From positions 124,001 through 188,000 of the forward strand of contig LNEP01000001.1 in NCBI GenBank assembly GCA_001464125.1: a stretch of DNA of 64,000 bases, written 5' to 3'. This document shows, piece by piece, positions 1 through 64,000 of this stretch. The position numbers and the translations under genes were made by a program. The stretch comes from Betaproteobacteria bacterium Ga0077540 (GTDB taxonomy: Bacteria > Pseudomonadota > Gammaproteobacteria > Burkholderiales > Methylophilaceae). Each line of letters begins with the position of its first letter. Positions within the stretch are counted from its first letter, which is position 1. The notes beneath the pieces are model-generated. The model did no database searches. It had not been told where the DNA came from and saw only the letters and a program-made list of their open reading frames with translations.

Positions 1-1125
1 ACTAACGCTATCGGGCAACTTGTTCAGAATTTCCGATGGGTTAGGAAAGCGGCTTAAAATTTCAAGCAACCGCGCACCTGAGTACAAGCCGTCATCAAAC
101 CCGTACCAGCGCTTTTTTCCTTGTTTGTGGTCATTAAAAAACACATGCCCACTCATCTCGCCAGCCAGTGCCGCGTCAATTTCTTTGATTTTAGATTTAA
201 CTAGGGAGTGGCCTGTTTTCCACATCACGGCCTGCCCACCTTTTTCTTGAATCCACGGTGTTAAATTACGCGTGGATTTCACATCGAAAATGATGCTGGC
301 ATTCGGGTTGTTAGCCAATACATCTTCAGCAAATAGCATCAGTTGGCGGTCCGGATAAATAATTTTTCCGTCTTTAGTCACCACACCCAAACGATCGCCA
401 TCGCCATCAAATGCTAACCCAATTTCCGCACGGCTGGTTTTGAGTATATTAATCAGGTCTTCTAAATTCTCTGGCACTGATGGATCTGGGTGATGATTTG
501 GGAAGTGTCCATCTACTTCACAGAATAGTTCATCTACGCTACATCCAATGGCGTTGTACAGTGATTTAGCAAATGCACCAGCCACGCCATTCCCACAATC
601 TACGGCGATTTTTAATGGACGGGTGAGATTGATATCCGCCTTAATCGTTTGAATATAGTCATCCGCAATACTGTACTTACGTTCTAAGCCCTCACCGTAA
701 GTCAGTTGATTATTTTCAATACGCGCTTTTAAGCCTTGAATCGCGTCGTTAGAGAGTGTTTCTCCAGCCAGCACCATTTTTAAGCCGTTGTAATCCGGCG
801 GGTTGTGGCTGCCGGTGACCATGACGCCGCATTGTGTATTGAGAAAATGCGCCGCAAAATACACCATTGGCGTGGCGACCATGCCTAAGTTCACCACATC
901 AATGCCGGCTTTGCGAATGCCAACAGATAAAGCGTCTGCTAACTCTGGTCCAGATAGTCTGCCATCGTAGCCTATGCAAATCTCTGACTGCCCGCGGTGT
1001 TTAGCTTCCGAGCCTAATGCATGGCCAATACGCTCGACAATTTCTGGTGTTAAGGTTTTACCAACGATGCCACGAATGTCATAAGCTTTGAAAATTTCTT
1101 TAGGTAAATTGATAGTTGAATGCAT
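1..1125 (-). CDS. algC: Phosphomannomutase/phosphoglucomutase, C-terminus cut by window edge
   Basis: Alpha-D-phosphohexomutase that interconverts hexose 6- and 1-phosphates (mannose or glucose) to supply sugar nucleotides for LPS and exopolysaccharide. The first 375 codons are present, starting at the ATG complement at 1123-1125. Visible marks are the N-terminal KAYDIRG motif, the phosphoserine loop TGSHNPP (Ser106), the metal loop DGDGDR (about 240-245) and the sugar-specificity loop GEMSGH (about 320). Family members are about 455-465 residues, so roughly 85 C-terminal residues (domain 4) lie outside the window. Its start overlaps the end of the DUF3307 gene by 26 bases, suggesting one leftward operon with iscX. 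The symbol is by analogy with the bifunctional Pseudomonas enzyme; substrate preference cannot be read from sequence alone. Confidence 0.9.
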   Translation of the reverse strand, partial: MHSTINLPKEIFKAYDIRGIVGKTLTPEIVERIGHALGSEAKHRGQSEICIGYDGRLSGPELADALSVGIRKAGIDVVNLGMVATPMVYFAAHFLNTQCGVMVTGSHNPPDYNGLKMVLAGETLSNDAIQGLKARIENNQLTYGEGLERKYSIADDYIQTIKADINLTRPLKIAVDCGNGVAGAFAKSLYNAIGCSVDELFCEVDGHFPNHHPDPSVPENLEDLINILKTSRAEIGLAFDGDGDRLGVVTKDGKIIYPDRQLMLFAEDVLANNPNASIIFDVKSTRNLTPWIQEKGGQAVMWKTGHSLVKSKIKEIDAALAGEMSGHVFFNDHKQGKKRWYGFDDGLYSGARLLEILSRFPNPSEILNKLPDSVS

Positions 1126-1471
1126 AGTAAACAATCACAAAATAAGTAATATGGTGCGCAAGTTGATCAAGACCTAGCAGGATCCAGAACCAATTGCTGT
1201 TGTCGGGGCGCAGGCCAAAGCGCTTATTGAGTTGTAGCTTGGCCCAATCAATGTGGTAGTGCACGATAAAATCGAGCAAAGCATATAGCCAGGCCTGAGC
1301 GCCAATAAAATAAGCGAGCACTAACCATGTGCCAATGGCATGAACTGCAGAGTGAGCTATGCCACCGGGATGCATGTAAATGCCTTTGTTGCGATACATC
1401 CATGGCGAAGTTTGCAATGGGAAATCACATACAAAGTGCTTCACAAATAGCAAGAAAAGTGCTTCAAACAT
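1100..1471 (-). CDS. DUF3307 family membrane protein
   Basis: A 123-residue integral membrane protein of unknown function that resembles the DUF3307 family. It begins with FEALFLLFVKHFVCDFPLQ, and the segment HSAVHAIGTWLVLAYFIGAQ starts a second hydrophobic stretch; a third lies near the C-terminus. Several histidines and aspartates sit inside or beside the hydrophobic segments (CDF, HSAVH, HYHIDW, DQLAHH), as is typical of the family. It starts 3 bases after iscX and overlaps the hexomutase start by 26 bases, so it is probably translationally coupled to both. No function can be inferred from this pairing. Confidence 0.75.
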   Translation of the reverse strand: MFEALFLLFVKHFVCDFPLQTSPWMYRNKGIYMHPGGIAHSAVHAIGTWLVLAYFIGAQAWLYALLDFIVHYHIDWAKLQLNKRFGLRPDNSNWFWILLGLDQLAHHITYFVIVYYAFNYQFT

Positions 1472-1474
1472 GCG

Positions 1475-1669
1475 CTATTCTGCTTCGTCTATCCAAGCAA
1501 GTTGAATGGCTTCTAAAATCTTTTCACCGCAGTGGGCTGGCAGGTCATCAAATCCCTCTAGTGCCAATGTCCACTCCATTAGATCAGTAAAGCGGATTGT
1601 TTTAGGATCTATATCGGGATGTTTGTCGTAAAGCGCTTCAGCTATACGCTGACTGTCGGTCCATTTCAT
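1475..1669 (-). CDS. iscX: IscX, Fe-S cluster assembly accessory protein
   Basis: A small acidic protein of 64 residues that matches IscX (YfhJ), which binds the cysteine desulfurase IscS and iron and tunes Fe-S cluster assembly. It opens with [20 protein letters not shown] and carries the family's RFTDL and LEGF segments and an acidic end (WIDEAE). Length is normal for the family. An AGGAAG Shine-Dalgarno lies about 4 bases before the ATG. IscX usually ends an isc-hsc-fdx operon; here it leads a unit with a DUF3307 gene and a sugar phosphomutase, and no isc genes are in the window. The sigma-54 promoter at 1834-1849 points towards it, but a terminator hairpin lies between. Confidence 0.9.
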
Positions 1670-1763
1670 GCTGCTTCCTAGGATTAAACAATAAGTGCGA
1701 TTATAGCCTGCTTAATATGCCGAGGTAAGTAGCCATAACGGGCCAGCTATCGCCAAAATAGGC

Positions 1764-1791
1764 AAAAAAATGCCCAACACGAATGTTGGGC
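1764..1791 (-). terminator. Rho-independent terminator, leftward
   Basis: A perfect 8-bp stem (GCCCAACA with TGTTGGGC, loop of four) at 1772-1791 is followed on the minus strand by seven T residues (1764-1770). On the plus strand there is no T run, so it works leftward. It sits between the sigma-54 promoter and iscX, so it either ends a small RNA or attenuates the iscX operon. Confidence 0.75.
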
Positions 1792-1822
1792 TAGGGGGAG
1801 CGATTTTGGAGATATGCGCTTG
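1764..1822 (-). ncRNA. Candidate sigma-54-dependent small RNA, about 58 nt
   Basis: No coding frame is evident here. A leftward sigma-54 promoter (1834-1849) predicts a transcript start near 1821-1822. An 8-bp hairpin followed by seven U residues would end it near 1764, giving an RNA of about 58 nt. The 5' half is unstructured and pyrimidine-rich, with CUCC and GCUCCCCCUAG, sequences able to pair with Shine-Dalgarno regions. An NtrC-like site lies upstream. The hairpin could instead be an attenuator in the leader of iscX. The elements are seen in the sequence; the RNA itself is inferred. Confidence 0.5.
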
Positions 1823-1833
1823 TTTAGTAATTA

Positions 1834-1849
1834 GCAAGAGGTGTGCCAA
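1834..1849 (-). promoter_or_regulatory. Sigma-54 (-24/-12) promoter, leftward
   Basis: The minus strand reads TTGGCAC, then ACCTC, then TTGCT. This has exact GG and GC elements with 10 bases between them and matches the sigma-54 consensus TGGCAC-N5-TTGC at every conserved position. The predicted start is about base 1821-1822. An AT-rich segment (1850-1875) lies directly upstream, followed by an NtrC-like palindrome. Confidence 0.7.
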
Positions 1850-1942
1850 TTAATTTAATTGATTAAATTCAATTGGTTAGGTTGGTTGATAGGATTTGGA
1901 TACGTTTTTACGTGGTTGTAGCAACATCCAATCTGGGTCAGA

Positions 1943-1959
1943 TGAACCAAAATGGTGCA
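1943..1959. promoter_or_regulatory. NtrC-like enhancer site
   Basis: The sequence TGAACCAAAATGGTGCA matches the palindromic NtrC target TGCACCAAAATGGTGCA at 16 of 17 positions. Its centre is about 128 bases upstream of the predicted leftward sigma-54 start, a normal enhancer distance. It also lies about 100 bases upstream of glyA, so an effect on that gene is possible. Confidence 0.55.
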
Positions 1960-1991
1960 TATGGCTCTTAAACATAATGTAAGCATGAGTG

Positions 1992-2020
1992 TTTATGCAC
2001 TATATACATCATGTTAAAAT
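1992..2020 (+). promoter_or_regulatory. Putative sigma-70 promoter of glyA
   Basis: A -35-like TTTATG (1992-1997) is separated by 17 bases from a -10 TAAAAT (2015-2020, 5 of 6 matches). It would start transcription about 30 bases before glyA. I looked for a glycine riboswitch in the 388-base gap and saw none. Confidence 0.4.
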
Positions 2021-2057
2021 CACACCTTTAAATTTACAGCTTTATGGATAACCTCTC

Positions 2058-3305
2058 ATGTTTAGCACTTCTCGCAATTTAAAAATCGCAGATCCTTCGT
2101 TGGCCAAGATGATTGAAGACGAAGTCGTCCGTCAAGATCAGCATATTGAGCTGATTGCCTCTGAAAACTACACCAGCCCAGCGGTGATGGAAGCACAGGG
2201 CTCTCAATTGACTAATAAATATGCAGAAGGCTATCCAGGCAAACGTTTTTACGGTGGTTGTGAGTTTGTAGATCAGGTGGAACAGTTAGCCATTGATCGT
2301 CTAAAGCAACTTTATGGCGCGGAATACGCCAACGTGCAACCACACTCTGGTTCTCAAGCAAACCAAGCCGTGTATTTCTCAATTTTAAAACCAGGCGATA
2401 CAGTGATGGGCATGAACTTAGGTCATGGCGGCCATTTGACGCACGGCTCTCCTGCCAATCTTTCGGGCAAGTTATTTAATATTGTGGCGTATGGCCTCAA
2501 TGATAAAGAAGAAATTGACTACGATGAGATGGAGCGTATTGCCATAGAAGCGAAACCAAAGCTGTTGATTGGTGGTGCGTCAGCCTATGCGTTGCGTTTT
2601 GATTGGGAACGCATGGCTGCGATTGCTAAAAAAGTTGGCGCTTATTTCATGGTAGACATGGCGCACTATTCAGGTTTGATTGCAGCGGGGGTGTATCCTA
2701 ACCCAGTGCCGCATGCTGACTTTGTGACTTCTACTACGCACAAAACGTTGCGTGGCCCACGCGGCGGCATTATTTTGGCCAAAGCTGAATATGAAAAAAT
2801 GCTGAACTCGAATGTATTCCCAAGCTTACAAGGTGGTCCTTTGATGCACGTCATTGCGGGTAAAGCGACAGCTTTCTTGGAAGCGCAGCAGCCTGAGTTT
2901 AAAGCCTATCAAGCGCAAGTGCTTAAAAATGCGGACACCATGGCTAAAACATTGGCTGCACGTGGGTTGCGTATTATTTCTGGCCGCACTGAGTCGCATG
3001 TGTTCTTGGTGGATTTACGCCCGAAAGGCTTAACCGGAAAAGCAGCGGATGCTTACTTGGGTCAAGCGCATATTACGGTAAACAAGAATGCAATTCCAAA
3101 TGACCCAGAAAGCCCATTCGTGACTTCTGGTATCCGTATCGGTTCGCCGGCCATTACTACCCGTGGTTTTAAAGAAGCTGAGGCAGAGCAAGTGGCGCAC
3201 TTGATTGCAGATGTATTGGATAATCCAACTTCTGAGGCAGTGATTGCTGTAGTAAAAGCGAAAGTACATGCGTTAACTAGCCGTTTTCCGGTATACGGAG
3301 CTTAA
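2058..3305 (+). CDS. glyA: Serine hydroxymethyltransferase
   Basis: PLP enzyme that interconverts serine and glycine while moving a one-carbon unit between serine and tetrahydrofolate; in methylotrophs it also serves one-carbon assimilation and biosynthesis. The 415-residue length is typical. Visible motifs are [10 protein letters not shown], the [11 protein letters not shown] cofactor-site segment, GGHLTHG, and the PLP lysine in [14 protein letters not shown] (Lys229). The frame ends 3 bases before the TTG start of nrdR, a spacing that suggests co-transcription. The upstream region contains a sigma-70-like promoter and an NtrC-like site that may act on the opposite strand. Confidence 0.98.
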
Positions 3306-3308
3306 CAA

Positions 3309-3773
3309 TTGAAATGCCCGTTTTGTGGTGATGACGATACCCAAGTCATTGATTCCCGTATCAATGACGAAGGAGATTCGATACGTCGTCGTCGTCGCTG
3401 TAGCGCTTGTGACAAGCGATTTACCACGTATGAAACGGCTGAATTGCACATGCCGCAAGTGGTGAAGCATAACGGTACGCGTGAGGAGTTCAATCGTGAC
3501 AAATTACGATTGTCTTTTACGCGTGCGTTACACAAGCGTCCAGTGCCGACGGAGTATGTGGATAGAGCGCTGGACCATATCGTGCAAAAAATTTTAAGCT
3601 TGGGCGAGCGCGAGATACCAGCACGCGATTTGGGCGAAAGCGTGATGCAAGAGCTAAAGTTGATGGATAAAGTGGCTTATATCCGATTTGCGTCGGTGTA
3701 CCGTAGCTTTTCAGATGTGGATGATTTCCACGATGTGATTCGTGATTTAGACGTGCCGCGCAAGAAAAAATAA
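3309..3773 (+). CDS. nrdR: Transcriptional repressor NrdR
   Basis: ATP/dATP-sensing zinc-ribbon repressor of ribonucleotide reductase genes. The N-terminal zinc ribbon is formed by Cys3-Cys6 ([10 protein letters not shown]) and Cys31-Cys34 (CSACDKRF), with the basic RRRRR stretch used for DNA contact. An ATP-cone domain follows at about residues 49-139. The 154-residue length is normal. The start is TTG at 3309; translation of the conserved MKCPFC sequence fixes it despite the rare start codon. It directly follows glyA, a linkage common in proteobacteria. Confidence 0.96.
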
Positions 3774-3806
3774 ATCAACCATAGCGTTTGAGATAAGGAT
3801 AACCGG

Positions 3807-4184
3807 ATGAAACTGATTAACGCTGCTTCAATTGCATTGGCTGTATTCACGCTGTTGCTAACGATTGTTTTTTTTACTTGGTGGGCATTTAAAGACCAAG
3901 CGGTATTTGGTAGCGAGAAGTTTGATCAAACCAGATGGATGCAGAGCGCCGCTACACTGGAGCAAGAATGTAAACGCGGCGATATGGCCTATGATTTGAA
4001 AGAGAATATCTTAATCAAAGGCGCACAGCGTGAAGCAGTGATGGCGTTGTTGGGCCGCCCTAGCTTGGAAGATAGCAACGCTATTGAATACGATTTGGGT
4101 AAATGTATGCATGTGTATCATGCGCTGCGTATTTTCTTTGATGAGAATAATCGCTTGATGCACTCTCGTATTTCCTCTCACTAG
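3807..4184 (+). CDS. Small membrane-anchored protein of unknown function
   Basis: A 125-residue protein with one N-terminal membrane helix (about residues 8-28, IALAVFTLLLTIVFFTWWAF), followed by a soluble domain probably on the periplasmic side. The domain contains two cysteines (in QECKRG and GKCMHV) and the stretch AVMALLGRPSLEDSNAIEYD. That stretch loosely recalls the 'LG.P' turn of SmpA/OmlA-like domains, but I do not claim membership. It lies 33 bases after nrdR, in the same direction, with a weak upstream AAGGATAAC sequence. Function unknown. Confidence 0.7.
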   Translation: MKLINAASIALAVFTLLLTIVFFTWWAFKDQAVFGSEKFDQTRWMQSAATLEQECKRGDMAYDLKENILIKGAQREAVMALLGRPSLEDSNAIEYDLGKCMHVYHALRIFFDENNRLMHSRISSH

Positions 4185-4268
4185 CCTATTTCCACACAGC
4201 CTCCAGCTTGCGCTTGTACATAGTTAGCACTATTGCTTCTCAAGCATGCCTAATCCGTATTTTCTTTA

Positions 4269-4298
4269 TTGTGTAATCTCCATGCCGCCCATTACAAT
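4269..4298 (+). promoter_or_regulatory. Putative promoter giving a leaderless ribD mRNA
   Basis: A -35-like TTGTGT (4269-4274) and a -10 TACAAT (4293-4298, 5 of 6 matches) are 18 bases apart. The predicted start falls on or next to the ATG at 4304. No Shine-Dalgarno sequence precedes that ATG. Confidence 0.4.
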
Positions 4299-4303
4299 GC
4301 GGT

Positions 4304-5401
4304 ATGTTTTCTGCACTTGATCATCAATATATGCAGCGTGCGTTGCAATTGTCAGCGCGCGGCTTATATACCACAACACCCAACCCACGCGTTGGCTGTG
4401 TCATTGTTAATCAGCAACAAATAGTAGGTGAAGGTGCGCACCTGAAGGCAGGGGAGCCGCATGCCGAAGTCTACGCCTTGCGACAGGCCGGTGCGCTTGC
4501 GCGGGGGGCGACAGCCTATGTCACGTTAGAGCCTTGCAGTCATCATGGACGCACTCCACCTTGTGCAGATGCACTCCTTGAAGCCGGAGTAACCAAAGTG
4601 GTTGCGGCCATGGTAGACCCCAACCCATTGGTGGCCGGCAAAGGCTTAGCTTATTTGCAAGCACATGGTGTTGAAACACAGCATGGCTTAATGGAGGCGC
4701 AAGCAAAAGCGCTTAATCCCGGATTCATTTCTCGCATGGCAAAACAATTGCCTTGGGTGCGTTGCAAAATTGCGGCCAGTTTAGACGGTAAAACCGCCAT
4801 GGAAAACGGGCATAGTCAGTGGATTACATCTGAAGCTGCACGGCTAGATGTGCAATACTGGCGAGCACAATCTTGTGCCATCTTGACGGGTATCGGCACT
4901 GTGCTTGCCGATAACCCTCAACTCACAGTGCGAACAACGCCGGATGCACGCCAGCCCTTACGAGTAGTGGTGGATAGTCAGCTACGTATGCCGCTGGATG
5001 CGCGTATCGCTCAAGATGGCGCATGCTTGATTGCGTATGCTACGGATAATCAGCAGCGCGCTGCTGAATGGCTACATCGAGGCGTTGCACTGTTACAAGC
5101 CCCTGATGCGCATGGGCGAGTGTGCCTTAGTACGCTGTTAAGGCACTTAGCGCAGTTGCAAATGAATGAGGTGATGGTAGAGGCTGGGCAAAGTTTAAAC
5201 GGCGCGCTGATGTCACAAGAGTTGGTGAATGAATTATTACTCTATTACGCACCAAAACTTATGGGTGGACAAGCGCAGAATATGCTGGCTATGCCTAGTC
5301 TCACGCATATGTCACAAGCGGTGGATTTGACCATTACGGATATTCGGCAACTGGGTGCGGATATCCGCATACGGGCATTGCCTAATTATCCTGGAAGTTA
5401 G
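4304..5401 (+). CDS. ribD: Bifunctional riboflavin deaminase/reductase RibD
   Basis: Catalyses two riboflavin steps: deamination of the GTP-derived pyrimidine and reduction of the ribosyl side chain. The N-terminal deaminase domain (about 1-145) shows the zinc site HAE (His53, Glu55) and PCSHHGRTPPC (Cys78, Cys87). The C-terminal reductase domain begins near WVRCKIAASLDGKTAMENG and contains TGIGTVLADNPQLTVR. The 365-residue length is normal. It stands apart from other rib genes; the TatD gene follows after 4 bases. No FMN riboswitch is visible upstream, and the ATG has no Shine-Dalgarno sequence, so the message may be leaderless. Confidence 0.96.
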   Translation: MFSALDHQYMQRALQLSARGLYTTTPNPRVGCVIVNQQQIVGEGAHLKAGEPHAEVYALRQAGALARGATAYVTLEPCSHHGRTPPCADALLEAGVTKVVAAMVDPNPLVAGKGLAYLQAHGVETQHGLMEAQAKALNPGFISRMAKQLPWVRCKIAASLDGKTAMENGHSQWITSEAARLDVQYWRAQSCAILTGIGTVLADNPQLTVRTTPDARQPLRVVVDSQLRMPLDARIAQDGACLIAYATDNQQRAAEWLHRGVALLQAPDAHGRVCLSTLLRHLAQLQMNEVMVEAGQSLNGALMSQELVNELLLYYAPKLMGGQAQNMLAMPSLTHMSQAVDLTITDIRQLGADIRIRALPNYPGS

Positions 5402-5405
5402 CAGT

Positions 5406-6218
5406 ATGTTGATTGATACGCACTGCCACTTGGATGCGCCTGAATTTAATGCTGACCGTGATGCGGAAGTGCAGGCGAGCATTGCACAAGGCATTGCTGC
5501 TATTGTGGTGCCTGCAGTATGCACCAGTAATTTTCAAACCGTGATTTCACTGTCTAAGCAGTATCCGCAATGCTGGTACGCGCTGGGCTGGCACCCTATG
5601 TATATTGATGCCGCCAAACCGAGTGATATGCACGCTTTGCACCAGTTAATTGCACAACAGTTGAGCGAACCCAACAAATTACTTGCGGTAGGTGAGATTG
5701 GCTTAGATTTTTTTGTGACCAAACACAATGCCGAAACGCAAAGCTACTTTTTTACCGAACAGTTAAAAATTGCGCGTGAATTTGATTTGCCCGTGATTTT
5801 GCACGTACGGCGTGCAATTGATGATGTGTTAAAGCATTTACGGCGTTACCAAGTACGTGGTGGTATTGCGCATGCGTTTAACGGCAGTTTGCAGCAAGCT
5901 GAGATGTTTGTAAACATGGGCTTTAAATTAGGCTTTGGTGGTGCTATGACCTATACACGCGCGCTCAAAATTAGGGAATTAGCCCAAGCGGTAGGTATAG
6001 AAGCGATTGTATTGGAGACGGATGCCCCAGATATTCCCCCGGAATGGATAGGAACACAAGGTAGAAATAGCCCAAAAGAGCTATTAAAAATAGCTGAGGT
6101 TTTAGCTGATTTGAGAGGGGTGCAAGTTACGCAAATCATTGAAAATACAAGCAAAAATTCTGTCAATATTTTTCCAAAATTAGCCCATTTATACACACCA
6201 CTTGAAGTGTTACATTAA
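5406..6218 (+). CDS. TatD family metal-dependent hydrolase
   Basis: TIM-barrel metallohydrolase of the TatD/YcfH group, proposed to act as a DNase or on related phosphoesters. From the chosen ATG at 5406 it reads MLIDTHCHLD, the first metal-binding motif; longer frames from 5355 overlap ribD and add residues not seen in the family. Other motifs are VGEIGLDFF, the histidine in PVILHVRR, IAHAFNGS and LETDAPDIPP. The 270-residue length is typical. It follows ribD by 4 bases, so the two are probably co-transcribed. The exact substrate is unknown. Confidence 0.9.
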   Translation: MLIDTHCHLDAPEFNADRDAEVQASIAQGIAAIVVPAVCTSNFQTVISLSKQYPQCWYALGWHPMYIDAAKPSDMHALHQLIAQQLSEPNKLLAVGEIGLDFFVTKHNAETQSYFFTEQLKIAREFDLPVILHVRRAIDDVLKHLRRYQVRGGIAHAFNGSLQQAEMFVNMGFKLGFGGAMTYTRALKIRELAQAVGIEAIVLETDAPDIPPEWIGTQGRNSPKELLKIAEVLADLRGVQVTQIIENTSKNSVNIFPKLAHLYTPLEVLH

Positions 6219-6351
6219 CTTTCATCAAAAAGTGTTAATAAACAAAGGGTGTGTTGTAAGTCATTGATTATATTGATTAAAAAAATAGATTAAAAAATGA
6301 ACTTTCAGAAAAAGTCCTTATAAAATGGTAAGTTACGTTTTTAAGACACAG

Positions 6352-6442
6352 TAATCCACAAAGTTATCCACAGATTTTGTGGATGGAAAAAATCGATATT
6401 ATTTATTTTAAAAATGCAATTATTTTTTTGATATTTTTTTTG
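6352..6442. other. DnaA-box cluster beside an AT-rich tract
   Basis: In the 268-base gap before mtnA there is a perfect DnaA box TTATCCACA (6364-6372), an 8-of-9 box TAATCCACA (6352-6360) and a weaker reverse box TGTGGATGG (6378-6386). The outer boxes form a perfect 9-bp inverted repeat (ATCCACAAA/TTTGTGGAT, 6354-6362 and 6376-6384) around the perfect box. Downstream is a very AT-rich tract (about 6405-6445) with GATATTTTTTTTG, similar to the unwinding 13-mers of E. coli oriC. Gene orientation on both sides is rightward, so an origin is not proved. Confidence 0.45.
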
Positions 6443-6486
6443 AGATTAGCGCTTGCTATTTCACTAAAAAAACTAATGGTTAGATT

Positions 6487-7560
6487 ATGAACGTACAGCA
6501 ACAACATTACCGCACCATTTGGCCTGATGCCAACAACCGATATGTCAATATTATTGACCAAACTCGTTTACCTTTCGCTTTTGTGCCGGTGCGCATCAAT
6601 AACGTTGCTGATATGGTGGTTGCGATTAAAACCATGCAAGTACGTGGTGCGCCGCTGATTGGTGTAGCTGCAGCCTATGGTATTGCGTTGGCCATGCATC
6701 AAGATAGCTCCGATATGGCACTTGATGTAGCGGCACAACAATTATTGCGAAGCAGGCCAACGGCAGTCAATTTGGCTTGGGCCCTTACGCGTATGCAACA
6801 GCATTTGAAAACGTTGACCCCAGCGCAACGCATTGAGGCCGCATGGGATGAAGCAGCCAAAATTGCTGATGAAGATGTGCAACAGAATCAGGCCATTGGC
6901 CAACACGGCTTGGCATCTTTGCAAGCATGTTACAGCGGTAAACCGTTGCAGATATTGACGCATTGCAATGCCGGTTGGCTGGCAACCGTGGATTATGGCA
7001 CTGCGCTGGCGCCTATTTACGCTGCACATGATGCTGGATTGCCTGTACATGTGTGGGTGGGTGAAACCCGGCCGCGTAATCAAGGTGCGAGTTTAACGGC
7101 ATGGGAATTAGCACAACATGGTGTGCCGCATACCGTGATTACAGACAACGCCGGTGGACATTTAATGCAACACGGGCAAGTGGATATGGTGATTGTGGGG
7201 GCAGATCGCGTAACGCGCAGTGGCGACGTGTGTAATAAGATAGGTACTTATTTAAAAGCATTGGCTGCGTTTGACCAGCATATTCCCTTTTATGCGGCGG
7301 TGCCCAGCCCAACCATTGATTGGCAGATAGACGACGCTTTGAGCGAGATTGAAATTGAGCAACGTGGTGCGGACGAAGTGGCATGGGTTCAAGGACTGAC
7401 CGCGCAAGGCGTTGTAGAGTCAGTTCGCGTAATACCTCAGCAGAGCCGTGCTTTAAACCCTGCCTTTGATGTGACCCCAGCCCGATTAGTGACCGGTATC
7501 ATCACTGAAAAAGGCGTATATTCTCCGGCAGATCTTATTCAACTGCGACCATCAATATGA
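6487..7560 (+). CDS. mtnA: S-methyl-5-thioribose-1-phosphate isomerase
   Basis: Isomerises 5-methylthioribose 1-phosphate to methylthioribulose 1-phosphate in the salvage of methylthioadenosine, the by-product of polyamine and homoserine-lactone synthesis. Motifs seen are MQVRGAPLIGVAAAYG near the N-terminus, the catalytic-cysteine segment THCNAGWLATVDYGTAL, and VGADRV containing the catalytic aspartate. Length of 357 residues is normal. The stop overlaps the start of the following aldolase gene (ATGA), showing translational coupling. None of mtnK, mtnP, mtnC or mtnD is in the window, so the neighbour determines the likely route. Confidence 0.93.
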   Translation: MNVQQQHYRTIWPDANNRYVNIIDQTRLPFAFVPVRINNVADMVVAIKTMQVRGAPLIGVAAAYGIALAMHQDSSDMALDVAAQQLLRSRPTAVNLAWALTRMQQHLKTLTPAQRIEAAWDEAAKIADEDVQQNQAIGQHGLASLQACYSGKPLQILTHCNAGWLATVDYGTALAPIYAAHDAGLPVHVWVGETRPRNQGASLTAWELAQHGVPHTVITDNAGGHLMQHGQVDMVIVGADRVTRSGDVCNKIGTYLKALAAFDQHIPFYAAVPSPTIDWQIDDALSEIEIEQRGADEVAWVQGLTAQGVVESVRVIPQQSRALNPAFDVTPARLVTGIITEKGVYSPADLIQLRPSI

Positions 7561-8210
7561 CGAAACCAATAGATACCGACTTAGCTGAGCAACTATTGCA
7601 GACAGCACAGCAATTACAATTGGCTGGGTTGAATAAAGGCACATCCGGCAATGTTAGTGTGCGCAATAACGCTGGCTTCTTGATTACCCCCTCTGGCATG
7701 CCGGTTGAAGCATTATCAACACAGGCCATGGTCCAGATGGGTTTAGATGGCAGCGCCGAAGCCGATAAGAAACCATCCAGCGAGTGGCGGTTTCATCGAG
7801 ATATCTTGCAGCACAGGTCTGAAATGAACGCAGTGGTGCATACGCACAGTATGTTTGCCACCACACTGGCCTGTTTGCAGCGTGAAATTCCCGCATTCCA
7901 TTACATGATTGCTGTGGCAGGGGGGAATAGCATTCGTTGCGCGTCCTATGCGCTATTTGGCTCACAAGCATTGTCCGATGCTGCGCTTGCAGCATTGCAA
8001 GGGCGTAAAGCTTGCTTGTTGGCAAATCATGGCATGATTGCGCTAGGGCGAGATTTGACAGAAGCGTTATCGATTGCGGTAGAGGTGGAAAACCTGGCTG
8101 AACAATACTGGCGTGCTTTGCAGCTAGGCATGCCTTATATTCTTGATGATGATGAGATGCAGGCGGTATTTAGGCAGTTTAAAGGCTATGGCAATTGGGT
8201 TCAGCCCTAA
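7557..8210 (+). CDS. Class II (FucA-like) aldolase, likely methylthioribulose-1-phosphate aldolase
   Basis: A 217-residue zinc aldolase of the class II aldolase/adducin fold. It shows NKGTSGNVSVR, ITPSGMP, SSEWRFH with the putative catalytic Glu, the zinc histidines in VVHTHSMFATTLA, and ANHGMIALG. The motifs look like fuculose-phosphate aldolase rather than the MtnB dehydratase. It overlaps mtnA by 4 bases. In the published DHAP shunt, MtnA is paired with such an aldolase (Ald2), which splits methylthioribulose 1-phosphate to dihydroxyacetone phosphate and methylthioacetaldehyde. Assignment to that reaction is inferred from context; MtnB activity is the main alternative. Confidence 0.75.
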   Translation: MTKPIDTDLAEQLLQTAQQLQLAGLNKGTSGNVSVRNNAGFLITPSGMPVEALSTQAMVQMGLDGSAEADKKPSSEWRFHRDILQHRSEMNAVVHTHSMFATTLACLQREIPAFHYMIAVAGGNSIRCASYALFGSQALSDAALAALQGRKACLLANHGMIALGRDLTEALSIAVEVENLAEQYWRALQLGMPYILDDDEMQAVFRQFKGYGNWVQP

Positions 8211-8240
8211 TAGCTGCTTTATAGCAAGCGTTCAGGTGCT

Positions 8241-8969
8241 TTAAACCCATTCTCCATCAATTAATTTTTGCTGCGGATTAAACCTTTGTTTATAAGCCAT
8301 TTTTGGACTATTGGCTATCCAGTAACCTAGATAGAGATAAGGCAGCTCCAGCGTTTTGGTCCACTCGGCTAGCCACATAATAGCAAACGTGCCATAGCTG
8401 TTTTTGGTGTCGGTTGCATCGTAAAACGTATATACGGCAGATACGCCATCTTGTACCACATCGACCACGCTGACAATTTTGACGTTGCCTTGGGCATCGC
8501 AAAATTCAATCATGAGGCTGTCCACATTGCTCATGCATAAAAACTGGCGGTACTGCTCAGCCTCATCATTTTCTAGCTTTATGCCAGCAGACTCTTCGTG
8601 ATGACGTAACTGCTGATATTGAGCATAGAGCTGAAAATGTGTTTCGTGAAAACTCAGTGGCAAGATGCTAGCTGATAAAGTTTGGTGCTGTTTGAAAGCA
8701 CGCTGCTGGCTACGCGATGGTTTAAATGCGGCTAGTTCTAGGCGAACGGGCGTACAGGCATGGCAGTGCTCACAATGTGGACGGTAAGCAAATTTTCCGC
8801 TACGTCTGAACCCCTGTTGAATTAATCCGCTATAGACTTGCCCATTGACCAAAGATTGTGGAGACGCAATCAGACTCTGCGCTAATTGGTTAGGCAGGTA
8901 GCCACATTGATAAGGTGTGGTGACGTAGAACTGCAGTTTTTGTAATGAAGACTCATTTGGTAAGGTCAT
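8241..8969 (-). CDS. bpt: Aspartate/glutamate leucyltransferase (N-end rule)
   Basis: Transfers leucine from Leu-tRNA to proteins with N-terminal aspartate or glutamate, marking them for ClpS-ClpAP degradation. It resembles Bpt/ATE1-like enzymes: the N-terminal FYVTTPYQCGYLPNQLAQSL contains the conserved PxxCxYLP-type cysteine motif, followed by GFRRSGKFAYRPHCEHCHAC with a cysteine cluster, and YLGYWI near the C-terminus. The 242-residue length is normal. Its ATG overlaps the aat stop by 4 bases, so the two transferases are translationally coupled and together cover acidic and basic N-termini. Confidence 0.93.
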   Translation of the reverse strand: MTLPNESSLQKLQFYVTTPYQCGYLPNQLAQSLIASPQSLVNGQVYSGLIQQGFRRSGKFAYRPHCEHCHACTPVRLELAAFKPSRSQQRAFKQHQTLSASILPLSFHETHFQLYAQYQQLRHHEESAGIKLENDEAEQYRQFLCMSNVDSLMIEFCDAQGNVKIVSVVDVVQDGVSAVYTFYDATDTKNSYGTFAIMWLAEWTKTLELPYLYLGYWIANSPKMAYKQRFNPQQKLIDGEWV

Positions 8970-9658
8970 GGGCTAGCCGTCAGTGTAGTTAAATGCTGTA
9001 AAAACTCATCGCGAGGTATTTCGTGCGCTCCAAAGGAGGCTAGTAACGGGGTGTGCATCTGGCAATCTATTAAGCCAACTTGCTTAGCCTCTAAATCGCG
9101 CGCTAAATGCACAAAAGCTACTTTTGACGCATCCGATACGTGATGAAACATGCTCTCTCCATAAAACATACGGTTGATTTTAATACCGTAACAGCCACCT
9201 ACCAATACGTCATTTTGCCAACTTTCTACAGATATCGCATAACCTTGCGCATGCAGTTGGCAATACGCTTCTATCATCTCAGGACTAATCCAAGTGCCAG
9301 ATTGCTGCGGTCTTGCTGTTAAGCTACATGCAGTAATTACCTCGCGAAAAGCAGTGTTGAAGCGGATATCAAACAATTGTTTATTGATTACTTTTGAGAG
9401 TGAGCGTGACACGTTAAGTTCAGTAGGGAAAAGCACCATCCGTGGACTAGGACTCCACCAAAGAATAGGCTCACCTTCGCTAAACCAAGGAAAAATACCA
9501 TGCCGATAAGCATCCAGTAATCGTTGGCTTGATAGATCGCCGCCAATTGCAATCAGGCCGTTGGGCTCTGTCAGGGCTTCATGCAATGGGGGAAAGGCAC
9601 TGTTTGCTTGAAGTGCCAATACGTAACCTGTTGCTAGTCGGTAATATTGATTGGACAT
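8966..9658 (-). CDS. aat: Leucyl/phenylalanyl-tRNA-protein transferase
   Basis: Adds leucine or phenylalanine to proteins with N-terminal arginine or lysine, creating an N-degron. Typical motifs are FPPLHEALTEPNGLIAIGGD, LLDAYRHGIFPWFSEGEPIL and WWSPSPRMVLFP, followed by GGCYGIKINRMFYGESMF. Length of 230 residues is typical. Its 3' end overlaps the start of bpt (ATGA). It begins 12 bases after the end of the large GGDEF-EAL gene on the same strand, so read-through from that gene is possible, although no functional link is expected. Confidence 0.95.
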   Translation of the reverse strand: MSNQYYRLATGYVLALQANSAFPPLHEALTEPNGLIAIGGDLSSQRLLDAYRHGIFPWFSEGEPILWWSPSPRMVLFPTELNVSRSLSKVINKQLFDIRFNTAFREVITACSLTARPQQSGTWISPEMIEAYCQLHAQGYAISVESWQNDVLVGGCYGIKINRMFYGESMFHHVSDASKVAFVHLARDLEAKQVGLIDCQMHTPLLASFGAHEIPRDEFLQHLTTLTASP

Positions 9659-9670
9659 ACTTCAAAAAAC

Positions 9671-12454
9671 CTAAAATAGAAAAGGGGAGTGTGCCCGTAC
9701 CCATTCAATCACTTCATTGGCTGGCATGGGCTTAGCAATGCGATGTCCTTGTATTAAATGGCAACCAAGCTGCAATAGTCTTTCAGCATGATCGGCAGAC
9801 TCCACGCCCTCTGCAACCACGCTACGCTTAAATTCTTTGCATAGCGTGACAATACTGGAAACAACAGCCAAATCTTCAGAGTCCACCAACATGCCATTGA
9901 TAAAAGAGCGGTCAATTTTGATGCTATCAACGGGTAGTCTGCGCAGATAAGTGAGAGAAGAATACCCTGCGCCAAAATCATCAATGGCAAAGGTGACGCC
10001 CAATTTTTTGCATTGTTGAATAATATGCGTGACGTTTGTGATTTCGCCAATCGCAGCGCTTTCAGTAATTTCAAGGTTGAGGTAGCGCGGTGGGATATCT
10101 GAAAACTCTTTTAGAGTTTTAGATAATTGTTGCTCAAAACTTTTTTCAATTAGATGATGCGCTGCGATATTGACTGCAACATAAAGATCAAGCCCAGCTT
10201 CACGCCAACTTCTGAGCTCTTGTAGCGCGCCATCAATCACCCACTCGCTCATCTCAATGATTTGATGTGTGTTTTCAATCAATGGTAAAAACTCATTGGG
10301 TAGCAGCAGACCTTTTTGCGGATGTTGCCAACGTATGAGTGCTTCCATGCCCATGACTTGCCCTGTCTGTACATTGATTTGCGGCTGAAAGTATAGTTTG
10401 AGCTGCTCAGATTTTAAGGCTTCGGCAATATCCTCTTTTAGCTGATGCTTATCACGGGACAATTGCGCGAGTTGTAAATCAAATAAGTGATGCTGTCTGC
10501 CACCGTGCGTTTTGGCATGATACATCGCATGGTCAGCATGGCGTAGCAAGGTATCTGGTGGATTTTTGTCGCTAGGGTAAACCGTATAGCCGATACTAGC
10601 CGAAATGGAAAAGGTGTTCTGTGCAATATGAAAAGGTGCTTCTATGGCCACCAATATCCGGTCTAGCGTTTCTGTGTATTCAATGGCGCTGTGTAATCCG
10701 CTCAATAATAAGGCAAATTCATCGCCACCCAGACGTGCAATCGTATCCTCTTTGCGTAAGTTCTCTTGTAGGCGCTCTGCTAGCATGACCAGCAGTTGGT
10801 CTCCCACCTCGTGCCCAAATTTGTCGTTAATCGGTTTGAAATCATCCAAATCAAGGTAGCAAATGGCAACCACTTCTTTGGTGCGCTCAGCATGCGCAAG
10901 AATTTTTTGTAAGCGGTTAGAAAACAATATACGGTTGGGTAGTTTAGTCAGCGCATCGTGGTATGCCAGATGCTCTAATGATTTTTGCTGTTCTTTGGCT
11001 TGGGTGATATCAGCAAACAATCCTACGTAATGTTGGAACTCGCCTGCTTTACTGTGTACTGGAAATACGTCAAGCCATGCTACATAAGTTTCACCATTTT
11101 GATGACGGCTCCATACTTCACCACGCCATTCTCCTTGGTGGTCGGTAGATTCAAAAAACTGAGAAAAGAAAGCTTCAATCTGATAAGCAAAGCCTAAGTC
11201 CTCCGGATATTTGCCGATAGCTTCCTCACGGCTATAGCCTGTGATTACGGAAAAGGCTGGGTTGACTTCTATAATCTGCGCTTTCAAATCGGTAATAAAA
11301 ATACCGTCATGTGCATGCTCAAACACACTAGACGATACTCTTAAGCGATCCGCACTGTCTTTGATTTCCTTCACCATTTCGTGCAAGCGCGTCCGCATTT
11401 TAAGCATGTTATTGATCAGCGTGTCTGGCGGTGCTTGCATACCATCTTCGTCCAGATTTCCTTGCGCAATTCGTTGTACCAGTTTGGATGCCACTTCAGG
11501 GTCGCCACCCAAAGGTGTCAATACAAACCGCCGAATACCATGCATGGCTAACAGTGCTAATGCACAACCAAATACCCCGCCCAAAATGAGAATAGGGTAA
11601 AGGTTACCAATACTTTTGAGGTAGGCCTCATGGACGGGGTAGGCGATATAAGCATCAAAATCCCAATCTGGGATACGCTGCTTTATTACCTTCCAGCCAA
11701 ACTGTGACGCATCGAGGATAGACTGCGCTTCTGTTGGATCAGTGCGTTCTGACACAAACCTTAGTTGGTGGTTGTAGTCGCGAATGGCTGCAAAGCCACT
11801 GCCTAAAAAGTCCCATTTCTTGATTGCTTGATCTAGCGCCGCTACATCGACCTTATAACCCACATACCAGGCGCCAATCACAGCGCCATGCTGATCAAAC
11901 ATAGGTTCGTAACCAGAGATGTAAGGCTCACCCAAGATGTCCACCACCCCATAATAAGCTTGGCCCTTAGATAGGTAGGGAATGGCTTTGCCTGCTGGAT
12001 CCAACCGTGTACCCACTGCGCGCGCGCTATTTTTAATTTTTACATTGGTGGCAATCCGAATAAAAGCATCCCCATGCTTCACAAATAGCGTGGCGGTCCC
12101 ACTGCCAATACTGGTGACACCATCGACCAAGCTACTTTGACCAGTTTGTGCTTCCTCACCAAATTTCAAATTGGGAATCGTGTCGCCATTTAATTCTGTG
12201 GCGCCATCGATATTGGGCGCACCACGGCCTTCACTACTTTTTTTAAGAAGCTCCATGGAAGATTGCACACGCTCTCCCACCAAGCTCTTGGCCATGGCCA
12301 GTAAATAGGTCAGTTCGTTGGTTTTTTGGCGTGCTTGATTTTCGATGTCACGCATGTTTTGCGTGAACATATACACCGTGGTGGAGAGTATCGCTAACAG
12401 ACCCACTAGTAATAGTGGAAGTAAGAAACGTTGAAAAAAAGCCAATCTTTTCAT
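9671..12454 (-). CDS. Cache-HAMP-PAS-GGDEF-EAL cyclic-di-GMP enzyme
   Basis: A 927-residue inner-membrane signalling protein that should make or degrade cyclic-di-GMP. Order: membrane helix (about 8-28), periplasmic Cache-type sensor (about 35-280), second helix (about 285-305), HAMP-like linker with LTPLGGDPEV, PAS (about 370-485, HDGIFITDL to FADITQ), GGDEF domain (about 490-650) and EAL domain (about 665-920). The GGDEF site is intact (ARLGGDEFAL), as are EAL signatures (MEALIRW, LEITES, DDFGAGYSS, IKIDRSF, VAEGVES). Both activities are therefore possible. The sensed ligand is unknown; Cache domains often bind small organic molecules. Confidence 0.92.
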   Translation of the reverse strand: MKRLAFFQRFLLPLLLVGLLAILSTTVYMFTQNMRDIENQARQKTNELTYLLAMAKSLVGERVQSSMELLKKSSEGRGAPNIDGATELNGDTIPNLKFGEEAQTGQSSLVDGVTSIGSGTATLFVKHGDAFIRIATNVKIKNSARAVGTRLDPAGKAIPYLSKGQAYYGVVDILGEPYISGYEPMFDQHGAVIGAWYVGYKVDVAALDQAIKKWDFLGSGFAAIRDYNHQLRFVSERTDPTEAQSILDASQFGWKVIKQRIPDWDFDAYIAYPVHEAYLKSIGNLYPILILGGVFGCALALLAMHGIRRFVLTPLGGDPEVASKLVQRIAQGNLDEDGMQAPPDTLINNMLKMRTRLHEMVKEIKDSADRLRVSSSVFEHAHDGIFITDLKAQIIEVNPAFSVITGYSREEAIGKYPEDLGFAYQIEAFFSQFFESTDHQGEWRGEVWSRHQNGETYVAWLDVFPVHSKAGEFQHYVGLFADITQAKEQQKSLEHLAYHDALTKLPNRILFSNRLQKILAHAERTKEVVAICYLDLDDFKPINDKFGHEVGDQLLVMLAERLQENLRKEDTIARLGGDEFALLLSGLHSAIEYTETLDRILVAIEAPFHIAQNTFSISASIGYTVYPSDKNPPDTLLRHADHAMYHAKTHGGRQHHLFDLQLAQLSRDKHQLKEDIAEALKSEQLKLYFQPQINVQTGQVMGMEALIRWQHPQKGLLLPNEFLPLIENTHQIIEMSEWVIDGALQELRSWREAGLDLYVAVNIAAHHLIEKSFEQQLSKTLKEFSDIPPRYLNLEITESAAIGEITNVTHIIQQCKKLGVTFAIDDFGAGYSSLTYLRRLPVDSIKIDRSFINGMLVDSEDLAVVSSIVTLCKEFKRSVVAEGVESADHAERLLQLGCHLIQGHRIAKPMPANEVIEWVRAHSPFLF

Positions 12455-12550
12455 GATGTTATAATCTAGACTTGTATGATTGGTGAAAGCTAACTTTAGT
12501 GGTGGATTATACGAGCATTAGCTTGATTTATTGCAAATATAAACAAATTA

Positions 12551-13270
12551 TTACATTACCAACAACATCCAAAGAGCCATGGCTGCCATCAGCACATCTT
12601 CAACAATTGTCACCGTGCTCATGGGCAGATTAAACACCGCGCCCAAGCAAGCACAGCGAATTTTTTGGCGATTACTCACTACAATGATGACACCGAGTGT
12701 GGAAAACGTCATGACCACAAAAGTGATTAGGTTTAGCCAAACATTATCACCTTGCACCAAATGGCCAATGCCCAAGCCCAACTCAATCAACGGATAGACG
12801 TAACCATACGCAGGCAAGCGCTTGGCCAATAAGTCATACATCGCATAGCTACTGGCAAATCCCGATAAATCTAACAATTTGAAAAATGAGAAGGTAAGAA
12901 AAAAGCCCGCCATGAAGTTGGGCATAAAACGGTGCAGCATAAATCCGCCAGCCGACCACTCAACCAATACACAGACCAGCAAAATGTAAGCAAACACCAA
13001 CAGTAGGGGGCGATAGGTGCTGAACCAGCTTGGCGTTTCTGGCTCAGGAGTGGTGGCAACAACTGTGCTGAGCTCACTTAATGTGTAATGCCCCACTTGG
13101 CTCAGCGCTTGATTTAATACCTGAATATTCACTGTTGGCTGGTGGAGAGTTGCTTGTGGAGGATCTAGTGCAACGTCTACATGCGATGCATACTCTGATA
13201 GGGTTGTTTTGACGCGGTTGACACAACCACCGCAGGTCATTCCAGAAACTTGGTAAGTTATTTTTTCCAT
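12551..13270 (-). CDS. HMA domain fused to a MauE-like membrane domain
   Basis: A 239-residue protein with two parts. Residues 1-67 form a heavy-metal-associated domain with the metal-binding motif MTCGGC, as in copper chaperones and CopA. After a linker, about residues 87-239 contain four membrane helices of the MauE/DoxX-like type (for example LLLVFAYILLVCVLVEWSAG). MauE is needed for maturation of the small methylamine dehydrogenase subunit with its disulfides. A late CAC motif (RCACLGAVFNLP) in the last loop resembles the cysteines of MauE homologues. The fusion suggests delivery or sensing of a soft metal linked to thiol chemistry in the envelope. The family call is fair; the function is inferred. 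Confidence 0.75.
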   Translation of the reverse strand: MEKITYQVSGMTCGGCVNRVKTTLSEYASHVDVALDPPQATLHQPTVNIQVLNQALSQVGHYTLSELSTVVATTPEPETPSWFSTYRPLLLVFAYILLVCVLVEWSAGGFMLHRFMPNFMAGFFLTFSFFKLLDLSGFASSYAMYDLLAKRLPAYGYVYPLIELGLGIGHLVQGDNVWLNLITFVVMTFSTLGVIIVVSNRQKIRCACLGAVFNLPMSTVTIVEDVLMAAMALWMLLVM

Positions 13271-13341
13271 GCTTAAATCATAGTACGACTTGTTTTTAAT
13301 TACAATTATAAAAAAAGGTTTTAAATCAAATCATTAGCGCG

Positions 13342-13347
13342 TAAAAT
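13342..13347 (+). promoter_or_regulatory. Putative -10 box placing the YgiQ-type start near its ATG
   Basis: TAAAAT (5 of 6 matches to TATAAT) ends 10 bases before the ATG at 13357, so transcription would begin about 3 bases before the codon. There is no Shine-Dalgarno sequence in the gap (AGTCGCCCT). A matching -35 is not clear. Confidence 0.35.
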
Positions 13348-13356
13348 AGTCGCCCT

Positions 13357-15609
13357 ATGGAAGTCTACACCGATAGTTTGGCCAAGCCGATTCATACCTA
13401 CCGCCCATACTGGGCAAAACGTTTTGGAACCGCTCCTGTTTTACCCATGACCCGCGCCGAAATGGATGCGCTAGGGTGGGATAGTTGTGACATTATTTTG
13501 GTGTCCGGCGATGCCTATGTTGACCATCCCAGCTTTGGCATTGCTTTGATTGGTCGCTTACTAGAGGCGCAGGGTTTTCGCGTAGGTATTATCGCGCAGC
13601 CAGATTGGCAAAACGCCAGTGCATTCAAAACCTTAGGTAAGCCTAATTTATATTTTGGCATTACCGCAGGCAATATGGATAGCATGGTGAACCGCTATAC
13701 GGCAGACCGTAAAATTCGCTCGGATGATGCATATACGCCAGATGCGGCGCCCAATAAGCGCCCCGATCGCGCCGTGCTGGTGTACTCGCAACGCTGCCGC
13801 GAAGCGTATTCCGATGTGCCGTTGGTCATCGGCAGTATTGAAGCCAGCTTACGCCGTATTGCGCACTATGATTATTGGTCAGACAAAGTGCGCCGCTCTA
13901 TTTTGGTGGACTCTAAAGCGGATATTTTGGTGTATGGAAACGCAGAGCGCGCCATTATCGATATCAGTCATCGCATTGCCAAAGGCGAAAAAATAAGCGA
14001 GATGCAAGATATTCGTGGTACGGCTTTTTTACGCAAACAAATACCGTCGGGCTGGAGTGAAATTGAAAGCACTAAGTTAGACCGCCCTGGCAAGGTGGAG
14101 GAGCATGTTGACCCTTACGAAATGAAAATGGGTAAAGCCGATGCCAGCTGTGCAACAGAAGAGTCTGCAAACAAACCAGCATTGCCGGCAGGCACCAGCA
14201 CAATTGCCATTGTGCGTAAACCCAAGGCTGACCGTAGTACACAAGTGGTACGCCTGCCTTCATACGAGGAAGTGTCTAAAAACCCTGTTATGTACGCGCA
14301 TGCTTCGCGCGTGCTGCATTTGGAGGCTAACCCAGGTAACGCACGTGCACTAGTACAGAGACATGGTGACCGCGAAGTATGGCTCAACCCGCCACCAATC
14401 CCACTCACTACCAAAGAGATGGACTACGTCTATGATTTGCCTTATGCACGTAAACCGCATCCTATTTATAAAGAAGCCAAAATTCCTGCTTGGGAAATGA
14501 TACGTTTCTCAGTCAATATCATGCGTGGCTGCTTTGGCGGCTGTACTTTCTGCTCAATTACTGAGCACGAAGGCCGCATTATTCAAAGCCGTAGCGAAGA
14601 ATCTATCTTGAAAGAAATTGAAGAAATCCGCGATAAAGTTGATGGATTCACCGGCATCATTTCAGATTTAGGCGGGCCCACTGCCAATATGTACCGTATT
14701 GCATGCAAATCAGAAACCATTGAAAAAAACTGCCGTAAACTTAGTTGTGTCTATCCAGGGGTGTGTGAGAACCTGAATACTGACCATAGTGCGCTGATTC
14801 AACTTTACCGCAAAGCGCGCGCCATCAAAGGTGTGAAGAAAATCTTGATTGGCTCTGGGTTACGTTATGACTTAGCTGTGAAATCGCCCGAATATGTCAA
14901 AGAGCTAGTACAGCATCATGTGGGGGGCTATTTGAAGATTGCGCCTGAGCATTCCGAAGAGAATGTCTTAAGTAAAATGATGAAGCCGGGCATGGGTGCG
15001 TATGATGAATTCAAGGCTATGTTCGAGAAATTTAGTGCGGAGGCGGGCAAGAAGCAATATCTGATTCCATACTTTATTGCATCTCATCCTGGCACAACGG
15101 ATGAAGATATGCTGAACTTAGCACTTTGGCTGAAGAAATACGAGTTTAGGTTAGACCAAGTTCAAAACTTTACGCCTACGCCCATGGCGATGGCAACTGC
15201 CATGTACCATTCAGGGAAAAATCCGTTACGCAAAGTTACGGAAGACTCGGAAGATGTGCCTGTGGCTAAAGCGGGGAGTGTGCGTAAATTACACAAGGCG
15301 TTTATCCGTTACCACGACCCTGCAAACTGGCCGATGTTGCGCGAGGCGCTTAAGCGTATGGGTAGAGAAGATTTAATTGGCGCTGGTAAGAAGCAATTGG
15401 TGCCAGCGTTTCAGCCAGCGGTGCTGGGTACTATTCGGCAATCCGATGGGACAACCTTCAAGCCTAAAAAGGTATTGCCGAAAGCATTTAATGATATGAA
15501 AAATGCGGCCAGACCACACCAAGGCCATGCTAAAAAACCGTATCCAGCTGGCGCAAAGCACACAGCTCAGGCATCTGCACAGGGACGCCCTCCTAAAAAG
15601 CCACGTTGA
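13357..15609 (+). CDS. YgiQ family radical SAM protein
   Basis: A 750-residue protein of the UPF0313/YgiQ family. It has an N-terminal B12-binding-like region, a radical SAM core with the iron-sulfur motif CFGGCTFC (C-x3-C-x2-C, about residues 390-397), and a basic low-complexity tail rich in Lys, Pro and His. The N-terminal part reads RYYRP-like [20 protein letters not shown]. Members are widespread but no reaction is established. The gene is flanked by a divergent HMA-MauE gene and by a GumN/TraB gene 102 bases downstream. The lack of a Shine-Dalgarno sequence and a close -10 box suggest a leaderless message. Confidence 0.93.
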
Positions 15610-15711
15610 TTGCACGGTTAGATGAAATATTTCGGCAAGTTAGCTTAGGTAGAACTTAGTAAGATGGCTCATGGTCATTGCAAAGGCATCAGTACACATT
15701 TAGGAGTCGTC

Positions 15712-16611
15712 ATGTCAGGAACTACCATGTATCGTTTTGCTAATCCGTCTTTTCTAGGCAGTATAGTCGGCCGCTGGTTATTAGCCATGCTGCTTATCGC
15801 GCCTTTGTACGTGCAAGCCGCAGACAAGAGCCTATTTTGGAAAGCAGAATCACCTAGTGGCGTGACCAGTTATTTGTTTGGCACCATGCATACCGACGAT
15901 AATCGTGTTACCGAGTTTTCTCCCCAAGTGTTGAATGCGCTGAATAGCGTAGAGACATTTATGATGGAAGTCTCACCTGGGCAAGACCCCAAGCTATTGA
16001 TGTTGCCAGAGGGCAATATTGCAACACTGATGACCAATGAAGAGTTTGAGCAGGTTCGTGAATTAGCTGACTTTCATGTGATGCATTTGGGCGCTGCCAT
16101 GCAGATGAAACCTTGGTTATTGGCGGTGATTTTTGATTTACCCAAACCGCAAACGCCGTTTGCACAAGATAATTTATTGATGACAAAGTCTGAAGATTTA
16201 TCAAAACAGGTCGTGGGGATTGAAACGGCACAAGAGCATTTTGGCGTGATGGATAGCTTTAGTTTAGATGAGCAAATGGTGATGTTGCGCGCAGTATTAA
16301 AGCGCACACCTGAGCAAAAGGAAAAAGATTTTGAAAAATTGATGAGCGCTTATTTAAAGGGCGACGCGGAGCAAATTGCCAATTTAGATGCACAGATTAC
16401 CGGTGGGATGCTACCAGCGTCTCTCTGGGAAAAAATGCGTGCCAAGTTATTGGATGAACGCAATGTGGTGATGGCTGAACGCACCATTGCTAAAGCCAAC
16501 CAAGGTGCAACGTTTGTAGCGGTAGGGGCGTCTCACTTGGCAGGAAATAGTGGTTTGATTTCAGCGTTTAAGCAAGCTGGCTTTAAGTTGACGCCACTTA
16601 AAATGCGTTAA
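15712..16611 (+). CDS. TraB/GumN family protein, exported
   Basis: A 299-residue protein of the TraB/GumN (PrgY, Tiki) fold, thought to be metal-dependent peptidases although few members have been tested. The start at 15712 is chosen because AGGAG lies 5 bases before it; an upstream ATG at 15664 lacks one. A signal peptide (WLLAMLLIAPLYVQA, then AD) targets the periplasm. The two conserved Gly/His motifs are present: SYLFGTMHTDD near the N-terminus and AVGASHLAGNSGLI near the C-terminus. The substrate is unknown. Confidence 0.88.
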   Translation: MSGTTMYRFANPSFLGSIVGRWLLAMLLIAPLYVQAADKSLFWKAESPSGVTSYLFGTMHTDDNRVTEFSPQVLNALNSVETFMMEVSPGQDPKLLMLPEGNIATLMTNEEFEQVRELADFHVMHLGAAMQMKPWLLAVIFDLPKPQTPFAQDNLLMTKSEDLSKQVVGIETAQEHFGVMDSFSLDEQMVMLRAVLKRTPEQKEKDFEKLMSAYLKGDAEQIANLDAQITGGMLPASLWEKMRAKLLDERNVVMAERTIAKANQGATFVAVGASHLAGNSGLISAFKQAGFKLTPLKMR

Positions 16612-16686
16612 GGCAAACACAAGAGCTAGGATAAACACAAGAATCAGAATCAACATGTGTTGGCTACACGTTGATGGTGGAGATGG

Positions 16687-17064
16687 TTAAGAAAAGTTTT
16701 TTGATTCCTCTTCTATGGTTTGAATCGCTGTTTCAAAATCCATGGATTTGTCATAAAAGTATTTCACACCTAACTGCTTAGCTATACTTTTGTAGTAACC
16801 GTGAGCATGGTTGGTCAGCATCAGCGTCAGTGGGCGTTTGAATTTATAGTCTGGGCTGAGCGTGTGTTTAACTACATCAAACCCATTGCCCTCTGCTAAC
16901 TCAATATCAGCAATCATAAAGTCATATTCTTTGGTGTCTAACAGGGAAATGGCTTCGTGCTTGTTGGTGGCGTGATCATCAATATTGACACGCGCACAGT
17001 CTTTGAGCATCTCTTTGATGGCTTCGCGCAATATTTTTGAATCTTCTACTAACAGTACACGCAT
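16687..17064 (-). CDS. Single-domain response regulator (receiver only)
   Basis: A receiver domain with no output domain, similar to CheY-like regulators. From the ATG at 17064 it reads MRVLLVEDSKILREAI. The acidic pair and the phospho-acceptor aspartate (in FMIADIEL, about residue 53) are present. A TTG at 17079 could extend it by five residues; neither start has a clear Shine-Dalgarno sequence. It lies beside a NarL-type regulator and close to a CHASE3 kinase, so it may divert or modulate the same phosphorelay. No partner is proved. Confidence 0.85.
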   Translation of the reverse strand: MRVLLVEDSKILREAIKEMLKDCARVNIDDHATNKHEAISLLDTKEYDFMIADIELAEGNGFDVVKHTLSPDYKFKRPLTLMLTNHAHGYYKSIAKQLGVKYFYDKSMDFETAIQTIEEESKNFS

Positions 17065-17161
17065 GTTGGAATTCTGCAAAAAATCAAAACACCTTTCATT
17101 CTAAATGCCTGATATCAACCTGGGTATCAGGGTTTGTCCTACAAACAGTGTGTAGGCATGG

Positions 17162-17794
17162 TTAAGTGACCAAGGCATATTTGATAGCGTAATAGGTTAA
17201 ATCTGCATTGGTTTTTAAGCTCATTTTTTCTAGTATGCGGGTGCGATAAGTGCTAACCGTTTTAATGCTGATATGTAATTCCTCAGCGATTTCGGTGGGC
17301 GTGAGCCCGCTAGCCAATTTAAAAAACACCTGAAACTCGCGTTCAGACAATTGCTCATGCAATTGCTTTTCTGATGGATGACTTAACTCATTGGTCATTA
17401 ATTCGGCCAACTGAGAAGAAATATATTTTTTGCCTTGTGCAACGGTACGAATCGCGCGAATAATTTCCTCAGAATCTGCATCTTTAGACAAGTAGCCTTT
17501 GCAGCCACTGCGCATCAAATTCAGTGCATATTGTTCTTCTGCATAACCACTCAGCACCAATACAGGCAAGTCTGGCGCAATATGCTTGAGATCATGTAAG
17601 GTGTCTACGCCATTTTTGTCTGGCATAGAAATATCTAACACCACTACATCGTATTTGTTTTTGCGAATCAGATTTAGAGCCTCTACACCTGAAGAGGCTT
17701 CATCAGTGACTTCTAAATCGGATTCCATCTCAATTAAATTGCGCAAGCCTTGACGCACAATTTTATGATCGTCTGCCAGTAAAATCTTTTTCAT
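17162..17794 (-). CDS. NarL/FixJ-type response regulator
   Basis: A 210-residue transcriptional regulator. The receiver domain (1-120) has LLADDH (Asp8-9 region), phospho-acceptor Asp54 in VVLDISMPDKNG and the LSGY switch segment. The LuxR-type helix-turn-helix follows (about 145-205) with LSEREFQVFFKLASGLTPTE and ISIKTVSTYRTRILEKM. It probably pairs with the CHASE3-HisKA_3 kinase at 19190-20623, since kinases of this class act on NarL-type regulators. The genes between them (YqjE, YqjD, DUF1328) and the EF-hand/BON gene beyond are natural targets, but this is inferred from position. Confidence 0.93.
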   Translation of the reverse strand: MKKILLADDHKIVRQGLRNLIEMESDLEVTDEASSGVEALNLIRKNKYDVVVLDISMPDKNGVDTLHDLKHIAPDLPVLVLSGYAEEQYALNLMRSGCKGYLSKDADSEEIIRAIRTVAQGKKYISSQLAELMTNELSHPSEKQLHEQLSEREFQVFFKLASGLTPTEIAEELHISIKTVSTYRTRILEKMSLKTNADLTYYAIKYALVT

Positions 17795-17840
17795 GCATTT
17801 TGTCCGTAGTGTTGACTGTTAGGTTATTAAACCACAATGC

Positions 17841-18296
17841 TTAGCGGTTCGCCTCATCAGAGATATCGGCAGTACCATCCAAGCCATGTCTGAATGATTG
17901 CCAGTCTTTGGAAATAAGAGCTGTTGTTTCCGCAAGCAAAGGCTTTTGTTGCCATGAAGATTTAATCAAAGTGTAAATAACAGCGCTAATGCATAAAGGG
18001 ACTAACATAGATACTCCTAATATCACTTCTCGGTGAGGGCTTTCCCAGGCGGTGGCAAATAACCACATCAACCCAAGCAAGCCACTGAAAATAATCGCGG
18101 AAAACATAATCAGATAGCCTATAAAACTATGGACGACACGTTGCAAGTCTTGCATCACGTTCTCTTTAATGCGCAGAGAACGACTCTCCGCATAATTGGC
18201 AGCATTTTCCCTTACCTCGATGAGGTCATTTTTGGCCTCTGAGATACGGTTACCAATTAGATAGAAAGTAATCATTTTAAGAACGGATGCAAACAT
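17841..18296 (-). CDS. YqjE-like / holin-superfamily membrane protein
   Basis: A 151-residue protein with two central membrane helices (about residues 58-82 and 90-112) and charged ends. It resembles the YqjE (Phage_holin_3_6) family, which accompanies YqjD in enterobacterial stress operons. AAGGAAA precedes the ATG. It lies 13 bases after the YqjD-like gene on the same strand. The holin label is historical, and nothing around it is phage-like. A role in membrane or stationary-phase stress is inferred from the YqjD partner. Confidence 0.75.
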   Translation of the reverse strand: MFASVLKMITFYLIGNRISEAKNDLIEVRENAANYAESRSLRIKENVMQDLQRVVHSFIGYLIMFSAIIFSGLLGLMWLFATAWESPHREVILGVSMLVPLCISAVIYTLIKSSWQQKPLLAETTALISKDWQSFRHGLDGTADISDEANR

Positions 18297-18309
18297 GACT
18301 TGTGTTTCC

Positions 18310-18729
18310 TTATTGTGATGATTGTTTTGAGCCTAACACATAACCCAGCAACAAGCCTACGCCAGCTGCTAATACCAAAGTGCCTACAGGGTTCTCTTTC
18401 ACAGTTTCAGCTGCACGTTGCTTGCTTGTAGCATAAGCATTAGCTACTTCATCTGTCACCACGTGTTTTAGCTCAGCAGCTCTATCAGTGAGTTGCTCTT
18501 TAAGCTGTTCCACTTTGGTTTTTTGTTTGTGCTCATCCAATAAGTTTTTCAAGCTGTGAATCAGTGATTCAGCTTGGTCTTTAGTGGCATCAGTTTTATT
18601 TGCAATTTTGTCTGATACTTTTGCAGCAGAGGTTTTGATTTGCTCAGCTACTTTTTCTACAGTGTTGCTAGCCTCCTGTGCAAGTTGATCAGCATCAGAA
18701 CGGATATTTTCTTTACCTAAATTAAACAT
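18310..18729 (-). CDS. DUF883/YqjD-ElaB family membrane-anchored protein
   Basis: A 139-residue protein of the YqjD/ElaB/YgaM family. Residues 1-112 are a long charged helix rich in Ala, Lys, Glu and Gln (coiled-coil-like). The C-terminus has the family's membrane anchor, VLAAGVGLLLGYVLGSK. E. coli YqjD attaches to the inner membrane and binds ribosomes in stationary phase. AGGAG lies just before the ATG. Together with the YqjE-like gene downstream and the DUF1328 gene upstream it forms a compact leftward stress cluster. Confidence 0.88.
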   Translation of the reverse strand: MFNLGKENIRSDADQLAQEASNTVEKVAEQIKTSAAKVSDKIANKTDATKDQAESLIHSLKNLLDEHKQKTKVEQLKEQLTDRAAELKHVVTDEVANAYATSKQRAAETVKENPVGTLVLAAGVGLLLGYVLGSKQSSQ

Positions 18730-18769
18730 AATAGACTCCTTGTTTGTGTAACAATTAAGATGGTTTGTA

Positions 18770-18925
18770 TTAACTTCTAGACTTTAAAAATGAAATAATG
18801 GTGAGCACCAAAAACACAAAAAATAGAATTTTTGCAATGCCCGCCGCGCTTGCTGCAATACCGCCAAAACCAAACACTGCAGCGATTAGCGCAATCACTA
18901 AAAATACAACGGTGTAATGAAGCAT
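18770..18925 (-). CDS. DUF1328 small membrane protein (YtjA-like), 51 aa
   Basis: A short frame reading [20 protein letters not shown] and continuing with [15 protein letters not shown], which matches the DUF1328/YtjA family almost throughout its length. It has two hydrophobic helices and ends in a basic KSRS tail. The TAGGAGAACAAC sequence gives a strong Shine-Dalgarno before the ATG (complement of 18923-18925). It heads the leftward YqjD-YqjE cluster. Family members are induced by osmotic or general stress in several bacteria, but their biochemical role is unknown. A longer frame on the same strand (18777-18977) is not the real gene. Confidence 0.9.
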
Positions 18926-19006
18926 GTTGTTCTCCTAAATAAGTACACATGAGTATTTGTGTACAACGTGTTGCCATATTAAAAAAAACTGCAAAATAAC
19001 ATGAGT

Positions 19007-19019
19007 GGAGAATGTCCGA
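19007..19019. promoter_or_regulatory. Conserved GGAGAATGTMCGA element, copy 1
   Basis: GGAGAATGTCCGA lies about 82 bases upstream of the DUF1328 start. An almost identical 13-mer (GGAGAATGTACGA) is at 20645-20657, about 87 bases before the EF-hand/BON gene, and a shorter relative is before the second BON gene (43411-43422). This placement suggests a shared operator for stress genes, possibly for the adjacent NarL-type regulator. Confidence 0.35.
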
Positions 19020-19189
19020 ATTGTGTGTAAGAAACGGCCTACAAGCCTTGCTTTAAGTGACTAAGATATAAAAAATATACATGCATATATATAATGCATA
19101 AACTAAATTTGATTTCGTGATATGCTCGCGTGTGTCCTCATTAAATCCATTAGAAACAACTCATTAAAACCATTAGGTAGCTGCATAAG

Positions 19190-20623
19190 ATGCGAAAATT
19201 TTTAGAACTGGTATTTGCAAAGCTGGATCAGCTATTTGGCATATTTGGTGGACGTAATATTGCATTGTTAGGGGTTTCGCTAGTCATCACTATCTTTAGC
19301 TTATTTTTCAATGAGAATTGGTTACACGATGCGACCGAAAAGTCGAATGAAATCGCACGTATCAATCACATGTTGCAAACGGTGGGTCAGCTACAAAGCA
19401 ATTTGTATAAAGCAGAGAGTGCGCAACGCGGATACTTATTAACACGCGCTAAAGACTATTTGCTGTATTACGGTGTGGGCGTGGATGAGGCTAAAAAGAA
19501 TTTACAAGCCATACAAACGGCTCTGCTGGTGTTAACCCCAGCGACCGCTTATCAAGTAGAGCAAAATATACTAAGTAAGTTATCTTCCGACGTTGGTGCA
19601 AAAATCTCTGAGATGGATGTGACGATTGAGTTTGCCACCAAAGGCAAAGTGCTCGACGCAAAAAAAGTACTCAATCTAGACAATGGCATGGCGCAGATGA
19701 ACAACATTAATATGCATATTGAAAAGATGCAGACCACATTAAAACAACGTCTAGGCACTGTGTATGCAGCGAGAAATGTCACACGCACTATTATCCGCAC
19801 CTCGGTGATTGCCGGACCGATTATCCTGATCTTCTTGGTGGTGCTGGTGATTAAGCAATTACTTCAAGAATTGGCCGATAAAGCCACCTTACAACAGCGT
19901 CTATCTGATGAAAATCAAAGGCATGAAGCGCAAGCAATGGAGCAAAGCAAGTTGTTGCGTAGCCTGGCATTGGATTATCAGGCCGATGTGGAACGTGAGC
20001 GTTATAAGCTGGCAAGGGAGTTGCATGATGAGTTGGGGTCTATCCTCACCGCTTCGAAAATGGATATTTCCTGGGTCATCAAAACCATAGGTAAAACACA
20101 TCCTGAAATCGCTGAGAAGCTCAAGAAAACCAATAGCTACTTGGATCAAGGTATTAATTTCAAACGACAAGTGGTGCAAGAGTTACACCCTGCCATGATC
20201 TCATCGTTTGGTTTCTGGCCAGCACTTCGTGCGTTGATCGATGATGCAGTCGAGCGTAACAAGTGGGAGCTGACCCTCACCCTACCGGATGAAAATACTG
20301 TTATTAATGAGACGATTAGTTTGGTGGCTTATAGAATTGTGCAAGAGACGCTGAATAACTGTAATAAGTATGCCAAAGCCACAACCCTTTCTATTCATAT
20401 GATTAACGATGAAAAACATTTGAAGATTGAAATTCAAGACAATGGGGTTGGGATTGATTTAGACAACTTAGATGCCAACACCCATGGCCTAAGTGGTATG
20501 CGACATCGTGTACTAGCGATTGGTGGACACTTTGAAGTAGCCAGCAGCTTAGGAAATGGGCTGTTTACAAGTGCAATCTTACCGTTAGATGTAAAGGCGG
20601 CTGAATCGCAATCAACCTTGTAG
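19190..20623 (+). CDS. CHASE3-HisKA_3 sensor histidine kinase
   Basis: A 477-residue membrane kinase. Order: membrane helix (about 23-42), periplasmic CHASE3-like sensor (about 45-195, with QLQSNLYKAESAQRGYLLT), second helix (about 204-223), coiled linker, HisKA_3 dimerisation domain with the phospho-histidine in KLARELHDELGSILTA (about His279), and an HATPase_c domain (ETLNNCNKYAK N-box, DNGVGI G1 box, GLSGMRHRV G2 box). All nucleotide-binding motifs look intact. It is likely the partner of the NarL-type regulator at 17162-17794, encoded divergently on the other side of the YqjD/YqjE/DUF1328 cluster. Confidence 0.92.
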   Translation: MRKFLELVFAKLDQLFGIFGGRNIALLGVSLVITIFSLFFNENWLHDATEKSNEIARINHMLQTVGQLQSNLYKAESAQRGYLLTRAKDYLLYYGVGVDEAKKNLQAIQTALLVLTPATAYQVEQNILSKLSSDVGAKISEMDVTIEFATKGKVLDAKKVLNLDNGMAQMNNINMHIEKMQTTLKQRLGTVYAARNVTRTIIRTSVIAGPIILIFLVVLVIKQLLQELADKATLQQRLSDENQRHEAQAMEQSKLLRSLALDYQADVERERYKLARELHDELGSILTASKMDISWVIKTIGKTHPEIAEKLKKTNSYLDQGINFKRQVVQELHPAMISSFGFWPALRALIDDAVERNKWELTLTLPDENTVINETISLVAYRIVQETLNNCNKYAKATTLSIHMINDEKHLKIEIQDNGVGIDLDNLDANTHGLSGMRHRVLAIGGHFEVASSLGNGLFTSAILPLDVKAAESQSTL

Positions 20624-20644
20624 TCATTTTCTGACAACATAATC

Positions 20645-20657
20645 GGAGAATGTACGA
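20645..20657. promoter_or_regulatory. Conserved GGAGAATGTMCGA element, copy 2
   Basis: GGAGAATGTACGA differs from the copy at 19007-19019 by one base. It lies about 87 bases before the ATG of the EF-hand/BON gene and just after the kinase stop codon, so it is placed as a promoter-proximal operator. Confidence 0.35.
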
Positions 20658-20743
20658 CTGACCTAAGTTCTCGACCTCCCTAAGATGGCATCCAACAAAA
20701 CGAACTTTGTTTTGTGCATGTTAAATACTTAGGAGAAGACAGA

Positions 20744-21259
20744 ATGAACAATATCAATACTAAAAAAACCACCATGGCGATGATGCTGTTAGCCGCTGGT
20801 TTTTCATTTCACGCCAGTGCATTTGATACTGACCAAGTGCAAGATGCGCAAGCTTCTTACGCTGAGCAATTTAAACGCTTGGACACCAATAGCAATGACT
20901 TGCTGACCATGACAGAAGCGGAAAAAGATAAATCGCTAAACAGCAAATTATTTGCACAAGCTGACAAAGACAACGATGGTACGCTTAACAAAGACGAATA
21001 CGCAGAAGTTAAAACCAAAGTCAGCGAACAAAAAGTATCGCAAGTGGTAAGCGATAGTGTGATTACCACCAAAGCCAAAGCCAAGTTGCTGGCTGAGGAA
21101 TCACTTAAATCACTCAAAATTAGTGTAGAAACCTACAAAGGTGAGGTGATTCTGAGTGGCTTTGTAGCCAATGAAACTATGAAAGCCAAAGCCGAACAGG
21201 TAGTGGCTTCTGTGGAAGGCGTGAAGTCCATTAAAAACGGCTTGGTTGTAAAAAGCTAA
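20744..21259 (+). CDS. Exported EF-hand and BON domain protein
   Basis: A 171-residue periplasmic protein. The start at 20744 follows an AGGAGAAG Shine-Dalgarno and gives a clean signal peptide (MAMMLLAAGFSFHASA). Two EF-hand-like loops follow, DTNSNDLLTMTE (about 48-59) and DKDNDGTLNKDE (about 76-87), which should bind calcium. The C-terminal BON domain (about 105-171) has DSVITTKAKAKLL and VEGVKSIKNGLVV, as in OsmY-type proteins that bind phospholipids under osmotic stress. It lies downstream of the kinase gene and ends with a strong terminator, consistent with a small stress regulon. Confidence 0.88.
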   Translation: MNNINTKKTTMAMMLLAAGFSFHASAFDTDQVQDAQASYAEQFKRLDTNSNDLLTMTEAEKDKSLNSKLFAQADKDNDGTLNKDEYAEVKTKVSEQKVSQVVSDSVITTKAKAKLLAEESLKSLKISVETYKGEVILSGFVANETMKAKAEQVVASVEGVKSIKNGLVVKS

Positions 21260-21286
21260 TTCGTTTTAATATCGCAACGCTCGCTC

Positions 21287-21318
21287 AAAAACCCACGCCA
21301 TATTGGTGTGGGTTTTTA
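21287..21318 (+). terminator. Rho-independent terminator after the EF-hand/BON gene
   Basis: The hairpin ACCCACGCCA / TGGTGTGGGT (one G-T pair) is followed by TTTTAA and preceded by an A run, so it could act in both directions. It sits 28 bases after the stop codon, and the opposing MoaD-like gene ends at 21359. Confidence 0.8.
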
Positions 21319-21358
21319 ATGGCGAAAACATACACGGCTAAACAATTTTGCTGTACGT

Positions 21359-21646
21359 TTAACCGCCGCTCAATGATTGAAAAATATAGACCGTTGCATC
21401 TTCTGGAATGCGGTCAGAGAGGTTTTTTTTATCCATGATAATGTTGCTATTGATGCTGAGGTTGACATGCCGACGCAGCGCACCATGGTCATCCAGTACA
21501 TAATCAGTAAAGCCCGGAGCTAGCAGATTGATTGCAGACAATGCCTCTGCCACCGACCCAGCAGGCACATTGATAGTTTGATTTTTTAACTGTGGAAAAA
21601 ACCGATACAAGTGTTGTGTCATTTCGACTTTGGGCATAGCGCTCAA
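21359..21646 (-). CDS. MoaD/ThiS-like ubiquitin-fold protein
   Basis: A 95-residue protein with a beta-grasp sulfur-carrier fold: hydrophobic strands (LYRFFPQL, INVPAGSVAEAL), a DHGALRRHVNLSINSN core and the C-terminal YIFQSLSGG, whose terminal GG is the site of thiocarboxylation in MoaD and ThiS. The ATG overlaps the stop of the Asp-box gene upstream (ATGA), so the two are translated together. No MoaE or molybdopterin genes are near. It may therefore serve as a sulfur or modifier carrier for the partner protein, which is inference. Confidence 0.82.
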   Translation of the reverse strand: MSAMPKVEMTQHLYRFFPQLKNQTINVPAGSVAEALSAINLLAPGFTDYVLDDHGALRRHVNLSINSNIIMDKKNLSDRIPEDATVYIFQSLSGG

Positions 21647-22827
21647 CCAAACCGAACGGAATAGATAGGCGGGAAATTATTTCCCAAGCATTGCCAAGTT
21701 TCGCCACGGTCTTCAGAGATGTAAGCATTGCCGGAAGTGCTGCCAAAACATACCACATCGCCCGATGCATCTAAAGCATGCCGTAATACAATGTCATAGG
21801 CATGGGCTTGCGGGAGACCAGTTCTGAAACGCTGCCATGATTGCCCGCCATCGGAAGTCCGTGCCACAAACAAACCACCATCAATGCTCATGCGCTCTGC
21901 ATCACTATGTGCGGGTACTACCCAAGCGGTGCGTCCATCAGATTTATCCACCGCTATCGGGAAGCCAAAGTGCACCCCTTGGTCAGGTGCACTGACTCTT
22001 TTCCAGTGTTTAGCGGCGTTGTCGCTGTAAAAAATGCCAAAGTGGTTTTGCTGCCACATATGCTCAGGCTGGCCAGCGCAATGTGTTACAAAGTGCGGGT
22101 CGTGGCTCCATTCTGTTTCTGGGTTGGGCATATAGTCGTTGAGCATGCCTTGGTTACGTGGTGCCCAAGTGAGACCACCATCTTGGCTCTCAATCACCCC
22201 TGCGGTGGAGACTGCAACATATAGATGGTGTTGGTTGTTTGGGTCTACCACAATAGAGTGAATGCCGGGCTCAAACACACCGTAATCGATACTTGCGGGG
22301 GTGCCGTGCCATTGGTTCGTAGTCTTTGCATCACCGGCGAATAAATCACCCCCTCGGCTGGGGTGATTCCACAGCGGGCGATTGAGTTCCCAGCTATCGC
22401 CGCCATCATCGCTTACAAACAAACCACCAGGAATCGTGCCTGCATAAAGCCTGCCGGGCTGATTGGCATTGCCAAACGCAATATTCCATATTTTGAACAC
22501 GGCGGCATCTGCGTATTCTGGTTCTCCGGAAGGTGCGCTAGGGTCGAAATCTGGGGTAGGTAGGTATTTGACAATATAGCGTGCGCCCTTGGGGTATTTC
22601 AGCGAGGTAATGTCCTCCCAAGTGGCACCATCGTCACGTGAACGTGATAGCTTAGGCCCCCAGTGCCCATGATCCAAAGAGGCCCAAAGTGTGCCATCAC
22701 GTGGGTCACATGCGGCATAACATACTGGAATACCTGCATGCGCAATTGGGCGTGGTCGCCATTGTCCATGTATGCGCTCAATCATAATGGTGCCTTTGCG
22801 CGAACCCAACAAAATCTTATCAGACAT
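21643..22827 (-). CDS. Asp-box (BNR/WD40-like) beta-propeller protein
   Basis: A 394-residue soluble protein without a signal peptide. It contains at least five Asp boxes (S-x-D-x-G-x-T-W): SRDDGATW, SDDGGDSW, SQDGGLTW, TSDGGQSW and SEDRGETW, which mark a sialidase/YCF48-type propeller. The catalytic Arg triad of sialidases is not evident, so a glycosidase name would mislead. It overlaps the MoaD-like gene by 4 bases; this gene pair is known to me from other proteobacteria but has no assigned role. It probably acts in the cytoplasm, since export signals are absent. The ATG has a nearby GGAG sequence. Confidence 0.8.
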   Translation of the reverse strand: MSDKILLGSRKGTIMIERIHGQWRPRPIAHAGIPVCYAACDPRDGTLWASLDHGHWGPKLSRSRDDGATWEDITSLKYPKGARYIVKYLPTPDFDPSAPSGEPEYADAAVFKIWNIAFGNANQPGRLYAGTIPGGLFVSDDGGDSWELNRPLWNHPSRGGDLFAGDAKTTNQWHGTPASIDYGVFEPGIHSIVVDPNNQHHLYVAVSTAGVIESQDGGLTWAPRNQGMLNDYMPNPETEWSHDPHFVTHCAGQPEHMWQQNHFGIFYSDNAAKHWKRVSAPDQGVHFGFPIAVDKSDGRTAWVVPAHSDAERMSIDGGLFVARTSDGGQSWQRFRTGLPQAHAYDIVLRHALDASGDVVCFGSTSGNAYISEDRGETWQCLGNNFPPIYSVRFG

Positions 22828-22960
22828 GATAGTTATCTCCTCCAGCCAACCATGGAGGGTAATGTAATAGTTTAAGAAACCAAGCGCAATAAAAGCCCTT
22901 CAATTTGAGGGATTGTATGGCGCTTAAATGTGGCAATATGCAACAAATGATATATACCGT

Positions 22961-22989
22961 TTGACATAAATCATTAATGTCTTAAATAT
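22961..22989 (+). promoter_or_regulatory. Putative promoter of the large GGDEF-EAL gene
   Basis: A perfect -35 TTGACA (22961-22966) is followed after about 17 bases by a weak -10 (AAATAT). An inverted repeat GACAT...ATGTC overlaps it. The gene starts with GTG at 23054. Confidence 0.3.
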
Positions 22990-23053
22990 TAATTGTTAGC
23001 CTTATCATAAATCGTGCAATATAGACATCATAGACATTGAAGTTGATTAGTAA

Positions 23054-26000
23054 GTGAATACACAAGATAAAGCAGATTGGGTTGGATTGATTGCAGCGCT
23101 CGCTGTGATATGTATTTCTTCTTTGGTGATATTCGGTTGGTTGTTTGATTTACCCATGATCACATCAATCAGTGCGCTCTGGAACTCGATGGTCATGAAT
23201 ACGGCCATTTGCAGTTTACTTTGCGCGATTTCCTTGTATTTAAACTATTTTTTCAAGTTTAATACTGCACAAATTTTTCATAGAGCCTCTGCACTCATCA
23301 TCATCGCTATCAGCACGTTTGTGCTGGCAGAAATGATGCTTAATTTGCCTATCAATATTGATTTGCCAGAGTTACATGGCGTTTATCAATTTGATAAAGC
23401 GCACCCTGGTCGAATGGCTCCCAATACAGCAATCGGTTTACTGATGTTAGGGATAGGGCTGTTAATTACTAGCCTAAATCAACAAACAGAGCATATAAGA
23501 CGCTTACGAAAAGTACTATCTACTATCACCTTTGTAATTGCTACCTTGGGTTTGATAGGCTATCTATTCAACATTTCAGCCTTATATACCGTTAAAAATT
23601 ATCCGCAGATGGCATTGCCTACCGCCATTAATCTGACCTTGCTTGCCATTGGTTTATATTTTCTGAATACGGAAAAAGTAGGGGACGATGATGCGGTTTT
23701 AGTTAAGAGGATATATTCCAAAGTATTGTTTATATTGGTTTTTATTACATTCATCTCTACATTTACCTCCTTTATTCTCCTCACCAATAACACTAAAAAA
23801 ATTCTGGCGGAAAATCTCAAGCAAGCCACTACTGACCGAGTTTTCTTATTTGATGTCACAATTAAATACCGGTCGGAGCGTGCCTTGGTCGCCTCCAAGA
23901 ATCGAGAGATTCTGCAACTCTTATCTAGCATTAAGCAGCAGGGGGGCAATCAAGCGCCAGTGGCTCGGCTCAATGAAATTGCTTTTAATCTCATTCCAAA
24001 TGGGTTTGATGCTGTGTATTTCACACAAGTGTCTGGACAGAAAATTGCTGGATTTGATTATATTGGTGAAACCCAAGGGCCTGCTTTTTTTCTAAACGCG
24101 AAATACGGTTCATGGTTGTTTTGGCATAATGGGTATGTGTTAAATACTCAGATTCCCATTAAGAATCAAGGTAATACAATCTTAGGCTATATGGTGACCA
24201 AACAGCGTTTACTGGCTTTGGATGAGTTGCGAAGTCACACCCGAGTGAACGAGAATATCACCGATATGATTGTCTGTGGCGCTGATGGCGGGACATTCAA
24301 ATGTTTCCCATCTTCAGTTGAAGATAAGCCGTTTAGTATGCCTAAATTCCATGGGCGTCAACGTTTAGTCATGAGCCGTGCTTTGGATTTGAATGAAACA
24401 GGAATACGTGAAAATATTGATTACCGTGGCAACCGTGTCTTGGCCAGCTTTGGCAAAATCCCGAATACCAATTTAGCCATGATAGTCAAAACGGATTTGA
24501 GCACCTTATACCAGCCAGTGCGTTTGCAACTGTATAAGACAGTCGCAGCATTGTCTGTAATTATCTTGCTAGGGCTATTACTCATTCGTGGCAGGCTTAT
24601 CCCTTTGGTGAGTCGATTAAAAGCCTCTAAAGACCAATCCGAACAAGCCATGCAACAGTTTATTGCAGCTGCAGAAGGCAGCTTGGACGCATTTTTAATC
24701 TTAAAAGCTGTTAGAGATGAGCATGGAAAAGTCCAGAATTATGTCTGTACCTACGCGAATGACATTGTGTGTGCCATGTTTGATTGTGATAAACAAGCAC
24801 TCACTGACAGTTTGCTCTATACCGTATTGCCATTCTTAAGAAGCACAAAATTTTCTAGCAAATATCAATATGTGATTGAAAGTGGTAAAACCATTTCTGA
24901 AGAGTTAAAAGTAGATTTGCCAGCGTTTAGCATCACATGGATTAGTCATCAAGTAGTGAAGTTGGGTGATGGGGTTGCGGTCACCATGCGTGATTTAACC
25001 AAGAAAAAGAAAATTGAATCGGCACTTGCAGAGTCTGAGCGCACCCAATCTGCAATTGTACGATCCGTGGCTTACTCCATTATCGCGACTGACATTGAGG
25101 GCACGATTATCTCGATGAACCAAGCTGCAAAAAATATGCTTTGGTATGATGCAGAGGAGTTGGTGGGCAAGCATACGCCTGAAATTATCCATGACAAAGA
25201 CGAAGTGATTGCCCGTGCCAGCGAGCTGAGTTTGGAGTTGGGGCGTTATATTGCTCCTGGATTTGAAGTGTTTGTTGCAAAAGCTGATGAAGGCATGCCT
25301 GAGGAGCGTGAGTGGACGTATATCCGCAAAGATGGCTCAAGGTTTCCGGTGAAGTTATCTGTGGCACAACTCAAGGATGAACAACAGCAAGTTTGCGGTT
25401 ATTTAGGCATCGCCTATGACATGACCGAACTTAAACGTAACGAAGAATATATCAAGCATATTGCATTGCACGATGTTCTGACAGGCTTACCCAATCGTAC
25501 CCTTTATTCAGATCGCGCCGGCATGGCTTTTGAACATGCTAAGCGTGAACATAAAAAGGTGGCTATTGCGCTGCTAGATTTAGATCATTTCAAACATGTG
25601 AATGATTCACTAGGGCATCACATTGGCGATGTTCTGTTGCAGGAGGTTACGCAGAGGCTAAATAGGAGCATAAGACCTACCGATACAGTGGCTAGGATGG
25701 GAGGAGATGAATTTGCCTTTATCTTGCCTAATCTCAAACAATCAGATGACGTCCTGTCTGTATTTAATAAAATACTTAAAACGCTCAAGCCAGCACTGAC
25801 GGCTTCAAACCACCAACTGCATGTGACAGCCAGCATTGGCATTAGCATATATCCAGACCATGGCAATGATCTCTCTCAATTACTCAGAAACGCTGATACT
25901 GCGATGTATAAAGCCAAAGCGCTTGGTCGAAACAATTTGCAATTGTTTACCAGCGAGATGGAATCGCAAGCCACAAAACGCATGGCCTTAGAGACAGACT

Positions 26001-26737
26001 TACGACAAGCGATATTGGACGAAGACTTTGAGTTATATTATCAGCCGCAGTTTGATTTAAAAAGTAATCAAATCTCTGGGGTCGAAGCGCTATTAAGGTG
26101 GCAAAAATCCGCGGGTGTATTTATCTCGCCAGCAGAGTTTATTCCTATCGCTGAAGAATCAGGTTTGATAGTGCCATTGGGTGAGTGGGTTATCAAAACG
26201 GCCTGTGCAGATGCCAAAATAATCAAAGAGAAATTTGGCCGACCTATCCGAATGGCTGTCAATCTATCACCACGCCAATTCTCCCAAAAAGATATGGCAA
26301 CGAGCATATTGGATACACTCAAGCAAGCAGCACTGAGCCCGGAGTTTTTTGAAGTCGAGATTACGGAAAACGTACTCATGACAGACATTGAAAATTCTGA
26401 ACATATCTTGGCGCAACTGCATAAAGCGGGCGTTAAAGTTGCGCTTGATGATTTTGGTACAGGTTATTCCAGCTTAAGCTATCTCACCAAGTTTCCTATT
26501 GACCGCATTAAAATTGATCAGAGCTTTATTAGAAACATTACAGCTAACAGTGAAAGTGCCTCATTGGCAAAAGTCATTATCAATTTGGCAAAATCACTCA
26601 ACATTCCTTCAATCGCAGAGGGCGTGGAAACCAAAGAGCAGTATGATTTTGTGAAATCTACCGATTGCAACGAGGTACAGGGGTTTTATCTGGGTAAACC
26701 AATGAAGTTTGAAACACTGATAGCAAGATATTTTTAG
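23054..26737 (+). CDS. Membrane PAS-PAS-GGDEF-EAL cyclic-di-GMP enzyme
   Basis: A 1227-residue protein. Residues about 10-230 hold several membrane helices in a MASE-like input module. A periplasmic sensor (about 245-500) is followed by another helix (LYKTVAALSVIILLGLLLIR), then two PAS domains (about 535-650 and 665-790), a GGDEF domain (about 800-960, ARMGGDEFAF intact) and an EAL domain (about 975-1225: VEALLRW, VEITENV, LDDFGTGYSS, IKIDQSFI, IAEGVET). Both catalytic sites look functional. The start is GTG with no clear Shine-Dalgarno sequence, so the N-terminus is less certain. It is convergent with the MacAB-like operon. Confidence 0.9.
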   Translation: MNTQDKADWVGLIAALAVICISSLVIFGWLFDLPMITSISALWNSMVMNTAICSLLCAISLYLNYFFKFNTAQIFHRASALIIIAISTFVLAEMMLNLPINIDLPELHGVYQFDKAHPGRMAPNTAIGLLMLGIGLLITSLNQQTEHIRRLRKVLSTITFVIATLGLIGYLFNISALYTVKNYPQMALPTAINLTLLAIGLYFLNTEKVGDDDAVLVKRIYSKVLFILVFITFISTFTSFILLTNNTKKILAENLKQATTDRVFLFDVTIKYRSERALVASKNREILQLLSSIKQQGGNQAPVARLNEIAFNLIPNGFDAVYFTQVSGQKIAGFDYIGETQGPAFFLNAKYGSWLFWHNGYVLNTQIPIKNQGNTILGYMVTKQRLLALDELRSHTRVNENITDMIVCGADGGTFKCFPSSVEDKPFSMPKFHGRQRLVMSRALDLNETGIRENIDYRGNRVLASFGKIPNTNLAMIVKTDLSTLYQPVRLQLYKTVAALSVIILLGLLLIRGRLIPLVSRLKASKDQSEQAMQQFIAAAEGSLDAFLILKAVRDEHGKVQNYVCTYANDIVCAMFDCDKQALTDSLLYTVLPFLRSTKFSSKYQYVIESGKTISEELKVDLPAFSITWISHQVVKLGDGVAVTMRDLTKKKKIESALAESERTQSAIVRSVAYSIIATDIEGTIISMNQAAKNMLWYDAEELVGKHTPEIIHDKDEVIARASELSLELGRYIAPGFEVFVAKADEGMPEEREWTYIRKDGSRFPVKLSVAQLKDEQQQVCGYLGIAYDMTELKRNEEYIKHIALHDVLTGLPNRTLYSDRAGMAFEHAKREHKKVAIALLDLDHFKHVNDSLGHHIGDVLLQEVTQRLNRSIRPTDTVARMGGDEFAFILPNLKQSDDVLSVFNKILKTLKPALTASNHQLHVTASIGISIYPDHGNDLSQLLRNADTAMYKAKALGRNNLQLFTSEMESQATKRMALETDLRQAILDEDFELYYQPQFDLKSNQISGVEALLRWQKSAGVFISPAEFIPIAEESGLIVPLGEWVIKTACADAKIIKEKFGRPIRMAVNLSPRQFSQKDMATSILDTLKQAALSPEFFEVEITENVLMTDIENSEHILAQLHKAGVKVALDDFGTGYSSLSYLTKFPIDRIKIDQSFIRNITANSESASLAKVIINLAKSLNIPSIAEGVETKEQYDFVKSTDCNEVQGFYLGKPMKFETLIARYF

Positions 26738-26794
26738 TCTATTTTTACTTGTGCACTTAGTAAAAATTCAGACACGACCTAACTTTAGGTGAAT

Positions 26795-27997
26795 TCACTC
26801 TGCGCGTAATGCTTCAATCGGATCTAGACGTGCGGCATTTCTTGCAGGTAAGACCCCGGCTAGCAAACCTATCAAGGCTGACAACAGCAGACCTCCTATC
26901 GTAACAGCCCAAGAGGTATGTACCGGAAAGTTTGGCGCCGCTAGATGTATGACTTGCGCAATGCCACCACCTATAAGCAATCCTAGTACTCCACCACTGG
27001 CAGCTAATATCACAGCCTCACTTAAAAATAAATTTAGAATAGTGCTCCGACGCGCCCCCAAGGCCATTAGCAGTCCAATTTCGTTGGTACGCTCAGTAAC
27101 GGAAATGGTCATAATAGCGACGATGCCCACAGCGCCCACAAGCAGTGAAATGCTCCCCAATGCGCCCACCGCCATGGTCAATATGTCGAGAATATTGGAG
27201 AGAGTTTTTAACATATCTTCTTGCGTGGTGATGGTAAAGTCTTCAAGACCATGACGCAAAATGAGTCTTTTTTTTACCGCCTCTGCTACGCTGGCAGAGC
27301 TTGCTCCTTCAGCATAAATCACGTGAATTTCTGTTAACCCCTCTCGGTTATATAACTCCATCGCACGCTGGGCAGGGATAAATGCCGAATCATCTAAATC
27401 TATCCCTAAAAACTGGCCTTTGGGTGCCATCACTCCAATGACTCTGAAATGCAATCCACCAATCCGCACGCGCGCACCAAGTGGATTGCTCATGCCGAAT
27501 AATTCATAACGAAGCTTGCTACCAAGTACCACCAAAGCACGCGCGTTGCCTGCACCCTCAGGGGGAAGGCTGCTACCTATTTGCACTTTAGAGCTAAAAA
27601 TGCGTGTGAAATCTTTATCTACCCCATAAATAGTTGAGCGTCTTAGCCTTCCATTGCCTTCAACTTCGGAATTACCCCATACCATGGGAGACGCGGCTGT
27701 GACCTGTGGAATTTGCTTGAGAGATTGCACATCTTCCAGTGTTAGAAGCCTGGCCGTTGTTGGAATCCCAGATGGAGGTTGCCCTCCAGTTTTCACTTTG
27801 CCAGGTGCAATATTGATGACATTTGTGCCAAATTGCGTAAATTCAGTGAGCACAAAGCGGTGCACACCTTCACCAATGGAGGTCAGTAGAATAAACGCAG
27901 TGATACCGACTGCAATCCCCAATAACGTGAGAAAACTTCGCATGCGCTGTGATGAGGTGGCTTGCAGGGCAAATCGAGTGGAATCGGCTATCAACAT
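26795..27997 (-). CDS. MacB-like ABC permease (second of two)
   Basis: A 400-residue permease of the MacB/FtsX (type VII ABC) class: an N-terminal helix (LLGIAVGITAFILLTSIGEG), a periplasmic MacB_PCD domain (about 45-240), and three C-terminal helices in an FtsX domain (for example VGAVGIVAIMTISVTERTNE). The signature IGLLMALGARRSTI is typical of this class. It starts 2 bases after the other permease in a leftward operon with an ATPase and a membrane-fusion protein. The two permeases probably form a heterodimer on the ATPase, instead of the usual MacB homodimer in which the permease and ATPase are fused. Confidence 0.9.
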   Translation of the reverse strand: MLIADSTRFALQATSSQRMRSFLTLLGIAVGITAFILLTSIGEGVHRFVLTEFTQFGTNVINIAPGKVKTGGQPPSGIPTTARLLTLEDVQSLKQIPQVTAASPMVWGNSEVEGNGRLRRSTIYGVDKDFTRIFSSKVQIGSSLPPEGAGNARALVVLGSKLRYELFGMSNPLGARVRIGGLHFRVIGVMAPKGQFLGIDLDDSAFIPAQRAMELYNREGLTEIHVIYAEGASSASVAEAVKKRLILRHGLEDFTITTQEDMLKTLSNILDILTMAVGALGSISLLVGAVGIVAIMTISVTERTNEIGLLMALGARRSTILNLFLSEAVILAASGGVLGLLIGGGIAQVIHLAAPNFPVHTSWAVTIGGLLLSALIGLLAGVLPARNAARLDPIEALRAE

Positions 27998-27999
27998 AG

Positions 28000-29208
28000 C
28001 TAACGCTTAGATAACGCTTGGATTGGATCTAGCTCTGCAGCCTGACGAGCAGGCATGACCCCAAAGATTAGCCCTGATATCAGTGCAGTGCCAAAACCGG
28101 CGAACACTGCCCAGAGAGGTGGATATGCGGGGAAGTTGGGGTAAATGAAGCGTAAAACCCATGCGCCTGAGTAGCCCAATACAATCCCCACCAATGCTCC
28201 GGTGAGGGAGAGTAAACTCGCTTCGACCAAGAACAGATGGCGAATAGTGCTTGCGTTTGCGCCAATTGCTTTGAGTAATCCAATTTCGGCGGTGCGCTGC
28301 GTGACAGAAACCAGCATGACGTTCATCACAAGAATGCCTGCAACTGCAAGGCTAATTGCGGCTATACCAGCAACACCTAGGGTCAGTACATTCAAAATTT
28401 TATCAAATGTCTCAAGCACCGCATCTTGGGTGATGACGGTGATGTCTTCTTCCCCTTCATGGCGTTCCGTAATCAGCTTTAATACACTGGTTTTCACCTC
28501 GTTTATTCGCTTTCGACTACGCGCTTCAACCAATATACGGAAAAGCGTGTTGGTATCTAGCATGGCTTGTGCAGTGGCTATTGGTACAATCACCAACTCA
28601 TCTGTCGTCATGCCCATGCCACTACCACCTTCACGCAGCACACCCACGACACGCAATCGCCTATCGCCTACACGTACTGTTTTGCCTAACGGGTTCATTT
28701 CACCAAAAATCTCACGCCGTATTTCTGCGCCCAGTACCACTTCGGAAGCGCTATGTCCAACTTCAACCTTGCTCAGAAAACGTCCAATTCCCATTTTCAT
28801 CTGCCGTACTTTCACGTACTCGGCATTGGTGCCTAACAACATCACCTCGCGAAGTTTTCCAGCGGCATTGATTTCGGTTGTGGCGACTAGAATAGGAGAA
28901 ATACGTGCAACATCTGGCAACCTAAGCAAGGCCTCTGCATCATCCACAGTTAGGTCTCGTGGTGTGCTGGTGACAAGATTGGCAGGGTTAAAACCTCGGG
29001 TTTCTGAGCGACCAGGTAAAACGATGACAAGATTGCTACCGATGGAAGAAAACTCGTTGATCACATAGCGCCTCGCTCCATCCCCCAGCGCGGTAAGAAT
29101 GACCACTGCGGCAACGCCTATCGACATGGATAAAATCACGAGCAAGGTTCTAAGCGGACTTCCAGTTGCAGCTTGTGCTGCATAACGGAACGTATCAACA
29201 ATCTTCAT
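28000..29208 (-). CDS. MacB-like ABC permease (first of two)
   Basis: A 402-residue permease with the same organisation as its downstream neighbour: an N-terminal helix, MacB_PCD domain, three C-terminal helices and the signature IGLLKAIGANASTIRHLFLVE. Sequence conservation between the two appears partial, so they are diverged paralogues. It lies 10 bases downstream of the ATPase gene and 2 bases upstream of the second permease. The likely role is export of a small molecule, peptide or lipid from the periplasm, with no substrate visible in the sequence. Confidence 0.9.
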   Translation of the reverse strand: MKIVDTFRYAAQAATGSPLRTLLVILSMSIGVAAVVILTALGDGARRYVINEFSSIGSNLVIVLPGRSETRGFNPANLVTSTPRDLTVDDAEALLRLPDVARISPILVATTEINAAGKLREVMLLGTNAEYVKVRQMKMGIGRFLSKVEVGHSASEVVLGAEIRREIFGEMNPLGKTVRVGDRRLRVVGVLREGGSGMGMTTDELVIVPIATAQAMLDTNTLFRILVEARSRKRINEVKTSVLKLITERHEGEEDITVITQDAVLETFDKILNVLTLGVAGIAAISLAVAGILVMNVMLVSVTQRTAEIGLLKAIGANASTIRHLFLVEASLLSLTGALVGIVLGYSGAWVLRFIYPNFPAYPPLWAVFAGFGTALISGLIFGVMPARQAAELDPIQALSKR

Positions 29209-29218
29209 GCTAGGTAGT

Positions 29219-29935
29219 TTACGTTGCTAAAGAGGTGGCGACATCGGCTTGGTTAATATCACTCACAATGCCACCATCCATCATTCTAATCTGTCGTCTA
29301 GCCCGTGCACCAAGCGCATGATCATGCGTCACTACAATAAGCGTCATGCCATGTGCATTTAAGGCTTCCAGCAAACTCACCACTTCCTCCCCAGTTGCAC
29401 TATCAAGATTGCCTGTAGGTTCATCAGCAAGTAAGACAGAAGGTCTTAAGATAGTCGCCCTTGCAATGGCAACACGTTGACGCTGCCCACCGGAAAGCTC
29501 GTTTGGGCGATGTTCCGCTCTATCAATCAGCCCGTAATCTTTAAGTGCTTGTGATACACGTTTTGTTCGTTCTGAAGCAGAGATGCCTGCCAAAACGAGA
29601 GGCAGTTCAATATTGGCAGCAGCACTCAGTCTCGATATCAAATGAAAGCTCTGGAAAATAAAACCAATGGTTTCGCTTCGCAAGGACGCTAACGCATCAT
29701 GACTTAACGATTTAATCTCGTGACCATCTAACTGATAAGTGCCTGCGTCAGGCACATCCAGCAAACCAATCATATTCAGCAGCGTGGATTTTCCAGAGCC
29801 AGAGGGGCCCATCACAGAGATATATTCGCCAGCTGCAATCGTTAAGTGAATATTTCTAAGCGCATGCACTTTGCTGTCACCTAAGATAAAGGTGCGCTCT
29901 ATGCCGATGAGTTTGATGAGGCTTTCGGCAGTCAT
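29219..29935 (-). CDS. LolD/MacB-type ABC transporter ATPase
   Basis: A 238-residue ATPase with all motifs: Walker A GPSGSGKST, signature LSGGQRQRVAIARA, Walker B with VLLADEPTGNLDS, and the H-loop VVTHDH. It resembles LolD and the ATPase part of MacB. It sits between the membrane-fusion protein gene (6-base gap) and two FtsX-type permease genes, so it powers that exporter. It is a stand-alone subunit, unlike MacB where ATPase and permease are fused. Confidence 0.95.
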   Translation of the reverse strand: MTAESLIKLIGIERTFILGDSKVHALRNIHLTIAAGEYISVMGPSGSGKSTLLNMIGLLDVPDAGTYQLDGHEIKSLSHDALASLRSETIGFIFQSFHLISRLSAAANIELPLVLAGISASERTKRVSQALKDYGLIDRAEHRPNELSGGQRQRVAIARATILRPSVLLADEPTGNLDSATGEEVVSLLEALNAHGMTLIVVTHDHALGARARRQIRMMDGGIVSDINQADVATSLAT

Positions 29936-29941
29936 GTGTAC

Positions 29942-31114
29942 TTATTTGGCCTTGGTTTGTTCAGGCATGCTGTCTTTATTTGATTCGGGTTTAACCTTAG
30001 CCCCAGATTTCACACCATCGCGTTCAAGTGATGTGACAATTTGTTCACCCATTTTTAGGCCATCCACCACCTCGGTATATTCCCAATTGGTAATACCGGC
30101 TTTAATCAATCGCTCTTCTAATATTTGATTCTTGGCGTCATACACCAATACTTTGCTACCATCGATCAATGCCGAGGTGGGAATACGCAAGACATGGTCA
30201 TGGCTATCGAGCACAATCTCTACATCTGCGCTGTATCCTACTAACAAGTTTTTGTTATCCTCTGCGTTGTCTAGGGAAATTTCTACATCCACAGTTCGTG
30301 CTTGTTTTTCAACAGCAACCACATAAGGTGCAACGCGCTTTACATGCGCTGGTAAAACCATGCCAGGCAGCGCATCTAATGAAACTCTTGCAGATTGCCC
30401 AATGCGTATCTTAGGGGCATCTACTTCATCCATGGGGGCTTCTATATAAAGACAACTGTTATCAATTAAGTCAATTGCAGGTGGGGTTGCTACTCCGGGT
30501 GGAGAGGGTGTGGCGTATTCACCAAGTTCGCCAACAATATCTGCCACAATGCCGTCAAACGGCGCGACAAGGACAGTGCGATCTTGTTCTACTTTGGTTA
30601 CTTTTACGCGAGCTTGGGCTTGAGCCACGTCAGCGCGAGCCGCATCGCAAGCGGCACGTCTGGATTTAGCCTCGTAACGAGATTTTTCTTCACCACTTTT
30701 AGAAATAAAATCTTTAGCGCGTAACTCAGCCATGCGTGCAGCCTCACGCTCTGCGTTATCCGCCATCGTGCAAACCTCTTCTATGCGCTTTTGGCTACTG
30801 GTGACCTGTGTTTGTGCAAAATAACTTTGGGCTTGCTGGTCGTCGTTCCACAAACGCAACAAGACTTGTCCCTTTTTGACATGATCGCCTTTTTTGATAC
30901 CAAGATAAGCGATGCGACCGCCGCTAATGGGAGATAACCGTGTTCGTTGGCAAGCCTCTACGCTACCGGCGCGCGTGTTTGCGACACTGGACTCTACTTT
31001 TCCAACGCTGACATCAACCAGGGTGACAGCAATTGGTTTAGGTTTGTTTAACCACCAAAAAGCAGTGACGATGCCTGCAATAATAAGTAGGATAAAAATG
31101 AGACGCCGAATCAT
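29942..31114 (-). CDS. HlyD/MacA-type membrane-fusion protein
   Basis: A 390-residue periplasmic adaptor, first gene of the exporter operon. It has an N-terminal membrane anchor (LIFILLIIAGIVTAFWWL), a biotinyl-lipoyl half-motif (GGRIAYLGIKKGDHVKKGQVLL), a long alpha-helical hairpin (about 95-170), the second half-motif (TVLVAPFDGIVADIVGELGE), a beta-barrel and a Lys/Glu-rich tail. It should dock the permease complex to an outer-membrane TolC-like channel, which is not encoded here. A partial palindrome resembling half a Fur box lies upstream (about 31139-31155), too weak to call. Confidence 0.92.
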   Translation of the reverse strand: MIRRLIFILLIIAGIVTAFWWLNKPKPIAVTLVDVSVGKVESSVANTRAGSVEACQRTRLSPISGGRIAYLGIKKGDHVKKGQVLLRLWNDDQQAQSYFAQTQVTSSQKRIEEVCTMADNAEREAARMAELRAKDFISKSGEEKSRYEAKSRRAACDAARADVAQAQARVKVTKVEQDRTVLVAPFDGIVADIVGELGEYATPSPPGVATPPAIDLIDNSCLYIEAPMDEVDAPKIRIGQSARVSLDALPGMVLPAHVKRVAPYVVAVEKQARTVDVEISLDNAEDNKNLLVGYSADVEIVLDSHDHVLRIPTSALIDGSKVLVYDAKNQILEERLIKAGITNWEYTEVVDGLKMGEQIVTSLERDGVKSGAKVKPESNKDSMPEQTKAK

Positions 31115-31396
31115 AAAGATTATTGTCTGTCCGCGCAGTGATTAATCATTATCATACTTTTAAATCCATATTGACGGGAACTTGTGAGGTTGCTCAGATA
31201 AATAACACATCTGGCAATTGGTGTTACCTATAGCAATTTAATCCGGCCTAGCGCATTTATATCGTATTCACATTTTTATTGTGCCATTAAGAACGTAGAT
31301 GAGGATTGATATATGTCATGTTCATTCGCTTCCTTTACGGTTGATTTTGGTTGATAATCACGCACCTTTATCCTGATAAATCAATCACATTACTTC

Positions 31397-32986
31397 ATGC
31401 CATCCAATTTTTATCGCCTCGCTAGCTATGGTATTTTTGCTGTACTAGGTTTGTTCACTTTGCTGACGTTTAAGCACTATGGCATCAGTAATGATGAGGA
31501 AGTGCAACATGTGTACGGGCGACTGCTCTTGGATTTTTACCAATCCGGTTTTCAAGATCAATCCGCTTTTCACTATAAAAACCTGTATCTGTATGGCGGT
31601 TTGTTTGATGTGATTGCTGCGTTGTTGGAAAGGGCTAATCTGCTTTGGGTATGGGATATGCGGCATTTACTCTCTGCAATGTTTGGTCTTTTGGGCTTAC
31701 TCGGTGTTTATAAGATCGCTTTAACTCTTGGTTCAGAGAGAACCGGTTTAATTGCCTTATTGGTATTGGCGCTTACCGCTGCTTGGACCGGGGCAATGTT
31801 TACCCACACCAAGGATATTCCTTTTGCCACTTGTATGACTTGGGCACTGTATTACACCATTCTGGTTTGTAAGGCGGCGCCTGCGGTACCCATGCACATC
31901 AGTATCAAACTTGGTTTGGCGGTGGGTTGTGCGTTGGGGCTGCGTATTGGTGGTGGGTTTGCGGTGGTCTATCTTGTGTTGTCGCTGATAGTGAGCAGCG
32001 TGGTGATGGCAAATGGCATGTCGGCGCGACTGCATTATTTGCTTGTAAGTAGCTGGCGTCTAGTGCCTGCAGCGTTGATTGCTTTTATGGTGATGGCTAT
32101 TTTCTGGCCTTGGGGGGTAATGTCTCCCAGCCACCCGGCAGAGGCAGTGAAAGCCTTTTCTAACTTTTCATTTAATATGTTGACGATAGACAATGGCTTG
32201 GTGACTTCAATCGGTGAGGTGCCTAGAACTTATCTGTTGCATTATTTATTGGTGCGCTTGCCAGAAATCTGTTTGTTGGGCCTGCTCAGTTTAGGTCTCG
32301 TCGTTGTCCTCAATTTAGGTAAGTACAAGCAATGTTTAGCATCAAAGGAATCACGAGTTTATATTCCATTGCTGGTGGCAATCCTATTCCCTTTAGCGTT
32401 TGTACTCGCCGATAAGCCAGCTTTGTATAATGGGGTCAGGCATTTTACGTTTGTATTGCCTCCACTTGCCGTGTTAGCGGCACTTGGCATAGACCAAGCT
32501 TGGATTGCGCTACAGTCGTCAAAACGCATACTCGCAGCTTATGGTGGGTTATGCCTGATATTGGCGCTAACCACGCTGGTGGAGTTGGTGCAATTACACC
32601 CTTACCAATATATTTTTTATAATCATTTGGCGGGTGATACTGCAAAAGCAGAAAAGCAGTGGGAGAGTGATTATTGGTCAAGTAGTCTGCGTGAAGCATC
32701 TAAAGCGTTGATGGCATTAGCGTTGCCAACGCGCCAGTCGCCCTATTTAGTGGCTGTTTGCGCAGAAAATGTGCAAGGCAGTGCTTATCTGGATCATCGT
32801 TTTCAGGTGACTAAAGATTGGGTAGCGGCAGAGTTCTACATGTCATCCACCAATATGAACTGTGATCAAGTGTTGCAAGGTGAGGTGGTTGCAGAAGTGA
32901 AACGATTAGATACAGTATTAGCCGTGGTGAAAGATAGAAGAAACTTAGTAGGGGAGGCGCATAATGCAACACCAGCACCCAGATAA
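31397..32986 (+). CDS. GT39-like polytopic glycosyltransferase
   Basis: A 529-residue protein with about a dozen membrane helices and a periplasmic N-terminal loop carrying acidic residues (GISNDEEVQHVYGRLL), the pattern of PMT/ArnT-like (GT39/GT83) enzymes that use polyprenyl-phosphate sugars. It starts a rightward operon; the next gene (GT2) overlaps its 3' end by 23 bases. Together they fit a system in which a polyprenyl-phosphate sugar made by the GT2 is flipped and passed to an envelope acceptor. The acceptor is unknown; the upstream 282 bases hold no clear promoter. Confidence 0.8.
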   Translation: MPSNFYRLASYGIFAVLGLFTLLTFKHYGISNDEEVQHVYGRLLLDFYQSGFQDQSAFHYKNLYLYGGLFDVIAALLERANLLWVWDMRHLLSAMFGLLGLLGVYKIALTLGSERTGLIALLVLALTAAWTGAMFTHTKDIPFATCMTWALYYTILVCKAAPAVPMHISIKLGLAVGCALGLRIGGGFAVVYLVLSLIVSSVVMANGMSARLHYLLVSSWRLVPAALIAFMVMAIFWPWGVMSPSHPAEAVKAFSNFSFNMLTIDNGLVTSIGEVPRTYLLHYLLVRLPEICLLGLLSLGLVVVLNLGKYKQCLASKESRVYIPLLVAILFPLAFVLADKPALYNGVRHFTFVLPPLAVLAALGIDQAWIALQSSKRILAAYGGLCLILALTTLVELVQLHPYQYIFYNHLAGDTAKAEKQWESDYWSSSLREASKALMALALPTRQSPYLVAVCAENVQGSAYLDHRFQVTKDWVAAEFYMSSTNMNCDQVLQGEVVAEVKRLDTVLAVVKDRRNLVGEAHNATPAPR

Positions 32987-33992
32987 GCAATTAGCAATGC
33001 GTCATACACCAATTGTGCAGGCTAAGAATCGTACTATGGCCAATCCACATTTGACGGTGATAGTGCCTGCCTATAACGAGGCATTGGCGATTACGCAGAC
33101 AGTCGAGAATATCGTCCACACACTATCAGCGCTGAGCTCAGTTTGGGATATTGTGGTGGTGGACGATGGTAGCCGCGACGAGACCTCTAACATCGTCAAA
33201 CAGCTCCCTCAGACGCACAACACTACCTTAGTCAGATTTTCCCGTAATTTTGGCAAAGAGTATGCGATTACTGCGGGCCTCAGTTATGCCACCGGCGATA
33301 TCGTGATTTGTATGGATGCAGATGGGCAACATTCCGCCAGTTTATTGGTTGAGATGCTCAACAAATGGCGCGAGGGCTTCGACATGGTCTATGCAGTGCG
33401 CCAAGACCGCGAAGTAGAATCTAAATTTAAAAAATGGGGCGCTAAGTTTTTTTATAAGCTGATGAGCGCCAGTGGCAAAATTGAGATTCCCAAAGATGCT
33501 GGCGATTTTCGCTTGATGGATAGGGTGGTGGTAGATGCCCTGTGTGCCTTACCCGAGCGCAATCGCTTTATGAAAGGCATTTATGCGTGGGTGGGGTATC
33601 GCTCTATTGGCATTCCCTACACGCCGCTGCCCAGAACACACGGTGAAAGTGCTTTCTCACGCCTTAAGCTTATGAGCTTGGCTTGGACCGGAATTACCAG
33701 TTTTTCTTCACTCCCTTTGCGGTTTGCCAGTGCTGTTGGTGTAGTGTTGGCCTTGCTATCCTTTACATATGGCATTGTGGTGGTGATAGATAAGTTGTTC
33801 TTTAACGAATCTGTACCCGGTTGGCCCACTGTGGTCGCCAGTATGATGTTTTTATCAGGCGTGCAACTGCTATTTATCGGTATTTTGGGGGAGTATTTAG
33901 CACGTATCTACGATGAGGTAAAAGGACGCCCACCCTACATTGTGGCTGAAGTAAGCAGACCAACCCTTGAGCAATCAAGCCATGCGTCTTGA
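32964..33992 (+). CDS. GT2 polyprenyl-phosphate glycosyltransferase (DPM/GtrB-like)
   Basis: A 342-residue protein. The GT-A catalytic domain (about 30-250) has VIVPAYNEA, VVVDDGSRDE and the DxD-type CMDADGQH, and two C-terminal helices (for example FASAVGVVLALLSF) anchor it in the membrane. It resembles GtrB/ArnC enzymes that make undecaprenyl-phosphate sugars. A strong Shine-Dalgarno (GGGGAGG, 6 bases before the ATG at 32964) decides the start despite overlap with the previous gene. GtrA follows, as expected for a flippase partner. Confidence 0.92.
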   Translation: MQHQHPDKQLAMRHTPIVQAKNRTMANPHLTVIVPAYNEALAITQTVENIVHTLSALSSVWDIVVVDDGSRDETSNIVKQLPQTHNTTLVRFSRNFGKEYAITAGLSYATGDIVICMDADGQHSASLLVEMLNKWREGFDMVYAVRQDREVESKFKKWGAKFFYKLMSASGKIEIPKDAGDFRLMDRVVVDALCALPERNRFMKGIYAWVGYRSIGIPYTPLPRTHGESAFSRLKLMSLAWTGITSFSSLPLRFASAVGVVLALLSFTYGIVVVIDKLFFNESVPGWPTVVASMMFLSGVQLLFIGILGEYLARIYDEVKGRPPYIVAEVSRPTLEQSSHAS

Positions 33993-34371
33993 TATGGAAC
34001 CGCTCAAGCGCTCTGTTTCATGGTTTTTGCTGGTGGGTGCGTTGGCGGCACTGGTACATTATTTGGTCGCCGTTGTGTTGGAGGGTGTATATGATATCCA
34101 GCCAGCTTGGTCAAATTTGCTGGGGTTTTGTTTTGCATTTCCGGTCAGTTATGTCGGGCATCGCACCTTCTCGTTTCCAGACCAGACTAAGTCACATCGA
34201 CATGCATTTCCTAGATTTTTATTAGTAGCAATACTCGGTTTTTTTGCTAATCAAAGTTTGCTCTTGCTAGGCCTTCATTTCACCCTGTTACCATTTTGGC
34301 TAGTCTTAGCTGTGGTGATGCTACTTGTGGCAGTCAGCACCTATTTATTAAGTAAATATTGGGCATTTTGA
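33982..34371 (+). CDS. GtrA family membrane protein
   Basis: A 129-residue protein with four membrane helices (LLVGALAALVHYLVAVVL and others) and the conserved SYVGHRTFSF motif of GtrA, thought to flip undecaprenyl-phosphate sugars. Start taken at the ATG at 33982, giving an 11-base overlap with the GT2 gene; an ATG at 33994 is also possible. It directly precedes the ChbG/YdjC gene by 5 bases, in a tightly packed four-gene operon. Confidence 0.88.
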   Translation: MRLDMEPLKRSVSWFLLVGALAALVHYLVAVVLEGVYDIQPAWSNLLGFCFAFPVSYVGHRTFSFPDQTKSHRHAFPRFLLVAILGFFANQSLLLLGLHFTLLPFWLVLAVVMLLVAVSTYLLSKYWAF

Positions 34372-34376
34372 ATCCT

Positions 34377-35195
34377 ATGACTCCCATTATTATGACGGCT
34401 GACGACTACGCGCAAAGTGCAGAAATTGATCACGGCATACTAGCGTTAATTGCTATGGGGCGGCTTACTGCAACATCTTGTTTAGTGCTGAGTCCGCGTT
34501 GGCCGCAAGCCGCACAGCAACTCACTTCTCAAATTAGACAATCTGCAGATATTGGATTGCATTTAGATTTCACCCAATTTACGCATGAGTTAGCCCACAG
34601 TTTAGGTGCGCTCATTGTTAAATCTACATTTAGAATGTTGCCGAATGCCAAAGTGAAGCGAGTGATACAAAGACAACTAGATATCTTTGAAGATGCGCTT
34701 GGGACGCCGCCTGACTATGTAGATGGCCATCAGCATGTGCATCAATTACCTCAAATAAGAGATGCCTTAATGGATGAACTGACTAGACGCTATGGAAGTC
34801 ATGGCCCCTGGATTAGGATTGCAAGACCGCCATTGAGTGATGGCTTTAAAGGCATGGTGATTAAAGCTTTGGGTGCAGCAAGCATAGAGCAGTTGGCGGT
34901 TGATAAGAACCTGCTGAACACTAAAACACTAATGGGTGTATATGGGTTTAATTTAACGGCAGACCTGTACCGTCAACATTTGGCTAATTGGATGGGCATG
35001 GCCAAAAGCTTGCCCGGGCCTATTGCATTAATGTGTCATCCTGCCTGTGGGGTAAGTACAACTGATCCACTAGATGACCCTATATTTGCAGCTAGGCGAA
35101 CAGAATATGAGGTGCTGGCATCTGCGCAGTTCTCTGCGTTATTAGACCAAGCGCGTGTCAGTCTGGTGCGCGGTAATCATTTCAAATCGGCTTAA
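34377..35195 (+). CDS. ChbG/HpnK (YdjC) family carbohydrate deacetylase
   Basis: A 272-residue metal-dependent deacetylase of the YdjC fold. The start at 34377 follows the GtrA stop by 5 bases and gives MTPIIMTADDYAQ, where the acidic pair binds metal; GLHLDF and DGHQHVHQLP supply other ligands. Relatives remove acetyl groups from N-acetyl sugars (ChbG) or hopanoid glucosamine (HpnK). In this operon it probably deacetylates a lipid-linked HexNAc, as NaxD does for lipid A modification. That link is inferred from gene order. Its 3' end overlaps the convergent gene at 35192 by 4 bases. Confidence 0.88.
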   Translation: MTPIIMTADDYAQSAEIDHGILALIAMGRLTATSCLVLSPRWPQAAQQLTSQIRQSADIGLHLDFTQFTHELAHSLGALIVKSTFRMLPNAKVKRVIQRQLDIFEDALGTPPDYVDGHQHVHQLPQIRDALMDELTRRYGSHGPWIRIARPPLSDGFKGMVIKALGAASIEQLAVDKNLLNTKTLMGVYGFNLTADLYRQHLANWMGMAKSLPGPIALMCHPACGVSTTDPLDDPIFAARRTEYEVLASAQFSALLDQARVSLVRGNHFKSA

Positions 35196-35665
35196 GATTT
35201 TTGTTTTAATTTAAGTTTAGTTGCTGGCTTGATGACGGAGGCGAATTGCATCACGCAATCTTCTTTACCGTAGTTGCCACCACTGTCGTCAGGTTCGTAG
35301 TACAGATTACTGAAGCTCCAGCGGCCACGGCTAAGTTTTTTCATCTCAGCAATGCCCGTGGTGTATTCCGCATATTTGCCATCACTCATTTTGTATGAAA
35401 GCGCTAATCGGTTGCCGTTAGCTACTGCTTGACCGCGATATGTGACGGCATTATCGGTCTCGGTACTGAAATCATAAGCCCCAAATTTGCCATAGCTACT
35501 AATGCGGTTGAGTTTGAGTTTAATGGTGACTTGGTAGTTGCCCACTAACTCATTACTACCCTTACAATCATAGATGCCGCTGAAATTGATACCAGTAAAT
35601 GCCGGTTTTGCTTGCGCTACACTCACAACAGCCATCAGTGCGGCTGATAATAAAATCTTTACCAT
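35192..35665 (-). CDS. Secreted protein of unknown function
   Basis: A 157-residue protein with a clear signal peptide (MVKILLSAALMAVVSVAQA, then KPAF). The mature part is beta-rich (alternating hydrophobic residues in GNYQVTIKLKLNRI and others) with two cysteines (YDCKG, EDCVMQ) that could pair in the periplasm, and a Lys-rich C-terminus (KLKLKQKS). I do not recognise a family. It is convergent with the ChbG gene (4-base overlap) and divergent from the GH17 gene. Confidence 0.7.
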   Translation of the reverse strand: MVKILLSAALMAVVSVAQAKPAFTGINFSGIYDCKGSNELVGNYQVTIKLKLNRISSYGKFGAYDFSTETDNAVTYRGQAVANGNRLALSYKMSDGKYAEYTTGIAEMKKLSRGRWSFSNLYYEPDDSGGNYGKEDCVMQFASVIKPATKLKLKQKS

Positions 35666-35839
35666 AAAATACGAAACCTAACTGAACCAAATCCAATAGT
35701 ATTATTGTACTGTGTGCAGGGGAAATCAGGGCAATATCTCCTCATGTTTTTTGTTTTTATTCATGGACTGCTTTATCATGTCAGCTCTTCAAGTTGATGT
35801 GGTCTTCGTATCACGCAAACGCATTGGAACTTTCACTTT

Positions 35840-37456
35840 ATGAATAGCGCTCAGCCCCATTTATCGTGGCGTTTTACTTTGTTTAATTTGATTTTATTGG
35901 TATTGCTGGGCGCATGGCTATGGCAAAAAAACCAAGCTGTGACAGTCGTAGATGCCGTGCTACCAGCTGATGGTAAAGTGCAATGCGTTTCGTATGCGCC
36001 ATATTACGGAAAAGACCAAACCCCGTTCAAAATTGGGACTGTGATTCCGAAATCGCAGATAGACAAAGACTTAGCGCGTATTGCCAATCAATCAAACTGT
36101 GTTCGCATTTACTCTGTGGGGCAAGGGCTAGATTATGTGCCACAAGCTGCGCAAAAGCATGGACTGCAGGTGCTCGTAGGCGCATGGATAGGCTGGACAG
36201 CCGCAGACAATGAAAAAGAAATCAAGTTAGCCACCACCCTCGCAAATCAATATCCAGACACAGTGAAGGCGTTGATTATTGGAAATGAGGTGCTGCTTCG
36301 AGGCGAGCAAACAGAAGAGGCCATGCTGGCCTATATTGCACAAGCCAAGCAATTGACTAAAGTCCCTGTTACTTATGCTGATGTCTGGGAGTTTTGGCTC
36401 AAGCACAGCAAATTGGAACAGTCCGTAGATTTTGTGACCATTCATTTACTGCCCTATTGGGAGAATGACCCACAATCGGTTGAGCAATCGATAGCACATG
36501 CCAATAACGTGATGACTAAATTGGATGCCGCTTTTGAAAAACCAATTTTAATTGGTGAAACAGGTTGGCCATCGATTGGTCGTCAGCGCGGATTGTCTAC
36601 CCCAAGTCAACTCAACCAAGCTCGTTATCTTCGCGCTTTCTTACGTGAGGCGCATCAGAAACAATGGCAATACAATTTGATTGAAGCGTTTGATCAGCCA
36701 TGGAAGCGCGAGTTGGAAGGTACGGTGGGTGGTTTCTGGGGGGTCTATGATACTGACCTTAACCCAAAATTTAACTTTAGTGGTGAGGTGGCAGAAAGAG
36801 ATGACCAATGGACCCTCATCTATTTTGGTGGGCTTGGTATGCTGATATTAATAGGGGTTGCTTACTTGGCTGGTGTGAGACATCAGCAATCGCTTATCGC
36901 TGTTGGCGTGTTGGGAGCGCTGACAGGTGTGGCGGGCATGTTGCAGTTTGAGTACCTAAGCACGGCCTGTGGAGACGGTGCTTTGCTAAGCGCGCTGACT
37001 TGTGTACCCAACGCTGGGCGACCATTGGCTGGTGTGGTGATGCTGTTGCAATGGTGCTCATTGGGTGGAGCAATGCTGGCAACATGGGCAATCGTATTCA
37101 GCTTGACGCTGTTGCCCCAATATCGCTCACTGTCATTACATCTCATCCAGCTATCAGCAATTATCCTGTTGATTGGAGCCGCCACCATCGGTGTGCTCTT
37201 AACGGTGGACGGGCGTTATCGTGATTTCCCAGTCATGTTGTATGCATTACCGGTTTTACAGTTATCGCTCGGCATGGTGATTGCGAAATTGTCCGTGCAA
37301 TGGTTTCAACCGTTATCGTTGTCATTGGCTATGGCCGCATTTACCGCTGCCGTCATCGCTTATTTAATAGAGCCACTGAACACAAACGCAATATATTGGC
37401 TGGGGCTCACATTGTTGATGGTGATGCCAGTACTATTCAAAAGCAAACAACAATAA
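35840..37456 (+). CDS. Membrane GH17 protein (beta-1,3-glucan active)
   Basis: A 538-residue protein with an N-terminal helix (about 12-28), a GH17 TIM barrel (about 45-320) and about six C-terminal membrane helices (about 325-535). The two catalytic glutamates are visible: the acid/base in IIGNEVLLRGE (Glu150) and the nucleophile in ILIGETGWPS (Glu240). Bacterial GH17 domains of this type act as transglycosylases that branch or cyclise beta-1,3-glucan. It lies 20 bases before a GH17-GT2 synthase, so the two probably build and remodel the same periplasmic or surface glucan. Confidence 0.88.
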   Translation: MNSAQPHLSWRFTLFNLILLVLLGAWLWQKNQAVTVVDAVLPADGKVQCVSYAPYYGKDQTPFKIGTVIPKSQIDKDLARIANQSNCVRIYSVGQGLDYVPQAAQKHGLQVLVGAWIGWTAADNEKEIKLATTLANQYPDTVKALIIGNEVLLRGEQTEEAMLAYIAQAKQLTKVPVTYADVWEFWLKHSKLEQSVDFVTIHLLPYWENDPQSVEQSIAHANNVMTKLDAAFEKPILIGETGWPSIGRQRGLSTPSQLNQARYLRAFLREAHQKQWQYNLIEAFDQPWKRELEGTVGGFWGVYDTDLNPKFNFSGEVAERDDQWTLIYFGGLGMLILIGVAYLAGVRHQQSLIAVGVLGALTGVAGMLQFEYLSTACGDGALLSALTCVPNAGRPLAGVVMLLQWCSLGGAMLATWAIVFSLTLLPQYRSLSLHLIQLSAIILLIGAATIGVLLTVDGRYRDFPVMLYALPVLQLSLGMVIAKLSVQWFQPLSLSLAMAAFTAAVIAYLIEPLNTNAIYWLGLTLLMVMPVLFKSKQQ

Positions 37457-37476
37457 TCAATCAAGAATCGTTGAAT

Positions 37477-40047
37477 ATGCATCACACTTTTAAACGTCTG
37501 ACTTTTCCAATCCTATTTGCAATCCTGTTCGCGATTGTACACTTTGGTATTTGGGCGTTCACCAACCATACCATTCAGTTGTTGGATGCTCCACCCCTTG
37601 TGCGAGGCTTTGCTTACAGTGGCTATCAAAAGGATCAAAGTCCTCTTGAACGCAAGTACCCAAGTACTGCAGAGTTGGCCAAAGATTTAAAGCTGTTGGA
37701 CCCACTCACCAACCGTATTCGTTTATATGGGTCATTGGAAAACACAGAAGTAACGGCAATCGCCTCTAAACTCAACTTCAATGTGATTGCAGGCGCATGG
37801 ATTAGCCCAGACCCTAGCTTAAATGCACGTGAAATAGCTGCGTTAGAAGAAAAGATTAAGTTTTACCCAAATATTACGCGCGCCATTGTCGGTAATGAGG
37901 TTTTACTAAGAAAAGATTTAACGCTGGAACAGCTCACGCCGTATTTGGATGAAGTAAGGAAAAGCGCAGAGATTCCTGTTTCTACCGCGGAGCCTTGGCA
38001 TGTCTGGTTGAAATACCCTGAGCTGGTGAAGCATGTGGACTTTATTGCCGTACATCTTCTGCCATACCACGAGGGAGTCCCAGTTGAAGATGCAGTAAAT
38101 TATGCCATGCAGCGCTATAACGAGATCATGAATGCTTATCCTCGTAAAAAAATCATCATCACAGAAATTGGTTGGCCAAGCCGCGGCCCAGATATTGGCG
38201 CAGCCAGAGCTTCTGAAATCAATCAGGCACGATTTATACGTGAGTTTTTAGCCAAAACTGCCTACCAAAACTACGATTATTATTTGATGGAAGCTTTTGA
38301 CCAGCCATGGAAAAAAGAGATTGAAGGTTGGGCTGGGGCTTATTGGGGAATGTTTGATGCAGATCGAATTGCAAAATATTCACTAAAAGGGGCTGTACCA
38401 AAAGACAATCGGTGGGTGGTCAAAGCTAAGTGGGCAACGTTGATTGCATTCTTCCCGATTATGTTCATTGCCTGGCGCTTTAGGCATTGGGGGCTGGGCG
38501 GTAAAGTGTCGATGGCGGCATTGTTGCAGGCTTGTATTACCACATTGGTAGTCGCTTGGAACTTGCCAGGCGATTACTACTACACGCTACGAGATTTTAT
38601 TGTATTAATAGGTCTGATTGTTGGCATGATGCTGACCTCGGCAGTATTGATGACCTATGCGGTAGAGTTTAGTGAGGTGATGTTCAAGGGTTTATGGGTG
38701 AGGGCGTTTAAACGTGCCAAACCGCTACCAGCTGAGCAAGAGTTATTTACTTCTATTCATTTGGCATGCTATAACGAGCCGCCGGAAATGGTGATTGCCA
38801 CCATTGATAGTTTGGCCAAGCTCAATTACACCCAATATGAAGTGATTGTGGTAGATAACAATACCAAAGATGAAGCGAAGTGGAAGCCAATTGAAGCTTA
38901 TATGGCGCAGTTGCCAGCCAACTTTAAGTTCTTTCACTTGCCTAACTGGCCTGGTTTTAAGGCAGGTGCGCTTAACTTTGCGTTGCAACAAACCGATGCC
39001 AGAACGCAAGTAGTTGGGGTCGTTGATGCGGATTATGTAGTGACGCCTGATTGGCTATCTGATTTGGTGCCGCACTTTGCCGATCAAAAGGTGGCGGTGG
39101 TTCAAGCCCCGCAAGCGCATCGGGATTGGGAAAATAACTTTTTCAGAAGAATGTGTAACTGGGAGTTTGAAGGTTTCTTCAAAATCGGCATGCACCATCG
39201 CCATGAACGCAATGCGCTCATTCAGCATGGCACCATGACCTTGGTACGCCGTCAGGCCTTGATGGATAATGGGCGTTGGTCAGAATGGTGTATATGTGAA
39301 GATACTGAGCTAGGCCTGCGTCTGCTAGAGGGCGGCTATGAATTGCGTTATGTGGATGATGTGTTTGGACGTGGACTGACCCCCGCCAATTTTAATGCAC
39401 TTAAATCTCAGCGCTTCCGTTGGGCATTTGGCGCCATGCAGATTCTAAAACACCATATGCCCAAGTTGTTGGGTCGGTCTACCTTAACATTTGGCCAGCG
39501 TTACCATTTCCTCACGGGTTGGTTTGGTTGGCTGGGGGATGCCTTACAGCTGTTTTTTACGTTAGGTTCTATTGGCTGGACAGTTGCAATGCTCGCTTTC
39601 CCCAATACGTTTAGTCTGCCTGTGGCCATTATGATTACGCCTATCTTATGCTTTTTGGCCATTAAAGCAGCGCTTGGCCCTGTGTTGTACCGTAAAACCA
39701 TGCAATGTAGTTGGCTGGATATCTGGGGTGCTTCTTTGGCAAGTTTAGGTTTGTCGCACGCGATTGCACGTGGCGTGCTGATGGGCTTAATTCAAAAGCG
39801 CGGTGTGTTTAAAGTCACTGCTAAAGGCAAAATCAAAGGAAAGAAATGGGAGATATTCAAGCCTATTTATGAAGAAGTAAGTTTGTTACTAGCGTTGATA
39901 CTCGCCAGCGTCTCCATGCTGGCCACGCGCGGGTTTGCGAATTTGGATGCTCAGTTATGGGTATTGATGTTGACCTTGCAATCGCTACCATACTGGAGCG
40001 CGTTGATTTGCCAATTGATTTCTGAAAGAAAAGATAAAGCGCCATAG
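37477..40047 (+). CDS. GH17-GT2 glucan synthase (NdvB-type)
   Basis: An 856-residue fusion. Start at the ATG at 37477, since upstream codons run into the previous gene; no strong Shine-Dalgarno is seen. Order: membrane helix (about 10-28), GH17 domain (about 35-320; Glu141 in IVGNEVLLR and Glu230 in ITEIGWPS), two to three helices, processive GT2 domain (about 425-700) with YNEPPEMV, VVGVVDADY, CEDTELG and QRFRWAFG, then about four C-terminal helices. This matches the Pseudomonas/Bradyrhizobium NdvB type that makes cyclic beta-1,3/1,6-glucans. All key residues are present. Confidence 0.9.
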   Translation: MHHTFKRLTFPILFAILFAIVHFGIWAFTNHTIQLLDAPPLVRGFAYSGYQKDQSPLERKYPSTAELAKDLKLLDPLTNRIRLYGSLENTEVTAIASKLNFNVIAGAWISPDPSLNAREIAALEEKIKFYPNITRAIVGNEVLLRKDLTLEQLTPYLDEVRKSAEIPVSTAEPWHVWLKYPELVKHVDFIAVHLLPYHEGVPVEDAVNYAMQRYNEIMNAYPRKKIIITEIGWPSRGPDIGAARASEINQARFIREFLAKTAYQNYDYYLMEAFDQPWKKEIEGWAGAYWGMFDADRIAKYSLKGAVPKDNRWVVKAKWATLIAFFPIMFIAWRFRHWGLGGKVSMAALLQACITTLVVAWNLPGDYYYTLRDFIVLIGLIVGMMLTSAVLMTYAVEFSEVMFKGLWVRAFKRAKPLPAEQELFTSIHLACYNEPPEMVIATIDSLAKLNYTQYEVIVVDNNTKDEAKWKPIEAYMAQLPANFKFFHLPNWPGFKAGALNFALQQTDARTQVVGVVDADYVVTPDWLSDLVPHFADQKVAVVQAPQAHRDWENNFFRRMCNWEFEGFFKIGMHHRHERNALIQHGTMTLVRRQALMDNGRWSEWCICEDTELGLRLLEGGYELRYVDDVFGRGLTPANFNALKSQRFRWAFGAMQILKHHMPKLLGRSTLTFGQRYHFLTGWFGWLGDALQLFFTLGSIGWTVAMLAFPNTFSLPVAIMITPILCFLAIKAALGPVLYRKTMQCSWLDIWGASLASLGLSHAIARGVLMGLIQKRGVFKVTAKGKIKGKKWEIFKPIYEEVSLLLALILASVSMLATRGFANLDAQLWVLMLTLQSLPYWSALICQLISERKDKAP

Positions 40048-40124
40048 ACTATTCACGTTGAACAATATTAATTTCATTGCTCAACGTGAGTTACAAGCTA
40101 TGCTTTCGTCTACAGTAGTTGGTT

Positions 40125-40703
40125 TTATTGGACGTGTGGGCCAGCTTTAAATACACGAGCGTCGGGTACTTGATTCACATGAATCAAATTATTGGTCTCA
40201 AAGCCTAGCGCTTTGGCTTTAGACATTAATTCTTGCTTAATCGGATAAGTTAGTTGAGGTGTACGTGCCAGTATCCACAAGTAGGATTTGTCCGGGCCAC
40301 ATACCATCACATAGTTGTAATAGGGTTTGTCCAATTCCATGATGTTGTAAGCGCCATAGAACGGGCCAAAAAACGATACCTTAAGCTTGCCTGTGTAAGT
40401 GCCATCGGCATTAGGGGCATCCACAAAGTAGGCTTTGCCCTCGGCTTGCTGCCATTCTTGCGTTTTAGGGTTGTAGCCACGATTAATCACCTTGATGCTG
40501 CCGTCCTCATTTTTAGTGTAAGTGGCAGTTACTTGTTCCAAATCACGTTCAAAAGAATGGTCCAAGCGCGCAATTTCATACCAAGTGCCTAAGTATTGAT
40601 TAGCATCAACACTATCCACTACCTTCACCTTGTCTGGCACCCCCATGCAGGCGGCAGGCAAGATGAACAAACTTAACACTATTACTTTTATGAGGTTCAG
40701 CAT
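40125..40703 (-). CDS. blc: Bacterial lipocalin (Blc-like lipoprotein)
   Basis: A 192-residue outer-membrane lipoprotein. The lipobox LPAAC (Cys19) directs lipidation. Lipocalin motifs are YLGTWYEIARLDHSFE and GYNPKTQEW, and NIMELDKPYYNYVMV completes the barrel. E. coli Blc binds lysophospholipids and is induced by stress. It is convergent with the GH17-GT2 gene; an imperfect inverted repeat (40054-40088) lies between. Downstream, the YaiI and MAPEG genes read the same way. Confidence 0.92.
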   Translation of the reverse strand: MLNLIKVIVLSLFILPAACMGVPDKVKVVDSVDANQYLGTWYEIARLDHSFERDLEQVTATYTKNEDGSIKVINRGYNPKTQEWQQAEGKAYFVDAPNADGTYTGKLKVSFFGPFYGAYNIMELDKPYYNYVMVCGPDKSYLWILARTPQLTYPIKQELMSKAKALGFETNNLIHVNQVPDARVFKAGPHVQ

Positions 40704-40722
40704 TTGCTTATATTTCCTATTA

Positions 40723-41178
40723 TTAGGTTGTGGTGTGGCGTTTTGCCAGAAATCGATCTAGCTCGCTGGCAAAGAGTTGTCTGTCTGCATGGTTGAACGC
40801 TGAAGGTCCAGACAATTCAACACCAGTGCTGCGGAGTTCTTCCATTAAGTTACGCATGGCTAGTCTCTCCGCCATATTGGCCTTGGAATAAAACACGCCT
40901 CTTGGGTTAAGCGCAAACGCTTGTTTCGCAATCACCAATGCCGCCAACGGAATGTCCGCAGTAATGACCAAATCGCCGCTGTTGAGTTCCTGCACGATGC
41001 GGCTATCAGCCACATCAAATCCTTTGTCTACTGTGAGCAGTTGAATAAAAGGTGAGGGTGGAAGCTTTAAATATGTATTGGCCACAAAGACGGTATGCAC
41101 TTTGACGCGATTCGCCGCTCGGTACAGTATCTCTTTAATCACCACTGGGCAGGCATCTGCATCTACCCAAATCTTCAT
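40723..41178 (-). CDS. YaiI/YqxD family protein (DUF188, PIN-like)
   Basis: A 151-residue protein of the UPF0178/DUF188 family. Conserved segments: [16 protein letters not shown] at the N-terminus, [22 protein letters not shown] and NPRGVFYS. The acidic residues ([12 protein letters not shown]) sit where PIN-like nucleases bind metal, but no function is established. It overlaps the MAPEG gene by 4 bases (ATGA) and is 19 bases upstream of blc, so the three form one leftward unit. Confidence 0.92.
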
Positions 41179-41576
41179 GCAAACAACGCCGTATAGATTA
41201 AATAGAATGCAGCAAGTGCCATGACTCCAAACGTACTTATCATGCCATATTTGCGATATTTAAATGGCTCTGGGTCTTGGCTCACACCATAGGCGTGTGC
41301 GCAACGTGCAATCACTAAGACTACACAAAGTGCATGGACTAAGTAGCTGGGAGCTAGGCTCAATTCCATCATTAACAACAGCAGCAATGCCATGGGCACA
41401 TATTGTGCAAAATTATTGTGTACAGCGATGGCGCGTTTAAGCGAAGGTTTATGACCATCGCCAATAGGCACGCGATGAAATCTGCGTTGCTTAACGACCA
41501 ATATACTCAAACAGATGAACAGCAAGGCTAGCGCACCTGCGTAGGCCGGAACAATGTGAACAGTAGCAGTCATCAT
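41175..41576 (-). CDS. MAPEG family membrane protein
   Basis: A 133-residue protein with four membrane helices and the MAPEG (membrane-associated eicosanoid/glutathione metabolism) pattern: [29 protein letters not shown] with the conserved H-N-x-x-E/Q region and RCAHAYG. Bacterial members are glutathione-dependent transferases or peroxidases of unknown substrate. It is translationally coupled to the YaiI gene (4-base overlap). Confidence 0.9.
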
Positions 41577-41697
41577 GGGTGTCCAGTGTTTAGTGAAAAC
41601 TATACTTCAACGGCAGTGAATGCAAATTAAAGTGATAGCAAAGCTAAAGGTATTTTAGCCTAAATACCGGAGCAATCAATTCGTGGCCTTACGCTCA

Positions 41698-43185
41698 TTA
41701 ACGACCGCGTTGGCCACCACGATGCACCGGTTTAGGCGCAAATAAGGGTGTTTGTGGCAACGCTTGGTGCTTAGCCGCTTCAGAAATCAATCTGCCGTGG
41801 GGCATGGTTGGTTTTGCTGGAGCATGTTGTTGAGATTGTCCCAATGATTGGCTCTGCGGCTTTTGTTTGCTTTGATGTTGCTTCTGCGGCTTAGCGTTAT
41901 TTTTTTGCTGCGCTTGTCCAGTATTACGACCATTCGCAGTTTGTTGACCTGACTGGGGGCGACGTCCCTGTGGCTGTTTTGGTGGTCTGGGTGCTTCCGG
42001 TTCTTGTTTTGTGGGTGGTTCAAAGCCTTCTACTGTGGCTTTGGGGATTTCACGTTTAATCAGCTTTTCAATGTCTTTGAGATATTTAGCTTCTTCAAAA
42101 TCGACTAATGAAATGGCAGCACCTGTGCTGCCAGCGCGGCCAGTACGACCAATTCGATGCACGTAATCCTCAGGCACATTGGGTAACTCAAAATTCACTA
42201 CTTGCGGTAATTGGTCAATATCCAAACCGCGAGCTGCAATGTCAGTCGCTACGAGCGCAGTCACAGCCCCATTTTTAAAATCAGCCAGTGCTTTAGTACG
42301 TGCACCTTGACTCTTATTGCCATGAATCGCTGCGGCAGTGATGCCATCTTTCATGAGCTTTTCGGCCAGACGATTAGCCCCGTGTTTTGTCCGTGTAAAT
42401 ATGAGGACTTGTTGCCATTGGTGTTGTTTAATCAAATGGCAGACCAAAGCACTTTTGTGCGCTTGCTTAACCATATGCACCGTTTGCGCAACCATCTCAG
42501 AAGCGGTGTTGCGGCGCGCCACCTCAACAAAAGCGGGGTTATTCAATAAACCATCTGCCAAACGTTTGATTTCATCCGAGAAAGTGGCCGAGAACAGCAG
42601 GTTCTGGCGTTTTTTAGGCAGCATTGCCAGCACTTTTTTTATGTCGTGGATAAAGCCCATGTCTAACATACGGTCTGCTTCATCTAACACCAAGATCTCT
42701 ATGCCAGATAAATCCACTGCTTTTTGATTGGCTAAATCCAATAAGCGCCCAGGTGTAGCAACTAAAATATCAATACCACGGTTGAGGCGGTTGATTTGTG
42801 GGTTAATGTTGACGCCACCAAAAACCACCATGGATTTTAATGGCAGGTATTTACCGTAAGTCTGAACGGATTCTTCAATCTGTGCAGCTAACTCTCGGGT
42901 GGGGGTTAGCATTAAGCAGCGTGGTTTGCCTTTGGCTGTGCTTGTAGGCGCTTGGCTGAGCACATGCAAAATAGGCAAAGTAAAGCCTGCTGTCTTGCCA
43001 GTGCCGGTTTGTGCCCCTGCCAATAAATCACCACCATTGAGCACTTGCGGAATCGCTTTGGCTTGAATGGGGGTGGGCGTGGTATAGCCCGCGTCTTCAA
43101 TGGCGCGGAGAATAGGGGCGGCTAAGCCTAATTGATTGAATTGTAATGTTGTATCCGCTGGTGACAGCGTATCTTGGGTATGCAT
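41698..43185 (-). CDS. rhlE: DEAD-box RNA helicase RhlE
   Basis: A 495-residue RNA helicase. Start at the ATG complement at 43183-43185, preceded by AGGAAA; the longer frame adds 47 residues unlike the family. Motifs: Q-motif (TPIQAKAIP), Walker [43 protein letters not shown], and [10 protein letters not shown]. After the core (about 1-375) comes a low-complexity tail rich in Gln, Pro, Lys, Arg and Gly that should bind RNA. RhlE acts in rRNA maturation and RNA decay. It has its own promoter region; a BON gene is divergent. Confidence 0.94.
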
Positions 43186-43410
43186 GTAATGTGTTTTCCT
43201 GCGACGGTCAGTTGCTTGATAGCAACACCAATCGAGACAGACGAATAAGTAGTGGTACCGGACTAGCATGATTGCTAGCACTTGGTTAAGCCGCAATGCT
43301 GATTGGTGGGCATTGGGTAGGCGCATTATACGGCCTTAAGCCAGAAAAGCGAGCGTTATCTTTGTATTAGCCAAGTAGCGCTGTGCAGGAATATTCCGAC
43401 AGCAAAATAA

Positions 43411-43422
43411 GAAATGTACGGA
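43411..43422. promoter_or_regulatory. Partial match to the stress-gene element
   Basis: GAAATGTACGGA shares AATGTACG with the two GGAGAATGTMCGA elements and lies about 73 bases before the ATG of this BON gene. The match is weaker than between the other two copies. Confidence 0.2.
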
Positions 43423-43494
43423 TACGGAGCTGAACCTGGTTTTTTTAAAATGTGCTTGTCGTTGATTGACATTAATCGTTTGAAAGGACATCAC

Positions 43495-43839
43495 ATGTTG
43501 ACAAAATTAGTTACTACACAAAAATCATGGCTAGTTGCGTTAGGCTTATTAGCATCCAGCTATGCTTTTGCTAATACAGGCGCAAACGCTGCGGTAAATG
43601 CCAGCGAGCCTATTTATCATTATCAGCCAGCAGAAGTAGTCAAAGCCAATATTGAAGCTGCGCTTAACAGCCAGCAAATTGATACTACACAACTAGAGAT
43701 TCAGGTGGATGACAAAGGCATTGTGAATGCAGCGGGTGAAGTGGCTTCCAGAGCGGATGCAGACAATATTACAAAAATTATTCAAGGTACCGAATCGGTT
43801 TATGCGGTGTTTAGCAAGTTTGTGTATCCAAAGTTATAA
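43495..43839 (+). CDS. Exported BON domain protein
   Basis: A 114-residue protein with a signal peptide (about residues 1-24, ending in SSYAFA before NTGANA) and a single BON domain (about 48-114: VKANIEAALNSQQIDTTQLE and GIVNAAGEVASRADADNI). The start is the ATG at 43495, preceded by AAAGGA. A relative of the GGAGAATGTMCGA element lies upstream (43411-43422). It is probably a periplasmic stress protein like OsmY, related in domain to the EF-hand/BON protein at 20744. Confidence 0.85.
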   Translation: MLTKLVTTQKSWLVALGLLASSYAFANTGANAAVNASEPIYHYQPAEVVKANIEAALNSQQIDTTQLEIQVDDKGIVNAAGEVASRADADNITKIIQGTESVYAVFSKFVYPKL

Positions 43840-43870
43840 AAAGCACACCCAGTAACTTGGTTTAACAATA

Positions 43871-43908
43871 CATCAAGCCACTCATTACTCAATATGCGTG
43901 GCTTGATG
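43871..43908. terminator. Hairpin between convergent BON and DUF502 genes
   Basis: An 11-bp perfect inverted repeat (CATCAAGCCAC / GTGGCTTGATG) with a 16-base loop separates two convergent genes. There is no long T run on either side, so it is a weaker bidirectional terminator or an mRNA end structure. Confidence 0.45.
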
Positions 43909-43914
43909 ATGCTT

Positions 43915-44508
43915 TCATTTATCGTTTTCATGCGTCATAAACGCAAATAAGGATTCTCGCATCACAACCTCTACCGGCATATCAATCACTTGCAACCAAT
44001 CTCTAGGCACAAACACAGTATAGCCACCAATCATATAGCCCATTGGTAAATACACGGCTACACGGTCACCCTCTAAAAACCCGTTTGGTAACCCTTGCAT
44101 ACTCTGGCGAGTAATCAATCCCACAATTTCCAGTGCGTGCCCTGGCATTTTAAGAATCACGGCTTGTTGCGCTGTGCCTTCTTTGTGCGGTGCAAAATAG
44201 TCGGCAAAACTTTTTAAGGATGAATAAATGCTTTTCACTACTGGTAGATTGGTGAAGGGGACTTCTATCAATGCCAGCAACTTGTAAAAGTATTGATGTG
44301 AGACCAAATAACCTAACAAAATGATGGAGGCAAGGCCAAGGACGATACCCATGCCAGGTAAATAAAAATCACCAATAAATGGACGTATCATCCACATGCT
44401 AAAACGTTCTGCCCATACCAGAAAAATATAGAGCAGATAAATGGTAAAGCCCAAGGGCAGTGCTGTCAGTAGCCCGCGAAAAAAGTATTGTGAAACATGC
44501 TTCATCAT
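43915..44508 (-). CDS. DUF502 family membrane protein
   Basis: A 197-residue protein with two N-terminal membrane helices (about 10-30 and 50-72) and a soluble domain containing PFTNLPVVKSIYSSLKSFADYF, the DUF502 signature. AGGAG is 7 bases before the ATG. Function is unknown; it stands alone, 63 bases after the upstream pseudouridine synthase gene end on the same strand. Confidence 0.88.
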   Translation of the reverse strand: MMKHVSQYFFRGLLTALPLGFTIYLLYIFLVWAERFSMWMIRPFIGDFYLPGMGIVLGLASIILLGYLVSHQYFYKLLALIEVPFTNLPVVKSIYSSLKSFADYFAPHKEGTAQQAVILKMPGHALEIVGLITRQSMQGLPNGFLEGDRVAVYLPMGYMIGGYTVFVPRDWLQVIDMPVEVVMRESLFAFMTHENDK

Positions 44509-44571
44509 TCAATTGCTCCTGCGAGTGGGGTTAATTTGACTGCGTTATTCATGAAGATTGAGATAGCCTAA

Positions 44572-45294
44572 TCAAGCTGGTGCATTGGCTAAAGCCGCTA
44601 GGTCATCATCACTTAGCCATCGCCATTCTCCAACTTTTAGGTCTTCAGGCAGGTGTAATTTGCCAATTTGAATACGCTTTAACGCTTCAACACGATTGCT
44701 AATCGCCGCTACCATGCGCTTGACCTGATGGTATTTACCTTCAGCCAATGTCATGTGGATAATGTTGTCAGTGATACGTTTGCATGCCAGTGCTGCAATC
44801 GGCGCGTCTTCATCGACCAACTGCACGCCTTTCAGTAACTGCGCAATCTGTTCCTCTTGCACTGGGTGCTTACAGGTGACTTCATAAATTTTAGGCACTT
44901 TGTGTTTGGGGGAGCTCATGCGGTGGATAAACTGTCCATCGTCAGAAATCAGAATCAGTCCGGTGGTGTCTACATCCAACCTGCCTATGCACTGCACTCC
45001 TCGTTCCACCAAAGGGTGCGGCAATAAACTATAGATGGTCGGGTGATGCTGCGTTTTGTGTGAGCATTCATAATTGCTGGGTTTGTGCATCATCAGGTAG
45101 GATTTTTCGCGATACTCCCAAGGTTCACCTTTGATTGTATAGCGCAAGTTTTCTAGTTCAAACTCAGCGTCTGGATCATCGCAAAGTGTGCCGTTAACGG
45201 TCACTTCCTCGTTCAGAATCATGATGCGACAGAGTTTACGAGAGCCAAATCCTTGTTGCTTCAAGATGCGTTCTAAATCTAGTTTTTTAGCCAT
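44572..45294 (-). CDS. RsuA/RluF-type pseudouridine synthase
   Basis: A 240-residue pseudouridine synthase. An S4-like N-terminal domain (RILKQQGFGSRKLCRIMILN) precedes the catalytic domain with YLMMHKPSNYECSH and the active-site aspartate in IGRLDVDTTGLI. This places it in the RsuA family, which modifies 16S rRNA (RsuA) or 23S rRNA (RluE/RluF). The best single assignment is 16S U516, but the exact base cannot be read here. A hairpin separates it from aqpZ upstream. Confidence 0.88.
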   Translation of the reverse strand: MAKKLDLERILKQQGFGSRKLCRIMILNEEVTVNGTLCDDPDAEFELENLRYTIKGEPWEYREKSYLMMHKPSNYECSHKTQHHPTIYSLLPHPLVERGVQCIGRLDVDTTGLILISDDGQFIHRMSSPKHKVPKIYEVTCKHPVQEEQIAQLLKGVQLVDEDAPIAALACKRITDNIIHMTLAEGKYHQVKRMVAAISNRVEALKRIQIGKLHLPEDLKVGEWRWLSDDDLAALANAPA

Positions 45295-45317
45295 AGGGCC
45301 ATTATAAAGTAGAAATA

Positions 45318-45350
45318 AACATGCTCACCCAGAATATGCCGGGTGAGCAT
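45318..45350 (-). terminator. Hairpin terminator after aqpZ
   Basis: A perfect 10-bp stem ATGCTCACCC / GGGTGAGCAT with a 10-base loop is followed on the minus strand by GTTTATTT. It lies 40 bases after the aqpZ stop codon and before the pseudouridine synthase gene. Confidence 0.6.
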
Positions 45351-45389
45351 TTCAAAAAATATGACTAATTGATGCTAAATGTCACACTT

Positions 45390-46076
45390 CTATTCTTTGC
45401 TGACAAAGTTATAGATTAGCGCGCCAATCACTGCCCCTACAATGGGTGCTAACCAAAACAGCCAAAGTTGATCAATTGCGATACCGCCTTCGATCAGGGC
45501 TGGACCAGTACTGCGGGCAGGATTGACTGAAGTGTTGGTGACTGGAATGCTAATCATATGAATCAAAGCAAGCGTAAACCCAATAGCAAGTGGCGCTAAC
45601 CCGGCTGGTGCACGTTTATCGGTGCTGCCCATAATGATAAATAGAAAGGCAGCCGTCATCACAATTTCAGTGACCAAGGCCGCTACCATGCTATAACCGT
45701 GAGGTGAGTGCTCAGCAAAGCCGTTCGATGCCAGTCCCCCAGCATAGCCCTCTGCACCACTGGCAATACAGCGAATGACCAAGGCCGCTAAAATTGCGCC
45801 TATCACTTGCGCAATAATGTAGTGAGGCAACTCGGCTGCTTTAAAGCGTCCACCCGCCACCAAACCCACAGAAACTGCTGGGTTGAGATGGCAGCCTGAA
45901 ATATGCCCAATTGCATACGCCATGGTGACCACAGTAAGCCCAAACGCTAATGAAACCCCTAAATAACCCAACCCTAATTCAGGGATGCCTGCTGCTAGCA
46001 CTGCGCTACCGCATCCCCCTAACACCAACCAAAAGGTACCAATCAATTCCGCCACTGCACGTTTTGTTAATGACAT
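45390..46076 (-). CDS. aqpZ: Aquaporin Z-type water channel
   Basis: A 228-residue major intrinsic protein with six helices and two NPA motifs, HLNPAVSVG and [10 protein letters not shown]. The selectivity-filter residues look like AqpZ (aromatic and His/Arg positions), so it should carry water rather than glycerol. The start at 46076 is chosen because GGAGG is 8 bases before it and [15 protein letters not shown] matches the family; an in-frame ATG 15 bases upstream overlaps the Shine-Dalgarno. Confidence 0.93.
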
Positions 46077-46195
46077 CTCTGTATCCTCCAAAAGTTGAAT
46101 ATTTTTTTTTGTTGCGGTACAAATTTACGCCCAAATTTTATGTTTCACAATAAGCATCGGTTAGAATGCAGATTACTACCGTAAAAATATAACTC

Positions 46196-46984
46196 ATGGC
46201 GTTTAAACACATTACCTCGCGGGACAACCCTGTTTTTAAGCATTTTAAGAAATTGGCAGACAATGCGCGGGAACGCCGACGTGAGGCTGCTACCTTGCTG
46301 GATGGCGTGCACCTCATCGAAGCCTATTTTCAAGTGTTTGGCGAACCCACAACCTTGATAATTCCAGAGGGCAAAAGCTCGCTAGAGGCCACACAGTTAC
46401 TACAACAGCTGCAAGATGTCAGCACCGTGATGCTGCCAACGCTCATGTTTGCAGAATTGACTCCAGTAGCCAGCAGCACAGGTATTCTGGCTTTGGTGCA
46501 GATTCCACAATTAGAAGCGCCAAGCCAACCTGACTTTGCATTGATGCTGGAAGATATTCAAGACCCCGGCAATATGGGCAGCATGCTTCGCACCGCAGCA
46601 GCAGCTGGGGTGCAAGTGGTGTATTTATCCAAAGGCTGCACCGATGCTTGGTCACCCAAAGCATTGCGTGGTGGCCAAGGGGCTCAGTTTGTGTTGCCAA
46701 TTGTTGAGCAAGCCGATTTGCAAACACATTTGTCGAACTTCAAAGGCAAGCGTTACGCCATGACCATGCACGGGCAATCGCTTTACACGCAAGATTTAGC
46801 AGCACCCAGTTTATTTGTGATTGGCAATGAGGGGGCTGGTATCAGCCCAGAGATTATCAATGCGGTTGAGGCAGAGATTACGATACCGATGGCGAATAGT
46901 AGTACGCTGGCGGTGGAATCGCTTAATGCAGCCGCTGCCACCGCCATTAGTTTGTTTGAGTGTCAGCGCCAGCGCAATCAATAA
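46196..46984 (+). CDS. SpoU/TrmH-type RNA 2'-O-methyltransferase
   Basis: A 262-residue SPOUT methylase. The N-terminal RNA-binding domain (about 1-95) precedes a knotted catalytic domain with the three motifs: LEDIQDPGNMGSMLRTA (motif 1), FVIGNEGAGI (motif 2) and IPMANSSTLAVESLNAAAA (motif 3). It is an RlmB/TsnR-like enzyme, probably acting on rRNA. The ATG has no clear Shine-Dalgarno sequence. The pilin gene lies 30 bases downstream. Confidence 0.9.
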   Translation: MAFKHITSRDNPVFKHFKKLADNARERRREAATLLDGVHLIEAYFQVFGEPTTLIIPEGKSSLEATQLLQQLQDVSTVMLPTLMFAELTPVASSTGILALVQIPQLEAPSQPDFALMLEDIQDPGNMGSMLRTAAAAGVQVVYLSKGCTDAWSPKALRGGQGAQFVLPIVEQADLQTHLSNFKGKRYAMTMHGQSLYTQDLAAPSLFVIGNEGAGISPEIINAVEAEITIPMANSSTLAVESLNAAAATAISLFECQRQRNQ

Positions 46985-47014
46985 CGCAATCAATATGGGT
47001 TAATCGGAGGTATT

Positions 47015-47494
47015 ATGCAACGCAAACTATTAGGGTTTAGTGCCATTGAAATTATGGTGGTGATGGCCATTTTGGTCATACTGGCTATGATTGCCATTCC
47101 ATCCAGTTTGGCACGCATTGTCAAAACGCAAGTGGCGGGCACCATACCTTGGGCCGATGTCGCTAAAGAGCCCATCCAAGAAAGCTGGAAAGTTAACAAA
47201 ACACTCCCCGCTGACAATGCGGCTGCGGGTTTGCCAAGCGCAGAAAAGATTGTAAGCAATTATGTGACTGCATTGGTGGTACAAGATGGTGCCATCCATA
47301 TGACCTTGGGTAATAAAGCGCACCCAAAAATTAAGGGTAAGGTTTTAAGCATTCGTCCTGCCGTGGTTGAGGATTCGCAAATTGTGCCTATCGCTTGGGT
47401 ATGTGGTAATGCTGCGCCACCCCCACCAATGGTGGTCAAAGGCGAGAATAAAACCACAATTCCAAATGAGTATTTACCTCAGTCTTGCCTGTAA
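47015..47494 (+). CDS. Type IV pilin-like protein
   Basis: A 159-residue prepilin with a short leader (MQRKLLG) and cleavage before FSAIEIMVVMAILVILAMIA; Glu5 of the mature protein is present. The globular C-terminal part contains two cysteines (VCGNAAPPPP and PQSCL) that could form the pilin D-region disulfide. GGAGG is 5 bases before the ATG. No other pilus genes are near, so it is an isolated pilin or pseudopilin that relies on a PilD peptidase elsewhere. Confidence 0.88.
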   Translation: MQRKLLGFSAIEIMVVMAILVILAMIAIPSSLARIVKTQVAGTIPWADVAKEPIQESWKVNKTLPADNAAAGLPSAEKIVSNYVTALVVQDGAIHMTLGNKAHPKIKGKVLSIRPAVVEDSQIVPIAWVCGNAAPPPPMVVKGENKTTIPNEYLPQSCL

Positions 47495-47524
47495 AACTTA
47501 AACATACCAATAATAAGGAAAACT

Positions 47525-48325
47525 ATGACACCGCTAAATTACACCCTGCACGGCCATGATTTACAGTACATTCAGGTCAACCTCGCACCAGGGGAATCTT
47601 TTATGGCCGAACAAGGTGCCATGATGTATACCGATCAATCTATTGCGATGCGCGCAGTGCTGGGTGATGGTAGTCAATCTTCTTTTGGCGTGTTGGGCAG
47701 ACTGTTTAAAGCCATTAAGCGTCGATTTACTGGTGAATCTATGTTCAGTAGCGTGTATACCAATAGTGGACACATTGACCAAACCATAGCCATTGCAGCC
47801 CCCAGTCCTGGCCAAATCGTACCTATCGCACTAGCAGAACAAGGTGGTACGCTGATTTGTCAAAAGGGAGCCTATCTGGCTGGTCAGGTGGGGCAGAAGC
47901 TTGAGTTGGCTTTTCAAAAGCGTATTCGCGTTGGTTTGTTGGGTGGTGAAGGCTTTATCATGCAAAAAATTAGCGGTGAAGGCACCGTGTTTATTCATGC
48001 CTCTGGTACTTTAAAGACAGTAGAACTCGGCCCAACGGATACGCTTAATATTGATACTGGATGTTTGGTCGGGATGTCGTCCACTGTGCGTTATGACATT
48101 AAATATACGGGTAGTTTAAAAACCAGTTTGTTCGGTGGTGAGGGTTTATTTTATGCCACGGTGGCTGGGCCAGGTCGTGTTTGGATACAGTCTTTACCGA
48201 TGAACCGCCTTGGGCAAGTAGTGCTGACTGCTGCCATGTCTGGGCGCAGTAAAGGCTCTATCTGGGGCAAACTCTATCTTATCTTCATTATTGTATTCGT
48301 ACTGATTGCCTTGTTCGGTAAGTAG
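47525..48325 (+). CDS. AIM24/TIGR00266 family protein
   Basis: A 266-residue protein of the AIM24 family, named after a yeast mitochondrial protein. It has an all-beta core with FMAEQGAMMYTDQSIAMRAVLG and LFGGEGLFYATVAGPGRVWIQSLP near the end, then a C-terminal membrane helix (IWGKLYLIFIIVFVLIALFG). No biochemical function is established. The M48 peptidase gene starts 7 bases after its stop, suggesting co-transcription. Confidence 0.9.
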   Translation: MTPLNYTLHGHDLQYIQVNLAPGESFMAEQGAMMYTDQSIAMRAVLGDGSQSSFGVLGRLFKAIKRRFTGESMFSSVYTNSGHIDQTIAIAAPSPGQIVPIALAEQGGTLICQKGAYLAGQVGQKLELAFQKRIRVGLLGGEGFIMQKISGEGTVFIHASGTLKTVELGPTDTLNIDTGCLVGMSSTVRYDIKYTGSLKTSLFGGEGLFYATVAGPGRVWIQSLPMNRLGQVVLTAAMSGRSKGSIWGKLYLIFIIVFVLIALFGK

Positions 48326-48332
48326 CACTCAT

Positions 48333-49451
48333 ATGCAACAGACATTAACGGTGTTGTTGTTTGGGCCTAAACTGCCACCCGCAGGTGTTGCAACGGTGTG
48401 CGAGTTAAACGAGCAGGGGCTACGAATCAATGCGTATCAATATTCAATCCCTTTTTCTGCGCTCAAAGCAGACATTGGCGGGTTTGATCATGATCAACTG
48501 CAGTTGCATTGGCAAAGTGCGGAGGGTGCCTTTATGCTGGTGGCCGACTCTCCTGCTGCGCAAAAGCAACTTAGGCAATTGCTGCCCAGTTCTTTAGTCA
48601 CTGGTCTAAAAGGCTGGCATGTCGCTACACTGAGCCAAAAAACGGTCTGGAACGGATTAGTGTATAGCATAGGCTTGCTTGCCTTATTAACCATGATGGC
48701 AGTTTGGCAATATGACCGTTTACTGGATTGGGCAGCCAGCCGTATCTCGATTGAGACCGAGCATGAAATGGGTAAAGCGGTGCTTAAGTCCTATAATCAG
48801 CGCCAACACGCCATTCCATCGGGTGCTGCAGTTAGCTTTGTTGAAAATCTGGGCAAGCAATTAACCAAAGGTTCTCGTTACACTTATCAGTGGTTGGTGG
48901 TTAAGGATAATGCGGTGAATGCGTTTGCCATGCCTGGTGGTATTGTCATTGTGAACACCGGCCTACTAAAAAAGGCGGGTAGCGCCAACGAAGTAGCCGC
49001 AGTGCTTGCACATGAAATTCAGCATGTGGAGCAACGGCATGCGCTCAAAAATATGATGAACAGTGCTGGTGTGGCCGCTGTTGTGATGCTGGTATTGGGT
49101 GATGCCAATGCAGCGCTGATTTTGATAGCGCATCAAGTATCCACCCAGTTTTTTAGCCGACAGGTGGAAGCAGAGGCGGATTTAAAAGGAGCGCAGCTGT
49201 TATTAAAACAAGGCATTCATCTGGAAGGTATGGCCAACTTTTTTAAACGTCTGGCTAGCGAGCAACCTGAAGCAGGGCGCGTGCCGGAATGGTTGTCATC
49301 TCACCCTGATACCAGCAACCGTATTCAGTTGGCAGAACAGTTTGCAAGCAAACATCCATGTGCAACATGCAAAAATATCGATTGGGATATTGAGGCAATC
49401 TTAGAAAACATTAACCATCAGACAGACAAGCCAGAGTCGGCTACGCCATAA
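48333..49451 (+). CDS. M48 family membrane metallopeptidase
   Basis: A 372-residue protein: a soluble N-terminal part (about 1-100), a membrane helix (about 108-128, SIGLLALLTMMAVW), and an M48 peptidase domain (about 150-350) with the zinc motif HEIQHVEQRH and a downstream EAEADLKGAQLL providing the third ligand. It resembles BepA/YcaL-type proteins but lacks TPR repeats. The start is the ATG at 48333. With AIM24-like as its neighbour it may act in envelope quality control, which is inference. Confidence 0.88.
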   Translation: MQQTLTVLLFGPKLPPAGVATVCELNEQGLRINAYQYSIPFSALKADIGGFDHDQLQLHWQSAEGAFMLVADSPAAQKQLRQLLPSSLVTGLKGWHVATLSQKTVWNGLVYSIGLLALLTMMAVWQYDRLLDWAASRISIETEHEMGKAVLKSYNQRQHAIPSGAAVSFVENLGKQLTKGSRYTYQWLVVKDNAVNAFAMPGGIVIVNTGLLKKAGSANEVAAVLAHEIQHVEQRHALKNMMNSAGVAAVVMLVLGDANAALILIAHQVSTQFFSRQVEAEADLKGAQLLLKQGIHLEGMANFFKRLASEQPEAGRVPEWLSSHPDTSNRIQLAEQFASKHPCATCKNIDWDIEAILENINHQTDKPESATP

Positions 49452-49491
49452 GCGTTTAGTCTTAGGGCGCATGGAATTTGTCTGCGTTGCA

Positions 49492-50382
49492 TTAATGTTT
49501 AATCGGCGGCACAGCTTCGTCAAATAGCTGTAGCGTTTCTGTCTCATCAAACACATAATGTTTGTTACAGAAATCGCAATGAATTTGGATGCTGCCTTGC
49601 TCTTCGATGATGCCTTCCACTTCGGTTTGGCCCAACATCACCAACATATTGGCGACGTTATCGCGATTACAGCTACAAAATGCTTTGGTTGGTCTTGGTT
49701 GAAATAAGCGGACTTCTTCCTCATGAAAGAGTCTAGTTAATAGCTCCGCAGGTGCCAGCGTAGATAGCTCAGCATTAGTAATGGTGCCAGCTAGTTGATT
49801 CACTCGGTTCCACATGTCTGCATCTTCAGTTTGCTGGTTGGGTAGTTTTTGCAACAACATGCCAGAGGCTTGGGTATCGCTACAATGTAGCCAAATCGAG
49901 GTATCAATTTGCTGTGAGCGTAGCATGTAGTTTTCTAACATTTCTGCAATAGAGTCTCCCTCAATTGGCACAATACCTTGGTATGGTTCGCCCAATTTGG
50001 GGTCTAAGGTGATAACAAATTGTCCATCAGCAATCAATTGCGTAAATGCAGCGCCAGTTCTATGTTGCGATATTGCGCTATCCAATAACTCTTGATCCCA
50101 CTTGGCAGTCGCACGTATCTCTAAATCTGAATTGCATTCCACCACCAATAGTTTAAGTACCCCTTTAGATTGCAATTGCAATATGAGCGCACCGTCCATC
50201 TTTAGGGTGGAAATCAATAAAGCACTTGCAGTCATGAGTTCACCTAACGCGGTTCTCAATACAGCAGGTAAGGCTTGATGTTGTAACGCATCCAAATAGG
50301 TTGCGTTGAGGTGTGCCAAATTGCCACGAATGGGTGTATTTTCAAAAATAAAATGGTGTAGGGTGTCTTGATGATTTTGCAT
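49492..50382 (-). CDS. hslO: Hsp33 redox-regulated chaperone
   Basis: A 296-residue chaperone activated by oxidation. The C-terminal zinc switch is intact: FCSCNRDN and IHCDFCNKHY supply the four cysteines (CxC and CxxC). The N-terminal domain has NTPIRGNLAHLNATY and GALILQLQSKG. Under bleach or heat, zinc is lost and the linker unfolds to hold clients. It is separated from the upstream TonB-dependent receptor by a terminator (50421-50448) and has no operon partner. Confidence 0.95.
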   Translation of the reverse strand: MQNHQDTLHHFIFENTPIRGNLAHLNATYLDALQHQALPAVLRTALGELMTASALLISTLKMDGALILQLQSKGVLKLLVVECNSDLEIRATAKWDQELLDSAISQHRTGAAFTQLIADGQFVITLDPKLGEPYQGIVPIEGDSIAEMLENYMLRSQQIDTSIWLHCSDTQASGMLLQKLPNQQTEDADMWNRVNQLAGTITNAELSTLAPAELLTRLFHEEEVRLFQPRPTKAFCSCNRDNVANMLVMLGQTEVEGIIEEQGSIQIHCDFCNKHYVFDETETLQLFDEAVPPIKH

Positions 50383-50420
50383 GTTGCTATTTTAGCATTG
50401 GCAAGCTTGTTTCCACAGAC

Positions 50421-50448
50421 AAAAAAGCCCATGTATCTCATGGGCTTT
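50421..50448 (-). terminator. Rho-independent terminator of the receptor gene
   Basis: A perfect 10-bp stem AAAGCCCATG / CATGGGCTTT with a 5-base loop has a six-T run on the minus strand. It ends the receptor transcript 30 bases after its stop codon, so hslO is expressed separately. Confidence 0.8.
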
Positions 50449-50477
50449 AAGTGTGATGCGCTTCTAACAGTTGTTAG

Positions 50478-52706
50478 CTAGAAGTTATATATCAGGGTAG
50501 CACGCCCAGTAATAGGTGAGCCTGGCGTGATGTTGTTATTATTGTGTGCATACAAGGCATATTCTTTATTGGTTAAGTTCTCAATATTGAATTGCAAATG
50601 CAATTTATCACTTAGCTTGCCAAATACAGCTGCATCATAGCGGGTATAGCCAGGCATCACCGTGCTAGTGGTTGCGGTAGGTAAAGCGGCCAGACGCTCA
50701 GAAACGCTCACCACACCCAATGCTACTGCCCACATGTCGTTGATTTCGTATTTATTCCACAATGACAAAGTGCGGTCAGGCGTTTGCGCCAGTTCTGAAC
50801 CACTTAAAGTATCGTTTCCAGGTGTTCTTACACCAGCATTGTTAAAAGTAATTATATCTTTGGTAATTTTTCCATCTTGGAATGTCACACCGCCAAATAC
50901 GCTCCACTTGTCTGTAATGTTGCCGGTTAAACCTAACTCTATACCCTTAGTTTCTTGACCATCTATAACGGTCTGCTGGCCAGGGGCGTTAGGGTCAGCT
51001 ACCTGGAGATTTTCACGTTCAAGCTTGTATATCGCCGCAGTAAAAGCAAGAGAAGGGTTAATATCCCACTTAGCACCTAACTCATAGTTAATAAACTTCT
51101 CAGGTTTTAAAGATGCATTGTTAACTGCTATTGATATTAGCTGGTCACCTGCTCTTGGTACATACGATACACTGTAGTTGGCATATAGTGAAACCGGTTC
51201 CAACGGTTTAAAGATTAAACCCGCACGCGGCGACAACAGGTTATCGCTGACATTAATCTCAGTATTATTTGCCAAATTAGTGAAATCAGTATCAAAATTG
51301 TCATGGCGCAACCCGAGAATCGCTTGCCATTTTGGAGAAAACGTAATCTGGTCTTGCAAATAAAAGCCAGCAACAGTGATATCACTTTTTTGATTTCGGG
51401 TTGGCGTATCAAATACCACATTTTGAACAAAAGGATTGCTTGCAGAAAAAGTAGGTGCTAGGTTTTCACCGCCAACAGGTGTCAGACGTTTATTGTCTGT
51501 ATTTTGGACGGAAAATTCGGCCCCAGCCAATAGTTTGTGTTCAAGGCTACCTGTGTTGAGTGTATAAGTAATATCGGTCTGGTTAATCAGGTTTTCACGC
51601 TTTGTTTCATCGCGATACGCACCAAGCTGAACCGTGTCTGTTAAGCTCACTGGACTTCTAGCAAAAACGTTTTGGTAATATTTGTCATAAAAAGCATAGC
51701 GAGTACTATTTTTTACACCTATGCCATTATCAAATATATGTTCAACTCTTGCGTTGAAGGCAACCGTTTCAGTCTCGGTTGGGCTTAAGCGCGCGTTCCC
51801 GAAAAAGGTATCTTCATCGCCAATACGGTATGGACGATTGCCCAAATTGGCTGTCGCACCAGTGCCGCCAGTTTGTGACGGAACACCGCGGTCCGCAACA
51901 CGTTTGTCTTGAAAATACTCTGCACTTAATACAATTTTAGTTTTATCGTCAGGAAGAATCGTGAATGTTGGCGTAAAACCATAACGCTCAATATTAACAC
52001 CGTCACGGTAGGAGCCTGAGTCCTCATAGACTGCATTGAGGCGGAATGCCACTTCATCAGTAAACGCTTGTCCAAAGTCTCCACTAATGCGTTTAAAGTC
52101 GTACGCGCCATAACTAGCTGTGAGTTCACTAATAGGATCCCAGCCTGCCTCTTTTGTTACACGATTAATCGCACCACCAGCACCGCCACGACCAAACGCC
52201 ATGCCATTGGGGCCTTTTAATACTTCAATACGATCTGTGTTGTAAATGTCGCGGTAGGTTTGCACGTCGTCACGTAAACCATCTAGAAAGAAGTCACCGG
52301 TCGTAGCATTGCCGCGAAACACTAACGCATCGCGGTTTCCTTCACCTTGTGCTGCTTGCACACCTGGCACGTATTGCACAGCTTGCGAGATGCTTTGAAT
52401 AGATTGATCTTTGATTAAATCTTGTGGAATCACGCTGATAGATTGTGGCGTATCACGCAGTGGTGTGTCAGTTCTTGTAGAAGAAGAGCTTTTTTTTGCG
52501 TTATAACCCTTTACTGGGCGTGTGTCGCTCTCTTTTTCACCTAGCACCTGAATCGTATCTAGCTCGATGGTTTCATCTTCTGCATAAGCTGATGTAGTTA
52601 ATGTGATTAAGCCCGAAGCCAGCACTAAACCAACAGTTTTTAGGATCGCACTGTGGATGCTAGTTAATTTAAAAATAGGAGAGGGCGAATACAATTTGCG
52701 ATGCAT
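50478..52706 (-). CDS. TonB-dependent siderophore receptor (Fiu-like)
   Basis: A 742-residue outer-membrane receptor. The start at 52706 (MHRKLYSPSP) gives a long signal peptide ending at SAYA before EDETIELDTIQVLGE, which contains the TonB box region. The plug domain (about 55-185) includes DTPQSISVIPQDLI and LKGPNGMAFGRGGAGGAINR, and a 22-strand barrel ends in TLIYNF with the C-terminal Phe. The sequence resembles catecholate siderophore receptors such as Fiu/FepA-like BfrD types. A Fur box and sigma-70 promoter overlap directly upstream. The ligand cannot be decided. Confidence 0.92.
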   Translation of the reverse strand: MHRKLYSPSPIFKLTSIHSAILKTVGLVLASGLITLTTSAYAEDETIELDTIQVLGEKESDTRPVKGYNAKKSSSSTRTDTPLRDTPQSISVIPQDLIKDQSIQSISQAVQYVPGVQAAQGEGNRDALVFRGNATTGDFFLDGLRDDVQTYRDIYNTDRIEVLKGPNGMAFGRGGAGGAINRVTKEAGWDPISELTASYGAYDFKRISGDFGQAFTDEVAFRLNAVYEDSGSYRDGVNIERYGFTPTFTILPDDKTKIVLSAEYFQDKRVADRGVPSQTGGTGATANLGNRPYRIGDEDTFFGNARLSPTETETVAFNARVEHIFDNGIGVKNSTRYAFYDKYYQNVFARSPVSLTDTVQLGAYRDETKRENLINQTDITYTLNTGSLEHKLLAGAEFSVQNTDNKRLTPVGGENLAPTFSASNPFVQNVVFDTPTRNQKSDITVAGFYLQDQITFSPKWQAILGLRHDNFDTDFTNLANNTEINVSDNLLSPRAGLIFKPLEPVSLYANYSVSYVPRAGDQLISIAVNNASLKPEKFINYELGAKWDINPSLAFTAAIYKLERENLQVADPNAPGQQTVIDGQETKGIELGLTGNITDKWSVFGGVTFQDGKITKDIITFNNAGVRTPGNDTLSGSELAQTPDRTLSLWNKYEINDMWAVALGVVSVSERLAALPTATTSTVMPGYTRYDAAVFGKLSDKLHLQFNIENLTNKEYALYAHNNNNITPGSPITGRATLIYNF

Positions 52707-52788
52707 GACCTTAACAAGCCTTTCAATCAATACTGTGGATGTACCCATGTGTTGGGTAGCAATCTGTTAACAGTTGTAAATTTTTGTA

Positions 52789-52817
52789 ATGATAATGCAA
52801 ATGATAACGGTTATCAA
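52789..52817 (-). promoter_or_regulatory. Promoter of the TonB-dependent receptor
   Basis: On the minus strand a -35 TTGATA (52812-52817) and a -10 TATCAT (52789-52794, 5 of 6 matches) are exactly 17 bases apart. The -35 lies inside the Fur box, so repression by occlusion is expected. Confidence 0.65.
52790..52816. promoter_or_regulatory. Fur box, two overlapping sites
   Basis: TGATAAC-G-GTTATCA (52802-52816) is a perfect 7-1-7 palindrome that matches the Fur consensus TGATAATnATTATCA at 12 of 14 positions. A further half-site TGATAAT (52790-52796) adjoins it. It covers the -35 and spacer of the receptor promoter. Confidence 0.75.
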
Positions 52818-52852
52818 TAAATATTGAATGGGGTGAATGGTTTGCGCGCTAT

Positions 52853-53728
52853 TTATGTTGTTAGGCGGCTGAGTTGCCAGTTAGAAATCGCCCATTGCCA
52901 TATCTCATTGAGCGTAGCTTGGTAAAGAATATCTGGTGGGGATTGATTTAAAAATGAGAGTGCTTCTAATAGTTGCTGTTTAGCCTGTAGAGGATTTATT
53001 GCAGTTGCAAGTGTTTGCTTGCTCAGCTTTTCACCTGCTGAATTTTTAACAATTGGAATATGCGCGTAGTGAGTACTCGGTAAGTTGAGTGCCTGTTGAA
53101 GATAAATCTGACGAGGGGTAGAAAGTAATAAGTCAGTGCCACGTATAACGTGTGTAACGCCCTGCAAAGCATCATCGACGACGACTGCCAATTGGTATGC
53201 AAATAAACCATCAACACGCTTAATAACAAAGTCACCTATTTCGTTTGATAAGTCTTGAAGGATTTCGCCTTGAATAGCGTCTTTAAATTGACAGATAAAG
53301 CCTTGTGTTTTTATGCGCCACGCATTCGGAGTATTAGGCTTAATCGGCGCATGCAAACATGTGCCAGGGTAAATAACACCTTCAATCCCTTGTAGGTTAG
53401 AGGAGTCGGCGATTTCTTTTCTGCTACAAGTACATGGATATGCTAGTGACTTTTGCTTTAATTGGCTTAGTGCTTGCTCATAGTGGGCTATTTGGTTACT
53501 TTGATAAACGATATCGTCATCCCACTCAAAACCAAAGGTCGCCAACGTTTCAATAATACTTTGTGCAGCGCCCTTTACTTCACGAGGTTTGTCTACATCC
53601 TCAATTCGCAGCAGCCATTTACCATCTGCGGATTTTGCATCGCAATAGCTGGCGACTGCGGCTACCAGCGAGCCAAAGTGTAAAGGACCAGTGGGTGAGG
53701 GCGCAAATCGGCCAACATACTCAGGCAT
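52853..53728 (-). CDS. gluQ: Glutamyl-Q tRNA(Asp) synthetase
   Basis: A 291-residue truncated glutamyl-tRNA synthetase that attaches glutamate to queuosine in tRNA(Asp). Start at 53728 (MPEYVGRFAPSPTGPLHFGS), which contains the HIGH-equivalent HFGS. The zinc site cysteines are in YPCTCSRKE and YPGTC, and the KMSKS-like motif is GEKLSKQ. It lacks the anticodon-binding domain of GltX, as expected. It starts 2 bases after the stop of the DUF3301 gene, so the two are co-transcribed. Confidence 0.94.
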   Translation of the reverse strand: MPEYVGRFAPSPTGPLHFGSLVAAVASYCDAKSADGKWLLRIEDVDKPREVKGAAQSIIETLATFGFEWDDDIVYQSNQIAHYEQALSQLKQKSLAYPCTCSRKEIADSSNLQGIEGVIYPGTCLHAPIKPNTPNAWRIKTQGFICQFKDAIQGEILQDLSNEIGDFVIKRVDGLFAYQLAVVVDDALQGVTHVIRGTDLLLSTPRQIYLQQALNLPSTHYAHIPIVKNSAGEKLSKQTLATAINPLQAKQQLLEALSFLNQSPPDILYQATLNEIWQWAISNWQLSRLTT

Positions 53729-53730
53729 GG

Positions 53731-54042
53731 TTATTGAACGGTTTGTAGGTAAGGGGGAATATCCCAACTATGTAGTTGTTTGCCTAGTAATGTTAAGGAG
53801 CACTGCATCCGCTCGGAGCCATTGGCGCTCAATTCAAACACGTACTCACGCAAAAATTGAGCATGCCCTCTATTATCGCGACCGAGGCTTATCTTAACGC
53901 ATGCAACAGACTCATCAAGTAGTTGAAGTTGCCAGCGTTGCGCTAATGTTTGACCAAAGTGAATCGCTGCTTCGCGCTTAGAAATGGTGTCTAGCCAAAA
54001 CCATGCAACAGCAATCAGGATGATAAGTAATAGAATTTCCAA
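53731..54042 (-). CDS. DUF3301 family membrane-anchored protein
   Basis: A 103-residue protein with one N-terminal helix (MEILLLIILIAVAWFWLDTI) and a soluble domain that follows SKREAAIHFGQTLAQRWQLQ LLDESV-like sequence, with DNRGHAQFLREYVFELSANG in the middle; this is the DUF3301 pattern. It is translated just before gluQ (2-base gap). No function is known for the family. Confidence 0.8.
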   Translation of the reverse strand: MEILLLIILIAVAWFWLDTISKREAAIHFGQTLAQRWQLQLLDESVACVKISLGRDNRGHAQFLREYVFELSANGSERMQCSLTLLGKQLHSWDIPPYLQTVQ

Positions 54043-54150
54043 TGAATACTCGCTAAATCAACGTCGTTATAACTAACTAGACAATTATATATTTGCATAT
54101 TCGCCCACTTGAATTATATTAGCTAACAATCCTGAATTAATCATCATAAA

Positions 54151-54822
54151 ATGAATAAAACACGCGAAGATGATGCAATAGTTGCTTATTTTAAGTTGCT
54201 AAGAGGTAAAGGTGGAGATGATGCAAGTATCGCGCAACGCGAGCACTTCCTGCATCAGCTAGTTCCTTTTCTGGCAGATAAAGAACTTACGGGCACCGTA
54301 TACCGTGAAGCATTAGAGCAGTTTATGGAAGGCCAGGCTGCTGTAGATTGGCCCGCCAATCTGGTGATTGCTCGTGAGTTTTACCCGTTCTGGATGAGTG
54401 ATATTAAAGCGATTAGTCATCTAAACTCAGAACTTGGTTTTGATCTGCACCCGGTAGATTGGATGCCGACCGAAATATCATTAGCAGACCTTTGGAAAAA
54501 GATCGATCAAGAAAAGTTTTCAACGGCCGAGAGCTGGGCCATTAAATCCTACAATAAAGCGTTAAATGATGAACATGCCCCCACCGAAGTTATTGATGTG
54601 CGCATTAAGTTTGCCAAGATTTTAATTGTGCGCTTACGTGACGCACCAGTGACGCAAAAAAACGCTTATCGCATTGCCGTAGATGCTACTACCCCTCTGT
54701 TTGAACTCAAAAAAACACGTCAACTGTTTTTAGTGGTGGTGCGCGAGTTTTATCACTTCTGGTCAGGCAATCCTGATGCTCGTGACCATGTACTTAAAAT
54801 CAACAAGGTTAGTATTTTGTAG
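54151..54822 (+). CDS. Protein of unknown function with an internal repeat
   Basis: A 223-residue soluble protein, mostly helical, that I cannot assign to a family. Two segments share a motif: VIAREFYPFWMSD (about 72-84) and VVVREFYHFWSGN (about 199-211), which suggests two related helical repeats. It has no signal peptide or membrane helix and no cysteine. It lies 170 bases before amtB, whose control region begins a few bases after this stop codon, and diverges from the DUF3301 gene. It could be nitrogen-linked by position only. Confidence 0.75.
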   Translation: MNKTREDDAIVAYFKLLRGKGGDDASIAQREHFLHQLVPFLADKELTGTVYREALEQFMEGQAAVDWPANLVIAREFYPFWMSDIKAISHLNSELGFDLHPVDWMPTEISLADLWKKIDQEKFSTAESWAIKSYNKALNDEHAPTEVIDVRIKFAKILIVRLRDAPVTQKNAYRIAVDATTPLFELKKTRQLFLVVVREFYHFWSGNPDARDHVLKINKVSIL

Positions 54823-54828
54823 ATAAAA

Positions 54829-54845
54829 TGCACAAATTTTGTGCA
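54829..54845. promoter_or_regulatory. NtrC enhancer site 1 of amtB
   Basis: TGCACAAATTTTGTGCA is a perfect 8-1-8 palindrome that fits TGCAC-N7-GTGCA, the NtrC target. Its centre is about 116 bases before the predicted sigma-54 start. Confidence 0.75.
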
Positions 54846-54863
54846 ATGCACTGTGCATTGCAC
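54841..54863. repeat. Perfect 11-1-11 palindrome between the NtrC sites
   Basis: GTGCAATGCAC and its complement GTGCATTGCAC flank a single T. It overlaps both NtrC-like sites by 5 bases each and has TGCAC/GTGCA half-sites at several phases, so it may extend the enhancer or bind a second regulator. Confidence 0.6.
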
Positions 54864-54875
54864 ATTCGTAGTGCG
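54859..54875. promoter_or_regulatory. NtrC enhancer site 2 of amtB
   Basis: TGCACATTCGTAGTGCG matches TGCAC-N7-GTGCA at 9 of 10 conserved positions. It begins exactly 30 bases after site 1 (about three helical turns), like the paired NtrC sites of E. coli glnA. Confidence 0.65.
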
Positions 54876-54925
54876 GTATATTTGCATCTATTTTATTTTT
54901 CCTATAATAATCAACGCACTAACTT

Positions 54926-54942
54926 TTGGCGCGCAATTTGCT
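54926..54942 (+). promoter_or_regulatory. Sigma-54 promoter of amtB
   Basis: TTGGCGCGCAATTTGCT has GG (54928-54929) and GC (54940-54941) with 10 bases between and differs from the consensus TGGCAC-N5-TTGC by one base. The predicted start is near 54953, about 38 bases before the amtB ATG. Confidence 0.8.
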
Positions 54943-54990
54943 TTCTGTCTTTCAAAATAAATAATCAACATAATGATCAAGGAGATTGCC

Positions 54991-56193
54991 ATGGATGGCT
55001 TAATTTCGGCCAATGATGTCTTGTTTGTATTATTAGGTGCCATCATGGTGCTAGCAATGCATGCAGGGTTTGCATTTTTAGAAGTGGGGACAGTACGCAG
55101 TAAAAACCAAGTAAACGCTTTGGTGAAAATCATGGTGGATTTTTCTATCTCCACCATCGCCTATTTTTTCATTGGGTATAGCATCGCTTATGGCATCAGT
55201 TTTTATAGTGGTGCGGAAGTACTTGCAGCAAAAAATGGTTACGATTTAGTAAAGTTTTTCTTTTTGCTGACGTTTGCAGCAGCCATACCGGCCATTATCT
55301 CGGGTGGTATTGCTGAGCGCGCTAAATTCAATCCACAAATGGCAGCTACCTTTTTAGTGGTGGGCTTTGTCTATCCATTTTTCGAAGGCATTGCATGGAA
55401 CGGACATTTAGGTATTCAAGATTGGTTACTTGCCACCTTTGGTGCTAAGTTTAGAGACTTTGCAGGCTCTGTGGTAGTGCATGCCATGGGGGGATGGATC
55501 GCGCTTACTGCAGTGATACTGTTGGGTGCGCGAAATGGCCGCTACAGCAAAGAGGGAAAACTCCACGCCTACCCACCCTCAAATATTCCATTTTTGGCAC
55601 TAGGTGCTTGGATTTTGACCGTAGGCTGGTTTGGCTTTAATGTCATGTCTGCACAAGCGGTGCAGGGTATATCGGGATTGGTTGCAGTCAACTCATTGAT
55701 GGCGCTTGTTGGCGGTACTTTAGCGGCGCTGGTATTAGGTAAAAATGACCCTGGTTTTGTCCACAACGGCCCCCTGGCTGGTTTGGTGGCAGTGTGCGCA
55801 GGCTCAGACATTATGCATCCGCTGGGTGCTTTAACCACAGGTTTGGTGGCAGGAGCATTGTTTGTATGGGCGTTTACTCTGACTCAAAACCGCTTAAAAA
55901 TTGATGATGTCTTAGGCGTATGGCCATTACATGGTTTATGTGGTGCATGGGGTGGTATTGCTGCTGGTATTTTTGGCGCAAAATCCTTAGGTGGCACAGG
56001 TGGCGGTGAAGCGGGCGTGAGTTTGATGTCACAGCTGGTGGGAACTGGGTTGGGGATCGTGGTTGCCTTAGTAGGTGGATTTGTTGTCTACGGTGTATTA
56101 AAGGCAGTGGTGGGTATCCGCATGGATGCAGAAGCTGAATTTGATGGCGCTGACTTGAGTATCCATAAAATTCCGGCACGCTCAGAAGATTAA
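54991..56193 (+). CDS. amtB: Ammonium transporter AmtB
   Basis: A 400-residue Amt channel with 11 membrane helices. Start at 54991, preceded by AAGGAG; an upstream ATG at 54973 lacks one. The twin pore histidines are in VVVHAMGGWIAL and WPLHGLCGAWGG, and IPFLALGAWILTVGWFGFN covers part of the pore region. The cytoplasmic C-terminus (IRMDAEAEFDGADLSIH) is the GlnK-binding type. There is no glnK beside it, unusual but not rare. The control region carries two NtrC sites and a sigma-54 promoter, so expression should follow nitrogen limitation. Confidence 0.95.
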   Translation: MDGLISANDVLFVLLGAIMVLAMHAGFAFLEVGTVRSKNQVNALVKIMVDFSISTIAYFFIGYSIAYGISFYSGAEVLAAKNGYDLVKFFFLLTFAAAIPAIISGGIAERAKFNPQMAATFLVVGFVYPFFEGIAWNGHLGIQDWLLATFGAKFRDFAGSVVVHAMGGWIALTAVILLGARNGRYSKEGKLHAYPPSNIPFLALGAWILTVGWFGFNVMSAQAVQGISGLVAVNSLMALVGGTLAALVLGKNDPGFVHNGPLAGLVAVCAGSDIMHPLGALTTGLVAGALFVWAFTLTQNRLKIDDVLGVWPLHGLCGAWGGIAAGIFGAKSLGGTGGGEAGVSLMSQLVGTGLGIVVALVGGFVVYGVLKAVVGIRMDAEAEFDGADLSIHKIPARSED

Positions 56194-56223
56194 ACTAGCG
56201 TATTAATTGCCGTAATAAAATCA

Positions 56224-56255
56224 CAAGGGCTTGAGTATTCAAGCCCTTGTTTTTT
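56224..56255 (+). terminator. Rho-independent terminator after amtB
   Basis: An 11-bp stem (CAAGGGCTTGA / TCAAGCCCTTG) with a GTAT loop is followed by six T residues, 30 bases after the amtB stop codon. Confidence 0.9.
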
Positions 56256-56298
56256 GTATCCTCTTCACTGAATATTGTAAGTGGTACGTTACATACCA

Positions 56299-56850
56299 CT
56301 AACTTTTCTTGGTGGGCAGCATTCGCTGTAAAGTGTTGTCCTTAATGATGTAATGGTGAAATAACGCGGCGACTGCGTGCAACGCAATCACGTAATAACC
56401 AATTTCCCCAACTGTGGTGTGTATTTTTTTGATGGTTTTGGCGAGATCCTTATTCTCTTCAATTAATGCTGGCAGAGATAAGCCAAAAAATGGAATTGGC
56501 TTACCTGCTGCGCTGAGCATTAGCCAGCCACCAATAGGCACCGCAATCATCAAAATATACAAAAATGTATGTACCAAGTGCGCTAAGCCCGTTTGCCATT
56601 TTGGCGGTGTGGGCAGAATTGGAGGGGTTGCTTGAGAGATTCTAACTATCAATCTAAAAGACGCTAAGCCGAGTATCAGGAGACCCATCATGAAGTGCCA
56701 TGTTTTAAAGTTTTCACGGATATCGCTTCCTTTCGGATAAAGCTCTCGCAGTTCAATGCATGCATATACTGCAATCATCAGTACCAGCATTAACCAATGT
56801 AGCGCGATGGATACTTTGTGGTACTGCTGTGTGGAGGTGTGAGTGGTCAT
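56299..56850 (-). CDS. Cytochrome b561 (di-haem membrane protein)
   Basis: A 183-residue protein with four membrane helices and the histidines expected for two b-type haems: ALHWLMLVLM (helix 1), TWHFMMGLLIL (helix 2) and HTTVGEIGYYVIALHAVAALFHHY (helices 3-4). Bacterial b561 of this type (YodB/CybB) passes electrons from quinol, and CybB is a superoxide:ubiquinone reductase. It is convergent with amtB and divergent from the PepSY gene. Confidence 0.92.
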   Translation of the reverse strand: MTTHTSTQQYHKVSIALHWLMLVLMIAVYACIELRELYPKGSDIRENFKTWHFMMGLLILGLASFRLIVRISQATPPILPTPPKWQTGLAHLVHTFLYILMIAVPIGGWLMLSAAGKPIPFFGLSLPALIEENKDLAKTIKKIHTTVGEIGYYVIALHAVAALFHHYIIKDNTLQRMLPTKKS

Positions 56851-57078
56851 CTTGGTAAATATCTCTTATACGTTTTTGTGATTAGTGTGATTCGACGTGC
56901 CTGTGCAGGATTTATACATATTAATCCCTAACTAAGGGTGACGACAATATAGAGGCTGTAGAACTTAGTTAATAATTGTAATCCCTGAAAACTGATTCAA
57001 TTTCACGTGAATGCCTAGATAATTTGGCTGAATATAACCAGAAATGTAAAAAATATGTAAAAAAATCAATTACCTATT

Positions 57079-57108
57079 GAACTTTTAAACTGTGAACCCA
57101 TACTATAT
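57079..57108 (+). promoter_or_regulatory. Putative promoter of the PepSY gene
   Basis: TTGAAC and TACTAT are 18 bases apart in the region before the gene, within a 297-base gap. An 8-bp inverted repeat TAACTAAG / CTTAGTTA (56929-56936 and 56964-56971) lies further upstream and might be an operator. Confidence 0.35.
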
Positions 57109-57147
57109 AGGCAAGTTTTTTGTAAAAAAGTCCTAGAGGAGAAAAGT

Positions 57148-57672
57148 ATGTTACGTTTAACAATGGGTGCTGCGGTATTGGCATTGGCGTTTTCAGGTGC
57201 TGCAAACGCAGGCCATGAAACATTAAAACCAAAAAGCTACGATAGTTTAGGTAAGTGCGTGAAAGCTGCTTTAACTAAGCACGACGGGAAAATTGTAAAA
57301 GTTGAGTACAAGTCAGAGAAAAAAGCAGGCGTGTACGAATTTGATGTCGAGACTCCCGATGGTAAAGCTTGGGATATCGAGTGTGATGCAAAAACTAGCA
57401 AAATCACAGAAGTAGAAGAGGAAGTAAAAGCAGATGATGCTAGATTTAAAGCCTTAGCTAAAGTGTCAGAAGCAGACGCTAAAGCGACTGCATTGGCTGC
57501 TCATCCTGGTTCAGTAGTAGAAGTTGAATATGAGTTAGAGCCAGACGGCAAAGGCTCATATGAGTTTGATATTCTAGAAGCAGACGGCGAAGAAATAAAG
57601 GTCGAAGTGGATGCAACTACAGGTAAGATTGTAGAAGTCAGCTACGAGAACTATCAGATTGGCCAAGAGTAA
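57148..57672 (+). CDS. Exported PepSY domain protein
   Basis: A 174-residue periplasmic protein with a signal peptide ([18 protein letters not shown]) and two tandem PepSY repeats: [20 protein letters not shown] and [20 protein letters not shown]. Each repeat ends in a segment rich in Glu and Asp ([20 protein letters not shown]) that could bind calcium. PepSY proteins often inhibit or sense peptidases. AGGAG is 6 bases before the ATG and a strong terminator follows. The protein is very acidic. Confidence 0.9.
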
Positions 57673-57706
57673 TTACTGCCAACCTAGCAGAGTGATGTAA
57701 GTAGAA

Positions 57707-57734
57707 TAAAAAGGCGCATTTTGCGCCTTTTTAT
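57707..57734. terminator. Bidirectional rho-independent terminator
   Basis: A stem with AAGGCGCA / TGCGCCTT and a three-base loop is flanked by A and T runs on both sides, so it can end transcripts in either direction. It lies 35 bases after the PepSY stop codon. Confidence 0.85.
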
Positions 57735-57786
57735 TTCCCGGATATATCTTAGAAATACGTATGGCTTTGCTCTGCATCAGCCATGT

Positions 57787-57792
57787 TAAAAT
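57787..57792 (+). promoter_or_regulatory. -10-like box immediately before ispD
   Basis: TAAAAT (5 of 6 matches) ends 5 bases before the ATG at 57798. Transcription would then start at or inside the start codon. No Shine-Dalgarno sequence is present and no good -35 is seen. Confidence 0.35.
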
Positions 57793-57797
57793 GTGGC

Positions 57798-58484
57798 ATG
57801 ACAAATTTTCATGCCATCATTCCTGCCGCTGGAAATGGCGCTCGCATGGGCGCGGAAATTCCCAAACAATATCTTAAACTGAATGGGTTGCCCTTAATTC
57901 AGCATAGCATTCAGACTTTTGAGCAATCTGCAAACATACATTCTGTGCATGTGGTGTTAAGTGAAGATGACGCACATTGGCATGACGCTGGTATTGTGTG
58001 TGGTGAAAAAACTTATGTTCACACCTGTGGTGGTGCCACGCGTGCAGCAACGGTATTGAATGGCTTGCTGGCCTTGCAGTCAGTTGCAGAGCCTGAAGAC
58101 TGGGTGCTAGTGCACGATGCAGCAAGGCCTGGTTTAAATCAGTTTTTGCTTAATACGCTCATTGCACAATTACGAGATGATGCCGTGGGAGGCTTGCTTG
58201 CTATGCCGTTAGCAGATACGCTGAAACAAGCCGATGCGAAGCGCCATGTCAAAAAAACTATCCCTCGAGAGCAACTTTGGCAAGCACAAACGCCTCAAAT
58301 GTTTAGATTGGGTGTGCTAATTGAAGCGCTTACTCAATTTGATGGACAACCTACCGATGAAGCACAGGCTATTGAAGCACTTGGCTTACAGCCCACTTTA
58401 GTGGCCGGTGCGCTCAGAAATCTAAAAATAACGTATCCCCAAGATCTTGCAGTAGTTGGCGCGCTATTGCATTTAACGGAGTAA
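57798..58484 (+). CDS. ispD: 2-C-methyl-D-erythritol 4-phosphate cytidylyltransferase
   Basis: A 228-residue enzyme of the MEP isoprenoid pathway that attaches CTP to methylerythritol phosphate. The start at 57798 (MTNFHAIIPAAGNGARMG) fits the nucleotide-binding loop and family length; an ATG 15 bases upstream is possible. Further motifs: PKQYLKLNG and VLVHDAARPGL, then EAQAIEALG near the end. The next gene ispF starts 9 bases after the stop, the usual pairing. The message may be leaderless. Confidence 0.95.
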   Translation: MTNFHAIIPAAGNGARMGAEIPKQYLKLNGLPLIQHSIQTFEQSANIHSVHVVLSEDDAHWHDAGIVCGEKTYVHTCGGATRAATVLNGLLALQSVAEPEDWVLVHDAARPGLNQFLLNTLIAQLRDDAVGGLLAMPLADTLKQADAKRHVKKTIPREQLWQAQTPQMFRLGVLIEALTQFDGQPTDEAQAIEALGLQPTLVAGALRNLKITYPQDLAVVGALLHLTE

Positions 58485-58493
58485 AAAGGCCGT

Positions 58494-58979
58494 ATGAAGA
58501 TTCCTTTTAGAGTAGGTCACGGATTTGACGTGCATGCCTTAGTGACAGGGCGTCCATGTGTCATTGGCGGCGTGAATATTCCTTATGAGCGTGGCTTGGA
58601 TGGGCATTCTGATGCTGATGTGTTATTGCATGCCATTTGTGATGCGCTGTTAGGCGCGGCTGCATTAGGTGATATTGGTAAACATTTTCCACCTAGCGAT
58701 ATGCGTTATAAAGGCATCGACTCACGTAATCTATTACGACATGTGGTGGCTTTATTGCATGGCCATGGTTTTGTGGTTGGCAATATTGATGCAACGGTCA
58801 TTTGTGAAGCGCCAAGACTCAGTCAGCATACGGCACAAATGCAACAGCATATTGCAGAAGACTGCGCGATTGTTGTCGGACAAGTCAATGTTAAAGCCAC
58901 CACCACAGAGAAGCTCGGTTTTACTGGCCGAGGTGAAGGCATTGCCGCCGAGGCGGTATGTTTGATTATGTCGCAATAG
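58494..58979 (+). CDS. ispF: 2-C-methyl-D-erythritol 2,4-cyclodiphosphate synthase
   Basis: A 161-residue trimeric zinc enzyme that follows IspD and IspE in the MEP pathway. The metal-binding DVHALV (Asp12, His14), and the [13 protein letters not shown] and [21 protein letters not shown] motifs are present. It is 9 bases downstream of ispD and 51 bases before the ABC exporter gene. No ispE is in the window. Confidence 0.97.
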
Positions 58980-59030
58980 CCCCACCATATTCAATCCAGT
59001 CACAATTAGTCAACATTAAGTAGAGTGAGC

Positions 59031-60854
59031 ATGTTCCGTTGGTTTGAAAATCTTGTTAACCCGTTTCCAGAGCAGGTGATTAGCACACCGCCCAAGCAGT
59101 TTTGGGCGTTTGTGTGGTCTTGCACGGAGGGTATGCGCCCATTTATTTTGGGGATGACCTTGCTCACCGCCATCATAGGTGCGTTTGAGGCGCTTCTATT
59201 TGCCATGATGGGCAAAGTGGTGGACACGCTAAGCCATATCGCCCCGAATGTATTATGGCAACAGCACTTGCATGATTTGCTGCTATTGGCTGGTATTTTA
59301 TTGTTCAGTACCGTGGTGATTTGGATCCAAACCTTGCTTAAACACCAAACATTGGCTGGTAATTTTCCGATGCGTTTACGTTGGAGTTTCCATCGTTTGA
59401 TGCTGGGGCAAAGCATGAGTTTTTATCAGGATGAGTTTGCTGGGCGTGTCTCTGCCAAAGTCATGCAGACTGCGCTCGCAGTGCGCGATGTATGGTTTAT
59501 CGTCTCCGATATCATGGTGTATGTGGTGATTTATTTTGTGACCATTGTGACCGTAGTGGGTGGGTTCAGCTTGGTCATCGTGTGGCCATTCTTGATTTGG
59601 CTGGCATTGTATATTGGTGCGCTGACTTACTTTATCCCACGTCTTGCTAAAGTTTCGCAGCGACAGGCTGATGCAAGGGCGCTCATGACTGGACGTATTA
59701 CGGATGCTTATACCAATATCAGCACCGTTAAATTGTTTTCGCACGCTGGGCGCGAAGCCAATTATGCAAAGTCTGCCATGCATGAGTTTTTAGGTACGGT
59801 AAAAAAACAGATGCAAATGGTCAGCAGTGTCGAAACCATTAATCACTTCCTCAATATGCTGTTGATTATTGGCTGTGGCGGCATGGCCTTGTGGCTATGG
59901 ACACAAGGCAAAGTAGGGATGGGCGCTGTGGCTGCCATTACCGCCATGTGTTTGCGCCTAAACGGCATCTCCCATTGGGTGATGTGGGAGATGACTTCGC
60001 TATATGAGCAAGTAGGTACGGTGCAAGATGGCATCAATACGTTATCTGCCATGCATAAAGTGCAAGATGTGCCTGACGCAAAATCAATAGAAGTGAAACG
60101 TGGCGAGATTTTGTTTGACCGTGTGCAATTTGGTTATGAAGGCCAGCCGGCGTTGCTGCAAGACTTTCAGCTTCACATTCAAGCAGGTGAGCGCGTAGGG
60201 TTGGTCGGGCGCTCTGGCGCGGGAAAATCAACTTTGGTCAATTTACTGCTGCGTTTTTATGATATTCAGGGCGGTCAAATTTTAATTGACGGGCAGAATA
60301 TTCAGCAAGTCACACAAAATAGTTTACGTGCGCATGTAGGTATGGTCACACAAGATACCTCGTTATTACATCGCTCCGTGCGCGACAATATTTTGTATGG
60401 TCGTCCAGACGCCACCGAGCAGGACATGATTGAAGCGGCTAAACGTGCCGAAGCGCATGACTTCATTCTGACATTACGAGATGCCAAAGGGCGTACCGGT
60501 TATGATGCGCATGTGGGAGAGCGAGGTGTGAAGCTGTCTGGAGGCCAACGTCAGCGTATTGCCATTGCCCGCGTCATGCTCAAAGATGCGCCAATATTGC
60601 TGTTAGACGAAGCTACCAGTGCATTGGATTCTGAAGTGGAACTGGCTATCCAAAGCCATTTGGATCAGTTAATGGAACGTAAAACCGTGGTGGCCATTGC
60701 ACACCGCTTATCTACTATTGCTGCTATGGACAGGCTGATTGTGTTGGATGCTGGCGAAATAGTAGAGCAGGGCACACACCAAGAGTTGCTGTCACATAAT
60801 GGTGTGTACGCCAAGTTATGGGCACACCAAAGCGGAGGTTTCTTACTGGATTAG
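59031..60854 (+). CDS. ABC exporter with fused membrane and ATPase domains
   Basis: A 607-residue half-transporter. The membrane domain (about 30-330, six helices) is followed by an ATPase domain (about 350-600) with Walker A GRSGAGKST, signature LSGGQRQRIAIARV, Walker B ILLLDEATSALDS and the H-loop AHRLST. It resembles ABCB/MsbA-type lipid or drug exporters; substrate unknown. The start is ATG at 59031; a GTG two codons upstream is also in frame. It follows ispF but has no functional tie to it. Confidence 0.93.
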   Translation: MFRWFENLVNPFPEQVISTPPKQFWAFVWSCTEGMRPFILGMTLLTAIIGAFEALLFAMMGKVVDTLSHIAPNVLWQQHLHDLLLLAGILLFSTVVIWIQTLLKHQTLAGNFPMRLRWSFHRLMLGQSMSFYQDEFAGRVSAKVMQTALAVRDVWFIVSDIMVYVVIYFVTIVTVVGGFSLVIVWPFLIWLALYIGALTYFIPRLAKVSQRQADARALMTGRITDAYTNISTVKLFSHAGREANYAKSAMHEFLGTVKKQMQMVSSVETINHFLNMLLIIGCGGMALWLWTQGKVGMGAVAAITAMCLRLNGISHWVMWEMTSLYEQVGTVQDGINTLSAMHKVQDVPDAKSIEVKRGEILFDRVQFGYEGQPALLQDFQLHIQAGERVGLVGRSGAGKSTLVNLLLRFYDIQGGQILIDGQNIQQVTQNSLRAHVGMVTQDTSLLHRSVRDNILYGRPDATEQDMIEAAKRAEAHDFILTLRDAKGRTGYDAHVGERGVKLSGGQRQRIAIARVMLKDAPILLLDEATSALDSEVELAIQSHLDQLMERKTVVAIAHRLSTIAAMDRLIVLDAGEIVEQGTHQELLSHNGVYAKLWAHQSGGFLLD

Positions 60855-60947
60855 TGACGAGCTAGTGGCAGATAAATCCCCTTAGCGGTCATTCCATATT
60901 CAGGCTTACTTGGCGTTGTGTCCCTAAGACCCCTCTTGAAGAGAATC

Positions 60948-61589
60948 TTAAGACCTGCGTTCAATTGATAAATGTTGTGTATGTTTACGGCGTGCAGCAA
61001 ACCCAACAACGCCCAAACCAGCTAGAATTATTGCGTAAGTCTCTGGCTCTGGTAATGCTGCTATCGGAGTGCCTTCCAAAATTAGTCCCGCGGCATATTC
61101 ATAACCTACATTACTCCATGTTTCACCGTAACTCGAAGAAAATGCAGATTCAATTGGGTATGGTGCAGTAATGACTAATCCTCCAGAAAAAAACTGACCT
61201 TTTCTGACCTCAAACGACACCCAATAACTGCCAGCATCAACTAACCAATCTAGGTTGCCAGGGCCATACCAGCCATTACCTCCTACTGAAAAAATGTTGT
61301 TGTAAAGTTCTTGCCCGGGAAGGTTGTCTACATTGTTGTAAAGAGCTACCGTAATATCTCTTGGGTCTGCGTAATATAAGAAATAGCCTTGGACTTCGGT
61401 TATGTTAGTTGTCTGTGATAAGTTCACTTTTAATGCGACTGAGTTATTACAATGAAGACCATAGTTATCATCTCTACAAATTGGTGCGAACGTAGAGCCA
61501 GATGGCGCACCAGTATCGATCAAAACCGCGCCTTGTGCTAACGAGCAAAAAAGGAGGGCGGGTAATAAAAAGACAAGAAATTTTCCCAT
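60948..61589 (-). CDS. PEP-CTERM protein 1
   Basis: A 213-residue secreted protein. The start at 61589 has AAGG nine bases upstream and gives a signal peptide (MGKFLVFLLPALLFCSLAQG); a frame from 61607 adds six residues. Mature domain is beta-rich with two cysteines (PICRDD, LHCNN). The C-terminal sorting signal is PEPETYAIILAGLGVVGFAA followed by RRKH, a motif cut by exosortase and rhomboid-type systems in EPS-producing bacteria. Paralogue of the two genes upstream; no exosortase is encoded in this window. Confidence 0.85.
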   Translation of the reverse strand: MGKFLVFLLPALLFCSLAQGAVLIDTGAPSGSTFAPICRDDNYGLHCNNSVALKVNLSQTTNITEVQGYFLYYADPRDITVALYNNVDNLPGQELYNNIFSVGGNGWYGPGNLDWLVDAGSYWVSFEVRKGQFFSGGLVITAPYPIESAFSSSYGETWSNVGYEYAAGLILEGTPIAALPEPETYAIILAGLGVVGFAARRKHTQHLSIERRS

Positions 61590-61788
61590 TAAAAGCAGCC
61601 TTATCATGATTTTCGTTAACCGAGTGTAGTAGGACTATTCTATAAAAGACTTAAGCCGAAAGTACTGCCCTTGTAATATTTACTTAATAAACATGGCAAC
61701 ATTTTCTTAGTTCAAATCTAAGGATAGGCAATAATTATTGAATTCCCTTAGCCGAACTTCAAAACCAATTCATCAATCATTAAAACGA

Positions 61789-62457
61789 TTACATCTGTTT
61801 GTTTCTTAGTCTAACCGCAAACCCCAACAAGCCTATCCCGCACAATAGCATCGCATACGTGTCTGGTTCCGGGACTGCTGCAACCCCTTGTAAGGAAAAG
61901 GCCAATGTACCGGGGTAATAATCAAACCACTCACTTAGATTAAATTCGTGTGAATAGACGGTATTTCCTATGTTAGAGGAGTAACCCCATAATGCATTGT
62001 CATAGACCCATTGATTAGATTCATAGGTTTCACTTAAATGCATTCCAAGCCAGTAAATTGAGCCAGCATTTACTGGAATTTGCGACTCAAAATCGAATGC
62101 TAGACTTTTGACTGTACCCCAATAGTAAAAACTCAAATCAGTATCTGTGAGATTGATGTTTTTTCCATAACCACGAGTTATTACCTGTCCAGGTTTACCC
62201 CCATCGTCACTGTATAGATAGTATTCTGCAATCCCATCCCATGATGAAAAGTTTCCCTTACCCATGACCTGGAGCGTAGCCCCGGTAAGATCGAAATTTG
62301 AAGGCAACGAAAAGTCATCAGCCATTAATCGATAAGTTGCGTAATTTGCGATACCTTCATTCGTCATAGGTCCAGTGTCGAAAATTGTATCGGCATGCGA
62401 TAAATTCGACATGAAAGCAACAGTAGAGGCTAGCATCACTAAAAGCAGATTTTTCAT
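61789..62457 (-). CDS. PEP-CTERM protein 2
   Basis: A 222-residue secreted protein: a signal peptide (MKNLLLVMLASTVAFMSNLS), then a beta-rich domain with ADDFSLPSNFDLTGATLQVM and several aromatic-rich stretches, then VPEPDTYAMLLCGIGLLGFA and a short basic tail, the PEP-CTERM signal. GAGAAG precedes the ATG. It shares its overall plan with PEP-CTERM protein 1 (both open with an Asp-Thr-Gly segment), but sequence similarity is low. Confidence 0.87.
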   Translation of the reverse strand: MKNLLLVMLASTVAFMSNLSHADTIFDTGPMTNEGIANYATYRLMADDFSLPSNFDLTGATLQVMGKGNFSSWDGIAEYYLYSDDGGKPGQVITRGYGKNINLTDTDLSFYYWGTVKSLAFDFESQIPVNAGSIYWLGMHLSETYESNQWVYDNALWGYSSNIGNTVYSHEFNLSEWFDYYPGTLAFSLQGVAAVPEPDTYAMLLCGIGLLGFAVRLRNKQM

Positions 62458-62523
62458 AACTTCTCACTCATTTCTAGTTGTTTTAATCGGATATTTTTTT
62501 AATATGGTTGTGTAATCTATAAA

Positions 62524-63237
62524 TTATTTAAGCTTTTTGCGGAGTGATAAACTTGAAAATAAACCTATTCCAATCAGCATCATTAAGGAGCTATCTGGTT
62601 CTGGGACAGGGGCAGGCGTAGTGTAATTACTTACAAGCAACCAAGACCTTGTTTCTTGTGAACCGTATTGAGCAAACCTGTTAAAGTAAAATGGGTCATA
62701 AGTACCAAAGATTTCACTAAAATAAACTTGGTCAAGATGAGGATGTAAATACAAAATACCAACCATCTTTTCAGCTGGATCTGAAAAGAAAATAAAACTG
62801 TCAAAACTGCCGTTATAGTTAAATCCTAGAACCCCATCATCAAAAGCATTTTTTGTATCAGCAGTAAACGAGTCAATATTTGACGCAAGATTGTTCTTAA
62901 ACTCAACTTTAGAGATAGCGTTTGCAAATTCATAAGCCTCATCAATTGTTGCTAAATGGAAATCAGACCACTTTCCTCTAGTTGATATCGCATCAAGAGT
63001 TTGTTGATAGGTGTAGTTTTTAAGTAAACCAAGTTGTAAGTAACTCTTACCACTCTCTGCATTCTCGATGAAGGGGCTACTTCCATCCCAGCTTAAGCTG
63101 CCAATTGAGCCCCCGGGACTCGGGGCTATTGGAGTGCTTGGAAACGTAATTACAGGCATACCTCCACCACCAACAGCAGCGAATGCACTTGCTGATAATA
63201 TTAACGACATCATGAATAGAACTATTGATTTAGACAT
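62524..63237 (-). CDS. PEP-CTERM protein 3
   Basis: A 237-residue secreted protein. The start at 63237 (MSKSIVLFMMSLILSASAFA) is favoured by GAGGAAC seven bases before it and by a normal signal peptide; a longer frame from 63285 has no Shine-Dalgarno. The mature protein begins with a Gly/Pro-rich stretch (GGGGMPVITFP) and contains a C-terminal VPEPDSSLMMLIGIGLFSSL with a basic KKLK tail, the PEP-CTERM signal. The central domain (WDGSSPFIENAESGKSYLQL) is unrecognised. Confidence 0.85.
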   Translation of the reverse strand: MSKSIVLFMMSLILSASAFAAVGGGGMPVITFPSTPIAPSPGGSIGSLSWDGSSPFIENAESGKSYLQLGLLKNYTYQQTLDAISTRGKWSDFHLATIDEAYEFANAISKVEFKNNLASNIDSFTADTKNAFDDGVLGFNYNGSFDSFIFFSDPAEKMVGILYLHPHLDQVYFSEIFGTYDPFYFNRFAQYGSQETRSWLLVSNYTTPAPVPEPDSSLMMLIGIGLFSSLSLRKKLK

Positions 63238-63579
63238 TGAATGTTCCTCAACACGTTTATAGTTTTTATTAAAACATTCAAACATTTAATGTTATTTTGA
63301 TGACAAGCTACCAAATGAAAGTAGGCTGAATGGACTAGAACAGTGGCATTTAGTTAACTATTCAATCATCTGAAAATGCAGATGGGGATTGTTAATTTAT
63401 TTTTGGTAACTCTTGAGCTGATTAGAGGTACTTGGCATCCCCATAGCAGACACTTGCAAATCAAAATTTTCACATAAATCAATTTCGTCTAGAATACATT
63501 GTAAAGATGGTTCTACTTCTACATACTTGGATTACTACAAATTGAACTAATTTGCCTTAGTTAGTTTTTGGAGAAAAAA
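63238..63579. other. Gene-free stretch upstream of the DUF4177 gene
   Basis: No convincing gene or RNA is seen here. It contains the divergent control regions of PEP-CTERM protein 3 and the DUF4177 gene, and one copy of a 19-base repeat (63477-63495). Confidence 0.5.
63477..63495. repeat. 19-base upstream repeat, copy 1
   Basis: AATCAATTTCGTCTAGAAT lies 85 bases before the DUF4177 ATG. It shares 16 of 19 bases with a copy at 63906-63924, which sits at a similar distance (72 bases) before another possible start codon. Confidence 0.5.
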
Positions 63580-63789
63580 ATGCAAAAATGGGAATATAAA
63601 GTTTTAATTCGCACATACAACTCTAGAACAAAAAAATTTGACTGGGGCGATAATTCACTCAAAGGCAAAAGTGGTCCAGAGGTCCTTAACGACCTTGGGC
63701 AACAAGGCTGGGAGTTAATATCAACTCCTGTTTATCGTGAGTCAATCGAAGAAGAAAATGTTCAATACATGTTTAAACGGCCATGCTAG
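63580..63789 (+). CDS. DUF4177 family small protein
   Basis: A 69-residue protein opening with MQKWEYKVLIRTYNSRTKKF, and NDLGQQGWELISTPVYRE follows; the 'KWEYKV...LG..GWELV' pattern marks DUF4177. The ATG at 63580 follows TTTTGGAGAAAA; an in-frame TTG 12 bases upstream is less likely. No function is known. It is the only rightward gene after the PEP-CTERM group. Confidence 0.8.
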   Translation: MQKWEYKVLIRTYNSRTKKFDWGDNSLKGKSGPEVLNDLGQQGWELISTPVYRESIEEENVQYMFKRPC

Positions 63790-63905
63790 AAATTATGCCT
63801 AATTTATTAGTCTTTGTTGTGTTAATTTAATCGTTGAAAATCCCATTTGTTAGTAACAATAAATATCCCCAAAACTGCCTTTTCAAAATTAATATTTTCT
63901 GGACA

Positions 63906-63924
63906 AACCAACTTCGTCTAAAAT
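63906..63924. repeat. 19-base upstream repeat, copy 2
   Basis: AACCAACTTCGTCTAAAAT matches copy 1 at 16 of 19 positions (differences at positions 3, 7 and 16). Confidence 0.5.
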
Positions 63925-63985
63925 CATTTTGCGGTTATTAACTGACTATTTAATTTCTGCTAGCTTACACAGAGAAACGCCACTT

Positions 63986-64000
63986 GGAGAGTAAGATGCC
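63986..64000 (+). other. Possible start of the next gene
   Basis: GGAGA (63986-63990) followed by ATG at 63996-63998 looks like a ribosome binding site and start codon at the window edge. Only one codon can be read, so the gene cannot be named. Confidence 0.3.

What the first reader, a model, noticed from the sequence alone, without database searches (positions are those of the whole stretch)
1764..1959. Nitrogen-regulated, sigma-54-dependent small RNA between iscX and glyA
Three elements stand in the right order and spacing on the minus strand: an NtrC-like palindrome (16 of 17), an exact TGGCAC-N5-TTGC sigma-54 promoter, and, only about 35 bases past the predicted start, a terminator hairpin with seven T residues. 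The resulting RNA would be about 58 nt and carries unpaired CUCC and GCUCCCCCUAG, an anti-Shine-Dalgarno-like sequence. I know sigma-54-dependent sRNAs such as NrsZ and CrcZ in pseudomonads, but none of this size next to glyA/iscX. The alternative is an attenuator for iscX.
Basis: partly seen in the sequence, partly recalled or inferred. Interest (0 to 1): 0.75.

Follow-up and report, generated by a model that had tools for sequence, protein, structure and literature searches.

The report
Nitrogen-starvation small RNA of methylotrophs
A conserved RNA gene of about 58 bases, apparently switched on when methanol-eating bacteria run short of nitrogen, probably covers the ribosome-landing sites of selected messages, possibly including the one for methanol dehydrogenase.

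Summary
On the minus strand an NtrC-like site (1943-1959), an exact sigma-54 promoter (1834-1848), a ~58-nt RNA (1764-1822) and a terminator with seven T stand in order. The RNA is found in 21 of 22 genomes of its genus and in Methylotenera and other Methylophilaceae. Of 50 loci examined with a model that contained no promoter, 48 carry a sigma-54 promoter 19-24 nt before the core UCUCC. Among 200 sigma-54-like sites of the genome, only this one and that of glnA have an NtrC-like site with one mismatch. The iscX-attenuator alternative fails: in 13 of 20 own-genus loci no iscX follows and the next long ORF is convergent. Best-supported mechanism: an NtrC/sigma-54-dependent trans-acting RNA that shows UCUCC in a hairpin loop and pairs with GGAGAU-type ribosome-binding sites. 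Targets (xoxF-type methanol dehydrogenase, gap, guaB) are predictions only. A second conserved sigma-54 RNA of the same design lies beside glgA in the same genome. No Rfam family reaches its cut-off. No transcript has been seen.

The parts
1943..1959 (-). NtrC-like enhancer site TGCACCATTTTGGTTCA, centred about 103 nt upstream of the -24 element
   Evidence: 1 mismatch of 12; 16 of 17 letters equal to the site before glnA; similar sites, at most 2 mismatches, in 15 of 19 own-genus loci examined
1834..1848 (-). sigma-54 promoter TGGCAC-N5-TTGC (-24/-12)
   Evidence: exact; at least 8 of 10 consensus positions in 48 of 50 loci
1821..1823 (-). predicted transcription start, 11-13 nt after the GC of the -12 element
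   Evidence: inference from the usual sigma-54 spacing (recalled); not mapped
1764..1822 (-). the small RNA, about 58-59 nt
   Evidence: covariance model R1 gives 71.9 bits here, one strong copy in the genome
1799..1820 (-). hairpin 1: stem AGCG (1820-1817) with CGCT (1802-1799)
   Evidence: related stems with changed letters (for example AGCA/UGCU in L089 and L102) in the folds
1804..1813 (-). loop with the anti-Shine-Dalgarno-like core AUCUCCAAAA, the likely pairing seed
   Evidence: UCUCC invariant in the 40 sequences of A3; fully unpaired in 38 of 45 predicted folds, first U paired in the other 7
1792..1798 (-). single-stranded C-rich linker CCCCCUA, possible second contact
1764..1791 (-). 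intrinsic terminator, 8-bp stem 1791-1772 and tail with seven T
   Evidence: 3 of 7 compared pairs change on both sides within the genus
1475..1669 (-). iscX, downstream neighbour in this genome, judged not to be part of the transcript unit
   Evidence: PF04384; absent beside the RNA in 13 of 20 own-genus loci
2058..3305 (+). glyA, divergent neighbour
   Evidence: PF00464; GlyA divergent upstream in 43 of 50 loci

Best explanation
It is the gene of a trans-acting small RNA of about 58 nt, made as a primary transcript from a sigma-54 promoter that NtrC activates when nitrogen is limiting, and ended by its own terminator. The RNA shows an anti-Shine-Dalgarno-like sequence (AUCUCCAAAA in a hairpin loop, then a C-rich linker) and, probably with Hfq, pairs with the ribosome-binding sites of a set of mRNAs whose sites read U(U)UGGAGAU, lowering their translation. 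Shown by sequence comparison: promoter, RNA, terminator, conservation, independence from iscX. Strongly suggested: NtrC control. Inferred: pairing at ribosome-binding sites. Speculative: the individual targets (xoxF-type methanol dehydrogenases, gap, guaB, a porin).
For: RNA core in 20 of 22 own-genus genomes and a diverged copy at the same place in a 21st, G015. Model R1, built without promoter, found loci of which 28 of 30 examined outside the genus carry a sigma-54 promoter at fixed spacing. UCUCC invariant in 40 aligned sequences and exposed in predicted folds. NtrC-like site: at most 2 mismatches in 15 of 19 own-genus loci, against 0.1% of shuffles; near-identical to the glnA site. ntrB, ntrC, glnA pass NCBIfam cut-offs; Hfq and sigma-54 pass Pfam cut-offs. 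Target side: ranked by pairing with the 13-nt loop, gap is 1st, the MDH paralogue at C12:36399 and guaB tie for 2nd, the porin is 8th by energy and the other MDH 14th of 2193 gene starts. MDH genes read TTGGAGAT at the ribosome-binding site in 12 of 12 loci resolved from RNA-bearing genomes and in 1 of 13 from genera without a strong RNA hit.
Against: No expression data. Outside the genus only 6 of 28 loci have an NtrC-like site with at most 2 mismatches, 13 of 28 with at most 3. Duplex energies with the longer part of the RNA do not single out MDH: it is not among the best 45 of that ranking, guaB being the only TTGGAGAT gene there. TTGGAGAT is only mildly over-represented at starts (13 seen, 6.4 expected) and less enriched over its genome-wide count than AAGGAGAT or TAGGAGAT. 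The genus comparison of TTTGGAGAT with TAAGGAGAT starts is not clean: bearing genera 1.77 (g1), 1.98 (g46), 1.09 (g7), nine others 0.11-0.80, but g9 1.75 and g16 1.20 lack a strong RNA hit. The MDH contrast may be one or two events shared by descent.
Confidence: 0.7

Rival explanations
1. Leader or attenuator of iscX: the promoter drives iscX and the hairpin controls read-through.
For: iscX follows on the same strand in this window and in 32 of 50 loci.
Against: No iscX in 13 of 20 own-genus loci; there the longest downstream ORF is convergent and ends 11-106 nt after the RNA. Four loci outside the genus lie elsewhere. A TATAAT-like box in front of iscX is seen by eye, though the sigma-70 scan found no promoter in the region.
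Confidence: 0.04
2. A sigma-54 RNA controlled by another enhancer-binding protein than NtrC, at least outside the genus.
For: 15 of 28 loci outside the genus have no NtrC-like site with 3 mismatches or fewer; the second RNA beside glgA shows no good NtrC-like site in the scan.
Against: Site, spacing and likeness to glnA in the genus.
Confidence: 0.13
3. The RNA acts by titrating a protein (Hfq or another) rather than by pairing with ribosome-binding sites.
For: Short RNA with a long U tail; U tails bind Hfq (recalled).
Against: The most conserved part is UCUCC, complementary to GGAGA. The RNA has no GGA, so CsrA-type titration is unlikely (sequence; motif recalled).
Confidence: 0.1
4. The conserved element is read on the plus strand, or is only a terminator with a chance promoter.
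For: The plus strand holds GGAGATATG in this genome.
Against: Sigma-54 promoter orientation and T run both point to the minus strand in 48 loci; the ATG is not kept in the relatives printed.
Confidence: 0.03

Closest known systems
NrsZ of Pseudomonas (NtrC/sigma-54-dependent sRNA)
   Same: An sRNA gene under sigma-54 and a nitrogen regulator (recalled; here only listings seen).
   Different: Other sequence and length as far as recalled; no Rfam hit links them.
GlnZ of Enterobacteriaceae (PMC9731577, passages)
   Same: [quoted passage not shown] lowers a carbon-metabolism enzyme (SucA) under nitrogen limitation.
   Different: GlnZ is cut by RNase E from the glnA 3' UTR and pairs far upstream; this RNA has its own promoter and an anti-Shine-Dalgarno-like seed.
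NfeR1 / alpha-r14 family of rhizobia (PMC10746234, passages)
   Same: Anti-Shine-Dalgarno motif in unpaired regions; tied to NtrC and nitrogen stress.
   Different: Three hairpins with CCUCCUCCC; no sigma-54 signature in its promoter; NtrC represses it. Here the wiring is the opposite.
RF02278 Betaproteobacteria toxic small RNA (S17S, bdhR1; PMC11722255, passages)
   Same: About 62 nt, UCUCC near the 5' end, one small hairpin, then terminator.
   Different: Scores 15.4 bits in the window and at most 24.8 bits in ten related loci against a cut-off of 50; core reads UCUCCUCCACC; found over cut-off in 6 of 41 genomes, none of the 25 Methylophilaceae among them.
NcS25 of Burkholderia (PMC10117139, abstract and passages)
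   Same: sRNA pairing with a porin Shine-Dalgarno sequence in a betaproteobacterium.
   Different: 84 nt, no sigma-54 motif upstream, not changed by nitrogen depletion according to the passages.

Membership tests
NtrC/sigma-54 regulon | -24/-12 promoter TGGCAC-N5-TTGC | tested here: met
NtrC/sigma-54 regulon | NtrC-like palindrome upstream | tested here: met
   76 for the window and genus; weaker outside the genus (13 of 28 with at most 3 mismatches)
NtrC/sigma-54 regulon | ntrC, rpoN in the genome | tested here: met
NtrC/sigma-54 regulon | induction by nitrogen limitation, lost without ntrC or rpoN | not testable with these tools
   needs expression data
RF02278 Betaproteobacteria toxic small RNA | covariance score over 50 bits | tested here: not met
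   15.4 bits in the window; 24.8, 21.3, 20.2 bits in three of ten related loci
RF02278 Betaproteobacteria toxic small RNA | UCUCC near 5' end, small hairpin, terminator | tested here: met
   likeness of design only
SdsR/RyeB (RF00111) | covariance score over 38 bits | tested here: not met
   19.2 bits in the window, 29.5 bits in L064
alpha-r14 / NfeR1 | three hairpins each with CCUCCUCCC | tested here: not met
   two hairpins, AUCUCCAAAA and CCCCC; feature from PMC10746234 passages
NrsZ | sequence homology | not tested
   no Rfam match at the gathering score in the window; NrsZ sequence itself not compared
Hfq-dependent sRNAs | intrinsic terminator with U tail; Hfq in the genome | tested here: met
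Hfq-dependent sRNAs | binding to Hfq | not testable with these tools
   needs co-purification
iscX leader / attenuator | iscX always downstream on the same strand | tested here: not met
   absent in 13 of 20 own-genus loci

The most novel reading that the evidence does not exclude
Methylophilaceae brake methanol oxidation and growth genes during nitrogen starvation with a pair of sigma-54-dependent mini-RNAs that mimic the ribosome's anti-Shine-Dalgarno sequence. The NtrC-driven one beside glyA pairs with UUUGGAGAU ribosome-binding sites of the xoxF-type methanol dehydrogenases, gap and guaB; a second one beside glgA carries CUUCUCCUCCCUC and covers an overlapping set; genera without the first form have either retuned the RNA (AUCUCCUCCUCC forms in G031, G105, G202) or the MDH ribosome-binding site (UAUGGAGA).
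Probability: 0.28. Interest if true: 0.82.

Novelty: new variant of a known kind. Interest (0 to 1): 0.6.

Why it matters
Methylophilaceae are major methanol consumers and industrial hosts, and the searches made here found no described sRNA in them. If right, NtrC's output here includes an RNA aimed at ribosome-binding sites, coupling nitrogen status to one-carbon oxidation by a route different from GlnZ (processed 3' UTR) and opposite in wiring to NfeR1 (repressed by NtrC). The gene is tiny, has one strong copy per genome in the genome tested, and sits in cultured strains such as Methylophilus methylotrophus and Methylotenera mobilis 13, so a deletion and a reporter test are simple.

Tried and rejected
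Attenuator of iscX: rejected by synteny. Member of RF02278 or SdsR/RyeB: scores below the cut-offs. First alignment of the loci mixed strands because loci from the genome search are not re-oriented; redone. First promoter scan had a pattern one base too short in one branch and missed glnA; redone. The regex for RpoN found nothing; a wider one found it and Pfam confirmed it. Target ranking with the longer part of the RNA gave long GC-rich pairings and did not favour MDH. Loop-only ranking did, but all the genes named were already known to hold TTGGAGAT, so it is not independent. One search stopped with an error after those values; my pattern failed to find the start in six MDH loci from genera without the RNA, so for these only the two values (G022 -8.8, G106 -9.6 kcal/mol against -11.6 and -13.2 for the two MDH genes of this genome) exist. 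Comparison of TTTGGAGAT and TAAGGAGAT start counts between genera: suggestive in the nine genera first chosen, spoiled by g9 and g16, which I had left out at first. Model R2 (promoter plus core) in 399 genomes of the order: no full-length match outside the own genus; the 11 weaker hits read and 15 more are mostly promoters of other genes, except diverged RNAs in G031, G105, G202, G023 and the second RNA in G008. R1 hits weaker than about 1e-5 were not checked one by one and include MDH terminators (L078, L079). MDH starts not resolved: L322, L339, L340. Loci left out of counts: L020 and L022 (promoter-like hits without the RNA), L018 (too short upstream), L070 (RNA without a recognisable promoter) and L104 (chance terminator), both counted as misses.

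Papers: PMC10117139 abstract, outline and passages; PMC11722255, PMC10746234, PMC9731577 passages only; the others only as listings. Searches for sRNAs in these organisms: 390 papers hold 2 of 3 terms, the 20 listed have no Methylophilus; Methylotenera with sRNA: 0; 1, a cyanobacteria review; 1,691 papers hold 2 of 5 terms, the 12 listed have neither Methylophilaceae nor Methylophilus. The library holds open-licence papers only, so absence from print is not shown.

Full report
What is there. On the minus strand of the glyA-iscX interval the window holds, in order, an NtrC-like site (1959-1943), a sigma-54 promoter (1848-1834), and an RNA of about 58 nt (1822-1764) that ends in a strong terminator with seven T. 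The RNA folds into a weak first hairpin, AGCG/CGCU, whose loop shows AUCUCCAAAA, a C-rich linker and the terminator. With one mismatch allowed the promoter pattern occurs 8 times in the window, no more than chance, so the case rests on comparison.

Conservation in the genus. A BLAST search of 61 related genomes hit 22, 21 of them from the 22 genomes of the own genus. The RNA core was present in 20 of those 22. A diverged copy with promoter, AUUCUCC and terminator lies about 220 nt from glyA, divergent from it, in a 21st, G015. In the last, G006, a 430-contig assembly, the only glyA match found was 63% identical and at a contig end, so the locus is probably missing from the assembly. An exact 18-base pattern in named genomes hit 26 records, among them Methylophilus methylotrophus, M. 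aquaticus, several Methylophilus sp. and Methylotenera mobilis 13; the records from unrelated groups were taken as chance and not read. On the genus alignment, 3 of 7 compared terminator pairs change on both sides and none of the 4 pairs of hairpin 1 does.

Conservation outside the genus, an independent test of the promoter. Model R1 was built from the RNA alone. In 187 genomes of the family it matched 124 at E up to 0.01, many of them weak and not checked. I examined 50 loci: 20 of the own genus and 30 of the best outside it. At least 8 of 10 consensus positions of a sigma-54 promoter stand 19-24 nt before UCUCC in 48, that is 20 of 20 and 28 of 30. The misses are L070, which keeps the RNA but shows no promoter, and L104, a chance terminator. 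The 28 comprise 18 of genus g7 (which contains Methylotenera mobilis 13), 9 of g46 and 1 of g10. In 45 sequences folded one by one UCUCC is fully unpaired in 38, and only its first U is paired in the other 7; several first hairpins keep their pairing with changed letters, such as AGCA/UGCU in L089 and L102. UCUCC is invariant in the 40 sequences of A3.

Nitrogen control. I fetched 2.32 of 2.33 Mb of the genome in stretches and scanned it. Of 200 sigma-54-like sites, 169 lie inside called genes and 31 between them. Only two have an NtrC-like site with one mismatch in the 200 nt upstream: this RNA and glnA, and the two sites agree in 16 of 17 letters. The next are an ammonium transporter inside this window and a gene for a response regulator that resembles NasT (name by eye). 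glnA, ntrB and ntrC lie together at C12:313891-318601 and pass NCBIfam cut-offs; sigma-54 is at C6 and Hfq at C3. In 47 loci with enough upstream sequence, the best NtrC-like site has at most 2 mismatches in 21 and at most 3 in 32; for mononucleotide shuffles the fractions are 0.1% and 2.6%. By group: 15 of 19 and 19 of 19 in the genus, but 6 of 28 and 13 of 28 outside it. NtrC control is therefore well supported in the genus and uncertain beyond.

Not an iscX leader. GlyA is the divergent neighbour in 43 of 50 loci and IscX follows in 32 of 50. In 13 of the 20 own-genus loci there is no IscX, and the longest downstream ORF runs towards the RNA and ends 11-106 nt from it; the one protein scanned, that of L053, is of the AsmA family. 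Four g7 loci (L076, L092, L095, L098) lie beside other genes.

How it may work. AUCUCCAAAA is complementary to UUUUGGAGAU. Ranked by pairing with the 13-nt loop, the best of 2193 gene starts are gap (-14.3 kcal/mol), then the MDH paralogue at C12:36399 and guaB with an adaptor-like lipoprotein gene at C6:136225 (-13.2); the porin at C12:319467 is in the first nine and the other MDH, C12:251418, is 14th. Both MDH proteins pass the NCBIfam cut-off for PQQ-dependent methanol/ethanol dehydrogenases; 'xoxF-type' is my label from recall. In 12 of 12 resolved MDH loci from RNA-bearing genomes the ribosome-binding site reads TTGGAGAT; in genera without a strong RNA hit it does so in 1 of 13 (G028), with A-T-GGAGA in 11 and TTTGGAGAC in one; the two loci of G006 have TTGGAGAT. 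Against this: a ranking with the longer RNA does not favour MDH, TTGGAGAT is only mildly over-represented at starts, start counts between genera are inconsistent, and shared descent could explain the MDH contrast.

A second RNA of the same design. Model R2 (promoter plus core) on 399 genomes of the order gave full-length matches only in the three own-genus genomes sampled. Its weaker hits revealed a second RNA in this genome at C1:392886-393000, minus strand, just behind glgA: sigma-54-like TGGCAT-N5-ATGC, AAGCUUCUCCAAAGCU hairpin, ACUUCUCCUCCCUC linker, terminator. By BLAST it is in 21 of 22 own-genus genomes and in G022 and G024 (23 of 41 searched); its sequence was read in three (G000, G008, G012). 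Diverged sigma-54 RNAs with AUCUCCUCCUCC or similar occur in G031, G105 and G202, and a short form in G023.

Place among known RNAs. No Rfam family reaches its cut-off in the window. The nearest in design, RF02278, stays far below it and was not found over cut-off in the 25 Methylophilaceae among 41 genomes searched. GlnZ and NfeR1 share parts of the logic but not the origin or the wiring. I rate this a new variant of a known kind: an sRNA family under sigma-54 and NtrC whose output is an anti-Shine-Dalgarno-like RNA.

Noticed in passing
window 54829-54941 and 54991-56193 (+): Ammonium transporter gene (PF00909; below the NCBIfam cut-off of TIGR00836) with a sigma-54-like site TGGCGCGCAATTTGC at 54927 and an NtrC-like TGCACAAATTTTGTGCA at 54829.
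   Followed up: partly
L207:12886-13000 (-), G000 C1:392886-393000: Second conserved sigma-54 anti-Shine-Dalgarno-like RNA behind glgA; no good NtrC-like site listed for it.
   Followed up: partly
L344, L346, L356 (from 1501): Longer diverged RNAs in G031, G105, G202: sigma-54 promoter, about 60 extra bases, then UUAUCUCCUCC and a terminator.
   Followed up: no
L307 around 1501-1564 (-): Weak RF02278 hit (33.5 bits) in G052 with a sigma-54-like TTGGCACAACCCGTGC just upstream.
   Followed up: no
L311-L327, MDH start regions: A TTAACCCTTAGTA-like block is shared in the leaders of MDH genes across genera, with and without the RNA; it may be a separate control element.
   Followed up: no
L364 from 1501 (-): In G253, another family of the order, a sigma-54-like site is followed by GGCACUAUCUCCAGUAUGCUGCC, a possible hairpin, and then AAGGAG-ATG of a gene, so it is a leader rather than an sRNA.
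   Followed up: no
L078, L079 from 1501: Both MDH genes of this genome end in the same CACCCCACTTCGGTGGGGTG terminator, which gives weak matches to model R1.
   Followed up: no
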